NCBI RefSeq assembly: GCF_947504215.1
Contig: NZ_CANNGO010000001.1
Location: 930,001 to 994,000, forward strand
Source of the DNA: an uncultured Ruegeria sp.
Lineage (GTDB): Bacteria > Pseudomonadota > Alphaproteobacteria > Rhodobacterales > Rhodobacteraceae
Length of the DNA: 64,000 bases
Direction of reading: 5' to 3'
The notes beneath the pieces are model-generated. The model was given only the letters and a program-made list of their open reading frames with translations. It had not been told where the DNA came from and made no database searches. Shown here piece after piece: positions 1 to 64,000 of the stretch (position 1 is its first letter; every line of letters starts with the position of its first letter). The position numbers and the translations under genes are program-made.

Positions 1-284
1 ATCGCGTCAGCACCCTGCCCTGCGGCATCCGCCATCAAAAACTCAAGCTTTCGTGTCTTGTTGCCGCCGGTCGAAAGACCGGTGCAATCATCCCGCTTAA
101 CCCACAAACGGGGACCACCCAGAACCTCACTCAGTCGGTCCATCGGCTCAAGCGGAGTAGGCAGATGTGCGAATGAAATACGGGGAAATCCTGCCAACGT
201 GATCGAGAGCTCCTTGCAGAGACTAACAGTCATATCCACGGCATCACCGGCGCCGTGTTCCGCGATGTCTACTGTCTCGGCCAT
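1..284 (-). CDS. D-cysteine desulfhydrase / L-cysteate sulfo-lyase family PLP enzyme (N-terminal part, runs off window start)
   Basis: Reverse-strand reading from ATG at 284 gives [89 protein letters not shown]..., with the [16 protein letters not shown]-lysine motif of the ACC deaminase/D-cysteine desulfhydrase/CuyA family. The true start may be the internal Met at MTVSLCKEL. Confidence 0.8.
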
Positions 285-397
285 TCTCTGGGGTCCTCCA
301 ACTTGGGTTTTCTCAAAGCGTTTCCTATCGAAACACAGAAAAACAGTGCTTTTTTCTATGACTGCTCATACTTTTGCTTTGGCTGGAGGTGAGATTA

Positions 398-1291
398 ATG
401 GATACGCAATGGCTGGATGACGTCCTTGCTCTTTTGGAAGAAGGTAATCTGAGCCGCGCTGCCGCACGCCGAAACATCACACAACCTGCGTTTTCGCGAC
501 GCATACGTTCGTTCGAGGATTGGCTGGGTGTCCCGGTTTTGAACCGCAAGACAAACCGCGTCGAAATTGGCGAAGCGTTGATTTCGAACGAGTCAGAGAT
601 CCGCGCAATTCTCTCACAACTACGCGAGATGCGCACGAAAATCGTTCATCATGATCCCAAAGCAAACACGGTCAGGATAGCGGCGCAGCACGCCCAGGTG
701 TTTTCTCGTTTCCCGGATATGGCGCTCAAGGCGCGCAAAAAGCTGCCGGGCATAAAATTTCGCCTCCATCCCGCAAACCTAAGCGATTGCGTGAGTATGT
801 TCTTGCGCAAGGATGCAAGCATGCTTTTGTGCTACGAGTCTGAACTTGCCGAACCCCTGGAGTTCGGAGCAAATGTGTTAAGAGGATCGTGGGGTCGCGA
901 CTATCTCATACCCGTGGTCGGCGGCTCAATGCGTTTTGCTGTGAAAGACGGTGGTGACATACCGGCGGACTCTCCATCCGTTGTCTATCCAGACAACAGC
1001 TATTTCGGTCAGGTATTGCGAAAAAAGGAAAGATTGTTCGGAACCGCTGGTTTCAGCACAAATCCTATTTGCGAAACGGCATTTTCGACGGGGATTCGTG
1101 AGATGCTCCTCAAAGGGCTAGGCGTGGCCTGGTTGCCATTCAGCATGGTGCACAACGAACTGCAAAGCGGAGACGTGATCTCATTGGAAAATCGGCTTGG
1201 GAAAGAACCCATGGATGTTGCTATTTACGCCGACCGCAACAACGCAACCGCGTTGAGCCTGTTTGATATCTGGGGCAGTGCGCCAAAGTAG
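398..1291 (+). CDS. LysR family transcriptional regulator
   Basis: N-terminal HTH MDTQWLDDVLALLEEGNLSRAAARRNITQPAFSRRIRSFEDWLGVPVLNR; divergent from the cuyA-like gene. Confidence 0.9.
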   Translation: MDTQWLDDVLALLEEGNLSRAAARRNITQPAFSRRIRSFEDWLGVPVLNRKTNRVEIGEALISNESEIRAILSQLREMRTKIVHHDPKANTVRIAAQHAQVFSRFPDMALKARKKLPGIKFRLHPANLSDCVSMFLRKDASMLLCYESELAEPLEFGANVLRGSWGRDYLIPVVGGSMRFAVKDGGDIPADSPSVVYPDNSYFGQVLRKKERLFGTAGFSTNPICETAFSTGIREMLLKGLGVAWLPFSMVHNELQSGDVISLENRLGKEPMDVAIYADRNNATALSLFDIWGSAPK

Positions 1292-1505
1292 TATTCCAAT
1301 CGTGCCCTGCCTCTGCATGGGCAATGAGTTCGCATCAATCAGACCATTTACACGGTTTGGAAACGGCACGCATCATCGTATTCCACCAACCATCTTGCTT
1401 TACCTGCGCTGGGATGAAATTGATCGCCTGAACTCAGCTTCTTACCCTTGAAACTGCGGCACGGCTGACCAACATACGTAGCGTCGATGTAAAGAAAGTT
1501 AACAT

Positions 1506-2084
1506 ATGACCTTGAAGAACCCCGCCGCCCTGGAGTTTCTGCACTCGCGTCGGTCCCGACCGGCCAAGACGTTGATCGCGCCGGCCCCTAACCGGGATGA
1601 GCTGATCCCCCTGCTGACGGCCGCAGCCCGCAGCCCTGATCACGGAAAACTGGAACCCTGGCGGTTTGTTGTTCTTGAGAAAGGCGCCATGCCGCGCCTG
1701 GCAAATCTGACCGAAGAAACCGGCCGCGCTTTGAACAAAAGCCCGGAAGAAATCGTGAAGGCGCGCAGCCAGTTTGACTTGGGCCATTTGGCCGTTGCGG
1801 TGGTTGAAGTACAAAAACCCTCGGCCAAGATACCCGCGATCGAGCAGACCTACTCAGCGGGGGCCGTTTGCCTGGCGCTATTGAACGCCGCTCTGGCCGC
1901 AGGATGGGGCGCGAACTGGTTGTCAGGGTGGCAAACTCATGATCGAGGATTCTGTGAAAAAGCACTGGGGCTGTCGGAGAATGAGCGCGTCGCAGGGATG
2001 ATCCACATTGCCACAGAGAGTGCTGCCCCACCGGAACGTCCACGCCCGGATGTCACCACACTGACCAAATGGGTTTCTGAATGA
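1506..2084 (+). CDS. nitroreductase family protein
   Basis: 192 aa; SRRSRPAKTLIAPAP..RSPDHGKLEPWRFVVLEKGA..GWGANWLSGW pattern typical of YdjA-type nitroreductases. Confidence 0.85.
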   Translation: MTLKNPAALEFLHSRRSRPAKTLIAPAPNRDELIPLLTAAARSPDHGKLEPWRFVVLEKGAMPRLANLTEETGRALNKSPEEIVKARSQFDLGHLAVAVVEVQKPSAKIPAIEQTYSAGAVCLALLNAALAAGWGANWLSGWQTHDRGFCEKALGLSENERVAGMIHIATESAAPPERPRPDVTTLTKWVSE

Positions 2085-2779
2085 TCATCCTGAACGCCTT
2101 TTTTGCTGCCTTGGGTCAAATTGGTGATCCAAAGTTCCGATCCGTTCTTTTGCGCGGCATTGGCCTGACGATCCTGCTACTGATTGTCGCCTGCGCCGTT
2201 GCAATCTGGTTCATAAACATGCTGTCCGGGAATGAGATTTCACTGCCCTTCATCGGTGCTGTGCCCTGGTTGAACGATGTTTTGAACTACTCGGGCATAT
2301 TGTTGGCGCTAGTGCTTCCAGTGTTTTTGATGATGCCCGTAGCCTCGGCCATAACGTCGATCTTTCTGGAAGATGTCGCGCAGGCTGTGGAAGACAAACA
2401 CTATTCCAGCCTGCCCCCCGTCCATAAAATCCCCTTTGGCGAGGCGTTGCTGGACGGTCTGAGTTTTATGGGTGTGTTGATCGTGGCAAACCTGCTGGCC
2501 CTGATCCTCTATGCGATATTCACGCCGTTTGCGCCCTTCATATTCTGGGGAATGAACGGATTTCTACTGGGCCGAGAGTACTTCACGCTTGCAGCGATGC
2601 GCCGTTTGGGGCGCGAGAATGCCCGAAAGCTCCGGGCGAAGCATTCGACGACCATATGGTTGGCGGGAACCTTGATGGCAATTCCACTATCTGTTCCGTT
2701 GGTGAATCTGGTGATTCCGATCATCGGTGTCGCCACGTTCACCCACATCTACCACCGGTTGTCCGGACTCAATTCCTGA
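2081..2779 (+). CDS. EI24 domain-containing (CysZ-like) membrane protein
   Basis: Several TM segments; PFIGAVPWLNDVLNYSGILLALVLPVFLMMPVASAITSIFLEDVAQAVE; overlaps the preceding stop by 4 bp (ATGA). Confidence 0.75.
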   Translation: MIILNAFFAALGQIGDPKFRSVLLRGIGLTILLLIVACAVAIWFINMLSGNEISLPFIGAVPWLNDVLNYSGILLALVLPVFLMMPVASAITSIFLEDVAQAVEDKHYSSLPPVHKIPFGEALLDGLSFMGVLIVANLLALILYAIFTPFAPFIFWGMNGFLLGREYFTLAAMRRLGRENARKLRAKHSTTIWLAGTLMAIPLSVPLVNLVIPIIGVATFTHIYHRLSGLNS

Positions 2780-2785
2780 TGGGCC

Positions 2786-3058
2786 TTACCGGGGTTCGAG
2801 GTTGTTCAACCAGTCGAAGTCCCGCACCGAGATCACACCGGAAATAATGATCCCGGCAATGATAACCCACAAGATCACCGTGATACCTGTGGTGATCCAC
2901 AGCTTTTTCTTCATGTGATGCACTTCGGGGGCACCCGCATGGGTGCCCGGCACAATCTCACCCAGGTCGCCTTGTGTCTTGATGCGAATGGGCAGCACGA
3001 CAAGCAAGGTCATGAACCAGATCACGGCGAACAACACCAAACCGGCGGTTATGGTCAT
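2786..3058 (-). CDS. DUF1467 family small membrane protein
   Basis: 90 aa, two TM segments, MTITAGLVLFAVIWFMTLLVVLPIRIKTQGDLGEIVPGTHAGAPEVHHMKKKLWITT; next to mce, as is common in Rhodobacterales. Confidence 0.8.
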   Translation of the reverse strand: MTITAGLVLFAVIWFMTLLVVLPIRIKTQGDLGEIVPGTHAGAPEVHHMKKKLWITTGITVILWVIIAGIIISGVISVRDFDWLNNLEPR

Positions 3059-3080
3059 TTCAGGCCCTCCGGGCTGGGGT

Positions 3081-3485
3081 TCAAACCTGCTCTAGCTCAA
3101 CAAGGCAGCCGTTGAAATCCTTGGGATGGAGGAACAAGACCGGTTTGCCATGGGCACCGATCTTTGGGTCACCCGATCCCAGAACACGAGCCCCTGTTTC
3201 CTTCAGATGGTCGCGCGCCGCGATAATGTCTTCCACCTCGTAGCACACATGATGAATGCCACCGGCGGGGTTCTTTTCCAGAAATCCGTTGATCGGGCTG
3301 TCATCACCCAGCGGGTACAGCAATTCGATCTTGGTGTTTGGCAATTCGATGAACACAACGGTTACGCCATGATCGGGTTCATCCTGCGGCGCACCGACTT
3401 TGGCGCCCAGCGCGCTGCGATATTGCTCTGACGCCGCCTCAAGATCGGGCACGGCGATAGCGACGTGGTTCAGACGACCAATCAT
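3081..3485 (-). CDS. mce: methylmalonyl-CoA epimerase
   Basis: MIGRLNHVAIAVPDLEAASEQYRSALGAKV...GGIHHVCYEVEDI...KDFNGCLVELEQV, glyoxalase-fold epimerase. Confidence 0.9.
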   Translation of the reverse strand: MIGRLNHVAIAVPDLEAASEQYRSALGAKVGAPQDEPDHGVTVVFIELPNTKIELLYPLGDDSPINGFLEKNPAGGIHHVCYEVEDIIAARDHLKETGARVLGSGDPKIGAHGKPVLFLHPKDFNGCLVELEQV

Positions 3486-3620
3486 GTCATTCTCCTCAGT
3501 CCTGTGTTGCATGGGTTATGGGGGCAGACCTGCTAAAGGACAAGTGCGCCAAATCGCCCGTTAACCCTGTGTTAGCCAGAAGTTCCTAGCGTGAGGCATC
3601 TGCTGAATAGGAGATCTGCC

Positions 3621-4340
3621 ATGGACGATTCGGGTCCTTTCGCCACCACCGTCGCTACGCCAACCGCGGCCCGGCCCTTGCTGGGGCAAACCATTCTGGT
3701 TGTCGAGGACAGCCGATATGCCTGCGATGTGATACGCCTCATGTGCATGCACAGCGGCGCCAGAATCAGGCGCGCCGATTGCCTGAAATCAGCGCGTCGG
3801 CATCTGCAGATCTACCGCCCCTCGGTCATTCTTATCGACATGGGACTGCCGGATGGGTCCGGCGCGGATCTGATTGCAGAGCTTTCGAATGCCAGCCCCC
3901 GTATCAGTGTCATTCTGGGAATGTCCGGCGACGATTCCACCAAAAGCGCCGCTCTGGACGCCGGGGCTGATGGGTTTCTAGCTAAACCGATAGAGTCTAT
4001 GTCGTTCTTTCAAAGATCCATCCTCAAGCTGCTGCCTGAGGATCGACGCCCCAGCGGCCTACACTCGGTTCGCGACGAGGTGATCCGGCCAGATCCCATG
4101 GCTTACCAGGATGACATGGCCCATATCGCGGATGTGCTGGCGGGGCCGAATGACCATCGGGCATTGGACTATGTGGCACAGTTTTTGTGCGGCGTTGCGC
4201 AAGAAGCAGATGACAATGTACTGGCGGAAGCCGCTCGTCAGTTGGCTAGGTCGCGCGCACATGGCACACCGGTTACCGCGCAGGCCGCAAAGGTTGCAGG
4301 TATTGTCCAAGACCGCCTGGAACAACGGGAGGCAATCTAG
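3621..4340 (+). CDS. CheY-like response regulator with a helical C-terminal region
   Basis: Receiver domain: QTILVVEDSRYACDVIRLM, phospho-acceptor D in VILIDMGLPDGSG, conserved K in DGFLAKPI. Confidence 0.85.
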   Translation: MDDSGPFATTVATPTAARPLLGQTILVVEDSRYACDVIRLMCMHSGARIRRADCLKSARRHLQIYRPSVILIDMGLPDGSGADLIAELSNASPRISVILGMSGDDSTKSAALDAGADGFLAKPIESMSFFQRSILKLLPEDRRPSGLHSVRDEVIRPDPMAYQDDMAHIADVLAGPNDHRALDYVAQFLCGVAQEADDNVLAEAARQLARSRAHGTPVTAQAAKVAGIVQDRLEQREAI

Positions 4341-4341
4341 A

Positions 4342-4461
4342 ATGGTCACTGCCTATTTCATCACAGCAACCTTTTTGTGCCTGTGGGTCTACCGACAGAC
4401 ACGCCACGCTGCACGAGCAATACGGGCGAACAGAAGCGACCTGAAAAACCCGTTGGATTAG
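4342..4461 (+). CDS. small hypothetical membrane protein (39 aa)
   Basis: ATG directly after the stop of the response regulator; MVTAYFITATFLCLWVYRQTRHAARAIRANRSDLKNPLD with one TM segment. Confidence 0.4.
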   Translation: MVTAYFITATFLCLWVYRQTRHAARAIRANRSDLKNPLD

Positions 4462-4601
4462 GGGTTTTCGACCTCAGCTAACAGTCCAACACTCGGGAAG
4501 CGCGGGCATTCGGGCCTAGCGGTGTCCGCGCCACCGGCAAAACAGTGGCGCGATTAGACGACCAGACCGTCCTTACACGCAGTTCAGGTTGCGATGGATG
4601 A

Positions 4602-6377
4602 CTAGTCTTGCGGTATAATCCGCAAACCCAGTTCCATCATTTGATCAGAGGTCGGATCAGATGGCGCATCCATCATCAAATCTTCAGCACGCTGGTTCAT
4701 CGGGAACATCATCACTTCGCGGATATTGGCCTCATCCGCCAGCAACATCACGATCCGGTCGATACCTGCAGCGCAACCACCATGCGGAGGAGCGCCATAG
4801 TGGAAGGCATTGAAGAGTGCGCCAAAGCGGCTTTTAACCTCATCTTCACCATAACCCGCCAGCTCAAAGGCTTTCAGCATGATCTCAGGCTTGTGGTTCC
4901 GGATTGCGCCTGAAACCAGCTCGTACCCGTTGCACGCCAGATCATATTGATAGCCGCGTACATCCAACGGGTTACCCTGCAACGCCTCCATCCCGCCTTG
5001 CGGCATCGAGAACGGATTGTGTTCAAAATCAATCGCGCCAGATTCTTCGTCCTGCTCGTAGATCGGGAAATCCACGATCCAAGCGAAGGCAAAGCGGTCT
5101 TTCTCGGTCAGGTTCAACTCGTTGCCGATCACGTCGCGGGCTTTGCCCGCAACTTTTTCAAAGGCTTTTGGCTTGCCGCCGAGGAAGAACGCGGCATCGC
5201 CGACGCCCAGACCCAGCTGTTGGCGAATTGCCTCGGTCCGCTCGGGGCCGATGTTTTTGGCCAGCGGCCCTGCGGCCTCCATGCCTTCGCCCTGATCCCG
5301 CCAGAAGATGTAACCCATTCCAGGCAAGCCCTCTTTCTGGGCAAAGGCGTTCATGCGGTCACAGAACTTGCGGCTACCACCGGTGGGTGCGGGGATGGCG
5401 CGAATTTCGGTGCCCTCCTGCTCCAGCAGTTTGGCGAAGATCGCAAAACCCGAGCCACGGAAATGGTCGGAAACAACCTGCATCTTGATCGGGTTGCGAA
5501 GGTCCGGCTTGTCACTGCCATACCACAGCGCCGCGTCTTTGTAGGAAATCTGTGGCCAATCCTGGTCGACCTTGCGACCACCGCCAAACTCTTCGAACAC
5601 ACCGGTCAGGACAGGCTGGATCGTGTCGAAAACGTCCTGCTGTTCGACAAACGACATTTCGAGGTCGAGCTGGTAGAAATCAGTCGGCGAACGATCAGCG
5701 CGCGGGTCTTCATCACGGAAACAAGGCGCGATCTGGAAGTACTTATCGAAGCCCGACACCATGATCAGCTGTTTGAACTGCTGCGGAGCCTGAGGCAGCG
5801 CGTAGAACTTGCCCGGATGCAGGCGCGAGGGCACCAAGAAGTCGCGCGCGCCTTCTGGCGAGGACGCGGTGATAATCGGCGTCTGATATTCGCGAAAACC
5901 CTGATCCCACATGCGACGGCGCATCGAGGCCACGACGTCCGACCGCAGTGTCATGTTCTGCTGCATCGCCTCACGGCGCAGGTCCAGATAGCGATAGCGC
6001 AGGCGGGTTTCCTCGGGGTACTCCTGATCGCCGAACACCATCAGGGGCAGCTCGTCGGCAGCACCCAGCACTTCCAGCTCGCGCACGTAAATCTCGATTT
6101 CACCCGTGGGCAGTTTGGAGTTAACCAACTCGGGAGCACGCGCTTTGACCGTGCCATCGATACGGATGCACCATTCGGACCGCACCTTTTCGAGCTCGGC
6201 AAAAGCAGCGCTATCGCCATCGCACAACACCTGGGTCACGCCGAAATGGTCGCGCAGGTCGATAAACAGCACGCCGCCATGATCTCGTACCCGATGCACC
6301 CAGCCAGAGAGGCGAACGGTTTCGCCAACATTGGCGGCGGTCAGTGCGGCGCAGGTGTGGCTGCGATAGGCGTGCAT
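4602..6377 (-). CDS. aspS: aspartyl-tRNA synthetase
   Basis: [49 protein letters not shown]...[27 protein letters not shown]...GIDRIVMLL, class II synthetase motifs. Confidence 0.98.
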
Positions 6378-6707
6378 GAAATATCCCTTCGGGCGCAAAA
6401 TTCGTCGCGCCGGTACACCGCGTCAGACTGAGAAAGTCAAGGCAGGTCGCGCCGTCAAAACGGCCTTTGCAGATTCCCGCAATGGAAATACACACCCAAA
6501 GCGACGGCAACGATGATATTACCCAAGACTGGTCGCAACAGATCAACATGGAAAATAACCCGTGCTGATGGTAAGCTCAGCTGGATGACAGCCCGCCCGT
6601 GAAGGTCACGGCGGCGTTCAGCAGTTATTCCGCACGCCCTTCCGGCGGGATTGCGTTGTTTCGCCAAAAAACCGGCCGAAACAGCAACTCCTGCGGTAGC
6701 GCCCGGG

Positions 6708-7355
6708 TCAACAGGTCACCAATTCTACCGGTATCAGCCCGCGTAGCGAGTTTCCCATATATACGGTTTGCGCATTCTGGAGATCGGTCAGGGTCAACTT
6801 GGACTCCGTAAACTCATGACCTTCCAAAAGCTCTTCGCGTAGAATGCCTGGCAACAGCCCACACGACAGCGCCGGAGTAAGGCGTTTGCCGTCTGGCATC
6901 ACGACAAACAGATTGGTGATCGTACCCTCACAGAGTTCATCGTGCTCGTTCAGGAAAAGCAACTCGTCAATATCGTCCACCATAGCCGCTCGGGCGGTGT
7001 CATATACCGTGCGCCGCGTTGTTTTGTAACGCAGCCAAAGATCAGACGCGTTCAGCCTTGTGTCGGCCAGCGCTAACCGCCAATGGGGCGGGTTGTTCGC
7101 CAGAGGCGCTGTTGTCAGTTCGAACTTTCCCGAGATTTCCATCGTCAGCCTGCACCGCAACGGTACCCCATTCGGCACATCAGCCAGAGCTTCCAAAGCC
7201 TCGTCTACTATGAATGGCAAGCCTAGTGCGGTGGCGGTTCGCGCCATGCGCCTCAGATGGCGGTCTCGCCTTACTAAACCCAGATCTGACCGGTGGGCCA
7301 ACGTCTCGATCAGGCGGAAATCAGGCTCAACTGGTGCGCAAAGCGGGCCTTCCAT
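6708..7355 (-). CDS. aminotransferase class IV / aminodeoxychorismate lyase-like
   Basis: FRLIETLAHRSDLGLVRRDRHLRRMARTATALG...LNEHDELCEGTITNLFV...LSCGLLPGILREELL, fold-type IV motifs; follows and overlaps pabB. Confidence 0.85.
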   Translation of the reverse strand: MEGPLCAPVEPDFRLIETLAHRSDLGLVRRDRHLRRMARTATALGLPFIVDEALEALADVPNGVPLRCRLTMEISGKFELTTAPLANNPPHWRLALADTRLNASDLWLRYKTTRRTVYDTARAAMVDDIDELLFLNEHDELCEGTITNLFVVMPDGKRLTPALSCGLLPGILREELLEGHEFTESKLTLTDLQNAQTVYMGNSLRGLIPVELVTC

Positions 7356-8443
7356 AGCGCTTCCTCATATTCAGACGGGGCTGTACTGTCCCAGACAACT
7401 CCACCGCCCACGTTCAGCGTCGCCGCGCCATCTTCGACCATCAGGGTGCGAATGGCCACGTTGAATTCGGATCGTCCATCCGGGGCCGCCCATCCGATGG
7501 CACCGCAGTAGATGTCTCGCGCCCATGGCTCCAGCTCGGACAGTATTTCCATGGCGCGTATTTTGGGTGCGCCTGTGATAGAACCGCACGGGAACAGGGC
7601 AGACAAGATATCAGACAACCCGGCACCCACCTGCAACTGAGCCCGCACGAGCGACACCATCTGGTGCACCGTCGCGTAAGTTTCGACCTTGAACAGTTCG
7701 GGCACGTGCACCGATCCTGGTAGGGCAACCCGGCTTATGTCATTGCGCAGCAGGTCGACGATCATCAGGTTTTCGGCCCGGTTCTTTTCGTCAATCGACA
7801 AGAAATTCCGCCGACGCGCATCCTCGGCCATATCTTCGCTGCGGGGCTGCGTGCCTTTCATCGGGCGCGTTTCGATACATCCCATTGTATCGGTTCGAAA
7901 GAACAATTCTGGCGACCGGCTGAGCAGGTCTGGCAGGTCATCCTGTTCGACAAAGGCGCCGTGCCCGACAGATTGACGGGCTGTCAGCGCGGCATAAAGC
8001 GAAGCACTATCGCCATTTATGGTCATGTCGATCGGGAAGGTCAGGTTAGCCTGATAGATATCTCCGGCGCCTATGGCATCGTGAACCGTCTGAAAGGCCC
8101 GCGAGTATCTCTCATCATCCCACCTGGGTCTAAAGTCGGAGATTCCTGCATCCGCTTTTGGTAGGTCGCTTTGGGTCGGATGATCGTAAACGCCAAAACA
8201 CATCAACGGCAAACGGCGATCTTGCGGCAGGAGCGCCAGAAGGCGCGCCTCTAACGCATACCCAAGCTCATAGCTTGCATACCCGGCCACCCAGGCACCA
8301 CTTGCGCGTGCCTCATCCAGCGCCGTCATTGCCTGGGGCACGTCCTCCGCCATGTCAGCGCGGATTATCTGGGAAGGCCGGGCAAAACGGGTTCCCGGAC
8401 CGGCCGGCCCCTGATCAAAACGAATACGCAATTGCATCCTCAT
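7310..8443 (-). CDS. pabB: aminodeoxychorismate synthase component I
   Basis: Chorismate-binding motifs SRSPELFFR, ETRPMKGTQPRS, DLLRNDISRV, FPCGSITGAPKIRAMEIL; start set at MRMQLRIRFDQGPAGPG. Confidence 0.92.
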   Translation of the reverse strand: MRMQLRIRFDQGPAGPGTRFARPSQIIRADMAEDVPQAMTALDEARASGAWVAGYASYELGYALEARLLALLPQDRRLPLMCFGVYDHPTQSDLPKADAGISDFRPRWDDERYSRAFQTVHDAIGAGDIYQANLTFPIDMTINGDSASLYAALTARQSVGHGAFVEQDDLPDLLSRSPELFFRTDTMGCIETRPMKGTQPRSEDMAEDARRRNFLSIDEKNRAENLMIVDLLRNDISRVALPGSVHVPELFKVETYATVHQMVSLVRAQLQVGAGLSDILSALFPCGSITGAPKIRAMEILSELEPWARDIYCGAIGWAAPDGRSEFNVAIRTLMVEDGAATLNVGGGVVWDSTAPSEYEEALWKARFAHQLSLISA

Positions 8444-8614
8444 TTGCCGTGCAACGGGGTATAGAGAATACGCAGACGAGGGGAAGAGGGGAAAGCGGCA
8501 ATTTCGCCCTTGTTTCCGATACCTCTTGAACCTTTTGGCGCGGTCCCTATAACGCAGGACAATTTGGGCGCTTGGGCGGTGCCCCTGACTCGCGAACATC
8601 GAAGGACGTAGGCT

Positions 8615-11600
8615 ATGCCGAGAAGAACCGACATTCAGTCGATCATGATCATCGGGGCGGGCCCCATTGTCATCGGTCAGGCCTGTGAATTCGACTACTC
8701 GGGCGCTCAGGCCTGTAAGGCCCTGCGCGAAGAAGGTTACCGGGTCATTCTGGTGAATTCAAACCCTGCGACAATCATGACAGACCCGGGCCTCGCAGAC
8801 GCGACGTACATCGAACCGATCACGCCCGAGGTTGTCGCCAGGATCATCGAAAAAGAGCGCCCCGACGCGCTGCTGCCCACCATGGGCGGTCAAACCGGTC
8901 TGAATACCTCGCTGGCACTGGAAGAGATGGGCGTGCTGGACAAATTCGGGGTCGAAATGATCGGCGCCAAGCGTGACGCCATCGAAATGGCGGAAGACCG
9001 CAAGCTGTTTCGCGAGGCGATGGATCGGCTGGGATTGGAAAACCCCAAGGCCACCATCATCACCGCACCAAAGAACGAAAACGGCAGCGCTAATCTGGAC
9101 GCCGGCGTGCAGATGGCGTTGGACGAGCTGGAAGAGATCGGCTTGCCAGCCATCATCCGCCCCGCCTTTACCTTGGGCGGTACTGGCGGTGGCGTGGCGT
9201 ATAACCGTGAGGACTATATCCATTTCTGCCGATCGGGCATGGATGCCTCGCCGGTCAATCAAATTCTGGTCGATGAATCCCTACTGGGTTGGAAAGAATT
9301 TGAAATGGAAGTAGTGCGCGACACCGCTGACAACGCCATAATCGTTTGTTCCATTGAAAACGTTGATCCGATGGGCGTGCACACTGGTGATTCGATCACT
9401 GTCGCCCCTGCCCTGACGCTGACCGACAAAGAATACCAGATCATGCGCAACGGCTCGATCGCCGTTCTGCGCGAGATTGGGGTCGAGACCGGCGGGTCAA
9501 ACGTGCAATGGGCGATCAACCCTGATGATGGCCGTATGGTCGTGATCGAGATGAACCCACGCGTTTCGCGATCCTCGGCGCTGGCGTCCAAGGCGACCGG
9601 CTTCCCGATCGCAAAGATCGCCGCCAAGCTGGCCGTTGGTTATACTCTGGACGAGTTGGACAATGACATCACCAAGGTGACCCCGGCCAGCTTCGAACCC
9701 ACCATCGACTATGTCGTCACCAAAATCCCGAAATTCGCATTCGAGAAATTCCCCGGCTCGGAACCGTACCTGACCACCGCGATGAAATCGGTGGGTGAGG
9801 CCATGTCCATCGGCCGCACCATCCACGAGTCGATGCAAAAAGCGTTGGCCTCGATGGAATCTGGGCTGACGGGTTTTGATGAGGTCGAAATCCCGGGCCT
9901 GAGCGTTGGCGTCTGGGAAGAAGCCCCTGACAAAGCGGCGGTGATCAAAGCCATCAGCAAGCAAACCCCGGACCGTCTGCGCACCATCGCGCAGGCCATG
10001 CGTCACGGTCTGTCTGACGATGAAATCTTTGGCGTCACCAAGTTCGACCCCTGGTTCTTGGCCCGTATCCGCGAGATTATCGAAGCCGAGCGTGACATCA
10101 TAAAAACCGGCCTGCCGGTGACCGAGGCCGGTATCCGCAGGCTCAAGATGTTAGGCTTTACCGATGCTCGCCTTGGAAACCTGACAGGTCGCGACGAAGA
10201 CAACGTCCGCCGCGCCCGCCGCAATCTGGGTGTTACGGCAGTGTTCAAACGCATCGACACCTGTGCGGCCGAATTCGAAGCGCAGACGCCCTACATGTAC
10301 TCGACCTACGAGGCCCCGATGATGGGAGAGGTTGAGTGCGAGGCACGACCATCAGACCGCAAAAAGGTTGTCATCCTCGGCGGTGGTCCGAACCGGATCG
10401 GTCAAGGCATCGAGTTTGATTATTGCTGCTGCCATGCTTGTTTCGCGCTTACCGACGCAGGTTATGAAACCATTATGATCAACTGCAACCCCGAGACGGT
10501 CTCGACCGACTATGACACATCGGATCGGTTGTATTTCGAGCCGCTGACCTTCGAACACGTCATGGAAATCCTGACGAAAGAACAGGAAAACGGCACTTTG
10601 CACGGTGTGATCGTTCAGTTCGGCGGCCAGACTCCGCTTAAACTGGCAAATGCACTGGAAGAAGAAGGCATCCCGATCCTCGGCACCACGCCGGATGCCA
10701 TTGATCTGGCGGAAGACCGTGAGCGGTTCCAGGCTCTGGTCAACGATTTGGGCCTGAAGCAACCCAAGAATGGCATCGCCTCGACCGACGAGCAGGCGTT
10801 GGAGATCGCCGAAGACATCGGTTTCCCATTGGTAATCCGCCCCTCTTACGTTCTGGGTGGTCGTGCGATGGAAATCGTACGCGATATGGATCAGCTGCGG
10901 CGCTACATCAATGAAGCCGTCGTCGTGTCGGGCGACAGCCCCGTTTTGCTGGATAGCTATCTTGCCGGTGCGGTCGAGTTGGACGTGGATGCGCTGTGCG
11001 ATGGCACAGACGTGCATGTAGCGGGCATCATGCAGCATATCGAAGAGGCAGGCGTTCACTCCGGCGACTCAGCCTGTTCGCTGCCGCCATATTCGCTGTC
11101 GGATGAGGTCATTGGTCGGATCAAGGAACAGACTTTCAAGCTGGCCAAAGCCTTGAACGTTGTCGGCCTGATGAATGTGCAGTTCGCTATCAAGGATGAC
11201 GAGATCTACCTAATCGAGGTCAATCCGCGTGCCTCGCGCACCGTGCCCTTCGTTGCCAAGGCCACGGACAGCGCAATTGCCTCGATCGCCGCGCGGGTGA
11301 TGGCAGGCGAGAAACTTTCCAACTTCCCAATACGCCCCGCGTATCAAGAGGGTCAGGACACCAAGATCGCAGATCAAATGACTTTGGCCGATCCCAATAT
11401 GCCTTGGTTCTCGGTGAAAGAGGCCGTACTGCCTTTCGCTCGGTTCCCGGGCGTCGATACGATCCTGGGCCCAGAAATGCGTTCAACCGGGGAAGTCATG
11501 GGTTGGGATCGGGATTTCCCGCGTGCGTTCCTCAAGGCGCAGATGGGGGCTGGCATGGTCCTGCCATCGTCGGGCCGGGCGTTCATCTCGATCAAGGACG

Positions 11601-11959
11601 CCGATAAAACCCCGGCTATGCTGGAGACTGCGCAAGTGTTGGCAGGGCAAGGCTTCACGCTGGTGGCCACGCGCGGCACACAGTCATGGCTGGCAGATCA
11701 GGCCGTTGCCTGTGATCTGGTCAACAAAGTTTATGAGGGCCGCCCGGACGTGGCCGACATGCTGAAAGATGGTCAGGTGCAATTGGTGATGAACACGACC
11801 GAAGGCGCACAGGCTGTTGAAGACAGCAAAGTCATCCGGTCGATCGCTCTTTACGACAAAATCCCTTACTTCACGACCGCCGCCGCCAGCCACGCCGCAG
11901 CGCTGGCGATCAAGGCGCAGGCCGAAGGGGATGTCGAGGTCAAATCGCTGCAAGGCTGA
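8615..11959 (+). CDS. carB: carbamoyl-phosphate synthase large subunit
   Basis: 1114 aa; [58 protein letters not shown], duplicated ATP-grasp halves. Confidence 0.99.
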
Positions 11960-11982
11960 GCAGCCATAGATTTGAAACGAGA

Positions 11983-12011
11983 AGCCCCCGGTGACAAACC
12001 GGGGGCTTTTT
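11983..12011 (+). terminator. rho-independent terminator of carB
   Basis: AGCCCCCGG-TGACAAA-CCGGGGGCT followed by TTTTGCTTTT. Confidence 0.9.
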
Positions 12012-12026
12012 GCTTTTAGTGACCGC

Positions 12027-15000
12027 TTAAGTAGCGGTTTGAACCGCCAGTTGCTTCCTCTCATCCCGCGCAAAGAACAGCAGGTAAAACACCGGCGCCG
12101 CAACCATGGTCAGGACCGTTGCAAAGGCCAGACCGCCCATGATGGTCACTGCCATCGAGACGAAAAACGCATCTGTCAGCAATGGTGCCATCCCAAGGAT
12201 CGTTGTGATCGCGGCCAGCATGACCGGGCGCAGACGCGAGACTGAGGCTTCGATGATCGCCTCGCGCAACGGTGTGCCGGTCGCACGGACCAGATCGATT
12301 TCCTCGACCAGCACAATACCGTTCTTGATCAGCATCCCGGATAAGCTGAGCAAACCCAGAAGCGCGGTGAACGTGAAAGGCAGACCAGTCCCAAGCAGGC
12401 CAATCACCACGCCGTTTACCGACATTGGCACCAGCAGCCAGATGATCACAGGCTGACGGATTGCGTTGAACAGCAGCACGGAAATCAGAACCATGATCAG
12501 CAAGCTAAGGGGCAGCTGCCTGCCCAAACTTGCCTGCGCATCGCCCGAGTCTTCGAACTCACCACCCCATTCCATCTTGTACCCGGGCGGCAGGTCAATT
12601 GCTTCTATTGCGTCGCGAACTTCGGCGTGAACCTGCGCCGCTGTCAGCTCGGGCGGGATATCGGCCCCAACCGTAATGGTCAAAACCCGGTCGCGACGAT
12701 GTACCAGCGTATTGAGCGAGGTGTATTCGAACCCATCCACCATTTGCTCGATCGGAACAAACCTTTCGGACTGATCCGAGTACACGACCTGATCGACAAT
12801 CGAATACTCGCCATCGGCCGGTCGGCGCAGGATGATCGGGATCAAGCGGTCACGCTCGCGTAAAACCCCTCCGGTGATACCATCAGTGGAAAACTGCAAT
12901 GTCGCTGCAATATCTTCGCGCGTCACGCCTGCGGTCTGTGCGCGTTCGGTGGCATAGATCGGCTGCACGGCCAGCTCTTGCTCGCGCCAATCGTGGTGAA
13001 CCAAAAGAGCGTTGGGTGAGGCTGCGGCCATTTGTTGGACGGCTTCCTCAGCCAGTTGGCGCAGAACCTTCGGATCGCTGCCCGAGAACCGCGCCTGGAT
13101 CGGATCCCCGCCACCTGGACCGAAGACCAGACGTTTGGTGCCAAACTCTCCTTCGGGGAACTGGACCGATCCAAACGCCTCAAGATCCGCCTGAAGGGCT
13201 GGGATGTCCTCTAGGGTTTCAGTGCGGATGATCATGTGACCATAGCTTGGATTTGGCTTTTCCGCCGAATAGGTCAACATGAACCGGGTTGCGCCCTGCC
13301 CCACAAAAGTGGTCGCAGAAACGACATCGTCCCGGGCCGCCAGCCATTCTTCAAAAACCGCCATATCCTGCGATGTGCGTTCAATCGGTGTGCCCTGAGG
13401 CAGCTTATAGTGAACAAAGAACAAAGGTGTGTTCGAGTTGGGGAAAAACTGCTGCTTCATCAAACCAAAGCCCGCATAGCAGACCACGGTGACCGCGACC
13501 AATCCGGCAACCACCAGCCAGCGGAACCGCAACGCCCAGCGCAGGATTGCACCATAGACGCGGAACAAAATGCCGCTGTAGGCGTCCAGCTCACCCTCTT
13601 TGCCTTGCTTGAAGAAATAGTGACCCAGCATGGGTGTCACCGTGATGGCCAATACCCAGCTCAGCAACAGCGAGATGCCAATGACGGCGAACAGCGAGAA
13701 CAAGAACTCTCCGGTCGCATCCGGGCTGAGACCGATCCCTGCAAAAGCCATGATGCCGATCACCGTTGCACCAAGAAGTGGGATCTGCGTTTTGGCGGCC
13801 ACGTCTTCGGCAGCATCGCGCGAAGATTTGCCCCGCAGCATCGAGATCTGCATCCCTTCAGCCACCACGATTGCATTGTCTACCAGCATCCCCATGGCGA
13901 TAATCAGGGCGCCCAGCGAAATCCGCTCCATCTCGATGGAAAACAGCGACATGAACAATAAGGTACCGACCACGGTCAGCAATAGGGTTGAACCAACAAC
14001 AACCGCAGCCCGCCAGCCCATGAAGATGCCCAAAACGGCAACCACGATAGCCACTGACATTGCGAGATTCACAAGGAAGTCGTTCGAGGCCTGCTCGACA
14101 ACAACGTGTTGCTGGTAGATAGGCAAGATTTCCACACCAAAAGGGATTTCCGCATCCAGTTCAGCTAATTTCGCATCCGCAAGTTTGCCAACCTCGACAA
14201 TGTTCTCGGTCGCCAGCCCCGCAATCCCTAAGGTGAAAGCTTCGGTCCCATTGAACCGGATGATGATGTCGGGATCGGTTTGCCGCGCGCGATAAACATC
14301 GGACATATCGAACAGATTGATGACCTGACCCTGAGAGCCCACGGACAGCCCGGCGATGGCCGACACGCTGTCCGAACCTTCAGCGGTCAAAATGGTGGTC
14401 CGCTCACTTTCCGAGCGTAAGGACCCTGAAGAATTGACCGAGTCAGCATTGGCAATCGCATCATTGATCGCTTGCAAAGGAACGTTCTGGTTAACCGAAA
14501 TCGCCAGGTCGGGTTCTACAAAGATCGCCTCATCCGGTAACCCCTGCACCTCAACATCTGCGACTCCGTCAACGGTTAGCAATTCACGGCGCAGGAACGT
14601 TGCAAGTTCGTGTTTTTCCGCGTCCGAAAACCCCTCGGCCGTCACTGCATAAAACAAGCCGAATACGTCGCCAAACCCATCATTGACATATGGGGCGTTG
14701 ACCCCTGATGGCAGGCCACGCGCCGCGTCGCGCACTTTGGCACGCAGGCGCGTCCAAACGTCGGGCAGCTCCGTGCCGTCGTAGATTGATTTGATTTCCA
14801 CTTCGATCAGGGACTGGCCCGGCTGATTGACCGAAGTGATAACGTCCACCTCGCCCATCTGCTGTATCGCGGATTCCAAAGGTTCTGACACTTCCAAGGC
14901 CACCTGTTCCGCCGTGGCACCCGGGTATTGGGTCGCAATGACCGCGTTTTTGATCGTAAACGCCGGATCTTCAAGGCGTCCAAGCGACAGAAATCCCCAG

Positions 15001-15077
15001 ATGCCGCCGAAAAGTGCAATCAGAATTATCAGCCACGTGTAAAGCGGCCGGTCGATAGAGGCGCGTGCAATATTCAT
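12027..15077 (-). CDS. efflux RND transporter permease subunit
   Basis: 1016 aa; MNIARASIDRPLYTWLIILIALFGGIWGFLSLGRLEDPAFTIKNAVIATQYPGATAEQVALEV, two sets of TM helices. Confidence 0.95.
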   Translation of the reverse strand: MNIARASIDRPLYTWLIILIALFGGIWGFLSLGRLEDPAFTIKNAVIATQYPGATAEQVALEVSEPLESAIQQMGEVDVITSVNQPGQSLIEVEIKSIYDGTELPDVWTRLRAKVRDAARGLPSGVNAPYVNDGFGDVFGLFYAVTAEGFSDAEKHELATFLRRELLTVDGVADVEVQGLPDEAIFVEPDLAISVNQNVPLQAINDAIANADSVNSSGSLRSESERTTILTAEGSDSVSAIAGLSVGSQGQVINLFDMSDVYRARQTDPDIIIRFNGTEAFTLGIAGLATENIVEVGKLADAKLAELDAEIPFGVEILPIYQQHVVVEQASNDFLVNLAMSVAIVVAVLGIFMGWRAAVVVGSTLLLTVVGTLLFMSLFSIEMERISLGALIIAMGMLVDNAIVVAEGMQISMLRGKSSRDAAEDVAAKTQIPLLGATVIGIMAFAGIGLSPDATGEFLFSLFAVIGISLLLSWVLAITVTPMLGHYFFKQGKEGELDAYSGILFRVYGAILRWALRFRWLVVAGLVAVTVVCYAGFGLMKQQFFPNSNTPLFFVHYKLPQGTPIERTSQDMAVFEEWLAARDDVVSATTFVGQGATRFMLTYSAEKPNPSYGHMIIRTETLEDIPALQADLEAFGSVQFPEGEFGTKRLVFGPGGGDPIQARFSGSDPKVLRQLAEEAVQQMAAASPNALLVHHDWREQELAVQPIYATERAQTAGVTREDIAATLQFSTDGITGGVLRERDRLIPIILRRPADGEYSIVDQVVYSDQSERFVPIEQMVDGFEYTSLNTLVHRRDRVLTITVGADIPPELTAAQVHAEVRDAIEAIDLPPGYKMEWGGEFEDSGDAQASLGRQLPLSLLIMVLISVLLFNAIRQPVIIWLLVPMSVNGVVIGLLGTGLPFTFTALLGLLSLSGMLIKNGIVLVEEIDLVRATGTPLREAIIEASVSRLRPVMLAAITTILGMAPLLTDAFFVSMAVTIMGGLAFATVLTMVAAPVFYLLFFARDERKQLAVQTAT

Positions 15078-15088
15078 CTGTCAGCGCC

Positions 15089-16126
15089 TCAGTTCGCAAA
15101 GCCGGTAAAACGGCGCACAGCCTGACCGTCGGTCAGCACAGCGCCACCTGCGACGACGATCTCGTCGCCATCAGACAGGCCGGACAAAACACGGACATCG
15201 CCGGTTTGGGTCGGTTCGATCGTCACCGGCACAGATCGTACCGTACCGTCATCCGCACCAACCGGTGAAAAGACCATCACGCTCAGATCTCCGTTTGCAC
15301 CAGCCACGATGGCGGTTGCCGGCACGACGATTCCACTGCGATCATCCTGCACCTGGACGTTAACAGTGACGGAGGACCCCGGCAGAATTTGCATGCCCTC
15401 GGGCGGGGTCAGACCAAACTGAATGCGAAAAGTCTGCCCTACGCTTGAGGTTTCCGCGTCGAATTCCCGGATTTCCAGCGGAAAGACTTCATCGCTGACC
15501 GGGAATTTGGCGGTGATTGTCAGGTCGTCATTCTGCCCCGATCGCTGAAACAGGATTTCTGGAACATCAACCTCGATCCGAAGTTCAGACATATCGTGGA
15601 TGCGCACGACCGGCGTGCCCGCCGAAACGGTGGTAAAGGCCTCGACCGCTCGACTAGAGACCAGCGCATCAAACGGCGCAGTCAGCGTGGCATGTTCCAG
15701 TTCGTATTCCGCATCCCGCAGCGCTAGCGCTGCCAGTTGTGCTTCGGTTTCGGCGTCATCAACCGCAACTTGGCTGGCGGTGGTTCCGCGCAGGCGCGAC
15801 AAGCGGGCTTCGGTCCGGTCAGCTTGGTCTTTTTGCAGGCGTGCACGATCCAGACGCAGCTCAAAGGGCTCCTGATCAAGGCGGGCGATCAGACCTTCTT
15901 TGGGGATCACAAAACCTTCGGTCACCGGCATTTCAACAATTTGCCCTGCGACCTGAAAGGCAAGGTCAACGGTTTGGCGTGCGGCGACGCGGCCAAAAAA
16001 CTGGCGCGAAAAACCGGGTGTCGTTTCGCTCACCTGCATCAGTTTTACTGGCTTGGGAACATCTTGCGCGACAATCGGTGTCGCCAGAACGGCCAGAGCA
16101 AGGCCCAGTGAAGTCAGGAGTTTCAT
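15089..16126 (-). CDS. efflux RND transporter periplasmic adaptor subunit
   Basis: N-terminal signal; TLTAPFDALVSSRAVEAFTTVSAGTPVVRIHDMSELRIEVDVPE, MFP motifs; upstream of the RND permease. Confidence 0.92.
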   Translation of the reverse strand: MKLLTSLGLALAVLATPIVAQDVPKPVKLMQVSETTPGFSRQFFGRVAARQTVDLAFQVAGQIVEMPVTEGFVIPKEGLIARLDQEPFELRLDRARLQKDQADRTEARLSRLRGTTASQVAVDDAETEAQLAALALRDAEYELEHATLTAPFDALVSSRAVEAFTTVSAGTPVVRIHDMSELRIEVDVPEILFQRSGQNDDLTITAKFPVSDEVFPLEIREFDAETSSVGQTFRIQFGLTPPEGMQILPGSSVTVNVQVQDDRSGIVVPATAIVAGANGDLSVMVFSPVGADDGTVRSVPVTIEPTQTGDVRVLSGLSDGDEIVVAGGAVLTDGQAVRRFTGFAN

Positions 16127-16590
16127 TTCTTCAATCCCTCGGGAATTCCCGTTTTCAGAATGTTGTCACGGATTTTGCAAGCCATTCGCGCGAATTCGAC
16201 AGTTTCTTCTGCGTTCAGTCCAGAGGCCCTGTGGAACAGGTCTCCGGCCTCAGCCACGAGCATATTCCGCGTCTCGTGCCCCTGCTCTGTCAGAACAAGA
16301 AGCCAGGCGCGGCGGTCTTCAGGGTCTCGTTCGCGGATCAGGTATCCTTGCTTCTCCAAAGCATCCGCCGTGGCGGTGATCGTGGACGGAACACTTAACA
16401 TATCCGCAGCCAAAACGCCCATCCGCTTGGGTTCATTCAGCTTTATCAGCATATGGCATTCCGGATGGCTCAGGTCCGTTTCGATGCAATCGAAAGTTTC
16501 TTCAAGCTTCCAGTACAGGGCATAGACCCCCATGATCGCCTGGATCTCGGGGCTGAGGCGCCCAAGCCTGGAGTGGATATCATCTGGCAT
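16123..16590 (-). CDS. MarR family transcriptional regulator
   Basis: KRMGVLAADMLSVPSTITATADALEKQGYLIRERDPEDRRAWLLVLTEQG, winged HTH; overlaps the adaptor gene by 4 bp. Confidence 0.93.
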   Translation of the reverse strand: MPDDIHSRLGRLSPEIQAIMGVYALYWKLEETFDCIETDLSHPECHMLIKLNEPKRMGVLAADMLSVPSTITATADALEKQGYLIRERDPEDRRAWLLVLTEQGHETRNMLVAEAGDLFHRASGLNAEETVEFARMACKIRDNILKTGIPEGLKK

Positions 16591-16751
16591 TCAAAGCCCT
16601 CGCGCGAGTCTGTGTTGCCATATACTTCAATTTTCGAACTATTCAAGATGTGAAGTGCATTGCGCCGCAAACATTCCCTTGGGTCAAGATCACTTGATCA
16701 AATCCCGTTGTGACTGCATTTTGGGCGAATCCGAAACATCCAGGACCTATC

Positions 16752-17876
16752 ATGTATACGCCCGCCATCACCGGTACAGGTGTTTTCACACCCGAGAACA
16801 TCATAACGAACGCCGAACTTGTTCAGGCTTTCAACGCCTATGCCGACAAGCAGAACGCCGAAAACGCCGAGGCAATCGCCGCCGGAACGATGGAACCGAT
16901 GCAACATTCGTCTGAAGAGTTCATTCTGAAAGCATCCGGTATCGAGAACCGCTATGTGATGGACAAGACAGGTATTCTGAACCCCGGGGTCATGCATCCC
17001 TCGCTCCGCCAGCGTAGCGATGATGAGCCAGGCATAATGACCGAGATGGCGTTGGATGCGTGCACCAAAGCGCTGGCGCAGACCGGGCGTACAGCCGCAG
17101 ATGTCGACCTGGTGATCTGCGCAGCTTCAAACCACGAACGGGCGTACCCTGCGATTGCAATCGAGATTCAACAGGCTTTGGGCATCGACGGGTTTGGGTT
17201 TGACATGAATGTGGCCTGCTCGTCGGCAACGTTTGGCATTCAGGCCGCCGCGGACATGGTTCGGTCGGGATCAGTCAGGGCCGCGCTTGTGGTGAACCCG
17301 GAAATCTGCTCGGGTCATCTGGAATGGCGCGACAGGGATTGCCACTTCATTTTCGGTGATGTGGCGACTGCTACTTTGATCGAGCGTATGGAAGACGCTC
17401 AGGGCCCTCATTTTGAGATTCTTTCGACGCGCTGCGCCACGGCGTTCTCGAACAACATCAGAAATAACAACGGTTTCCTGCGCCGCTCGCGTCCTGATGG
17501 CGTGATCGACCGGCGCGACATGCAATTCATGCAGAACGGGCGCAAAGTATTCAAAGAAGTTCTGCCCATGGTCAGCAAACATATCAGCGATCATATGAGT
17601 GCCGAAGGCATCAACAGCGATGGTCTAAAGCGTCTATGGCTGCATCAAGCGAACAAAACGATGAACGATTTCATCGGAAAAAAGGTCCTCGGCCGAGAAC
17701 CTGAAGCGGGCGAACAACCCAACATTCTTCAGGACTATGCGAATACGTCCTCAGCCGGATCCATCATCGCATTTTCAAAGTATTCTGATGATCTGGAGGA
17801 TGGCGATGTCGGCCTGATCTGTTCCTTCGGAGCAGGCTATTCGGTTGGTTCGGTCATAGTCAAACGGCATGCTTGA
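16752..17876 (+). CDS. beta-ketoacyl-ACP synthase III family protein (FabH-like)
   Basis: MYTPAITGTGVFTPENIITNAELVQAFNAYADKQNAENAEAIAAGTMEP...DMNVACSSATFGIQAAADMV...WLHQANKTMNDFI...DYANTSSAGSI; Cys/His/Asn triad contexts present. Confidence 0.88.
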   Translation: MYTPAITGTGVFTPENIITNAELVQAFNAYADKQNAENAEAIAAGTMEPMQHSSEEFILKASGIENRYVMDKTGILNPGVMHPSLRQRSDDEPGIMTEMALDACTKALAQTGRTAADVDLVICAASNHERAYPAIAIEIQQALGIDGFGFDMNVACSSATFGIQAAADMVRSGSVRAALVVNPEICSGHLEWRDRDCHFIFGDVATATLIERMEDAQGPHFEILSTRCATAFSNNIRNNNGFLRRSRPDGVIDRRDMQFMQNGRKVFKEVLPMVSKHISDHMSAEGINSDGLKRLWLHQANKTMNDFIGKKVLGREPEAGEQPNILQDYANTSSAGSIIAFSKYSDDLEDGDVGLICSFGAGYSVGSVIVKRHA

Positions 17877-17910
17877 CGAATGAAACGTTCAATGCACCCG
17901 GTAAATCAGC

Positions 17911-19704
17911 CTAACCTTCCTTGACACGATAGATGTGGAACGCCGCATCTTTGCCGCCTTCCAATTCCTCGAGATACTCTGGCAACTGTCCGCTGATCAG
18001 TCCAGCTGGCAGCCCCACGCCATCAGATACTGACGACCAATAGTCTGATCTGGGATTGAATTTGCATATCGCAATGTAGTCCACCCCCAACTCTGCAAGA
18101 CGTGGGCCTATGGTCGATGCATCTGACCTGAACAGATCAATCTGCGCCAGAATCCCAGCTTCGTTTCGATGATAGTTTCCAGCCAGGGCCGAATGATCCG
18201 TATAGCGAAGCAGGTATGACGCATAGTCGAAGCCAATGACAACCATACCTGGTTCAATACTGCGGAGCTGTTCAAACGAGTGCTTTGAATTGCAAGAGAC
18301 AATGCGGCGCGGTTCTTGCGTTGTATTAGCTGTGTTTTCACTCTTGGCAGCTGTCAGAGCTTTGTATTGTTTTTCGATGGTGGCACCTGTTGTGGGTGAC
18401 ACAAAAGCGATAAACAGGATCATTAAAACACCAATCAGGCGCTTACCACTGGCCTTATAGCTTTGATAAATTACCCGCAAAACTTGGGCCTGTACGGCCA
18501 CCATCGAAAAACTAAGGAATGTCTTCATCCGGGACTGGTACAAATACAGGACCAAACCTATCGCGACTAGCAACAGGAGCAGCAGGTACTCCATTTTTTT
18601 GTCTGTCGCATAAATGAACACTGACGCGGCAAGTATTGTGAAAACAGCGGTGCCGATCAGCGCAACAGTCTCGCCGGTATGCCTCTGAATAACCAAAGTA
18701 ACATTCTGTGCCTCAGTTATCTGGCTTAACCAGAACTCGCGTATTGCAGCTGGCAATTGGTCGATCGGGTTTTCCAAGCAGTATGGTGCATATGTATGTG
18801 CGATCCCCAGAACGATTGCCCCTATCACCAAAAAGCACCCTGCCCGTCCCCAAGAGGACCAGCCAGAGGCCAGAAAGGCGGCACCAAAGAGGCCTAGCGC
18901 GGCCATACCTGCGGGCAAGGCAACGCTAACAGTCAGTCCATCACACCCCGGATAAAAAAAGCTATCGCGGCTTGTCGTTGTTAGGATGGTCAACACCAAA
19001 GTCGCGAAAACGGCAGCACAGAATTCCATCGTACGACGACGGCCGTCGTTGCCAGACAGGATCCAATCGAACGCCACAAAAATTCCGATCAAAGCGATCT
19101 GTGCCAACGATTCAGAGCCGATTGACACAGACAACGCGAGACAAACGCCAATCCACAAACCGGCACGCGGCCTGTCTTCACGTAAAACGAAGAAACTAAC
19201 TGCCGAAGCAAACAGGAGTATCTGTAGCCCATGATGATCGAAGGAGTATTGATCGTATTTGGCTGAGCTCTTTAAGGCAAACACCCCAAGGACCACTGCC
19301 GAGACCGCCCCTGCGCGGCCGCCCAGCGCACCACCAGTAACTGTAAACGCCCACAGAGTAAGCCCCGCCAACAAGACTGGCCAGATAAACGCCGTTGTAC
19401 CAAGTGCAGCCTCAGACGGCAGAACTGTGCTACTGACCCAGTAAATTGCTGAGATCGGCGCATCAACCAGCCGCGACCAATGCATCAAAGTTCCGTCACC
19501 AGGTCCAAGGCGATGTTGATAGGAATCAAACCAACCTTGACCTTGTTGCAAGTCTGTCACAGCCACCCACCGCATGGCGTCATCGGGACCGACAGCATAA
19601 CCGCCAAGCATCACGAGACCAACAAACACTAAAAATGCGGCGGCAAACAACCGGCATACAAACCCGTCAGCCAAAGTACTGTAAGATCTCTGCCGATGAT
19701 GCAT
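17911..19704 (-). CDS. large integral membrane protein, possible GT-C fold glycosyltransferase
   Basis: 597 aa, many TM helices; early periplasmic-loop acidic motif GPDDAMRWVAVTDLQQGQGWFDSYQHRLGPGDGTLMHWSRLVDAPI and a C-terminal soluble domain. Confidence 0.55.
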   Translation of the reverse strand: MHHRQRSYSTLADGFVCRLFAAAFLVFVGLVMLGGYAVGPDDAMRWVAVTDLQQGQGWFDSYQHRLGPGDGTLMHWSRLVDAPISAIYWVSSTVLPSEAALGTTAFIWPVLLAGLTLWAFTVTGGALGGRAGAVSAVVLGVFALKSSAKYDQYSFDHHGLQILLFASAVSFFVLREDRPRAGLWIGVCLALSVSIGSESLAQIALIGIFVAFDWILSGNDGRRRTMEFCAAVFATLVLTILTTTSRDSFFYPGCDGLTVSVALPAGMAALGLFGAAFLASGWSSWGRAGCFLVIGAIVLGIAHTYAPYCLENPIDQLPAAIREFWLSQITEAQNVTLVIQRHTGETVALIGTAVFTILAASVFIYATDKKMEYLLLLLLVAIGLVLYLYQSRMKTFLSFSMVAVQAQVLRVIYQSYKASGKRLIGVLMILFIAFVSPTTGATIEKQYKALTAAKSENTANTTQEPRRIVSCNSKHSFEQLRSIEPGMVVIGFDYASYLLRYTDHSALAGNYHRNEAGILAQIDLFRSDASTIGPRLAELGVDYIAICKFNPRSDYWSSVSDGVGLPAGLISGQLPEYLEELEGGKDAAFHIYRVKEG

Positions 19705-19889
19705 GTTAATCTGCCCTCAACTGCCTTGTTTTTGAACCTTGCAACAAGTCAGAACACTTCACTGGGAAGGGATAGGATTGGGCGATGCACCAATTCCAAC
19801 CTGAACCAAATTGTCTGGTGATCTTTGGATTGCGCACACTTTTTAAGACGTATCCGGCCTGATTTTCACTTGTGAAATCGTGACTTTCC

Positions 19890-20351
19890 TCAACTCACAC
19901 TTTCTTCTTCCAGATGTAGCTTCATCTCGATTAGAACCTGTTGCAAAAGGCTAGTTTCCCTCAACAACCGCTTGGCCTCGTTCATTGTGATGATGCCGTC
20001 TTCGATTGCCGCCTGATATTCAGTCATCAACATCGCGAATCTTTGGCTCAACGCGATGACATCCGAATTCACGCCACCTGTACGAGGGGCATCGGTATTT
20101 CGACCGTCATAAGACAGTGTGATGTTTTTCAGGTCGGCCAAGGCCGAGGTGACGTGGGGGTAAGCTGCCGCGTTTTCAAGCCGGGCCACTGCATCCACGG
20201 GCATAAATCGATCAGCATGCTCGGCATTGTCAGAATAATATCGTCCCAACGTTGCTTTGGACTTGCCCGTAATCTCACAGGCGGCCTCGATTCCGACATC
20301 TTTAACGAGTGCTTCTGTATGTTTCTTCAGATAGGCCCCGATATCTGCCAT
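19890..20351 (-). CDS. conserved hypothetical, phage CII-like putative DNA-binding protein
   Basis: MADIGAYLKKHTEALVKDVGIEAACEITGKSKATLGRYYSDNAEHADRFMPVDAVARLENAAAYPHVTSALA; helix-turn-helix-like segment plus a C-terminal coiled coil. Confidence 0.5.
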   Translation of the reverse strand: MADIGAYLKKHTEALVKDVGIEAACEITGKSKATLGRYYSDNAEHADRFMPVDAVARLENAAAYPHVTSALADLKNITLSYDGRNTDAPRTGGVNSDVIALSQRFAMLMTEYQAAIEDGIITMNEAKRLLRETSLLQQVLIEMKLHLEEESVS

Positions 20352-20706
20352 TGCTTTACCTTTGTTACCTGCGCGCGCCTTCCCGACGGTAGATACGGGG
20401 GAAAGCGTGGGGAAAATTCCCATACTCGATTCATAATTGAAATGTCATACATTGGCTATCCCTCAGATAAGCGGGGGATTTTGTGAGTGAGTGGCGGCAG
20501 TTTCTGCCGGTAAAGAGTGAACGCGAGGCAAGTTTTTTAGCTTCGCGAAGGTTTGGCCGCATGATGGCCAACGGCGTCGCTGTTGCGAGCGCGGGGGTTC
20601 CATCCCCAAGAGCTTACGCTCGGCCTCTGCAACCGCGATGGCGACGTCGCTTATCTTTGGGAATTGACGCCTTGTTCGTATGCCCGAAGCGTTTTAGACC
20701 CGCGCC

Positions 20707-21285
20707 ATGGCTAAACTGTATTTCAACTATTCCACCATGAACGCGGGCAAATCGACCGTTTTGTTGCAGGCCTCGCACAACTACCGAGAACGGGGCATGG
20801 ACACCTACCTGATGACGGCCGCCGTCGATGGGCGCGCAGGAGACGGGCGGATCGCATCGCGTATCGGGATCTCGGAACAGGCGGACAAATTTCGCCCGGA
20901 AGACGACGTGTTTTCGATGATCGAGAATCGCTTGAACCGCGGGGCAGTGGCCTGCGTGTTCATTGATGAGGCGCAGTTTCTGTCCGAAGTTCAGGCCTGG
21001 CAATTGGCACGGGCGGTGGATGACCTTAACGTGCCGGTGCTGACCTATGGGTTACGCGTAGATTTTCAGGGCAAGCTGTTTCCGGGATCTGCCGCGTTGC
21101 TGGCACTTGCAGATGAAATGCGTGAAGTCCGAACTATCTGCGAGTGCGGTCGCAAAGCCACTATGGTGATTCGCCGGGATGAAAACGGGCAGGCCATTAC
21201 CGAAGGCGCACAGGTGCAGATTGGCGGGAACGAGACGTACGTTTCGCTGTGCCGCAAACACTGGCGTGAGGCTGTGGGCGCCTAA
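20707..21285 (+). CDS. tdk: thymidine kinase
   Basis: MAKLYFNYSTMNAGKSTVLLQASHNYRERGM..ACVFIDEAQFLSEVQAWQLARAVDDLNVPVLTYGLRVDFQGKLFPGSAALLALAD. Confidence 0.98.
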   Translation: MAKLYFNYSTMNAGKSTVLLQASHNYRERGMDTYLMTAAVDGRAGDGRIASRIGISEQADKFRPEDDVFSMIENRLNRGAVACVFIDEAQFLSEVQAWQLARAVDDLNVPVLTYGLRVDFQGKLFPGSAALLALADEMREVRTICECGRKATMVIRRDENGQAITEGAQVQIGGNETYVSLCRKHWREAVGA

Positions 21286-22232
21286 ACCGGATTGGGCAAT
21301 GCACGCCCCTGGACAAACGCCGCGACATTATCCAACGCCATATGTCCCATGCTGGTGCGCACTTCTTCGGTCGCTGTGCCCAGATGAGGCAGCAGGGTCA
21401 CGTTCTCCATATCCTGCAATGAGTTTGGAACGACTGGTTCGAATTCGTAGACATCCAGGCCAGCACCGGCGATTTGCCCGGCTTGCAGACCAGATATCAA
21501 GGCGGCTTCGTCCACGACTTCTCCTCGCGCGATGTTAACCAAAATCGCCGAAGTTTTCATCGCCTCCAAAACTTGCGCATTGATCAGGTGGCGTGTGTCG
21601 GCCCCACCGGGAACCGCCACAACAAGGAAATCCACTGCAGATGCCAGCGTCAGAATATCCGGCACGAAATCCGCCGCAAAGTCGAGCTGCTTGGCGCTGC
21701 GTGCCAAATAGGCAACCCGCATGCCGAATCCGAAATGGCAGCGACGGGCAATTGCCTGACCGATTCGACCCATTCCAACGATGCCCACGCGCTTGCCGGT
21801 GACGTGATGCCCCAACATCTGAGTTGGGTGCCAGCCTTGCCAATTGCCCGAACGGACCAAACGCTCGCCCTCACCCGCGCGACGAGCGGTAGACAGCAGC
21901 AGCGTCATCGCGATGTCCGCCGTTGCATCTGTCACCGCGCCAGGCGTGTTGGTAACCTCGATTCCCACGGCCTGCGCCGCGCTGACATCGATATGGTTGT
22001 AACCGACACCGAAGTTCGCCAGCAATTTGCACTGCGGTGCGGGCACATCTTTGAAGAGCCGCTCCCCAAACTGATCCCCCAGTGTCGGGACCACCATGTC
22101 GAATTCAGACAAGGCACGTGTCATCTCGTCATGGGTTAAAGGCGTGGTTGTTTCGCGAATCTCGGCATTGAACTCCTGAATCGCGCGGGCTTCAACCGCT
22201 GGTGTCATCGGACGGGTGATCCAAAGCTTCAT
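21282..22232 (-). CDS. D-isomer specific 2-hydroxyacid dehydrogenase (glyoxylate/hydroxypyruvate reductase-like)
   Basis: FGVGYNHIDVSAAQAVGIEVTNTPGAVTDATADIAMTLLL...GKRVGIVGMGRIGQAIARR...VNIARGEVVDEAAL...GAGLDVYEFEP. Confidence 0.92.
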   Translation of the reverse strand: MKLWITRPMTPAVEARAIQEFNAEIRETTTPLTHDEMTRALSEFDMVVPTLGDQFGERLFKDVPAPQCKLLANFGVGYNHIDVSAAQAVGIEVTNTPGAVTDATADIAMTLLLSTARRAGEGERLVRSGNWQGWHPTQMLGHHVTGKRVGIVGMGRIGQAIARRCHFGFGMRVAYLARSAKQLDFAADFVPDILTLASAVDFLVVAVPGGADTRHLINAQVLEAMKTSAILVNIARGEVVDEAALISGLQAGQIAGAGLDVYEFEPVVPNSLQDMENVTLLPHLGTATEEVRTSMGHMALDNVAAFVQGRALPNPV

Positions 22233-22570
22233 CAGTGCATCCGTCCACCAATTGGAACTTTCCCATCCGGGCCGATCAGGACGATCTCGTTGTTTTCATC
22301 CGGAAGCCCCAGAACCAGAACTTCGGACATGAATTTGCCGATTTGGCGGGGGGGAAAGTTGACCACCGCCATCACTTGCTTCCCAACTAAACTGGACGGG
22401 TCGTAATGCGCGGTGATCTGGGCCGAGGTTTTGCGTTCGCCAATCCCTTCACCAAAATCAATCCACAGCTTGATCGCCGGTTTGCGGGCCTCGGGATAAG
22501 GTTCGGCGCGGATCACTTCGCCAACGCGGATATCGACTTTGAGAAAGTCGTCAAAAGATATCTCACTCAC
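22232..22570 (-). CDS. csaA: tRNA-binding protein / CsaA-like chaperone
   Basis: MSEISFDDFLKVDIRVGEVIRAEPYPEARKPAIKLWIDFGEGIGERKTSAQITAHYDPSSLVGKQVMAVVNFPPRQIGKFMSEVLVLG. Confidence 0.92.
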   Translation of the reverse strand: MSEISFDDFLKVDIRVGEVIRAEPYPEARKPAIKLWIDFGEGIGERKTSAQITAHYDPSSLVGKQVMAVVNFPPRQIGKFMSEVLVLGLPDENNEIVLIGPDGKVPIGGRMH

Positions 22571-23378
22571 GCGACAACTCCTTGGATCGATCAGTTGCGG
22601 CCTTAACAGCGCGGTGCAGAAGGTTCGGAAAACCTTCCTCCTCGTGCATCAATACTTCCAGTGCGGCATGGGTAGTGCCTTTGGGCGACGTCACATTGAC
22701 TCGCAGTTGCGACGGGTCCTCATGCGAGGCCATCGCCAACGCCCCTGCCCCGGCCACGGTGGATTTGGCTAATCGCATCGCCAACGCGTGTGGCAGGCCC
22801 TGTGCTTCACCTGCTGCGGCAAGCGTTTCGATCAGGTGAAAGACATAAGCCGGGCCAGAACCGCTGAGGCCGGTCACAGCATCCATCTGCGATTCCGAAT
22901 CCAAACGCACGGTATCGCCAATTGCTGACAGTAGGTTTTCGGCCAAATCCAGATCTGGGCCCGCCGTATGAGAGTTCCCGATCACCGCCGTAATCCCCTG
23001 GCGAATGGCAGCGGGTGTGTTCGGCATGGCGCGCACGATTGGGGTGTTATCACCCAAGACATCTTCAAACGTCGCGATAGAGGTGCCCGCGGCAACGGAA
23101 ATGAACAGGCTATCGCCACCGCCAAGTGCCTGGATCGCAGGCAAAGCGGTACCCATCATCTGCGGTTTGACAGCCACCAACACAACTGCCGGTGCTTCGG
23201 GCAACGGAGTATTGATGTTGACTCCCTGGGCCTTCAGCCACTCTGACGGGTTGGGGTCAATCACCCAAACAGAAGCGGCGGGCAAGCCGTGATCCAGCCA
23301 GCCAGCCAACATTGCGGATCCCATCTTACCGCAACCCAGAAGCACAAGCCCCTGCTCGGCGATACGCGACATGTCCAT
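22563..23378 (-). CDS. proC: pyrroline-5-carboxylate reductase
   Basis: LVLLGCGKMGSAMLAGWLDHGLP...AVKPQMM...TGLSGSGPAYVFHLIETLAAAGEAQGLPHALAMRLAKSTVAGAGALA. Confidence 0.96.
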   Translation of the reverse strand: MDMSRIAEQGLVLLGCGKMGSAMLAGWLDHGLPAASVWVIDPNPSEWLKAQGVNINTPLPEAPAVVLVAVKPQMMGTALPAIQALGGGDSLFISVAAGTSIATFEDVLGDNTPIVRAMPNTPAAIRQGITAVIGNSHTAGPDLDLAENLLSAIGDTVRLDSESQMDAVTGLSGSGPAYVFHLIETLAAAGEAQGLPHALAMRLAKSTVAGAGALAMASHEDPSQLRVNVTSPKGTTHAALEVLMHEEEGFPNLLHRAVKAATDRSKELSRE

Positions 23379-23418
23379 GATTGCCCCTTCCCTTAACTAG
23401 CCGGTTCGGGGCAAAGCT

Positions 23419-23919
23419 TTACGCGCGGCCATAGGCCTCTGCAATGGCGACTTGCATCGCGTCTTCGGGGTCGCGGTTGCCCCAGGTGACCAATTGGATC
23501 GCAGGATAGTAACGCTCAGCGCTTAGCACTGCGGCAGTGATCATCGTATCGATCTGTTCCGGGCTGGCCGTTTGGCCGCCAGCAAGAACCAGGCCGTACC
23601 GGTAAACCATAAGCTTCTGGTTCGCCCAGTACGTAAATGCCCCCGCCCAGCACTGGTCGTTCATTTTGTTTAGAAGTTTATAAAGCTCGGTTTCGCGGTC
23701 CGCGGGTGGTTCCATCTCAAAGGAACATACCATCCGCAATGTCTCGTCATAGTTAGACCAGGCCAGCGTGATCGAATATGTGCGCCACTGTCCTTCGACA
23801 GCCATTGCAATCTGATCGTCGCCGATGCGGTCAAAATCCCAGTCGTGGTGTTCGGCCAGATGTTCAACAATATCGATTGGATGAAGGTCTTCTTCGAGAA
23901 ACTGCTCGGAAAGGGCCAT
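23419..23919 (-). CDS. YbjN domain-containing protein
   Basis: LHPIDIVEHLAEHHDWDFDRIGDDQIAMAVEGQWRTYSITLAWSNYDETLRMVCSFEMEPPADRETELYKLLNKMNDQCWAGAF. Confidence 0.85.
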   Translation of the reverse strand: MALSEQFLEEDLHPIDIVEHLAEHHDWDFDRIGDDQIAMAVEGQWRTYSITLAWSNYDETLRMVCSFEMEPPADRETELYKLLNKMNDQCWAGAFTYWANQKLMVYRYGLVLAGGQTASPEQIDTMITAAVLSAERYYPAIQLVTWGNRDPEDAMQVAIAEAYGRA

Positions 23920-24242
23920 AATGCCACCTCACTCTTCTCTAGCATTTAGGGGCTGGCAGCGCCCCAGCGCTAGTTGCCTGCTCTACAAGCCGGGCTTCCC
24001 CCGTTGGCCTGTACTAAATATGGTGCGATGTGGCCGATACTCTGGCAACCCCCATTTTTGGGGATAACAGCAATAAGTTGTGGATAGCTGGCAACGCGGA
24101 TCAAAATATTGGCATTACTTGCAGCTTTGTCTTGATTAAATTCCGCAAGGCGTCAGACTACACCGCATCGCACAACCCGAGATTTGGATTGCGCGGCAAT
24201 AGTCTTGTCCGAAAAACCTGATCAATACGGAACGCGACGGCT

Positions 24243-24491
24243 TTACTTTTCCAGTTTAGCCTCAAGCGTCGCAATGCGGGCTTCCAGTGCCGAATTTTCT
24301 TCGCGCGCTTTTTGCGCCATCGCCCGAACGGCATCAAATTCTTCACGCGTTACAAAATCACGGTCAGCCAACCAACGGTCGACCATTGACTTCATTGCGT
24401 TCTCGGCCTCTTCCCGCGCGCCTTGCGCCACACCCATGGCGTTGGTCATCAGCTGAGAGACATCGTCCAGGATCTTGTTACGGGTTTGCAT
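24243..24491 (-). CDS. accessory factor UbiK family protein (BMFP domain)
   Basis: MQTRNKILDDVSQLMTNAMGVAQGAREEAENAMKSMVDRWLADRDFVTREEFDAVRAMAQKAREENSALEARIATLEAKLEK; BMFP coiled-coil signature. Confidence 0.9.
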   Translation of the reverse strand: MQTRNKILDDVSQLMTNAMGVAQGAREEAENAMKSMVDRWLADRDFVTREEFDAVRAMAQKAREENSALEARIATLEAKLEK

Positions 24492-24588
24492 GGCTTTACT
24501 CCGGTATCGCAGTTGGTCTCTATATGGGTAAAGAATGGCCCGGGCACAAGGTTGACTTGTCCCGCAAACCCCGGGCAATGAGGCGCAC

Positions 24589-25476
24589 ATGCAGGCTGTT
24601 CTGAATTTCCCCGATCTGTCGCCCGAGTTATTCTCGATCTCATTGTTCGGGATCGAGTTCGCCCTGAGGTGGTACGCACTGGCTTACATTGCCGGTATCT
24701 TGATAGCGTGGCGCATGGCCGTGAGGGTCCTAAGGCGCCCTGCCCTTTGGCCAGATGACACGCCACCAATGCGCGCTGAGCAACTAGATGACCTGATCAC
24801 CTGGATCATTCTTGGTGTCATTCTGGGCGGGCGCCTAGGCTTTGTGCTGTTTTACCAACCGGCCTATTATCTTTCGAACCCCTTGGACATTTTGAAAGTT
24901 TGGCAAGGCGGCATGGCTTTTCATGGCGGGTTGTTGGGTGTCGTCATTGCCTCGTTCCTGTACTCTCGCCGCCACAACATTCCGACGCTTTCATTGGGCG
25001 ATCTTGTCGCCTTTACTGTGCCGCCTGGGCTGCTGCTAGGCCGTTTGGCCAATTTCGTTAACGCCGAGCTTTGGGGCAGACCAAGCGAGCTACCCTGGGC
25101 AGTGATCTTCCCGGGCATAGCCGCGCAGGAATGCCCTGACGTTGTTGTGGGCATGTGCGCCCGGCACCCCTCACAGCTGTACGAAGCAGCACTGGAAGGC
25201 GTGCTGCTGGGTGCCCTGCTCCTGGTTCTGGTCTATCGCAGCAGAGCCTTCCGTAAGCCCGGTCTGATCATGGGTGTGTTTCTTGCCGGCTACGGCGCGT
25301 CGCGGTTCATTGTCGAGTTCTTCCGCCAACCGGATGCGCAATTCGTCTCACCAGGAAACCCCTTGGGGCTGGCGTGGCATGTCAGTGGCTACGGCCTGAC
25401 CATGGGCCAGTTGCTGTCACTGCCTATGATCGCGCTTGGTCTTTGGTTTGCATTGCGCCCACGCCAGAAAACATGA
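24589..25476 (+). CDS. lgt: prolipoprotein diacylglyceryl transferase
   Basis: [74 protein letters not shown]. Confidence 0.97.
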
Positions 25477-26540
25477 GCCTATTGGACCATCTTACTACGC
25501 GCATTCTTCAGGATGGCCCGATAAGCGTGGCCGCCTACATGACCGAGTGCTTGCTGCATCCAACGCTGGGCTATTACACCACACGCGACCCGCTTGGCCC
25601 GCAGGGCGACTTTACCACCTCTCCTGAAATCAGTCAGATGTTCGGTGAGGTGATTGGATTGTGCCTGGCGCAAAGCTGGATGGATCAGGGGCAACCCTCT
25701 CGGTTTATACTTGGTGAGCTTGGTCCGGGGCGCGGCACCCTGATGGCGGATATCTTGCACGCAACACGGCGCGTGCCCGGATTCCATCAGGCGGCAAAGG
25801 TAGTACTGCTGGAAGTGTCGCCTGAACTAAAGAAAAAGCAAGCCGAAACCCTTCGTGAATACGCACCGGAATGGGTGGGCAACATCGCTGAGTTTCCGGA
25901 TCTGCCATTGTACTTGGTCGCTAACGAATTCTTTGACGCCTTACCGATCCGACAGTTTTTAAGGGATGGCGACAGCTGGTGTGAACGGTTGGTCGGCGTG
26001 TCAGCGGGCTCGCTAACGTTCGGCTTGGGTCCTCGCACAGAACAGTCCGGGCTCAAGCACAGGATGGATGACACGACGGATGCAGATCTGGTCGAGCTAT
26101 GTTCGGCCGCAACTCCTATTCTGACGACGGTCGCCCAAAAAATCGCGACATGTGGCGGGTCAGCTCTGATTGTGGACTACGGTGATTGGCGCTCTCTGGG
26201 CGATACATTGCAAGCGATGCAAAACCATAAACATTCGGACCCGCTGGAAAACCCGGGCCAGGCTGATTTGACGTCACATGTCGACTTTGAAGCTTTGGCC
26301 GGAGCCGCCCGGGCAGCAGGGTGTGCATACACGCGTCTGACGCCGCAGGGTGTGTTTTTGGAACGGTTGGGTATCACGGCAAGGGCCCAGACATTGGCCA
26401 ATTCGCTAGAGGGATCTGAGCTGGAAGGGTTGATTGCCGCACATCGCAGGTTGACGCACCCCGAGGAAATGGGAAACCTGTTTAAAGTGCTGGGCCTGTA
26501 TCCGGCACAATCGGCGCCACCACCGGGACTGGACTCATGA
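25473..26540 (+). CDS. class I SAM-dependent methyltransferase, MidA/NDUFAF7 family
   Basis: [69 protein letters not shown]...[16 protein letters not shown]. Confidence 0.92.
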
Positions 26541-27295
26541 CACTGGAAATCTTGACATCAGATATTCTGTCCCCTGTTCGCCATGGTTTCTTTAGCCGTC
26601 GTGGCGGTGCGTCTTCCGGGATATTCTCAGGTTTGAATTGCGGCCATGGATCATCTGACCAGACCGAGGCCGTGGCGCTGAACCGCCGCAGGGTTGCCGA
26701 CGCAATGGAAGTGACGCCCGATGCGTTGATCGGCGTGCATCAGGTGCATTCTCCCACCGCCTTGACGGTCGAAGGACCTCAGAACGGCGAAAAACCCAGG
26801 GCGGATGCGATAGTGACGGCGACCCCTGGGCTGGCCCTGACAATCCTGACAGCCGATTGCCAACCGGTCCTTTTTGCCGATCGCGAAGCTCAGGTAATAG
26901 GAGCGGCCCACGCGGGCTGGCGTGGTGCTTTGGACGGGGTGCTTGAGACCACTTTGGACGCCATGGAAGCACTAGGTGCCAAACGGGAGAACACCTGCGC
27001 GGTCATCGGGCCAACCATCTCGCAACGGGCCTACGAAGTTGGCCCGGGCTTCATGGACGAGTTCATTGCCGAGTCACCAGACAACACCCGTTTTTTTGCA
27101 AATGGCCAGGATGATAGGCTGCAATTCGACCTTCCTGCATTTGGCCTTCACAGGCTTCGCCAAGCGGGAATCGGTCAGGCTGAATGGACAAGACACTGCA
27201 CTTATTCAGACCCTGAACGGTTTTATTCTTATCGCCGTTCAACCCACGCGAAAGAAGCGGATTATGGCCGCCTGATTTCCGTCATTAAATTATAG
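26537..27295 (+). CDS. pgeF: peptidoglycan editing factor PgeF (laccase-domain/YfiH family)
   Basis: VRHGFFSRRGGASSGIFSGLNCGHGSSD..TADCQPVLFAD..VIGAAHAGWRGALDGVLETT. Confidence 0.94.
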   Translation: MTLEILTSDILSPVRHGFFSRRGGASSGIFSGLNCGHGSSDQTEAVALNRRRVADAMEVTPDALIGVHQVHSPTALTVEGPQNGEKPRADAIVTATPGLALTILTADCQPVLFADREAQVIGAAHAGWRGALDGVLETTLDAMEALGAKRENTCAVIGPTISQRAYEVGPGFMDEFIAESPDNTRFFANGQDDRLQFDLPAFGLHRLRQAGIGQAEWTRHCTYSDPERFYSYRRSTHAKEADYGRLISVIKL

Positions 27296-27566
27296 AAGTT
27301 GCCGAAAATAAGGCAGGCTTGCCACCTTTCCGCCATATTTATTGTGTCTATCTTATTAAGAATCGTATTGAATTTTTGCCAGTAGATCAGACGTTATCTG
27401 ACGATCCGACCTTTGAAATCTGGCATCCAAAATAAGAAGGACTGCCATACTTCATTTTCTGCCTGCATATCATCCAGCTAAAGCCTTATCGCTGCCTCAA
27501 ATGGGCATGACAGTAGGTTAATACGGAATTCGGGGCATCAGACCCCAAGCAGAGCAGGATCAGGGA

Positions 27567-27695
27567 ATGAAAACGAAATCTCGCTTTCTCAGCGCAGTGG
27601 TCGCGGCCACGCGGGACCAGAATTTGGAAATGCCTTGGAAACGGGTTTCAAGCCATTCTGTCAGGGTCGCACGCCGTTTGGCCGCACGACGCTGA
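27567..27695 (+). CDS. possible small basic ORF (42 aa)
   Basis: ATG at 27567 preceded by an AGGATCAGGGA purine-rich stretch; MKTKSRFLSAVVAATRDQNLEMPWKRVSSHSVRVARRLAARR*. Confidence 0.35.
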   Translation: MKTKSRFLSAVVAATRDQNLEMPWKRVSSHSVRVARRLAARR

Positions 27696-28021
27696 AGTAG
27701 GAAACCTGAGGGGCCAAGCTGCCGGCCCTGACGGAGAGAACGCGCATCGGAAATTGCTCCGGTCCGATGCGTAACAGGTCGCGATCAACTCCGCGGCATG
27801 TTTTTGGAGTGTGTGTGTAGGCAATTGTGGCCTGCAAAGTACGAGTTTGTCTGGGGGGTCACTATGTTGACCAAAGGAACGCGAAATTGCATCGCTGTGC
27901 CGCGCTATATTGGCCGGGGCACGGGTCTTACCCGCTTGTTTCAAGACAAAGAACCTATCTGCCAGGCAGGCCTGTATGGGGTACGCCGCGCCTGACGGAA
28001 TTTTGAAGGGAACGGAATATT

Positions 28022-28804
28022 ATGACTATTCCAAATTCACTGGCCAGCCCGGCCAGCCACGCTGTTAAAACATCTGCATTACTGAGAGAGGCGCCACGAC
28101 CAGCCACAACGCAGAAGGCACAGCTGCGGCGCTATGAGGTCAGCTGCTTGATGAAAAACGGCGATGTTTCGCAAATGCGCCATATCGCGCCCGCCTTGCC
28201 AATGTTCGAGGATGCATTCTGTGCATTTTCGCGAGGATCTCTGGTGGAAACGGAGCTGGGGCCGGTTGCGATTGAAGATCTGATGCCTGGCGACAGTGTC
28301 CTGACTCAGGACGGCACTTCGCAAAAGGTGCTGTGGAAGGGGTCGGTCACTTTGATCCCTGGGCGCGAGGATTCTCGTGGCCGTACACGACCGCTAACAC
28401 GAATCATGGCAGATACGTTCGGAATGCAAAAGCCGTTGTCTGGCGTGATCGCCGGTCCTGCTGCGCGACTGCTGGGAACGCCTGCGCACCTGCGGCATAT
28501 CCATGGAAACGAGGCTATCCTGACACCTGTGTCCGAATTTCAGGATGGGATGGGCGTTGTCGAAACAATGCCGCCAACACCGGTCGAATTGTTTCACATT
28601 TGCCTGGAAAAGCACAGCGTTATACGGGTGGATGGTTTACAATTTGAAACCTATCACCCAGGTATTAATGCAGTTCGGATGATCAGCCATTCACTTCGGT
28701 CGATCTATCTGAACCTGTTCGCGCATATTGAGTCACTGAACGATTTTGGCCCGCTTTTGATACCACGCGCCGGAGATGGAGAGGTGGACGCAATATCTGC
28801 GTAA
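28022..28804 (+). CDS. Hint domain-containing protein
   Basis: FCAFSRGSLVETELGPVAIEDLMPGDSVLTQDGTSQKVLWKGSVTLIPGRE, Hint-like fold core as found in Rhodobacterales Hint/RTX proteins. Confidence 0.85.
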   Translation: MTIPNSLASPASHAVKTSALLREAPRPATTQKAQLRRYEVSCLMKNGDVSQMRHIAPALPMFEDAFCAFSRGSLVETELGPVAIEDLMPGDSVLTQDGTSQKVLWKGSVTLIPGREDSRGRTRPLTRIMADTFGMQKPLSGVIAGPAARLLGTPAHLRHIHGNEAILTPVSEFQDGMGVVETMPPTPVELFHICLEKHSVIRVDGLQFETYHPGINAVRMISHSLRSIYLNLFAHIESLNDFGPLLIPRAGDGEVDAISA

Positions 28805-28922
28805 GTTGTTAACGATTACTGCAAGTGTGGGGGCATCATGCAGCTATTACTAACCTGGATCATATCATTGGCGGTTGTCGCTATTCTTCCGCCTTGCGAG
28901 GCACATTCAAAGCGCATGCGGT

Positions 28923-29426
28923 TTACGCCGTCCGGTTCATTCGTTCTTCCAGAACGTCGAACGGCACGCCGGGCTCGTCTTTTGCGCCGCGGATAACAAG
29001 CGAAGTCTTAACGCTGGCCACGTTTGGCGTGGTCAGCAGCTCGCCTGTCAGAAACTGTTGAAAACTGCTGAGATCAGGCGCAACGCATTTCAGAATGAAG
29101 TCGACCTCGCCGTTCAGCATATGACATTCCCGGACCAGGGGCCACTCGCGGCAGCGGTCTTCGAAGGCACGCAGTTCTGTCTCGGCCTGACTGTCCAGCC
29201 CGACCATCGCAAAGACCTGAACTTCGAACCCCAGCTCTCGCGAATTCACTTCGGCATGATATCCGGTGATATAACCGGATTCTTCAAGAGTACGAACACG
29301 TCGCAAGCATGGTGGGGCCGAGATTCCGACGCGTTTGGCCAATTCGACGTTGGTCATACGACCGTCCGCCTGCAATTCCGCCAGAATCTTGCGGTCGATT
29401 TCATCCAGCCGAGTCGTGACCATCAA
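28923..29426 (-). CDS. Lrp/AsnC family transcriptional regulator
   Basis: LDEIDRKILAELQADGRMTNVELAKRVGISAPPCLRRVRTLEESGYITGYHAEVN, Lrp HTH plus RAM domain. Confidence 0.96.
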   Translation of the reverse strand: MMVTTRLDEIDRKILAELQADGRMTNVELAKRVGISAPPCLRRVRTLEESGYITGYHAEVNSRELGFEVQVFAMVGLDSQAETELRAFEDRCREWPLVRECHMLNGEVDFILKCVAPDLSSFQQFLTGELLTTPNVASVKTSLVIRGAKDEPGVPFDVLEERMNRTA

Positions 29427-29648
29427 ATGCTCCTGATTTTTCGGTTCTTATATCAGCACCCCGCCTATGCGCAATAATGTTTCGCATCTGCGCAATTTTC
29501 TTTGTTTTCAAAACGCTCGATTTTGTGACCCCATTCCCCAGCTGCATATCTGATGTTGCGCAGGAAGGGGCTTTAAGCCCTGCGCGACCGCCGTTATATC
29601 GGTGCGACGGGCAAATGGCCCAATTCAGCCAGTTCGAGCGGGGGTACC

Positions 29649-30590
29649 ATGGCCGACACACGACACACCAAGGTTCTGATCATCGGATCGGGCCCTGCAG
29701 GATACACCGCCGGCGTTTACGCCAGCCGGGCGATGCTGGAACCGATTCTGGTGCAGGGGATCGAGCCCGGTGGACAATTGACGACCACAACCGAAGTCGA
29801 GAACTGGCCCGGCGATACCGAGGTTCAGGGCCCCGATCTGATGGTTCGGATGCAGGATCACGTCAAAGCAATGGGGTGCGAAGTGATCGGTGACATCATC
29901 AGCGATCTTGATCTGGACCAGCGCCCGTTCGTCGCAAAAGGCGACAGTGGAACCACCTACACCGCCGACGCCGTCATTCTGGCAACCGGTGCCCGCGCAA
30001 AGTGGCTGGGCCTGCCGTCAGAAGAAAAGTTCAAAGGTTTTGGTGTCTCGGCCTGTGCCACTTGTGACGGATTCTTTTACCGTGGACAGGAAATCGTTGT
30101 GATCGGCGGAGGCAATACCGCGGTCGAGGAAGCATTATTCCTGACAAACTTCGCCAGCAAGGTCACTCTGATTCACCGCCGGGATGAGCTGCGCGCCGAA
30201 AAGATCTTGCAGGATCGCCTGTTCAAGAACAACAAGATCGAACCGCTCTGGTTCCACCAACTGGATGAAGTCGTCGGCACAGACACACCGCTGGGTGTCG
30301 AGGGTGTGCGCGTGAAAAACGTCAAAACCGGCGAGATCACCGAGATCCCGTGCAAGGGTGTTTTTGTCGCGATCGGGCATGCGCCTGCCAACGAGTTGGT
30401 CAAAGACAAACTGGACAGCCACATGGGCGGTTACGTGGTCACCAAGCCCGGCTCGACCGAGACCTCGGTCCCTGGTGTGTTTGCGGCGGGTGATCTGACG
30501 GATCACATCTATCGCCAGGCTGTCACAAGTGCCGGAATGGGCTGTATGGCGGCCCTCGATGCTGAACGCTTCCTGGCTGAGCAAGACTAA
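29649..30590 (+). CDS. trxB: thioredoxin-disulfide reductase
   Basis: [78 protein letters not shown]. Confidence 0.98.
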
Positions 30591-30596
30591 TACAAA

Positions 30597-30632
30597 AGCA
30601 GGGTTCTCGGGCGCAGTCCGAAAACCCTGCTT
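30597..30632 (+). terminator. probable terminator hairpin after trxB
   Basis: AGCAGGGTT..CTCGG-GCGCAGT-CCGA..AAACCCTGCT stem, followed by a weak T-rich stretch (TCGCTTTC). Confidence 0.55.
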
Positions 30633-30776
30633 CGCTTTCAAGCGATGCCGCGCATCGGAAGCGGGGCATCGCCTCACCCAATGAGCAATGATTTTGCGTC
30701 GATTCCAGTCGACTGAAATCGCAGCTTGGCTTGACCCCCGCGCAGAGGCCCAGCAAACTTGCGCTGAACAGGATGA

Positions 30777-32483
30777 ATGCGGGTGACAGCATTGGACAAC
30801 GCTCTTTGGCGCGGCGGGTGGACAACCCGCCTTAGGATCGGCAGCGGCCTCGTTCTATTCACCTTCGCATTTTTTCATTTCATAAATATTGGCTTAGGCC
30901 TTTTTCACACCGACTATCTTCACGGCATGCAAGACGGGCGGCAAGCGATCACCCGCCACAACTTAATAAGCGCGCTTTTCTACGCGGCATTGTTCGTACA
31001 TGCTGGCTTGGCCCTTGCTTCAATCGCTCAGCGCAGAACCCTGCGCATGCCTATTGGTTCCGCTTTGCAGATCGTGCTCGGACTACTGATCCCGCTGCAA
31101 TTGATCTCGCACATCGTCCAGACGCGCGTTGCTCATGAGGTCTACGATGTCAATGACGAGATGGGCTATATCATTGTCCTGATGTGGCCCAACTCGGCGA
31201 TATGGATGCAGAGCCTTTTGTTACTAATCGTTTGGGTACATGGCTGCATCGGCCTGCACATGTGGTTGCGACTGACCCATTGGTGGCGCAACACGGTGCC
31301 TTATCTGATCGGGTTGGCGGTGTTCATACCGTCCTTTGCGCTAGCCGGGTTGCTGACCGAGGGTCGACGCATCTGGTCCGATTTTTCAGACGAATTTCTG
31401 CGCGAACAGTATGTTGAACACTACAATTGGCCGTCACCCGAGGCGTTCCAAACCATGTTCAGCATTAAAGACAATGCTCTGATTGCGTTTTGGTTCGCGT
31501 TGGGTGCAACGGCCTTGTTCTATGTTGGCCGCAAATTGTGGCGGCGCAGACACTCGGTGCGTATCACTTATGCACGAGGGCCCGAAGTCGTGGCAGAAAA
31601 AGGCATGACTCTGTTGGAGATATCCCAAGCCAACGGCGTTCCACACACCGCGCTATGCGGCGGCAAAGGGCGGTGCACCACCTGTCGCGTCATTGTCGAG
31701 GATGGGGCAGACAGCTTGCCTCCGGCTGGCGATGTCGAAGCGCGCAGCCTGGCTGCCGTTGGCGCATCCGGACAAACAAGGCTGGCGTGCCAAATTCGCC
31801 CAACCGAACCACTCACTGTTTTTCGCGTTTTCAGACCCGATGGTGGCCGCAATCGCGGGCACGCAAGTCAGGGACAGGAACGACAACTGGCTGTTTTGTT
31901 TCTGGACATGCGCGGTTTTACTGCGCGCACCACTGGGCAGCTGCCCTATGACATCGTCTTTCTGCTGAACCGTTTTTTTGACGCGATTGTCCCGGCGATC
32001 ACCGCCGAGGGTGGAGTTGTGGACAAATACATGGGTGACGGGCTGCTCGCGGTTTTTGAAAAACGTGATGCCTCCAGCTCAGCCCGCGCCGGGTTGAAGG
32101 CTGCGATCGACATCAGCCGGGCGCTGGACAGGTTCAACGAGCAATTGGAAGCGGAAGGTAGCCCCCGGATTCGCATCGGGATGGGGTTGCATCTGGGTGA
32201 TCTGGTCTTGGGTGAGATTGGCGCGGCCGGCCACGCGTCACGGACCATCATCGGCGACGCAGTGAACGTTGCGAGCCGCCTTGAGAGCGAAACCAAGGCG
32301 TTAGGTGTTGAGTTACTGGTCTCAGACGAGCTGATTCAGGCAGCAGACGTTGCAATCAACCCGGATGAGGTGCGCTTGTTTCAGCTGCGCGGCGTCACGC
32401 AACCTGTTCCTGCCCTACCAGTGGCCCGCGCATCAGACTTGGACCAATCAGTCCATGGTATGGAACACATATACTCAGGCTGA
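30777..32483 (+). CDS. membrane-anchored [2Fe-2S] ferredoxin-class III adenylate cyclase fusion
   Basis: aa 1-255 polytopic with His-bearing helices (AFFHFIN, LFVHAGLA, LISHIVQTRVAHEV, VHGCIGLHMWLRLTHWW); aa about 261-355 ferredoxin with ALCGGKGRCTTC..LAC; aa about 370-545 cyclase with FLDMRGFTART, VVDKYMGDGLLAVF, TIIGDAVNVASRLES. Confidence 0.9.
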   Translation: MRVTALDNALWRGGWTTRLRIGSGLVLFTFAFFHFINIGLGLFHTDYLHGMQDGRQAITRHNLISALFYAALFVHAGLALASIAQRRTLRMPIGSALQIVLGLLIPLQLISHIVQTRVAHEVYDVNDEMGYIIVLMWPNSAIWMQSLLLLIVWVHGCIGLHMWLRLTHWWRNTVPYLIGLAVFIPSFALAGLLTEGRRIWSDFSDEFLREQYVEHYNWPSPEAFQTMFSIKDNALIAFWFALGATALFYVGRKLWRRRHSVRITYARGPEVVAEKGMTLLEISQANGVPHTALCGGKGRCTTCRVIVEDGADSLPPAGDVEARSLAAVGASGQTRLACQIRPTEPLTVFRVFRPDGGRNRGHASQGQERQLAVLFLDMRGFTARTTGQLPYDIVFLLNRFFDAIVPAITAEGGVVDKYMGDGLLAVFEKRDASSSARAGLKAAIDISRALDRFNEQLEAEGSPRIRIGMGLHLGDLVLGEIGAAGHASRTIIGDAVNVASRLESETKALGVELLVSDELIQAADVAINPDEVRLFQLRGVTQPVPALPVARASDLDQSVHGMEHIYSG

Positions 32484-32679
32484 TTGGATTGTTGCCACTT
32501 GGCGGAACCAAAGTCGCGTTTTCGGCGCCTGACCGGAAATTCCTTCCCTTCCGGTGAAAATCAGCGCATATCGTCCTTTGTTTCATTGATGTCGGTGGAC
32601 TCCGCTTAATAGTCGGGGCAAATGCCCTGCAAACCGCCTGGAATCACCGGCAATACAAAACTGCTATAAGAGTATTCTG

Positions 32680-34395
32680 ATGACGATGTTAAGCAATTTG
32701 GCCCCAATCCCCGAACTTTATGTGTCGTATGACTCGGCCCTGAAATTGAAAGTCGAAGCCGCAGACCTGACCAGTTGGGACCTGAGCCCACGCCAGATCT
32801 GCGATCTGGAGCTGTTGATGAACGGTGGGTTCAACCCACTCAAAGGGTTCCTTGGTGAAGCAGATTACGACAACGTGGTCGAGAATATGCGTTTGGCAGA
32901 CGGGACGCTTTGGCCGATGCCAATCACTTTGGACGTCAGCGAAGACTTTGCAGAAAAAATTGAGCTGGGTCAGGACATCGCCCTGCGCGATCAGGAAGGT
33001 GTCATTCTGGGCACCATGACCGTCACCGACCGCTGGACGCCGAACAAGGCGCGCGAGGCTGAAAAAGTCTTTGGCGCCGACGATGATGCACACCCGGCGG
33101 TGAACTACCTGCACAACCATGCTGGCAAGGTCTATCTGGGCGGCCCCGTGGTCGGCATCCAGCAACCGGTTCACTATGACTTCCGCGCGCGCCGCGACAC
33201 ACCAAACGAACTGCGTGCTTATTTCCGCAAGCTGGGCTGGCGTCGCATCGTGGCGTTCCAAACCCGCAACCCGCTGCACCGTGCGCATCAGGAACTGACC
33301 TTCCGCGCCGCCAAAGAAGCTCAGGCCAACCTTCTGATCCATCCGGTTGTCGGCATGACCAAGCCCGGCGACGTGGACCATTTCACCCGCGTCCGCTGCT
33401 ACGAGGCGGTGTTGGACAAATACCCAGCCTCGACCACCTCGATGTCGCTGCTGAACCTGGCGATGCGCATGGCGGGCCCGCGTGAGGCGGTCTGGCACGG
33501 CCTGATCCGCGCCAACCACGGGTGCACTCACTTCATCGTTGGCCGAGACCACGCCGGCCCCGGAAAGAATGCGGCCGGTGAGGACTTTTATGGCCCCTAT
33601 GATGCGCAGGACCTGTTCCGCCAGTTCCAGGATGAGATCGGCGTTGAAATGGTCGATTTCAAACACATGGTCTATGTGCAGGAACGTGCCCAGTACGAGC
33701 CTAATGACGAGATCGAAGACAAAGAAAACGTCACAATCCTCAATATCTCGGGCACCGAACTGCGCCGCCGCTTGTCTGAAGGTTTGGAAATCCCCGAATG
33801 GTTCAGCTTCCCCGAGGTTGTGACCGAGCTGCGCAAGACCAAACCGCCGCGCAGCCAGCAAGGGTTTACCGTCTTCTTTACTGGCTTCTCGGGCTCAGGC
33901 AAGTCGACCATCGCCAACGCGCTTATGGTCAAACTGATGGAGATGGGTGGGCGTCCTGTCACCTTGCTGGACGGCGACATCGTCCGGAAAAACCTGTCGT
34001 CGGAATTGGGCTTTTCGAAAGAGCATCGTGACCTGAACATCCGCCGCATCGGTTATGTGGCCAGCGAAATCACCAAGAATGGTGGTATCGCAATCTGCGC
34101 GCCAATTGCACCCTATGCCACGACCCGCCGCGCGGTGCGTGAAGACATCGAACAGTTCGGCGCGTTTTGTGAAGTGCATGTGGCAACCAGCATCGAAGAA
34201 TGCGAACGCCGCGACCGTAAGGGTTTGTACAAGCTGGCAAGGGAGGGCAAGATCAAGGAATTCACTGGCATCTCGGACCCTTATGACGTTCCAGCCAACC
34301 CCGAACTGAGCGTAGAGACCGAAAATGTTGAAGTCGACAATTGCGCCCATCAGGTTCTGCTGAAGCTCGAAAGTATGGGCCTGATCGCAGGCTAG
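32680..34395 (+). CDS. bifunctional sulfate adenylyltransferase / adenylylsulfate kinase
   Basis: N-terminal ATP sulfurylase (VAFQTRNPLHRAHQELTFRAA, GRDHAGPGKN), C-terminal APS kinase (GFTVFFTGFSGSGKSTIANALMVKL, LLDGDIVRKNLSSELGFSKEHRDLNIRRIG). Confidence 0.97.
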   Translation: MTMLSNLAPIPELYVSYDSALKLKVEAADLTSWDLSPRQICDLELLMNGGFNPLKGFLGEADYDNVVENMRLADGTLWPMPITLDVSEDFAEKIELGQDIALRDQEGVILGTMTVTDRWTPNKAREAEKVFGADDDAHPAVNYLHNHAGKVYLGGPVVGIQQPVHYDFRARRDTPNELRAYFRKLGWRRIVAFQTRNPLHRAHQELTFRAAKEAQANLLIHPVVGMTKPGDVDHFTRVRCYEAVLDKYPASTTSMSLLNLAMRMAGPREAVWHGLIRANHGCTHFIVGRDHAGPGKNAAGEDFYGPYDAQDLFRQFQDEIGVEMVDFKHMVYVQERAQYEPNDEIEDKENVTILNISGTELRRRLSEGLEIPEWFSFPEVVTELRKTKPPRSQQGFTVFFTGFSGSGKSTIANALMVKLMEMGGRPVTLLDGDIVRKNLSSELGFSKEHRDLNIRRIGYVASEITKNGGIAICAPIAPYATTRRAVREDIEQFGAFCEVHVATSIEECERRDRKGLYKLAREGKIKEFTGISDPYDVPANPELSVETENVEVDNCAHQVLLKLESMGLIAG

Positions 34396-34411
34396 TAGAC
34401 CCGCGCGACGA

Positions 34412-34458
34412 AAAAATCAAAGGGCAGCGCTTGAACAAAGCACTGCCCTTCTCATTTT
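34412..34458. terminator. bidirectional terminator between convergent sat/cysC and the heme peroxidase
   Basis: AAAAAATCAAAGGGCAGcGC-TTGAACAAA-GCaCTGCCCTTCTCATTTTT: near-perfect stem with A-tract on one side and T-tract on the other. Confidence 0.75.
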
Positions 34459-36017
34459 TAGTTTCGGCCGTTTGCGATTGTGTTCGCAACATCGTTGGCA
34501 TCAATCGGCGCGCCAGAAGCCCGCAATAGATCGCCAACCTCCCAGTCCCCGCCGTTCACGGGTGCCGGATTGTCCAGCAGCGACATCAGATCGGCGTCGT
34601 CATTTGGCTTCCAGTTCGGCATGTTGCGCACAAAGGACATCGGATCGCCGTCCAGCAACCCTCCGAACACCTCAGCAACGATGGTACCACCCACTGCCCC
34701 GAGCATGCGACCCGAGTTGTTTGCCGGAAGAATTTGGCTTTCTTTCAAAATGTAGTGCCACAAGATATCCTCATGAGGATCGTTGATCGCATGCGGTGTC
34801 AAACCCATCCGCTGTGCCACATCAGAGCCTTTTGGCAACTCCAGACGCATTGAGCGTAACAGATTCAGGAAGGCCAGCATGTTGGGCTTGGGTGCCGGGC
34901 CTTCATCCAACGCAAAGACCGCCGACGACAGCTTTGTGTCAATCCGTCTGGCAGGCTGCGGGAAAGGTCCGCCTGAATTGATGTCGAAGAACCAATCCCA
35001 TTGCACCGTATGGCGATGCGGGAAGGAGCGGAAACCGCGCAGGTCGTGGCGGATTTTTCCTTGGTTATCCTCGGGGCCATCGGGGTGGAAGATCGGCAGC
35101 TCTTTTCCAAATCCAAGCCCGGTATCGTTATCATCGTTAACGTTGACCTGATATCCTGGACGTATCAGTGAATGGCCAAAGCGATAGGCCGCCACAGAAA
35201 ACTCGACCGGCATAAACGGCTGATAGTTCCAATCATAAACGGTGCCGTTGAATTTGTGGTTGTCGGACTTGTCCAGAACCCTGGTCCAAATTGCATCGCT
35301 GACCAGGCGTTTAATGAAGTCGTTCCACACAACGTATTGATAGAACCAACGCACTTTGCGCTGTGCTTCCTGAAACCTTTCGCCGTCAAAACCGAACTCG
35401 GTCGTCTCATCATCCGGATCACCGGTTGCCAGCTTCTGCATGACCCGGTTGTGCAGTCGCAACATGGCCAACTGGAACTGGGAAACGATCACATTCTCAT
35501 CGTTTCGCATGTCGCCAATAATGGCGCGCCCCTGCCGGTTGCGCAGAAGGTCCGGTTCTTTCGAACCCGCGATGTCCTTGTCGCCCGTCCAGTCCTTCTC
35601 AGTTGTCCCAAGCAGGAACACGCCACCACGATTCTTGTCGTACATAAAAGGTTCATCTGCCGGGCCTTCGCCATAGAGACAATCCAGATCAAGGCGTGGC
35701 GTGCGAAAGTTTTCAAGCTTCTCAGGATCGCTTTGACGCATCAGAGACGAGGTTGGGTCAAACGTGATGTCGTGATCCACGAACTGACCAAAATAGGTGT
35801 AACCCGCGGGCAGATTTGCATTGTCCAGGTTGTCTTGCCCGGCCGTTTCGCTCATCTCGTTAGTCGCAAAATCGCGTAACGCTGCGACGGCTGTGGCGTC
35901 ATCGCCATGGGGGGACCGCCACGGTGGAAGTTCACGAAACAACCTTCCGAATGGACCTTTGTAGTTCTTGGATCTGGGGAGGCTGGTAATGCCATACCTG
36001 GATGACGAAACGCTCAT
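34458..36017 (-). CDS. animal-type heme peroxidase family protein
   Basis: AGYTYFGQFVDHDITFDPTSSL (distal His motif GQFxDHDIT), SVAAYRFGHSLIRPGYQ (proximal His context), VSQFQLAMLRLHNRVMQ; 519 aa. Confidence 0.88.
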   Translation of the reverse strand: MSVSSSRYGITSLPRSKNYKGPFGRLFRELPPWRSPHGDDATAVAALRDFATNEMSETAGQDNLDNANLPAGYTYFGQFVDHDITFDPTSSLMRQSDPEKLENFRTPRLDLDCLYGEGPADEPFMYDKNRGGVFLLGTTEKDWTGDKDIAGSKEPDLLRNRQGRAIIGDMRNDENVIVSQFQLAMLRLHNRVMQKLATGDPDDETTEFGFDGERFQEAQRKVRWFYQYVVWNDFIKRLVSDAIWTRVLDKSDNHKFNGTVYDWNYQPFMPVEFSVAAYRFGHSLIRPGYQVNVNDDNDTGLGFGKELPIFHPDGPEDNQGKIRHDLRGFRSFPHRHTVQWDWFFDINSGGPFPQPARRIDTKLSSAVFALDEGPAPKPNMLAFLNLLRSMRLELPKGSDVAQRMGLTPHAINDPHEDILWHYILKESQILPANNSGRMLGAVGGTIVAEVFGGLLDGDPMSFVRNMPNWKPNDDADLMSLLDNPAPVNGGDWEVGDLLRASGAPIDANDVANTIANGRN

Positions 36018-36701
36018 CAAAGTGCTCCTAAAATAATACTCGTTACTATTCAAACGGCCCCTCATCGGGCGCAAAATTGACAAAATTTAGTTCTCAAAAA
36101 TGCCGCCCGAACCCGCAAAATACCGGGACGACCGCGAAACAATGTTACCACGAAACGCGTGGAAACGATAGATTCATAAGTTATCCGCGCAAAAAACAGC
36201 CAGTGCTTGCAGTTCGTTCAATCATTGCAATTGCTTGCACCAAGGGACAATCATCCGTCGCACGCCAGGATGAAATCTCGGCCCGAAGTATTTTCACCGC
36301 TCGTCTTTCGAATTCTCAATAGTCCACGGCCTGCGTTTGGGCACTTTTTTGACGCCGTCAGACGCATTTTATTGTACTCTGGGCTGGCGGTATTGATGGC
36401 TGTTTGAATATCGTCGTGCGTTTCGCGCAGAATCATGCCGGCAGTGTCAAAGAAATCACCGATGTTGGGGCCCTCCCGCTAGATCGGTACGGAAAGATAC
36501 AGAACCGCATTGGTCAGTTCTCGTGAGAGATAGTCCCTCTCGCACACCCACTCGAGGACCGAATGACGCAATTAATGCCCCGCGAGATCTCGCTTGGCTC
36601 AGGTGGTCAAGGAACAGAACTTGGTCCTTTCGGACAACAATTAGCCCCATCCCGGGACCTTCGTCACGCCATAGCGCAGAAGGGAATAGCTGCCTGAGTC
36701 A

Positions 36702-37586
36702 TCAGAATTGATCAGGCAGATTGACCTGCCCGCGCATCAAGACATGGCCGCGACCTGCAACCTTGATCCCTGTCATTGCGTCGGGCGGGCCAACCCGGGT
36801 TACTGTCGCCTGACCGGGGCGACCCATATCGTGGCCTTGTTCAGCGGTGAACGTGTCTTTGTCCATCAGACCGTATTTCCACAGATAAGCAGCCATGGCA
36901 CCCGTCGCGGATCCGGTAAAAGGATCCTCCGGCGGGCTAGGTGGTGCCAGCAATAGACGCGAGAACGTGTCACCCCCAGCCGTTGCACCCTGAAGTGTCA
37001 CCAGAAACGGCTCGGCCATATCCGAGCCCGAATAGCCCGCGGCGGCAGCGACTTCGCGCAGCGGACCTTCAGCCAAACGCGCTGCTCGCAATGCTTCATG
37101 ATCACGCAAAACAGTGATGCAGAACGGCAACCCGGTTGACACCATCTGCGGCGGAGAAATGATCGCGTCCTCACTCAGCCCAATCGCAGAGGCAACAAGG
37201 TCAGCCGAGACATGTGCGCTAAATTTTGGCGCGACCTGGGTCATTTCAATCTCGTCGCCGTTCAGCTGTATCGAAACAAGCCCAGCCCCAGTTTCCAGTA
37301 TCAGACTATCGCCTGAAAAAAGCCCCCGAGATTTCATGGCCGCAACCGTGGCAATTGTGGGATGGCCTGCAAATGGAATTTCGCGGCTGGCAAGGAAGTA
37401 TCGAACCCGAACATCGGCGATGTCCGACGGACCCGTGAAGGTGCACTCCACCAGCGAGGTTTCACGGACATAAGCGGTGCAAACATCCTCGATCAGCGCC
37501 GCGCCGCCATGGACAACAGCACACCCGTTGCCCCCAAAGGCGCGATCACTGAAGGCATCCACCCAATCAAACTCAAACCAGCTCAT
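36702..37586 (-). CDS. PhzF family phenazine biosynthesis-like isomerase
   Basis: MSWFEFDWVDAFSDRAFGGNGCAVVHGG..REIPFAGHPTIATVAAM..PPEDPFTGSATGAMAAYLWKYGL. Confidence 0.92.
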   Translation of the reverse strand: MSWFEFDWVDAFSDRAFGGNGCAVVHGGAALIEDVCTAYVRETSLVECTFTGPSDIADVRVRYFLASREIPFAGHPTIATVAAMKSRGLFSGDSLILETGAGLVSIQLNGDEIEMTQVAPKFSAHVSADLVASAIGLSEDAIISPPQMVSTGLPFCITVLRDHEALRAARLAEGPLREVAAAAGYSGSDMAEPFLVTLQGATAGGDTFSRLLLAPPSPPEDPFTGSATGAMAAYLWKYGLMDKDTFTAEQGHDMGRPGQATVTRVGPPDAMTGIKVAGRGHVLMRGQVNLPDQF

Positions 37587-37635
37587 GCACCTTCTTTCGG
37601 ATCTTAGCGGTCAAATCATTGGCAATCGGGTCGCG

Positions 37636-37860
37636 TCAGTGAACGGCCACGGGCGAAAGGTCATGCTGCCGCGCCAAGACAAAGGCCAGCTTACGATCGG
37701 CCACAAGCGCCAGTTGCTGACCGTCCGAGTCGTGCACGGCATAAAGATGATCCAGATCGCCGGCCTGTTCTCGCAAATCACGCGGCAGGTCAGCCACATC
37801 CACAGATTTCACATAGACGATCCGGTCGCCTTCGGTATTGATCTCAATCGGTGTATTCAT
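37636..37860 (-). CDS. DUF1150 family protein
   Basis: MNTPIEINTEGDRIVYVKSVDVADLPRDLREQAGDLDHLYAVHDSDGQQLALVADRKLAFVLARQHDLSPVAVH; directly downstream of Hsp20. Confidence 0.85.
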   Translation of the reverse strand: MNTPIEINTEGDRIVYVKSVDVADLPRDLREQAGDLDHLYAVHDSDGQQLALVADRKLAFVLARQHDLSPVAVH

Positions 37861-37865
37861 AGCTC

Positions 37866-38279
37866 TTACCCCTTCTTTATATTGATTGTTTGCACCACGG
37901 TTTCGGGCACGGCACGGGTCAGGTCGACATGCAGCAGACCGTTTTCCATGATTGCCTCGCCCACTTCGACCCCATCTGCCAGCACGTACATGCGCTGGAA
38001 CTGGCGTGCGGCGATCCCGCGGTGCAGGAATATACGCCCTTCGCTGTCGTCGCGTTGACGGCCCCGGATCACCAGTTGGCGATCCTCGATGGTGATCGAC
38101 AGGTCCTCTTCTGCAAAACCGGCCACGGCCAAGGTAATGCGGTACGAAAAGTCCGAGGTCTGTTCGATATTATAAGGCGGATAACCTTCGTTACCGGCCT
38201 TGGCAGACCGTTCTAGAAGGCGTTCCAACTGCTCGAACCCCAAAAGATGCGGGTATGAGCCAAGAGTAAGTTTTGACAC
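37866..38279 (-). CDS. Hsp20/alpha-crystallin family small heat shock protein (GTG start)
   Basis: (V)[77 protein letters not shown] at 38279 preferred over upstream in-frame ATGs. Confidence 0.92.
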   Translation of the reverse strand: MSKLTLGSYPHLLGFEQLERLLERSAKAGNEGYPPYNIEQTSDFSYRITLAVAGFAEEDLSITIEDRQLVIRGRQRDDSEGRIFLHRGIAARQFQRMYVLADGVEVGEAIMENGLLHVDLTRAVPETVVQTINIKKG

Positions 38280-38347
38280 GTTTTCTCGTCCTTTTTTGCC
38301 AAAGCGACGTTTTGAGCGGCCCCAGTTTCGGCAACCGCACATAATAG

Positions 38348-38377
38348 AATATGGGAAGAAATCAGGATGTCCACAAG
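38348..38377 (-). promoter_or_regulatory. putative sigma32 (RpoH)-type promoter for Hsp20-DUF1150
   Basis: Minus strand reads CTTG-N18-CCCATATT, ending about 70 nt upstream of the GTG start. Confidence 0.5.
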
Positions 38378-38444
38378 GTCTGGCCGGATTCACTTGAACA
38401 CACTATCTTGTGTGGAACGCACCACCTTCAAAACTGAGTCGCCC

Positions 38445-38669
38445 ATGAACGCGCCTACCGATCTTTCGATGAAAACAGATGAAGTTCTGCGCGTTGAGCT
38501 GGAGGTTTTCCGCCGCCAGCACCGCGATCTGGACGAAGCCATCGAAGCGTTGCAGGCCAAGGGCACCTCGGATCAGCTGACAATCAAACGGCTGAAAAAG
38601 CAGAAACTGAAGCTGAAAGACCTGATCCGCCTGATCGAGGATCGCCTGACCCCAGATATCATTGCTTGA
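38445..38669 (+). CDS. YdcH family (DUF465) protein
   Basis: [74 protein letters not shown]. Confidence 0.9.
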
Positions 38670-38755
38670 CGCCTAACAGCCTGACTGTAACGCATTGCCA
38701 CGAAGACGGATTTGGCTATAGTTCGCGCTCTTTGAAAAGCCGAGGATATGAGCGG

Positions 38756-39244
38756 ATGGGTGAGATCAAAGTCGGGATCATCATGGGCAGCCAATCGGAC
38801 TGGCCGACCATGAAGGAAGCCGCAGATATTCTGGATGAATTGGGTGTCGCTTATGAAAAGCGCATCGTTTCGGCCCATCGCACCCCTGATCGGCTCTGGG
38901 ACTATGGGAAAACCGCGGTCGAGCGTGGGTTGAACGTGATCATCGCAGGTGCAGGTGGTGCTGCGCATCTGCCTGGCATGATGGCGTCCAAGACCCGGAT
39001 ACCCGTGATCGGCGTGCCAGTGCAGACGCGTGCACTATCAGGTGTCGATTCACTCTATTCCATCGTGCAGATGCCCAGAGGCTTTCCGGTTGCCACTATG
39101 GCCATAGGATCTGCCGGCGGCGCCAACGCCGGTCTGATGGCCGCCGGTATTCTGGCCCTGCAGGATGAGGCGCTGGCCAGACGGCTCGAAGCATGGCGTG
39201 AGGCTCTCTCGGCCTCGATCCCGCAGGAGCCAAAAGATGTCTGA
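38756..39244 (+). CDS. purE: 5-(carboxyamino)imidazole ribonucleotide mutase
   Basis: [73 protein letters not shown]. Confidence 0.98.
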
Positions 39245-40304
39245 AACACTGGCACCCGGCGCAAGAATCGGAATCTTGGGTGGTGGCCAGCTGGGCCGCA
39301 TGTTGTCGGTCGCGGCGGCGCGGCTTGGATTTGTCAGCCATATCTACGAGCCGGGCGCGAACCCACCCGCCGGACATGTCGCAGATCACGTCACGACAGC
39401 GGGCTATGATGACGCGGATGCGTTGACGGCCTTTGCCGCCTCGGTCGATGTGATCACCTACGAGTTCGAAAACATCCCGACCGAAGCGCTGAATGTGCTG
39501 GAAGCGCACCGCCCGATCCGCCCGGGACGCGAAGCACTGCGGGTCAGTCAGGACAGGTTGACCGAGAAAGCCTTCCTTCAGGGGCTGGGGTTGAATACCG
39601 CGCCCTTTGCCGACATCACCGATCTGGACAGACTACGCGCCGCAATTGATGCGATCGGAGCGCCAGCGATCCTTAAAACCCGCCGTTTTGGCTATGATGG
39701 CAAAGGTCAAGCACGGCTTCGCGCACCAGAAGACGCCGAAGCGGCATTGTCCGAGATGGCCGGAGCACCAGCCATTTTGGAAGGATTTGTTGAGTTCACA
39801 CATGAGGTCTCAATCATCGCGGCACGGGGTCTGGATGGTCAGGTCGCCTGTTTCGATCCGGGCGAGAATGTGCATCGAGATGGTATCCTGCACACGACCA
39901 CCGTCCCTGCCCGGCTGCCACCTGCGCAGCGCACCGATGCTATCCTAGTAGCGGCCAACATCCTGAACGCCTTGGACTATGTGGGTGTCATGGGGATCGA
40001 GCTGTTTGTGACGCCGAAGGGACTAGTTGTGAACGAGATTGCGCCGCGTGTGCATAATTCGGGTCATTGGACACAGAACGGCTGTGCCGTCGATCAGTTC
40101 GAACAACACATCCGTGCCGTCACAGGTTGGCCGTTGGGTGATGGGCAGCGCCACTCGGACGTGGTGATGGAGAACCTGATCGGGCATGATATGGACCGAG
40201 TGCCGGACCTGGCACGGGAGAGCGATGTCGCGTTGCATCTCTACGGCAAAGCCGAGGTTAAGGCGGGCCGTAAGATGGGCCACTTCAACCGGATGGTTCG
40301 TTAG
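39237..40304 (+). CDS. purK: 5-(carboxyamino)imidazole ribonucleotide synthase
   Basis: [46 protein letters not shown]-grasp; overlaps purE. Confidence 0.97.
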
Positions 40305-40373
40305 GGTTAATCGCGCATCCGCGCGAGGCATCTAGCAGGAGTATTTGCGAAAAGATGAAGAGTTGGCGCGGCG

Positions 40374-41525
40374 CTAGGTTATGAACCTGGCGGCGATGTC
40401 TCCGGACATGTAGCTGACGCGCCCACCAGCCATCGTGGCAACGACCCGGTGATTTTCAGCGTTCAAGATGACAAGGTCCGCACGTTTACCGGGTGCCAAC
40501 GCTCCGCGATCTGTCAGACCCAATACCTTGGCCGGGCCGGATGAGATCAGAGCCCACGCACCGGCCAGATCCAGCAGACCGCTTTTGGTCAGCATCAGCG
40601 CGGCACGACGCGGACTGGGATAGTGGTAATCCGACGCAAGCGCATCACACAGGCCCATAGCGATCAGGTCCAAGGCACTCGCGTTGCCTTTGTGCGAGCC
40701 ACCCCGCACCACGTTGGGCGACCCTAGTATGATGTAGTCCCCGGCTGTGCGTGCAGCTTCGGCGGCGTCCAGCGTTTCGGGAAACTCAGCGACGGAGACA
40801 CCGCGCGCGCGCCACCAGGCCCGCGCCTCAGCCGTTGCATCATCATGGCTGCCCAGACGAATGCCAAGATCAGCAAGGTCGGAACAAAGCACCTCTAGCG
40901 CAGCCGGAACTTCACCCCTGCGCGCGTGCATGGTCTGCAACATCTCAAGATGGGTTTCCGGGCTACGCCCGGCCTTCAGGGCTTGTCCCGTCAGACGTGG
41001 TGGCGTTCGGCTTTGTGCCAACCGGCCGTGCGGTAAGTGGTCGTTGAACACCACATAGGGCACCTGCCATCTCGCGATCCGTTCTGGCAATCCGGCATAA
41101 TCATCCAGCATATGGGTCTCAAAACGCAGCTGTGGGATCAGGTCTGTCACCACACTGCCTTTCACAGCAGCAATCGCGTCAAAGACCTGAGAGGCAAATG
41201 CCGGTCCACGCACGCCGCCCTCCCAGCTGTAAAACTGCGCCAGAACAGCGGTGGTAATACCATTGGCAGCCAACTCGGCCTCAACCGAAAGGATGCCTTC
41301 ATCCATCTGCTTCATTGCACCCCGGCGCGGCGCAATATGGCGTTCGAACCCGTCGCCGTGCAGATCCACAATACCAGGCAAGACAGTGTAGCCGGACAGA
41401 TCCACTTGCGGCCCCGCAGGATCCTGTTGCACCTGCCCGTCAGCGATGGTCAGGTTCGCGCGCGACAATCCGACATCTGGCAGCAAGACATCCGCGCCTG
41501 ACAAAGTCACCTCCAATGCCGTCAT
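40374..41525 (-). CDS. PhnM-like alpha-D-ribose 1-methylphosphonate 5-triphosphate diphosphatase
   Basis: [95 protein letters not shown]; amidohydrolase-type PhnM. Confidence 0.88.
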
Positions 41526-42295
41526 TGCGTCGGTTCCGAGTCCGGTTCTGAGCAGTCTTCTCCGATGCAGATCTCATCAATCACGTCCATCACCCCGTCA
41601 AGCCAAGTGATTTGCGGGTCAAACTGCCCGAATTCGATGAAATGCAGCGCTTGCGCCATGACACGTGGATTGTTCATCATGAAGGTGTGGGTCACAGGCA
41701 GAATGATGTAGTCGGCCATCCCTTCTACTTTGGTGGTTTCAATCGATACTTTCCCATCATCCGGACCATCAATCAGCGATGAAAACACCGGGTTCAGAGA
41801 ATTCCGTCCTGCGATCACGCCCAGTTCAAAATCAACCGGCGGCAATTGTCGGGGTATGCCTGCGGGTCCTGTTCCCAGTTGCAGGCCTGCGGGCCCGTTC
41901 AGGTAGCCAAACACTTCCCAGGCGCTGAGTTCATCAACCAACTGACTGCCCTGATTTGGCGGGCCCAGCATAACGGTACGGCCCAGATTACTCGGCCGAT
42001 TGTCCTGCAACCAGTAACGCAGCAATATCCCCCCCATGGAGTGAGACACGACATTCGCAGTATCTTCACCGCATGCTGCAAACGCGTCGGGCAAGGTTTG
42101 GTTTGCCAAATCAGGGATGCCCATATCGGTTGACGGATAACCAGGGCGAACAACTGTGTAGCCATGGGTTTTGAACAATTGCTCCATGACGGAAAAAGAT
42201 GCCTCGGTCCGCGCAAGACCATGCAGTAGGATCACGCATTTCGCGCTAACTGCGGCAGGGAAAAGGCAAAAGAGGAAGGCGAACAGGAATCTCAT
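41522..42295 (-). CDS. secreted alpha/beta hydrolase (lipase-like)
   Basis: Signal peptide [33 protein letters not shown] oxyanion region; nucleophile elbow [16 protein letters not shown]; 4-bp overlap with the phnM-like gene. Confidence 0.87.
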
Positions 42296-42333
42296 ACCCG
42301 CCAGATAAAGCCTATCCTTCGGCAATGAAAGAC

Positions 42334-43206
42334 CTAGCCACGCCGGGGTCGCGCGACGGCCAATGCTATGCCGCCGAGGACGAGCGCTGCCCCCACGACC
42401 AAACGTGGTCCGGCTGTTTCGCCAAGCAGTATGACACCAGCGACAATAGCAATAACCGGAACGCTAAGTTGCACAACAGCCGCTGTTGACGGGACAAGCT
42501 GTGGCAGCACGCGATACCAAAGCGCATAGCCCAGCCCTGAGGTCACACCACCCGACAGCGCGGCCAAGACGTATCCAAACACGCTCATTTGCCAAGCCTC
42601 GCCAAGGGCCAGCAAAGCCACGGCTGTCACGGGCAGTGCCACAACAAAGTTGGCAGCCGTCCCTTCCAACGCATCCGGTTCGGATCTTCCGGCAAGCGAG
42701 TAAATGGCCCAGCCGACGCCTGCCGTGACCATCAAGACCGCCCCGACCAGATCCACCTGGATCGCGCCGGATGGCCACAAGACCCAGGCCAACCCGCCCA
42801 GCGCCAGTCCGGCGCCCGCAAGCTGCTTAGCTGTCGGTATTGTTCCTGTCAGAGAAGTGGCGGCAAACATCGTGATCTGCACCACCCCGAAAAGGATCAA
42901 GGCACCCAGCCCTGCGTCGAGCGTCAGATAGGCCACGGAAAACCCGATCATGTAAAGCGACAGAGACCCAGCCCCGACGATCCGTCTACGGTTGCTCAGG
43001 GTCAAACGACCACCGCGCAATTTCACCAAACCAGCAAGGACCAGAGCCCCCGTAAGAACCCGGACAACGGCAAAGCCGGCTGGATCACTGGCACCGCTGT
43101 CAATTGCAAGACGGTTCAGGATGGAATTCGACGCAAAGGCGCACATTGTCAGCGCTATTAGCAGAAACAATCTCATATCAACGGCATAGCTGCTTGCACG
43201 CGACAT
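42334..43206 (-). CDS. DMT family (EamA-type) transporter
   Basis: About 10 TM helices; [35 protein letters not shown]...[30 protein letters not shown]. Confidence 0.92.
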
Positions 43207-43291
43207 TGATACTCACTTTCGCGATCGTTTTGATCTGCGGCCGGAACTTAGGATTCTAGGCGCAACCATTCCCAATGGAATTCGGAGTTTC

Positions 43292-43324
43292 AAAAAAACG
43301 GGGCTGCACAATGGCGACCCCGTT
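43292..43324 (-). terminator. rho-independent terminator of groESL
   Basis: Minus strand AACGGGG-TCGCCATTGTGCAG-CCCCGTT followed by TTTTT. Confidence 0.75.
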
Positions 43325-43415
43325 CAATAGCATTGACGCTTGTCCGGTCGGCAGCTTGGCCAACAGGCCAAGCGCCATTAGGACTATCAGAACTCGCCGA
43401 GGCGAATTCGGCGTT

Positions 43416-45083
<1,668 letters not shown>

Positions 45084-45122
45084 TTAAGAATAAGCGTCCA
45101 GAGATCAGAGAAAGCGCAGGGC

Positions 45123-45410
45123 TTACTCGATGATCCCCATGATGTCGCTTTCTTTCATCATCAGCAGCTCTTCGCCGTCGACGTTAACCTCTGTGCCGGA
45201 CCATTTGCCGAACAGGATTTTGTCGCCAGCTTTCACAGCCATCGCGATCAGCTCTCCACTGTCCTTACGTGCGCCTTCGCCAGTCGAGACGACTTCGCCT
45301 TCGCTGGGCTTTTCTTTTGCGCTGTCGGGAATGATCAGACCACCAGCGGTTTTTTCGTCGCTTTCGGTACGGCGAACCAGCACGCGGTCATGAAGCGGTT
45401 TCAATGCCAT
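45123..45410 (-). CDS. groES: co-chaperonin GroES
   Basis: [46 protein letters not shown]. Confidence 0.99.
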
Positions 45411-45467
45411 CTTTGCAGCTCCTTGGGCTCAAAGTTTGTTTTCCTCCCCCCGCCGGTTGGCGAGGCG

Positions 45468-45494
45468 TTATCACTCGACCCTTGCGAGTGATAA
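45468..45494 (-). promoter_or_regulatory. CIRCE operator (HrcA binding site) upstream of groESL
   Basis: TTATCACTC-GACCCTTGC-GAGTGATAA: perfect 9-N9-9 inverted repeat matching TTAGCACTC-N9-GAGTGCTAA except for a symmetric G-to-T change. Confidence 0.93.
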
Positions 45495-45501
45495 CGTCGC
45501 A

Positions 45502-45530
45502 TAGCTAGGGGGTCGATTGCAGCGAGTCAA
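45502..45530 (-). promoter_or_regulatory. groESL promoter
   Basis: Minus strand TTGACT-N17-TAGCTA; expected transcription start falls at the CIRCE edge. Confidence 0.65.
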
Positions 45531-45573
45531 CAAGATGAGAGAGATTTTTTGGTTCGTCCGAAATGAATTGGCT

Positions 45574-46248
45574 TCAATCGGTCTGTTCCCAGCTATAGGC
45601 CCAGTGTTTCAGGCCGTCATACCCGTCATCGGTCAACCCGTAGATGCCCTTTTCCACCTTATCGAACCATCCATAATGGTTGTCTCGCATCAGGCGCGTA
45701 GCCTCGGTCACTCCGGTGGCCACGGCCACGTCCGATCCTTTACTCGCGCCGCACTCAGCAAGATGGCTGGCACACTTCAATGCATCCTGACGGTAGGCCG
45801 TGACGATACCGTGCCGTGTCGCACCCCCTGCGTTTGGATCACCTTCAAGGCGGTCGAATTCCCGCAGCAAGCGTGCGGTCTTTTTCTTGTCCTTACGCGG
45901 TGCGTAAGGACCTGGGTCGCACTGCACCTCGACCTCTCCATCCATCCGCACCGTGATAAGGCCCAGCCCCAACCGGCGACACAGCGCGAGATTGTCCTTC
46001 AACATCCGCCGGGCACTGCGTCCCTTTGGTTTGCACACCGCGATGTAGACCTGATCGGTCAGTTTCAATCTGGTGATCGCCTGATGAAACAACGCCAAAG
46101 AGAATTTTAGCTTGAGCTCGACTATGACTGGGTCAGAGCCTTCGCGAATGGCCACAATGTCTGCCGCGCCGACCTCGCCTTTGACGTCATAACCCTGACG
46201 CTGCAACAAAGCCTTGACGGGTGGATAAAGATCCTGCTCGCGGTCCAT
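45574..46248 (-). CDS. DUF2161 family putative PD-(D/E)XK phosphodiesterase
   Basis: LLQRQGYDVKGEVGAADIVAIREGSDPVIVELKLKFSLALFHQAITRLKLTDQVYIAV; D...ExK arrangement. Confidence 0.8.
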   Translation of the reverse strand: MDREQDLYPPVKALLQRQGYDVKGEVGAADIVAIREGSDPVIVELKLKFSLALFHQAITRLKLTDQVYIAVCKPKGRSARRMLKDNLALCRRLGLGLITVRMDGEVEVQCDPGPYAPRKDKKKTARLLREFDRLEGDPNAGGATRHGIVTAYRQDALKCASHLAECGASKGSDVAVATGVTEATRLMRDNHYGWFDKVEKGIYGLTDDGYDGLKHWAYSWEQTD

Positions 46249-46373
46249 GATCGCATGCTATGCGATTTGCTGCGGAATGCCAGAGGCCGCGTGCAACCCC
46301 TTGGTCCGCCTTGCACACAGCCCTGCGTCGGGGCAAGATCCTGTGCAGAGATCACCCCATCAGGATACCACAC

Positions 46374-47354
46374 ATGCGCCTATTCCTGTTTCTGACCTGC
46401 CTGCTGCTGCCTGCGACGGCTCGCGCCGCCTGCGAGGGCCGAGATCTGAGGGAGGGCTTTGCGCCCGAACTGCAAGCAGAATTGGATCAGGCCCTGATCA
46501 ACTGGCCCTTTTCGGAAGGCAACCATTGGATCGCCACCAAGGGTAACACGGTGCTGCATCTGATCGGAACGATGCACCTGAACGATCCGCGCAAGGATGC
46601 GATCGTCGCGCGGCTGACGCCAACACTCAGTCAGGCCGACGCTTTTTATTTCGAAGTGACTCAAGAGGAGATGAACGCCTGGGAACAGGAACTGGCCATG
46701 GACCCAAGTCAGATCTTGATCACGTCCGGCCCGACCCTGATTGACCTGCTGCCCGAAGAGGCTTGGACAACCCTGTCTTCTGCGCTGGCCGAGCGTGGCA
46801 TACCCAGCTGGATGGGGGCGAAAATGCGCCCCTGGTTTTTGGGGATGGCGCTGACTATGCCTGCGTGCTTAGTTCAGGAACCGGACGCCAATCGTGGGCT
46901 GGACGCGCGTCTGACCGAGCTGGCCAAAGAACAAGGCATTCCCCAATTTTCATTGGAGAGCATTGAGGAACTGATGGCCATGTTCGAAATCTACACCATC
47001 GAAGAACAGGCGGAATCGCTAGCGCGGTGGGTCAATTCGTATGAAAACAGCGACGATCAGATGGCCACCGTTACAAATACTTACTTCGAAGAAAATCACG
47101 CACAGTCTATCGAACTGGGTCGAATTATGGCGCGTGAGTATTCTGGCATGTCACCCGAAGTGTTTGCTGAGGAATGGAGCGCATTCGAACAACACTTGCT
47201 AATCGAGCGGAACAACAACTGGATGTCGCATCTCCTGAACGTTCAGGATCAAACGGCCGTGATAGCCGTGGGTGCAGCGCATCTTGGCGGCAAACACGGC
47301 CTGTTGAACCAATTGCAGCAGGCGGGGTACACCCTGACCCGCTCAGCGTTTTGA
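46374..47354 (+). CDS. TraB/GumN family protein
   Basis: Signal peptide MRLFLFLTCLLLPATARA; VLHLIGTMHLNDPRKDAIVARLTPTLSQADAFYFEVTQ..AVIAVGAAHLGGKHGLLNQLQQAGYT. Confidence 0.9.
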   Translation: MRLFLFLTCLLLPATARAACEGRDLREGFAPELQAELDQALINWPFSEGNHWIATKGNTVLHLIGTMHLNDPRKDAIVARLTPTLSQADAFYFEVTQEEMNAWEQELAMDPSQILITSGPTLIDLLPEEAWTTLSSALAERGIPSWMGAKMRPWFLGMALTMPACLVQEPDANRGLDARLTELAKEQGIPQFSLESIEELMAMFEIYTIEEQAESLARWVNSYENSDDQMATVTNTYFEENHAQSIELGRIMAREYSGMSPEVFAEEWSAFEQHLLIERNNNWMSHLLNVQDQTAVIAVGAAHLGGKHGLLNQLQQAGYTLTRSAF

Positions 47355-47464
47355 CAGGACCTGGCTAAATTCAGGCCAACTGTCGCAGCGAAAACTCTGC
47401 CGGGTGACAACCCAAGCGGACCGCCCTATAAGGCGCGCAAATTCCCATTTTTCAGGATTCCGAC

Positions 47465-48385
47465 ATGACCACCCAAGTATTCGGCCATAAGTCCCCCGAC
47501 ACCGATTCCACCGGCTCTCCTATACTGTGGGCCTGGTACTTGAATGAAGTCAAAGGCGAAGCGGCCGAGCCAGTTTTGCTGGGCGAGCCTAACACCGAAG
47601 CAGCGTTCATGTTGGACCGCTGGAACCTGCCCAAGCCGCGGATCATCGAAGATGTGGCCGAAGGCGCGGCGGTTGTCATCGTTGACACCAACAATCCTGC
47701 TGAACTGCCCGCCAGCATCGACAGCGCCGATATCCAAGCGATCATTGACCACCACAAACTGGTTGGTGGCCTGGAAACCAAAGGCCCAATCGACATCACT
47801 GTACGCCCGCTGGCCTGCACCGCGACGATCATGATCGACCTGATAGGCGATGACGTCGCCAAGATACCCGAAGCTATCAAGGGCGCGGCACTGACCTGCA
47901 TTCTGTCGGACACTCTGGAATTCCGCTCACCGACGACCACCCCGCATGACCGCGCTGTGGCCGAGAAACTGGCGGCCGATCTGGGACTGGATGTTTCCGC
48001 CTATGCCGCAGACATGTTCGCTGCAAAATCCGATGTCTCATCCTTCTCGGATGCCGAGTTGATCCGCATGGACAGCAAGGAATACGAGGTCGACGGCACC
48101 AAGTTCCGTGTCTCGGTTCTGGAAACAACCGCACCAGGCGTTGTGCTGGACCGAAAAGCCAGCCTGGCTGAATCGATGGTGGATGTTTCGAAAGAAGACG
48201 GCGTTGATCAGGTTCTGCTCTTCGTCGTCGACATTCTGAACGAAGAGGCCACTCTGCTGGTGCCCAACGATCTGGTCAAAGGCGTCGCAGAAAAGAGCTT
48301 TGGGGCATCCGTTGAAGGCGACAGCGTCGTTCTCCCCGGCGTGATGAGTCGCAAGAAGCAGATCATCCCCAACCTTAAAGTTTAA
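47465..48385 (+). CDS. ppaC: manganese-dependent inorganic pyrophosphatase
   Basis: VFGHKSPDTDSTGSPILWAWYLN..VVIVDTNNPAELPASID..IIDHHKLVG..TLEFRSPTTTPHD; DHH phosphoesterase. Confidence 0.97.
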   Translation: MTTQVFGHKSPDTDSTGSPILWAWYLNEVKGEAAEPVLLGEPNTEAAFMLDRWNLPKPRIIEDVAEGAAVVIVDTNNPAELPASIDSADIQAIIDHHKLVGGLETKGPIDITVRPLACTATIMIDLIGDDVAKIPEAIKGAALTCILSDTLEFRSPTTTPHDRAVAEKLAADLGLDVSAYAADMFAAKSDVSSFSDAELIRMDSKEYEVDGTKFRVSVLETTAPGVVLDRKASLAESMVDVSKEDGVDQVLLFVVDILNEEATLLVPNDLVKGVAEKSFGASVEGDSVVLPGVMSRKKQIIPNLKV

Positions 48386-48392
48386 AGAATAA

Positions 48393-48427
48393 GCGGGGCC
48401 TATCGCTGTGCAGCAGTCAGGCCCCGC
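48393..48427 (+). terminator. terminator-like hairpin after ppaC
   Basis: GCGGGGCCT-N17-AGGCCCCGC perfect 9-bp stem; weak following T-run (AACCTTGTTCT). Confidence 0.55.
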
Positions 48428-48540
48428 AACCTTGTTCTAAAGATAGCCTCCACCAACAGTTGTACCCAGTGTCGAATCTGATGCGAGTGCCACCGAATAT
48501 TTTTCGGAAGAACGGTGACTAAGCATTGTTTCACAAAGCA

Positions 48541-48735
48541 ATGCTCATCGGTGTTTTGGCGTTTTCACTCACCGCATGCTCTACATCCTGGAACAGGACA
48601 AACCTAGATAGGGCTGTAAAACAACAACCTGTGCGCCATGTCGCCGCATGCCAGATCGAACTGAGCAGCGCCGCGTATCGATCAGTGGCCAATCTTTTGC
48701 CAATCGGTCATAAGGCGTATGCAGTTTCAGCTTGA
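48541..48735 (+). CDS. small putative lipoprotein
   Basis: MLIGVLAFSLTACSTSWNRTNLDRAVKQQPVRHVAACQIELSSAAYRSVANLLPIGHKAYAVSA; lipobox LTAC. Confidence 0.5.
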   Translation: MLIGVLAFSLTACSTSWNRTNLDRAVKQQPVRHVAACQIELSSAAYRSVANLLPIGHKAYAVSA

Positions 48736-48743
48736 GGCCACAT

Positions 48744-49619
48744 ATGACCCAGATCATCCCCTCCCTCGCCACTATCTCGGACCGCTACAAGGCCTTGTTT
48801 GTGGATCTCTGGGGCTGTGTCCACAACGGAATTACAGCCTTTCCCGAAGCCGTCGCCGCCTTGCAGGCCTATCGCGCCAGCGGTGGGTTGGTTGTGCTGG
48901 TCACCAATTCCCCAAAGCCGCGCGCCGGGGTTGCGACCCAGTTGGAGCAATTCAACGTCCCACCAGATGCCTATGACACCATCGCAACCAGCGGCGACTC
49001 GGCCCGGTCAGCGATGTTTCGCAGCGCTGTCGGCGAGAAGGTCTATTTCATGGGAGAATGGGAACGCGATGCAGGGTTCTTTGAACCTTTGAAATTGCTA
49101 CATCATCCCATCCACATCGAACGTGTTCCTTTGGATGAGGCGGAAGGTATCGTGTGTTGCGGGCCGTTTGATCCTATGGCGGATCCTGACGTGAACCGCC
49201 CTGATTTCCTGTATGCAAAGCAGATGGGCCTCAAACTGCTATGTGCCAACCCCGACATCGTCGTCGATCGGGGCGAGGTTCGCGAATGGTGTGCTGGCGC
49301 ACTGGCACGGCTTTACACCGAAATGGGTGGTGAGAGCCTTTTTTTCGGAAAACCGCACCCACCGATCTACGATCTGGCCCGTCGCCGGCTGCAGGAGCTG
49401 GGCACCGACGTTGCGGACGCGGAGATTCTGGCAATCGGCGACGGGCCCCACACCGATATCATGGGCGGAATGGGGGAGGGAATCGATACCCTCTTTATTT
49501 CGGGCGGTCTGGCTGCTGCGGAAACAAAAACATCGCACCATCCACACGCAGAATCACTAACCGATTATATTCAAAAAGAAAATATCAACCCCACCTATAC
49601 AATCGGTCGTCTGAGGTAG
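48744..49619 (+). CDS. TIGR01459 family HAD-type hydrolase
   Basis: YKALFVDLWGCVHNGITAFPEAVAALQAYRASGGLVVLVTNSPKPR..FFGKPHPPIYDLARRRL..ILAIGDGPHTDIMGGMGEGIDTLFISGG. Confidence 0.93.
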   Translation: MTQIIPSLATISDRYKALFVDLWGCVHNGITAFPEAVAALQAYRASGGLVVLVTNSPKPRAGVATQLEQFNVPPDAYDTIATSGDSARSAMFRSAVGEKVYFMGEWERDAGFFEPLKLLHHPIHIERVPLDEAEGIVCCGPFDPMADPDVNRPDFLYAKQMGLKLLCANPDIVVDRGEVREWCAGALARLYTEMGGESLFFGKPHPPIYDLARRRLQELGTDVADAEILAIGDGPHTDIMGGMGEGIDTLFISGGLAAAETKTSHHPHAESLTDYIQKENINPTYTIGRLR

Positions 49620-49720
49620 TTATTTTTCACTTGATTTTCTGCAGTTGCGAAGTAATAAAGTTGCCAACCTTGGCCTGATGGTGGTTTTTTCTTTCACGGT
49701 CGATATCGAGTGAGGGCAAC

Positions 49721-50164
49721 ATGTTGGACAATCTTCCACGCGGAACGATTTGTATCGAAGACATCGAAATGGGCATGACCCGGCATCTGCGCAAAGTGGT
49801 GACAGATGAAGATATCGAGATGTTCGCGCAGATCTCCACTGACCGGAACCCGGTGCATCTGGATGATGACTACGCCCGCGATACAATCTTTGAGGGGCGT
49901 ATCGCCCATGGAATGCTGACGGCGGGCCTGATCTCGGCCGTGATCGGTGAGCAGCTGCCCGGCCATGGTACGGTCTATATGGGCCAGTCGCTGAAATTTC
50001 TGGCCCCTGTGCGCCCTGGTGACATGGTCTATGCAGAGGTTAAGGTGATCGACATGGATGTCGCAAAGCGACGCGTCAAGCTGGACTGCCATTGTTCCGT
50101 CGACGGCAAGAAGGTGCTGGTGGGCGAAGCCATGGTTCTGGCACCGTCGCGCAAATTCGACTGA
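49721..50164 (+). CDS. MaoC family dehydratase
   Basis: KVVTDEDIEMFAQISTDRNPVHLDDDYARDTIFEGRIAHGMLTAGLISAVIGEQLPGHGTVYMGQSLKFLAPVRPGD. Confidence 0.94.
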   Translation: MLDNLPRGTICIEDIEMGMTRHLRKVVTDEDIEMFAQISTDRNPVHLDDDYARDTIFEGRIAHGMLTAGLISAVIGEQLPGHGTVYMGQSLKFLAPVRPGDMVYAEVKVIDMDVAKRRVKLDCHCSVDGKKVLVGEAMVLAPSRKFD

Positions 50165-50353
50165 TCACCCGTCAAAGCAATTAACCAAGAGATTTCCATT
50201 GGAAGGATCGGCCGCAAGTATGCGTCGGTTCTGGTCGCGAACGACCTGATGCGCCTTGATCAGCAAGGCAAGACACCACAGACGTTCGGAATTTTAGATA
50301 GACGTCGAAACGAGACGCTTGAACATAGTCTCGTTGGACAGTACCCACGCGTC

Positions 50354-51286
50354 ATGCAGATTATTCGGGATTTCCAGTTTATCGAACCAAAGGATCGCGG
50401 GGCCAGTGTGGCGATCGGAAACTTTGATGGCGTCCATGTCGGGCATCAGTCCGTCATTGAACTGGCCCGCACTGCGGCACCAGATGCGCCGCTGGGCATC
50501 CTGACATTCGAGCCGCATCCGCGCGAATATTTCATGCCAGAAGCCCCCCCATTCCGTCTGATGCGTGGCAATGCACGCGCGCACCGGTTGCAAAAACTGG
50601 GCGTACAAAAACTCTATGAACTGCCGTTCAACGCGGCGCTTGCCGGTTTGTCGCCCGAGGAATTTGCACACAACGTTATCTGCGGCGGGCTGGGGCTGTC
50701 TCATGTCGTGGTTGGTGCTGATTTCTGTTTCGGCAAAGGCAGGAGCGGAACCGCACAGGATATGGTTGGGTTTGGTCAGGACATGGGGTTCGGTGTCACG
50801 ATCGCCCCGCTGATGGAACGGTCGGAAAACGTTGTGTCGTCTACCGCAATCCGCACCGCTCTTACCGAAGGGCGGCCACGGGATGCCGCTGCCATGCTGG
50901 GTCACTGGCACCGGATCGAAGGCGAGGTTATCGGCGGCGAACAGCGTGGGCGCGAGCTGGGTTTTCCCACTGCAAACATGTCGATCGAAGGCCTTCATCC
51001 CCCAAGGTTCGGCGTCTACGCGGTACTGGTGGACGTGCTGGATGGCCCGCATCAGGGCAGCTATCATGGAGCAGCGTCAATCGGGGTCCGACCGATGTTC
51101 CAAGGTGAAACGCCAAACATTGAAACCTTCCTGTTCGATTTCTCAGGTGATCTTTATGGAGCGACCCTCTCGGTTGGACTGATCGATTTCCTGCGCCCGG
51201 AACTGAAATTCGACGGGCTGGACGGGCTGATTGCGCAGATGGAGGCGGATTGCGACCAGGCGCGCAGTATTCTGGCATCACTATGA
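50354..51286 (+). CDS. ribF: bifunctional riboflavin kinase/FAD synthetase
   Basis: ASVAIGNFDGVHVGHQSVIELA..VVGADFCFGKGRSGTAQDM..RGRELGFPTANMSIEGLHPPRFGVYAV. Confidence 0.97.
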   Translation: MQIIRDFQFIEPKDRGASVAIGNFDGVHVGHQSVIELARTAAPDAPLGILTFEPHPREYFMPEAPPFRLMRGNARAHRLQKLGVQKLYELPFNAALAGLSPEEFAHNVICGGLGLSHVVVGADFCFGKGRSGTAQDMVGFGQDMGFGVTIAPLMERSENVVSSTAIRTALTEGRPRDAAAMLGHWHRIEGEVIGGEQRGRELGFPTANMSIEGLHPPRFGVYAVLVDVLDGPHQGSYHGAASIGVRPMFQGETPNIETFLFDFSGDLYGATLSVGLIDFLRPELKFDGLDGLIAQMEADCDQARSILASL

Positions 51287-51756
51287 CAACAGACCCTATT
51301 GATCGGGCAGGCCTGCCCGCGCGGTTCTGGGAGCGCAAGCCCCTGCGCAACATGACCCAACCCGAATGGGAGGCACTGTGTGACGGCTGTGGGAAATGTT
51401 GTCTGAACAAGCTGGAAGACGAAGATACAGGCGAAGTTGCCCTGACCTGTGTTGCGTGTCGGCTATTGGACGATGAAAGTTGTCGCTGCACTCAATACGA
51501 CATTCGGCACCAATTTGTACCTGAATGCATCGTGATGACACCCAGCAATATAGATCAACACGCCTACTGGCTGCCACAGACCTGCGCCTATCGCTTGTTG
51601 TGGGAAGGTAAGCCTCTTTACGATTGGCACCCATTGTTGTCAGGTACCCCAGACAGTGTCCACGCGGCTGGTGTTTCCGTTCAAGGACGCACTGTTTCAG
51701 AGTTCGAAACCCCCATGGAAGAGTGGGAAGACTACATCATCGAGGAGCCGACCTGA
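51283..51756 (+). CDS. YcgN family cysteine cluster protein
   Basis: ALCDGCGKCCLNKLEDEDTGEVALTCVACRLLDDESCRCTQYDIRHQFVPECIVMTP, Cys cluster. Confidence 0.92.
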   Translation: MTTDPIDRAGLPARFWERKPLRNMTQPEWEALCDGCGKCCLNKLEDEDTGEVALTCVACRLLDDESCRCTQYDIRHQFVPECIVMTPSNIDQHAYWLPQTCAYRLLWEGKPLYDWHPLLSGTPDSVHAAGVSVQGRTVSEFETPMEEWEDYIIEEPT

Positions 51757-52790
51757 TGCATTTTGCGTCCGACAATTCTGGTCCTGTTCATCCGCAGGTC
51801 ATGGCCAAAATGACTGAGGCCAATCAGGGATATCAAATGGCCTATGGGGCAGACGTGCTTATGAATGAAGTGCGTGATCGCATCCGCGGTGTTTTTGAGG
51901 CTCCGGGGGCCGCCGTCTATCTGGTGGCAACCGGCACGGCAGCAAATTCGCTGGCTTTGGCGACCTTGTCACAGCCTTGGGAAACCGTGTTTTGTTCCCC
52001 GGTCGCCCATATCCACGAAGACGAATGCAATGCACCCGAATTCTACAGTGGCGCCAAGCTGACGCTGGTCCCCGGCGGCGATAAAATGAACCCTACGGCT
52101 CTGCGGAGTTCCATTTTGGCTGAGGAAACGCGCGGCGTGCATGGTCCGCAGCGCGGGCCGGTATCGATCACGCAAGTGACTGAGCGCGGTTCGGTTTATT
52201 CTCTGGAAGAATTGCAAGCGCTGTGTGCGGTTGCCAAAGAGTATGACCTTCCGGTTCATCTGGACGGCGCCCGGTTTGCCAATGCGCTTGTTGCTTTGAA
52301 TTGCTCGCCCGCCGAGATGACGTGGAAAGCAGGTGTGGACGTTGTCAGTTTCGGGGGAACTAAGAACGGGCTAATGGGTGTGGAAGCCGTGGTCTTTTTT
52401 GACGAAAGCAAAGCCTGGGAGTTTGAGTTGCGCCGCAAACGCGGGGCGCATCTGTTTTCGAAACATCGCTTTCTGTCGGCGCAGATGGCGGCCTATCTGC
52501 AGGACGATCTGTGGCTGAAACTTGCGCGGCAATCGAATGCGAACTGTGCCCGTCTGGCGGATGGCCTGCGCGCGAAAGGCGCCTCGTTTCTGCATGAGCC
52601 ACAGGCTAACATGATTTTTGCGTCCTTCCCGCGATCCAAACATAAGCTTTTGCACGACGCGGGTGCCACTTATCACCTATGGGGTGCTGAACTGGTTGGG
52701 GCGGATGACAACGAAGCTCTGGCCTGCAGGTTGGTTTGCGATTGGTCTATCGAGCCGGATGAGATTGATCGGTTTCTTGATCTGTTGTGA
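51756..52790 (+). CDS. low-specificity threonine aldolase / beta-eliminating lyase family protein
   Basis: MHFASDNSGPVHPQVMAKMTEANQGYQMAYGAD..LPVHLDGARFANALVAL..VVSFGGTKNGLMGVEAVVFF; PLP Lys in SFGGTKNG. Confidence 0.93.
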   Translation: MHFASDNSGPVHPQVMAKMTEANQGYQMAYGADVLMNEVRDRIRGVFEAPGAAVYLVATGTAANSLALATLSQPWETVFCSPVAHIHEDECNAPEFYSGAKLTLVPGGDKMNPTALRSSILAEETRGVHGPQRGPVSITQVTERGSVYSLEELQALCAVAKEYDLPVHLDGARFANALVALNCSPAEMTWKAGVDVVSFGGTKNGLMGVEAVVFFDESKAWEFELRRKRGAHLFSKHRFLSAQMAAYLQDDLWLKLARQSNANCARLADGLRAKGASFLHEPQANMIFASFPRSKHKLLHDAGATYHLWGAELVGADDNEALACRLVCDWSIEPDEIDRFLDLL

Positions 52791-53598
52791 CCGGCAGCGG
52801 GGCATTTGAACGCCAGAAGTCCTGAACCAGAATAGCGGTTTCGCGTGGATGCGAGATCGGCAGCATGTGCCCTGCCCCATCGACCGTTGCGTGGCTTGCC
52901 GAAGCGAGACGTTGGGCCAGCCCGTCGCAGATGGTTGGCATGACAGGATGGGTTTTTGATCCGCTCAGCAGCAGGATTGGCATTGACGCCCGGCGCAGCG
53001 ACGCGGGCGCAAGAAGCCCTGCACTGTCGTCATACAACGCGGTTCGCACGGCTGGCACAACGTCTATACCCCGGATCATGGCCGCGCGCGTGCGATCCGG
53101 CAAGTCAGCCCATCTGGGGCTGGACGCGGAAGCCCACATGCGGTTGAACAATCGGGCAGCGCGTGGTTTGTCACCAGCTGCGAACGCTTCATCAACGGGC
53201 TGTGCATCGTTTTCGTATTGTTGAAACAGAGCAGGCGAGTTTTGTTGCGCCACCACAAAAAACACCGGTTCGATCAAAACGGCGCTGCGTACCAGGCCCG
53301 GGCACTCAACAGCCAGTCGAAGCGCAATCATCGCCCCAAACGAATGACCGATCACATCCATCGGTTCGCTCAATTGCGCCCTTGCCATCGCCGTGGTCTG
53401 ATCAAAATAGTCACCTGCACCATCCCAATCTGAACTGCGGCCATGAGACAGCATGTCAGGAGCGAAAATCCTGACATGCCCTTTCAGAGCAGACGCCAGA
53501 CCAGACCATGCGCCAGAATGGGCTATCGTACAGTGAAGGGCGAGCAGATTGCGCTCGCCCTCTCCCATCGATCTGACATGTCCCGGCTGACACGGCAC
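52747..53598 (-). CDS. alpha/beta fold hydrolase
   Basis: LLALHCTIAHSGAWSGLASALKGHVRIFAPDMLSHGRSSDW..MDVIGHSFGAMIALRLAVECPGLVRSAVLIEPVFF. Confidence 0.92.
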   Translation of the reverse strand: MPCQPGHVRSMGEGERNLLALHCTIAHSGAWSGLASALKGHVRIFAPDMLSHGRSSDWDGAGDYFDQTTAMARAQLSEPMDVIGHSFGAMIALRLAVECPGLVRSAVLIEPVFFVVAQQNSPALFQQYENDAQPVDEAFAAGDKPRAARLFNRMWASASSPRWADLPDRTRAAMIRGIDVVPAVRTALYDDSAGLLAPASLRRASMPILLLSGSKTHPVMPTICDGLAQRLASASHATVDGAGHMLPISHPRETAILVQDFWRSNAPLPVTTDQETDQSHPAR

Positions 53599-53609
53599 AG
53601 CTTAGATCG

Positions 53610-54212
53610 TCACTTACTCAGTACTGCGAGATGTCGATCTAGGTCGTCCAACCGATCCTGGCCCCAGAACCGCTGATCGTCTTCGGTGATGTAGAACGGA
53701 GCGCCAAAGACACCGCGATCTACCGCCTCTTCCAGATTGGCAGCATAGGTTTCAGCGCCAACCAGAAGGCCGCTATCAGCAAGGTCCGGGTTGAACCCCG
53801 TGTTCGACAGGCATTCCCGGATCACCTCATCTTGCGCGATGTCTTTTTCTTCGGCCCAGCAGGCGCGTAAAACCGAATGGCATAGCTGACCGACATCCCC
53901 AGAGCCGTCCTTGATCGCGGCGATAACGGCATAAGACGACGGTGCCGAATTTGTTGGCCAGTGAGCAGGTTGAAGATTGAACTCCATGCCAACTCTCTCG
54001 GACTGACGCAGCAGCTCCTGCGCGCGGTATTCGATGCGCGAGATGTGCCTGTCTTTGGGAGAGACCCCGCCGGTCCGGCCAAACAGGGCGACGATGTCGA
54101 GCGGCTTGTAATTGATCGATGCACCATGTTTGGCAGCGATCTCCTCCAACCGCAGGCCCGCCAGATAGGAATAGGGCGACAGTGTCGCAAAAAAGTAGTC
54201 AATCTGGGTCAT
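53610..54212 (-). CDS. 2-hydroxychromene-2-carboxylate isomerase (DsbA-like)
   Basis: MTQIDYFFATLSPYSYLAGLRLEEIAAKHGASINYKPLDIVALFGRTGG..GVFGAPFYITEDDQRFWGQDRLDDLDRHL. Confidence 0.93.
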   Translation of the reverse strand: MTQIDYFFATLSPYSYLAGLRLEEIAAKHGASINYKPLDIVALFGRTGGVSPKDRHISRIEYRAQELLRQSERVGMEFNLQPAHWPTNSAPSSYAVIAAIKDGSGDVGQLCHSVLRACWAEEKDIAQDEVIRECLSNTGFNPDLADSGLLVGAETYAANLEEAVDRGVFGAPFYITEDDQRFWGQDRLDDLDRHLAVLSK

Positions 54213-54319
54213 GTTCACTTTCTCCGCTGGGCTATCTTTGCGGAACGGTAAGGCCATGCTAAGCGGTGTCAACATCACGAATCTGTCACATTGCCAACGC
54301 TGCCCGGGGACCTCAGCCG

Positions 54320-55339
54320 ATGCCGACACTCAACGAACCCAAGCTGATCGCTGGGAACGCAAATCTTCCGCTTGCCGAAACCATTGCCCGCCGCATGAGC
54401 CTGTATCGCGGTGTTGACCAAGGTCTGGTCGATGCGAGGGTCGAACGGTTCAACGACGGAGAGATTTTTGTCGAAGTGTTCGAGAACGTCCGCGGCGAGG
54501 ATATGTTCATTATCCAGCCGACCTCGAACCCGGCGAATGACAATCTGATGGAACTGCTGATCATAGCTGACGCGCTGCGTCGGTCGTCGGCCTCACGTAT
54601 CACTGCGGTGATCCCTTACTTCGGTTACGCCCGTCAGGATCGTCGCACCAAAGCCCGTACACCGATCAGCGCCAAGCTTGTTGCCAACATGCTGACCGGT
54701 GCCGGAATCGAGCGGGTTCTGACCATGGATCTCCACGCTGCCCAGATCCAGGGCTTCTTTGATATCCCGGTAGACAACCTTTATGCCTCACCCATTTTTG
54801 CGCTGGATGTAAAGACCCAGTTCAAGGATCAACTCGACGAAATAATGGTCGTCTCGCCCGACGTTGGCGGCGTGGCCCGTGCGCGTGAGCTGGCAAAACG
54901 CATCAACGCTCCGCTGTCGATCGTAGACAAGCGCCGCGAAAAAGCGGGCGAAATAGCCGAAATGACTGTGATCGGGGAAGTCAAAGACAAGATCTGCCTG
55001 ATCGTCGACGATATGTGCGATACAGCCGGAACGCTCTGCAAGGCAGCACAGGTTCTAATGGATAACGGTGCCAAGGAAGTTCATTCCTACATCACCCACG
55101 GCGTCATGAGCGGCCCCGCAGTCGAGCGGGTCACGAATTCTGTCATGAAATCGCTGGTGCTGACAGATTCGATCCAACCAACCAAAGACATTACCAAAGC
55201 GAAAAACATCCGCATCGTGCCAACAGCTCCGATCTTCACCCAAGCGATCCTCAACATCTGGAACGGGACAAGCGTTTCGTCCTTGTTCGAGGACAAAACG
55301 CTGACTCCGATTTACGAGTCGATGTATCACATGGACTAA
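54320..55339 (+). CDS. prs: ribose-phosphate pyrophosphokinase
   Basis: [82 protein letters not shown]. Confidence 0.98.
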
Positions 55340-55481
55340 CCGGGCGGGGCGGCAGAGTATTTCGAGCCTCGCCGCCAACGCTATGAAATTCTGACTTCAT
55401 AAGACAATGATTGCCTGCAAAGCGGACCTACGCGTTTACATCGTCATTGTCGGCTTCGTGGTTCAAGAGGCCATAAGTCAG

Positions 55482-55895
55482 TCAAACATTCGTAACAGCT
55501 GTGACTGTCTCTCGAAAGAAATCCAGCAAACCATCCGTTTCGTGTGAAACAATAATTGTGCGACTGACAACGTCGCGCTGCCTTAAGCCATAGAAAAACT
55601 GCTGTTCAAAACGGGTCAGATGCCAGCCATCTCCTAACGCGAAAACTTCAAGCCCAAGAGCTTCGGTTCCTTTAGGGAACACTTCCTGACCGAGTTGCGT
55701 GATCACCGCCATCAAGGTTTCGCGAGAATTGGCCCGTTGCCAACTCGTGTCCGTCTCGTCGCGGAAATGTTCGATGCGAAAATCAATGTCATCCGAGATC
55801 AACTCAAAAAGCGAGGCATCGCCGAAGATAAATTTTGTAAGCGCCTGTCCAATGACTGTTTGTTCCAGCTTAACGGAGGTCAACTGCATGGTCAT
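55482..55895 (-). CDS. nuclear transport factor 2-like (SnoaL-type) protein
   Basis: MTMQLTSVKLEQTVIGQALTKFIFGDASLFELISDDIDFRIEHFRDETDTSWQRANSRETLMAVITQLGQEVFPKG; short cone-fold protein, divergent from a LysR gene. Confidence 0.65.
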   Translation of the reverse strand: MTMQLTSVKLEQTVIGQALTKFIFGDASLFELISDDIDFRIEHFRDETDTSWQRANSRETLMAVITQLGQEVFPKGTEALGLEVFALGDGWHLTRFEQQFFYGLRQRDVVSRTIIVSHETDGLLDFFRETVTAVTNV

Positions 55896-55950
55896 AGATT
55901 CCCTTTGTTGTGGCCATGCCAATCTGCCGCCGCTCAATGTATTTGAAAAT

Positions 55951-55979
55951 TGCCGTTATATCTATCTATGATATAGGCA
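55951..55979. promoter_or_regulatory. putative LysR operator
   Basis: TGCCgtTATATC-TATCTAT-GATATAGGCA: perfect TATATC-N7-GATATA inverted repeat flanked by TGCC/GGCA, in the divergent intergenic region. Confidence 0.6.
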
Positions 55980-56795
55980 ATGACTATGATCGATCTGAAC
56001 ACATTGCGCTACTTTACAAGCGCATTTGAGACAGGAACGTTTAGCCAAGCGGCGCGTGTAAACGGTGTCAGCCAGCCAACGGTCTCTGCGGCAATCCAAA
56101 AGCTGGAAGACAGGCTGAGCACGCCTCTGTTCAAGCGATCAAAGAGCGGACTGACGCCGACACCGCTGGCGCACAGGCTCTACTACGAAGCAGAGCAAAG
56201 CGTTACTCATTTGTCCACATTGGAGACCCGCCTGTGCGACCAGCCACAACAAACGGTCCGAGTTCATTGCGCCCCGGACATTCTGATCCAAGGGATCGCG
56301 CCCGGGCTGAGCAGTCTGCGGAGAAGTACTCCTACCCTGATCTTCAGCTTTACTGAGAATGCCCGAGACAGCGATCTTGCCTATCTGTCTGATAAGTGTG
56401 TTCCAGAAGGCCACGTATTTGCCAAGCTGGCAGAAGAACCATTTCGCATCGCCGTCGCACGCTTCCATCCGCTCGCTTCATTGCCAGGAGTGCATTTGGC
56501 AGATCTCGAGGATGCCCCGCTGATCCACCGGCCATATTGCCCGAATGCCGATCGCATCGAGCTTGTGCCTTCTCGGTTGTCTGTCGCGGCACACGCTACA
56601 AACGACATGCAACTACTGGATCTGATAGGGGCTGGGTTGGGAATTGCTTTTGTGCCGCAGTCACACGGAGATGGGCGCGACGACATCAAGCTGTTGCCAT
56701 TGCTCGATGCAGATGCCGGTACTCGCACGACCGGTATTTCACATCGCAAATCTGCCTTCGCAAAAGGATTGGCCGAAAGACTGTTTCCGACTTAG
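55980..56795 (+). CDS. LysR family transcriptional regulator
   Basis: MTMIDLNTLRYFTSAFETGTFSQAARVNGVSQPTVSAAIQKLEDRLSTPLFKRSKSGLTPT. Confidence 0.93.
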   Translation: MTMIDLNTLRYFTSAFETGTFSQAARVNGVSQPTVSAAIQKLEDRLSTPLFKRSKSGLTPTPLAHRLYYEAEQSVTHLSTLETRLCDQPQQTVRVHCAPDILIQGIAPGLSSLRRSTPTLIFSFTENARDSDLAYLSDKCVPEGHVFAKLAEEPFRIAVARFHPLASLPGVHLADLEDAPLIHRPYCPNADRIELVPSRLSVAAHATNDMQLLDLIGAGLGIAFVPQSHGDGRDDIKLLPLLDADAGTRTTGISHRKSAFAKGLAERLFPT

Positions 56796-56958
56796 ATGCA
56801 ACAAAACTGCGCAGTGTCGAACAGCCTGTTTGCTGCATCGCTCTTGTCTGTCATGAACGTCGGAATTGAAGTGAAGGTTGCTTTGATCGCTGGCGGACGT
56901 TCGCCATCACTAAAGATCCAGCTCTGCGAGGCTGAGCGGGACTTGTGCTAGATTCTAG

Positions 56959-57309
56959 CTAAGAAATGTCCCAGTCATCTTCATTTGCCACTTCGCCAAT
57001 TGCAGTCCAGGCGACTCGAATGCGGGCGATGCGCGTGTCTGACCAGGTTCGGAATACAGCATAGAATCCTTCTGCCGTAACCTCCTCGGCCTGTACTTCG
57101 GCGCGCAAGGCAGAGGACGTGTCCACGTCCCACAGTGACACACCAATCTGGACGACCGGAACTGACCGGAAAGGCTGGCTGAACGCAATTTCAGTCCTAC
57201 GTTCACGCGGGCCATCGCCTGTCCACATCTGTCCGCCATCGGCGAATTCCGAAAATAGAACTTCTTCGCCCTGATCAATGCCAATGGGATGGGATTTAAA
57301 CGTTTTCAT
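56959..57309 (-). CDS. H-type lectin domain-containing protein
   Basis: MKTFKSHPIGIDQGEEVLFSEFADGGQMWTGDGPRERRTEIAFSQPFRSVPVVQIGVSLWDVDTSSALRAEVQAEEVTAEGFYAVFRTWSDTRIARIRVAWTAIG. Confidence 0.82.
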   Translation of the reverse strand: MKTFKSHPIGIDQGEEVLFSEFADGGQMWTGDGPRERRTEIAFSQPFRSVPVVQIGVSLWDVDTSSALRAEVQAEEVTAEGFYAVFRTWSDTRIARIRVAWTAIGEVANEDDWDIS

Positions 57310-57368
57310 TCTTGCATCATTTTCATTCAATTCTTGCAGCCTACCCCGACCTTATGGCGAACGCACGA

Positions 57369-57398
57369 CAAAAAACGGCCCCGCAAACGCAGGGCCGT
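57369..57398 (-). terminator. terminator of the atp operon
   Basis: Minus strand ACGGCCC-TGCGTTTGCG-GGGCCGT followed by a T6 run. Confidence 0.8.
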
Positions 57399-57426
57399 CT
57401 AAAGAAAACATAGTGCACAGAGACGC

Positions 57427-57837
57427 TTACAGGCTCATATGCGTTCCAAGAGCTTCCATATCAGCCAGCAGCTTGGCCGCATCGTCGACAACAGACTGAT
57501 CCTGCCCCTCTTTAGCAGCATCATGCGAGGTGCGGGCCTCGGCGATCAGATCGTCCAGACGCGACCGGGTCACTTCGGCCACAGGAATGGCCTTTTCAGC
57601 CAGAACCGACAGGCTGTCGCCGTTGATCTGAGCAAACCCGCCGGTGACCAGATATTCGCTGGACCCTTCGGGTGCCTCGACCTTCAACAGACCTGGGCGT
57701 AGCGTGGTAATCGTCGGGGCATGATCGGGCATTGCCGTCATATCCCCGTCGGCGCCGGGAAGCTGGACCGCGCTGACCTCAAGCGAAGCAAGGCTTCGCT
57801 CGGGGCTGACGAGGTCGAATTGCATCGTGTTTGCCAT
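57427..57837 (-). CDS. atpC: F0F1 ATP synthase subunit epsilon
   Basis: [77 protein letters not shown]. Confidence 0.97.
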
Positions 57838-57849
57838 CAGGTGTGCTCC

Positions 57850-60170
<2,321 letters not shown>

Positions 60171-60185
60171 ATGCCCGCCTCTCCC

Positions 60186-61724
60186 TTAAGCGAAGGTTGC
60201 GGCGTATTCGTCAATCGCAGCCTTGATCTTGTCAGAAGCATCGCCCTTGATCTTGGGATCTTCGTCGGTGATCCACTGGAGCAAGTCGGCGTGCTTGCCG
60301 CGCAGATGCGCCAGCAGGCCAGCTTCGTAACGGCCAACATCGGACACGTCGATCTTGTCGAGGTAACCGTTGGTACCGGCGAAGATGACACAGACGATTT
60401 CAGCGTTGGTCAGCGGCGAGTACTGCGGCTGCTTCATCAGCTCGGTCAGACGCGCACCACGGTTCAGCAGCTGCTGGGTCGCGGCGTCAAGGTCGGAACC
60501 AAACTGCGCAAACGCAGCCATTTCGCGGTACTGAGCCAGTTCCAGCTTAACTGGACCGGCAACCGACTTCATCGAGTTGGTCTGAGCCGAAGAGCCCACA
60601 CGCGAAACCGACAGACCGGTGTTCACAGCAGGGCGGATGCCCTGATAGAACAGTTCGGTTTCCAGGAAGATCTGGCCGTCGGTAATCGAAATCACGTTGG
60701 TCGGAATAAACGCCGAAACGTCACCACCTTGCGTTTCGATAACCGGCAGCGCGGTCAGCGAACCAGCACCGAAGTCTTCGTTCAGCTTCGCCGAACGCTC
60801 CAGCAGGCGGGAGTGGAGATAGAAAACGTCGCCAGGATAGGCTTCACGTCCGGGCGGACGGCGCAGCAGCAGCGACATCTGACGATAAGATACAGCCTGT
60901 TTGGACAGGTCATCATAGATGATCAGCGCGTGGCGGCCATTGTCACGGAAGAATTCTGCCATCGCGGTCGCTGCGTAGGGTGCAAGGAACTGCATCGGCG
61001 CCGGATCGGACGCGGTCGCGGCCACAACAATCGAGTAATCAATCGCACCGGATTCTTCCAGTTTCTTTACCAACTGAGCAACAGTCGAACGCTTTTGCCC
61101 AACAGCAACGTAAACACAGTACAGCTTCTTCGACTCGTCGTCGCCAGCCGCTTCGTTGTAGACCTTCTGGTTCAGGATCGCGTCCAGAGCAACAGCGGTT
61201 TTGCCGGTCTGGCGGTCACCAATGATCAGTTCTCGCTGGCCACGGCCAATCGGGATCATCGCGTCAACCGATTTCAGGCCGGTTGCCATCGGCTCGTGTA
61301 CCGATTTGCGCGGGATGATGCCCGGCGCTTTGACGTCTGCGACGCCACGCTCGGTGGATTCGATGGGGCCTTTGCCGTCCAGCGGGTTACCCAGACCGTC
61401 AACGACCCGACCCAACAGACCGTTGCCGATTGGCACGTCCACGATCGAGTTGGTGCGCTTAACAGTGTCACCTTCTTTGATGTCACGGTCAGAACCAAAA
61501 ATAACGACACCAACGTTGTCGCTTTCCAGGTTCAGGGCCATCCCCATGATGCCACCCGGGAACTCGACCATTTCACCGGCCTGAACGTTATCGAGGCCAT
61601 ATACACGGGCAATCCCGTCACCGACGCTCAGCACGCGACCAATTTCGGCCACTTCGGCTTCCTGACCAAAGCTTTTGATCTGGTCCTTTAGGATTGCAGA
61701 AATCTCTGCAGCTTGGATTCCCAT
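60186..61724 (-). CDS. atpA: F0F1 ATP synthase subunit alpha
   Basis: [80 protein letters not shown]. Confidence 0.99.
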
Positions 61725-62291
61725 TTATCCGACCTCTTTCATTGCATTCTGTAGGGAGTTGAGCTTCGACCGGATCGAGCTATCGATCATCTTCGAGCCC
61801 ACTTTAACGACAAGACCGCCGATGAGGCTTTCATCAACGGTCGCATTGATTGTTACGTTTTTGCCAACACGCTCGGACAGCGTCTTGGAAAGTTTTTCCA
61901 TTTGCGTCTTGGTAAGCGCCTTGGCCGAGGCAACATCGGCAGTCACTTCGCCGCGTTCGTCTGCCAGCATGTCGCGCAGGACGTTCACCAGTTGCGGTAC
62001 AACGAACAGACGGCGTTTCTGCGCCATCAGGCCCAGCGTATTGCGCAGGATGGCATGCAGCCCCATCTTGTCGGCAATCGCGGTAATGGCTGATTCCTGT
62101 TCTGCGCGAGACACCAGCGGCGACGCAATCAGGTCGCGCAAGTCGGCACTGTCGCCCAAAGCTGCTGCCAGATCATTGATGCCGGTTTCCAGACCTGCGA
62201 GGTCTTTATTCTCTTTGGCGATCTCGAAGATCGCGGTGGCATAGCGCATGGCAATGCCTGTGGAAATCGAAGCTGGTTCGGACACGTCCAC
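61725..62291 (-). CDS. atpH: F0F1 ATP synthase subunit delta
   Basis: ISTGIAMRYATAIFEIAKENKDLAGLETGINDLAAALG..SPLVSRAEQESAITAIADKMGL..VTADVASAKALTKTQMEKLSKTL. Confidence 0.97.
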   Translation of the reverse strand: MDVSEPASISTGIAMRYATAIFEIAKENKDLAGLETGINDLAAALGDSADLRDLIASPLVSRAEQESAITAIADKMGLHAILRNTLGLMAQKRRLFVVPQLVNVLRDMLADERGEVTADVASAKALTKTQMEKLSKTLSERVGKNVTINATVDESLIGGLVVKVGSKMIDSSIRSKLNSLQNAMKEVG

Positions 62292-62598
62292 CCTTCCGAT
62301 ATTTTGGGCCCCGAATTCGCGTTGCGGCAGCTACCCCGGGGGCGTGAAGAAACCCCGTCCAAAAGGCCGGGGATCAAAATCAACGGGGATGTAGCAGAGC
62401 CGAACCAAGCTAGCAATATATTATAACCATCACAGTGTTATCCACAAAACGTTTTAATTCATACACTTAAGGCAAGTGCGACCCTTTGGTTCAGGCACAC
62501 CAGTTGAAAAATGTTACGAAATTGCAGGTTTTTGCGATTCCTGTGACTTTTTTCCCTCATGATTTTGCCTTCAACGGATCTTATGAAGGCTCGGTTCA

Positions 62599-63333
62599 TC
62601 AGGCAGGCTTCAGCAATCCATCGAGTGCTTCTATCGGTCGTTTTTCGGAGTCTTTGGTCACGTTGCCACCCGGCGGTCGTATGTGTTTGGTCGCTTCCAC
62701 GATCAGGACGCCACCTGCCATGACCGTCGGTAACCGCTGTCCGGTTTTTTCGATCAGGCTGCCAGATTTCAACCAGTAACGCTTGAAAGATGGCGGCATG
62801 TACAAGGCGGAACAATGAGACCCCGGCAGGAAGTGATGGGCCTTTAACTGGTTTTCCAGTTGTGAGGCCGAATAGGGTCGCCCATAGCCGAACGGGGTTC
62901 GGTCCGATCGTGACCATAACCCGGCCCGGTTCGGCACAATAAACAGCGCCCGCCCGCCTGGACCCAGAACGCGCCAGCATTCTTCTAACAGCTGAGTAGG
63001 TCGTTCTGAGGTTTCCAGCCCGTGCATCACCACCAACTTGTCCACATGACCGGTCTCGATGGGCCAGAGCGTTTCTTCCGTCAGAACCGAAACATTCGGC
63101 ATCCCGGCTGGCCACGGCATAACACCTTGCGGGCCGGGCATGAGGCCGATCACACGCCGCGCCTCCTTCAGGTAGGGGCGCAGTAGCGGCACCGCAAACC
63201 CAAAACCAGCAACAGTCTGACCTTTTGCCTCGGGCCACAGATCTGTCAGGCGGCCACGTATTGCCGCCTGCGCAGCACGCCCTAACGTGCTGCGGTAATA
63301 GAAATTCCTCAGATCCTGCACATCAAGATGCAT
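62599..63333 (-). CDS. class I SAM-dependent methyltransferase
   Basis: [75 protein letters not shown]; divergent from gloB. Confidence 0.85.
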
Positions 63334-63394
63334 TGCGGACACCCGGTCAATCGGCTTAGCTGAGTGCAGTCTAGCAACGAAAGGGCAAAAGGCC

Positions 63395-64000
63395 ATGCCT
63401 CTTGAGATCGTCACCATCCCGTGCCTCAGCGACAATTACGCTTTTCTCGCCCACGACCGTGTCAGTGGCGACACAGCGCTTGTCGACGCGCCGCAGGCAG
63501 AACCGATTCTTACCGCGCTGAATGAGCGGAACTGGCAGTTGAGCCACATTCTTCTGACCCATCACCACTGGGATCACGTTGATGGCCTTGCTGCTATTCT
63601 TGAAGCCCATCCGGCAGAAGTGGTAGGCGCTGCGGCAGATGCCCACCGCCTGCCGCCCCTGAACTTGCAGGTTGCTGAAGGGGATAGATTTGAAATCGGC
63701 GGCGAACCGGTCGAGGTTCTGGATGTCTCAGGCCACACTGTAGGCCATGTGGCCTTTTACCTACCTAACAGCAAAGTCGTGTTTACAGCCGACAGCCTGA
63801 TGGCCCTTGGATGCGGGCGTCTTTTTGAAGGCACTGCCCCTCAAATGTGGTCTTCTCTAAGCAAACTAGCCGCCCTGCCCGACGACACGCTGGTATGTTC
63901 GGGGCATGAATACACCCAATCCAATGCCAGATTCGCCCTGACAATCGATCCGGACAATTTGGCTTTGCAGGACCGCGTAGTTGAAATTGATCGTGCGCGT
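63395..64000 (+). CDS. gloB: hydroxyacylglutathione hydrolase (partial, runs off window end)
   Basis: [76 protein letters not shown] metallo-beta-lactamase motif. Confidence 0.95.

Follow-up and report, generated by a model that had tools for sequence, protein, structure and literature searches.

What does the 568-residue open reading frame described here encode, and to what signal might its product respond? The window, that is, the whole stretch of 64,000 nucleotides that was analysed, comes from an uncultured Ruegeria sp. (contig NZ_CANNGO010000001.1, positions 930,001 to 994,000). A first-pass annotation, made from the letters of the DNA alone, had read the frame as a three-module protein made up of a membrane anchor, a ferredoxin and a cyclase, and this is borne out by Pfam, AlphaFold2 and the alignment of individual residues. 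The frame runs uninterrupted from ATG to stop, and both Pfam and AlphaFold2 give the chain order as a six-transmembrane anchor, then a Fer2 ferredoxin, then a class III cyclase. Fer2 matched residues 270-343 (E = 5e-9) and Guanylate_cyc matched residues 369-512 (E = 1e-10), both above the Pfam cut-off. The AlphaFold2 model of the full protein, calculated with a 51-row alignment, has a pLDDT of 88.9 and a pTM of 0.66, and it shows six long helices, the ferredoxin and the cyclase; structure prediction had been suggested as a check on the three domains, and it returned each of them. A frameshift or pseudogene is ruled out for the window copy by the single open frame and the conserved residues. 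The in-frame stops in some matches from the same genus fall outside the true ends of their open frames.

Because TTG 30792 is conserved in seven aligned relatives, where GGGTGA or AGGTGA precedes it, while ATG 30777 is missing in some relatives and several have a stop codon immediately before the equivalent of residue 6, the true start is probably TTG 30792, which would give a protein of 563 residues. The residue numbers used throughout are those of the 568-residue version from ATG 30777. A promoter scan gave matches at chance level only, and an Rfam search of positions 28000-36500 gave no match. The coordinates of the features are collected in Table 1.

Table 1. Features of the cyaC locus, in window coordinates, with the basis of each assignment.
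Feature	Position	Strand	Basis or remark
Gene for the probable CyaC-type adenylate cyclase	30777..32483	+	568 aa from ATG 30777; probably 563 aa from TTG 30792
Probable start region	30780..30794	+	Conserved TTG 30792-30794, GGGTGA ribosome-binding-like stretch just 5'; alignment of 7 relatives
Membrane anchor, residues 1-258, predicted diheme QFR/SQR type	30777..31550	+	AlphaFold2, Foldseek 1e7p_C and 5xmj_C, charge distribution
H34, candidate distal-heme ligand, helix 1	30876..30878	+	Invariant 51/51
H75, candidate proximal-heme ligand, helix 2	30999..31001	+	Invariant 51/51
H112, candidate distal-heme ligand, helix 3	31110..31112	+	Invariant 51/51
H155, candidate proximal-heme ligand, helix 4	31239..31241	+	Invariant 51/51
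[2Fe-2S] ferredoxin domain, residues 259-352	31551..31832	+	Pfam Fer2, PDB matches to adrenodoxin/isc-type ferredoxins, invariant Cys
Predicted cluster ligands C294, C300, C303, C338	Codons at 31656, 31674, 31683, 31788	+	Invariant Cys
Class III (IIIb, K/T type) cyclase catalytic domain, residues 366-550	31872..32426	+	Pfam, PDB sequence, Foldseek 1wc1 and 2w01
Strong hairpin past trxB, terminator-like, weak T tail	30597..30631	+	Separates trxB from cyaC

No Pfam family matched the first 258 residues. Modelled alone with AlphaFold2, they give a pLDDT of 94.8 and a pTM of 0.89, with helices at residues 15-42, 62-85, 93-123, 141-164, 170-203 and 221-257. Lys and Arg are found at the N-terminus, in loops 2-3 and 4-5, and past helix 6, and acidic residues in loops 3-4 and 5-6. 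Because of this distribution of charge, both termini are predicted to be cytoplasmic, and hence the ferredoxin and the cyclase as well. A Foldseek search of the anchor model against 350,542 PDB chains placed QFR C-subunits at ranks 1 and 2, namely 1e7p_C from W. succinogenes (probability 0.99, TM 0.53) and 5xmj_C from D. gigas, with E-values that are weak (0.42 and 2.1, respectively); subsequent matches are unrelated and have probabilities <0.1. The best PDB match of the anchor sequence profile is 6lum_C, a succinate dehydrogenase C-subunit (E = 0.054). These matches agree with the SDH/FRD-like anchor proposed from the sequence, and the model indicates that the anchor is related to the cytochrome b of fumarate reductase and succinate dehydrogenase. 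The diheme QFR C-subunits are its closest solved folds and likewise carry their His in four successive helices. Unlike them, however, the window anchor is fused to a ferredoxin and a cyclase, has no flavoprotein/Fe-S subunit partner, and shares only 13-16% identity with them.

Which histidines could hold hemes? The anchor contains 11 His. H34, H75, H112 and H155 are invariant in all 51 rows of the alignment, which spans many families and includes 3 rows without a cyclase, and they are conserved even in these cyclase-free homologs. Only 20 columns are invariant over the 51 rows, the four His and four Cys among them. Within the anchor there are 8 invariant columns, and 4 of these are His (hypergeometric P = 1.2e-4, a value that is indicative only, since kinship among the rows is ignored). 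The spacing of the four is almost fixed at HX40HX36HX41-45H, give or take one residue in a few rows, and is HX40HX36HX42H in the window protein. The first-pass annotation had made its reading hinge on the conservation of the transmembrane His, and this is what the alignment shows for these four. It had, however, listed more of them, and H120, H161 and H168 vary among the homologs; the idea that every listed His is a heme ligand is ruled out, as only four are conserved. Going by fumarate reductase subunit C, His one and three of the series would be ligands to the distal heme, and His two and four ligands to the proximal one. At position 38, His is found in 28 of 29 distant homologs, and Ile in the clade of the window protein.

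In the ferredoxin, the spacing CX5CX2CX34C is as previously described and almost fixed among the homologs, a few rows being longer or shorter by one residue, and all four Cys are invariant (51/51). This pattern is the plant/adrenodoxin-type [2Fe-2S] ligand set, recognized here from the sequence. The metal-binding Asp, the K/T adenine residues and the transition-state motif that had been pointed out in the cyclase are also found, so that all six catalytic residues are present. D377 and D421 are the metal Asp (kept in 46 and 48 of the 48 full-length homologs, respectively), K417 and T490 are the adenine pair (42 and 46), and N497 and R501 are the transition-state pair (43 and 46). A K/T adenine pair is characteristic of class IIIb cyclases of the adenylate type. 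Judged by these residues, the enzyme is an adenylate-type and not a guanylate-type cyclase, with a complete active site. The nearest solved cyclase structures, Cya2 (2w01) and Spirulina CyaC (1wc1), share the catalytic fold and residues, but their sensory architecture is different, and the name CyaC is shared with the Spirulina enzyme by coincidence. Because the genome holds 15 cyclase-domain matches, this cyclase is one of many possible sources of cAMP.

Does this architecture represent a new class? CyaC of S. meliloti (SMc01818) was reportedly described by Wissig et al. in 2019 as a diheme-b, quinone-responsive adenylate cyclase. Beltz et al. (2016) had defined a group of class IIIb cyclases, 'cluster 1', from Alpha- and Betaproteobacteria, with a ferredoxin between a six-transmembrane anchor and the catalytic domain; these anchors resemble the cytochrome b of fumarate reductase/succinate dehydrogenase and have four spaced intramembrane His, and two hemes were confidently predicted (PMC4821796). 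A 2023 paper summarizes that CyaC binds two hemes b that ubiquinone can oxidize or reduce; it also demonstrates the [2Fe-2S] cluster of CyaC and introduces CycR and Clr as partners (PMC10463352). A new class is ruled out, since the architecture with its tetra-His anchor was published in 2016 and the biochemistry of CyaC later (PMC4821796, PMC10463352). The window protein resembles cluster 1 in ferredoxin position, four His and anchor type, with no class-defining difference (PMC4821796).

For comparison, S. meliloti CyaC was represented by its homologs from two close relatives, whose genomes are 91% identical to the S. meliloti pSymB over 2.5 kb (S. medicae, about 83%). Each of these stand-in genomes contains one full-length homolog. 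The window protein is 35-36% identical to the two over about 560 residues (561 aa), with values of 29-30% for the anchor, 38-39% for the ferredoxin, where the Cys spacing is identical, and 40% for the cyclase. It also has the same domain order, six helices, four invariant His and K/T adenylate-type site. The earlier caution that the protein may belong with CyaC and not to a new class was right, and by its sequence it falls into the same family. In one stand-in genome (L248), the cyclase gene adjoins a TetR gene, followed by amidohydrolase-like and dihydropyrimidinase-like genes; in S. meliloti, smc01818 adjoins smc01819. In contrast, the window cyaC lies between trxB and sat/cysC with no CycR-like gene adjacent, and the nearest CycR-like TetR gene (60% identity) is at G000:C1:187146, about 770 kb along the contig from cyaC at 960777. 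Ile in place of His at position 38 is a further difference from S. meliloti CyaC.

A phylogeny against CyaC had been proposed, and in the maximum likelihood tree, with the two close relatives standing for S. meliloti, the window clade (the genus together with G058 and G101) forms its own group with support of 100/100. The Sinorhizobium, Rhizobium, Agrobacterium and Azospirillum proteins group separately, and the branches between lack resolution. The function of CyaC would accordingly be carried over a long branch, as the window clade appears to lie apart from the Sinorhizobium/Rhizobium/Azospirillum clade. It is possible, though we consider it rather doubtful, that the clade found in this genus and its family forms a CyaC branch of distinct function, with no adjacent CycR, altered surroundings of the distal heme (Ile38) and a fixed site between trxB and sat/cysC. 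If so, its midpoint potential, its signal or the regulator that it feeds might not be those of S. meliloti CyaC.

Full-length homologs occur commonly in the sampled Alphaproteobacteria and in Rhizobiaceae, where one, in Rhizobium etli CIAT 652, is annotated cyaCa. All 54 genomes searched in the genus of the window, the window genome included, carry cyaC. Across the family, sampled almost entirely at one genome per genus, the anchor-ferredoxin unit is found in only 50 of 397 genomes, and about one genus in eight carries cyaC. Many other genera have the gene at the same site, so that its presence from early on, followed by repeated loss, is a better fit than a recent insertion in the genus. With the window protein, the respiratory-redox cAMP sensors, a class that is known but has received little study, reach a further alphaproteobacterial family, and the protein is a diverged test case for what is essential in the anchor: four His, four Cys and little else. 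On plasmids of Rhizobium, Phyllobacterium and Sinorhizobium (L128, L130, L131), the genes next to a CyaC homolog are for glycosyltransferase, polysaccharide deacetylase and FkbM methyltransferase; this neighbourhood is conserved and unlike that of either S. meliloti cyaC or the window.

How might the window protein work? On the observed sequence, domain order, predicted fold and invariance of ligand and catalytic residues, we consider it very probable that this is a membrane adenylate cyclase of the CyaC type that is under redox control, with a signal that runs from quinone through two hemes and an Fe-S center to cAMP. In the heme and cluster occupancy and electron path that we infer, the six-helix anchor probably carries two b hemes, and with the His paired as in fumarate reductase subunit C, H34 and H112 would hold the distal heme and H75 and H155 the proximal heme. 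Quinone specificity would be for ubiquinone, with the hemes exchanging electrons with the ubiquinone pool and relaying their electron state to the cytoplasmic [2Fe-2S] cluster. The cluster and a short linker would then pass the signal to a homodimeric class III cyclase, which would convert ATP to cAMP, the presumed product, and so act on putative downstream targets. The direction of the switch is assigned by analogy with S. meliloti CyaC, so that oxidation would turn the cyclase on. The passage of quinone or respiratory redox state through heme and Fe-S to cAMP, as first proposed from the sequence, is the reading with the best support, and the mechanism published for CyaC, the closest characterized relative, is the same (PMC10463352).

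The heme and Fe-S centers of an adenylate cyclase could also sense oxygen, NO or a cellular reductant (for example through a ferredoxin reductase) in place of quinone. By type, the ferredoxin domain belongs with the adrenodoxin/isc ferredoxins, which are served by a reductase, and because anchor-free cyclases with the same ferredoxin exist (L119, L120, L121), a ferredoxin of this kind can receive electrons without hemes. However, the anchor is similar to fumarate reductase subunits that react with quinone, its four His never vary, and a response of CyaC to ubiquinone has been reported (PMC10463352), so we regard sensing of a signal other than quinone as distinctly unlikely. Loss of redox control, or a silent cyclase domain in a protein kept for another role, has a precedent in two paralogs (L092, L093) that have lost D377, N497 and R501 but kept the four His and four Cys; since the window protein has all six catalytic residues and its clade is conserved throughout the genus, we hold this to be extremely improbable here.

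Could the cyclase instead be part of a trxB-cyaC-sat/cysC unit that serves thiol redox or sulfate assimilation? The annotation had suggested a link to redox or sulfur physiology from these neighbours, and the sampled genus members, like many other genera of the family, do keep this order. However, in genomes that lack cyaC, trxB often directly adjoins sat/cysC, a strong hairpin lies 3' of trxB (-29.6 kcal/mol over 30590-30650, z = -5.05), about 200 bases separate cyaC from sat/cysC, and homologs elsewhere in the class have unrelated neighbourhoods. Such a unit is very unlikely, and trxB and sat/cysC as a strong functional context for cyaC are ruled out by the neighbourhoods without cyaC and by the trxB hairpin. 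The neighbourhood is old and stable; by itself it is no link between the cyclase and the metabolism of thiols or sulfate, and it says little on sulfur metabolism because the trxB and sat/cysC pair exists without cyaC. Two other window genes were noted here. An animal-type haem peroxidase (PF03098, E = 5e-21, 541 aa) is encoded at 34458-36083 on the minus strand, beside sat/cysC, and a Hint-domain protein (PF13403, E = 4e-32) at 28022-28804 on the plus strand, upstream of an Lrp/AsnC regulator gene.

Several relatives depart from the three-module plan. In three members of the family and one of another family, an anchor-ferredoxin protein without a cyclase is followed by a gene for an MscS-family channel (L094:1188-4651, L095:6920-10008, L096:4767-8095 and L294). 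The three of these proteins that were fully read have 374-386 residues, the three that were aligned keep all four His and the Cys, and the two genes overlap by 4 nt in three of the four loci. This arrangement suggests a redox or quinone sensor coupled to an MscS-type channel, and a redox-sensing module that is portable and can drive more than one kind of output. The pairing is more novel than the cyclase finding itself. Two of the anchor-free proteins, L119:6074-7498 and L121:6211-7722, have a C-terminal Rieske domain after the ferredoxin and cyclase, and L121 has two N-terminal CDGSH fingers as well, so that a single cyclase bears Fe-S domains of three kinds. In the open-access literature, we found no paper on anchor-ferredoxin/MscS pairs or on Rieske-bearing cyclases. 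The CyaC-like paralogs at L092:6004-7728 and L093:6546-8264, which belong to two other species of the window's genus, have Lys in place of D377. With their heme and Fe-S ligand residues intact, their sequences indicate that they are likely redox sensors with a catalytically dead output. A CyaC homolog at L097:6854-8568 lies in two overlapping frames, one for the anchor-ferredoxin and one for the cyclase, through either a frameshift or an assembly error.
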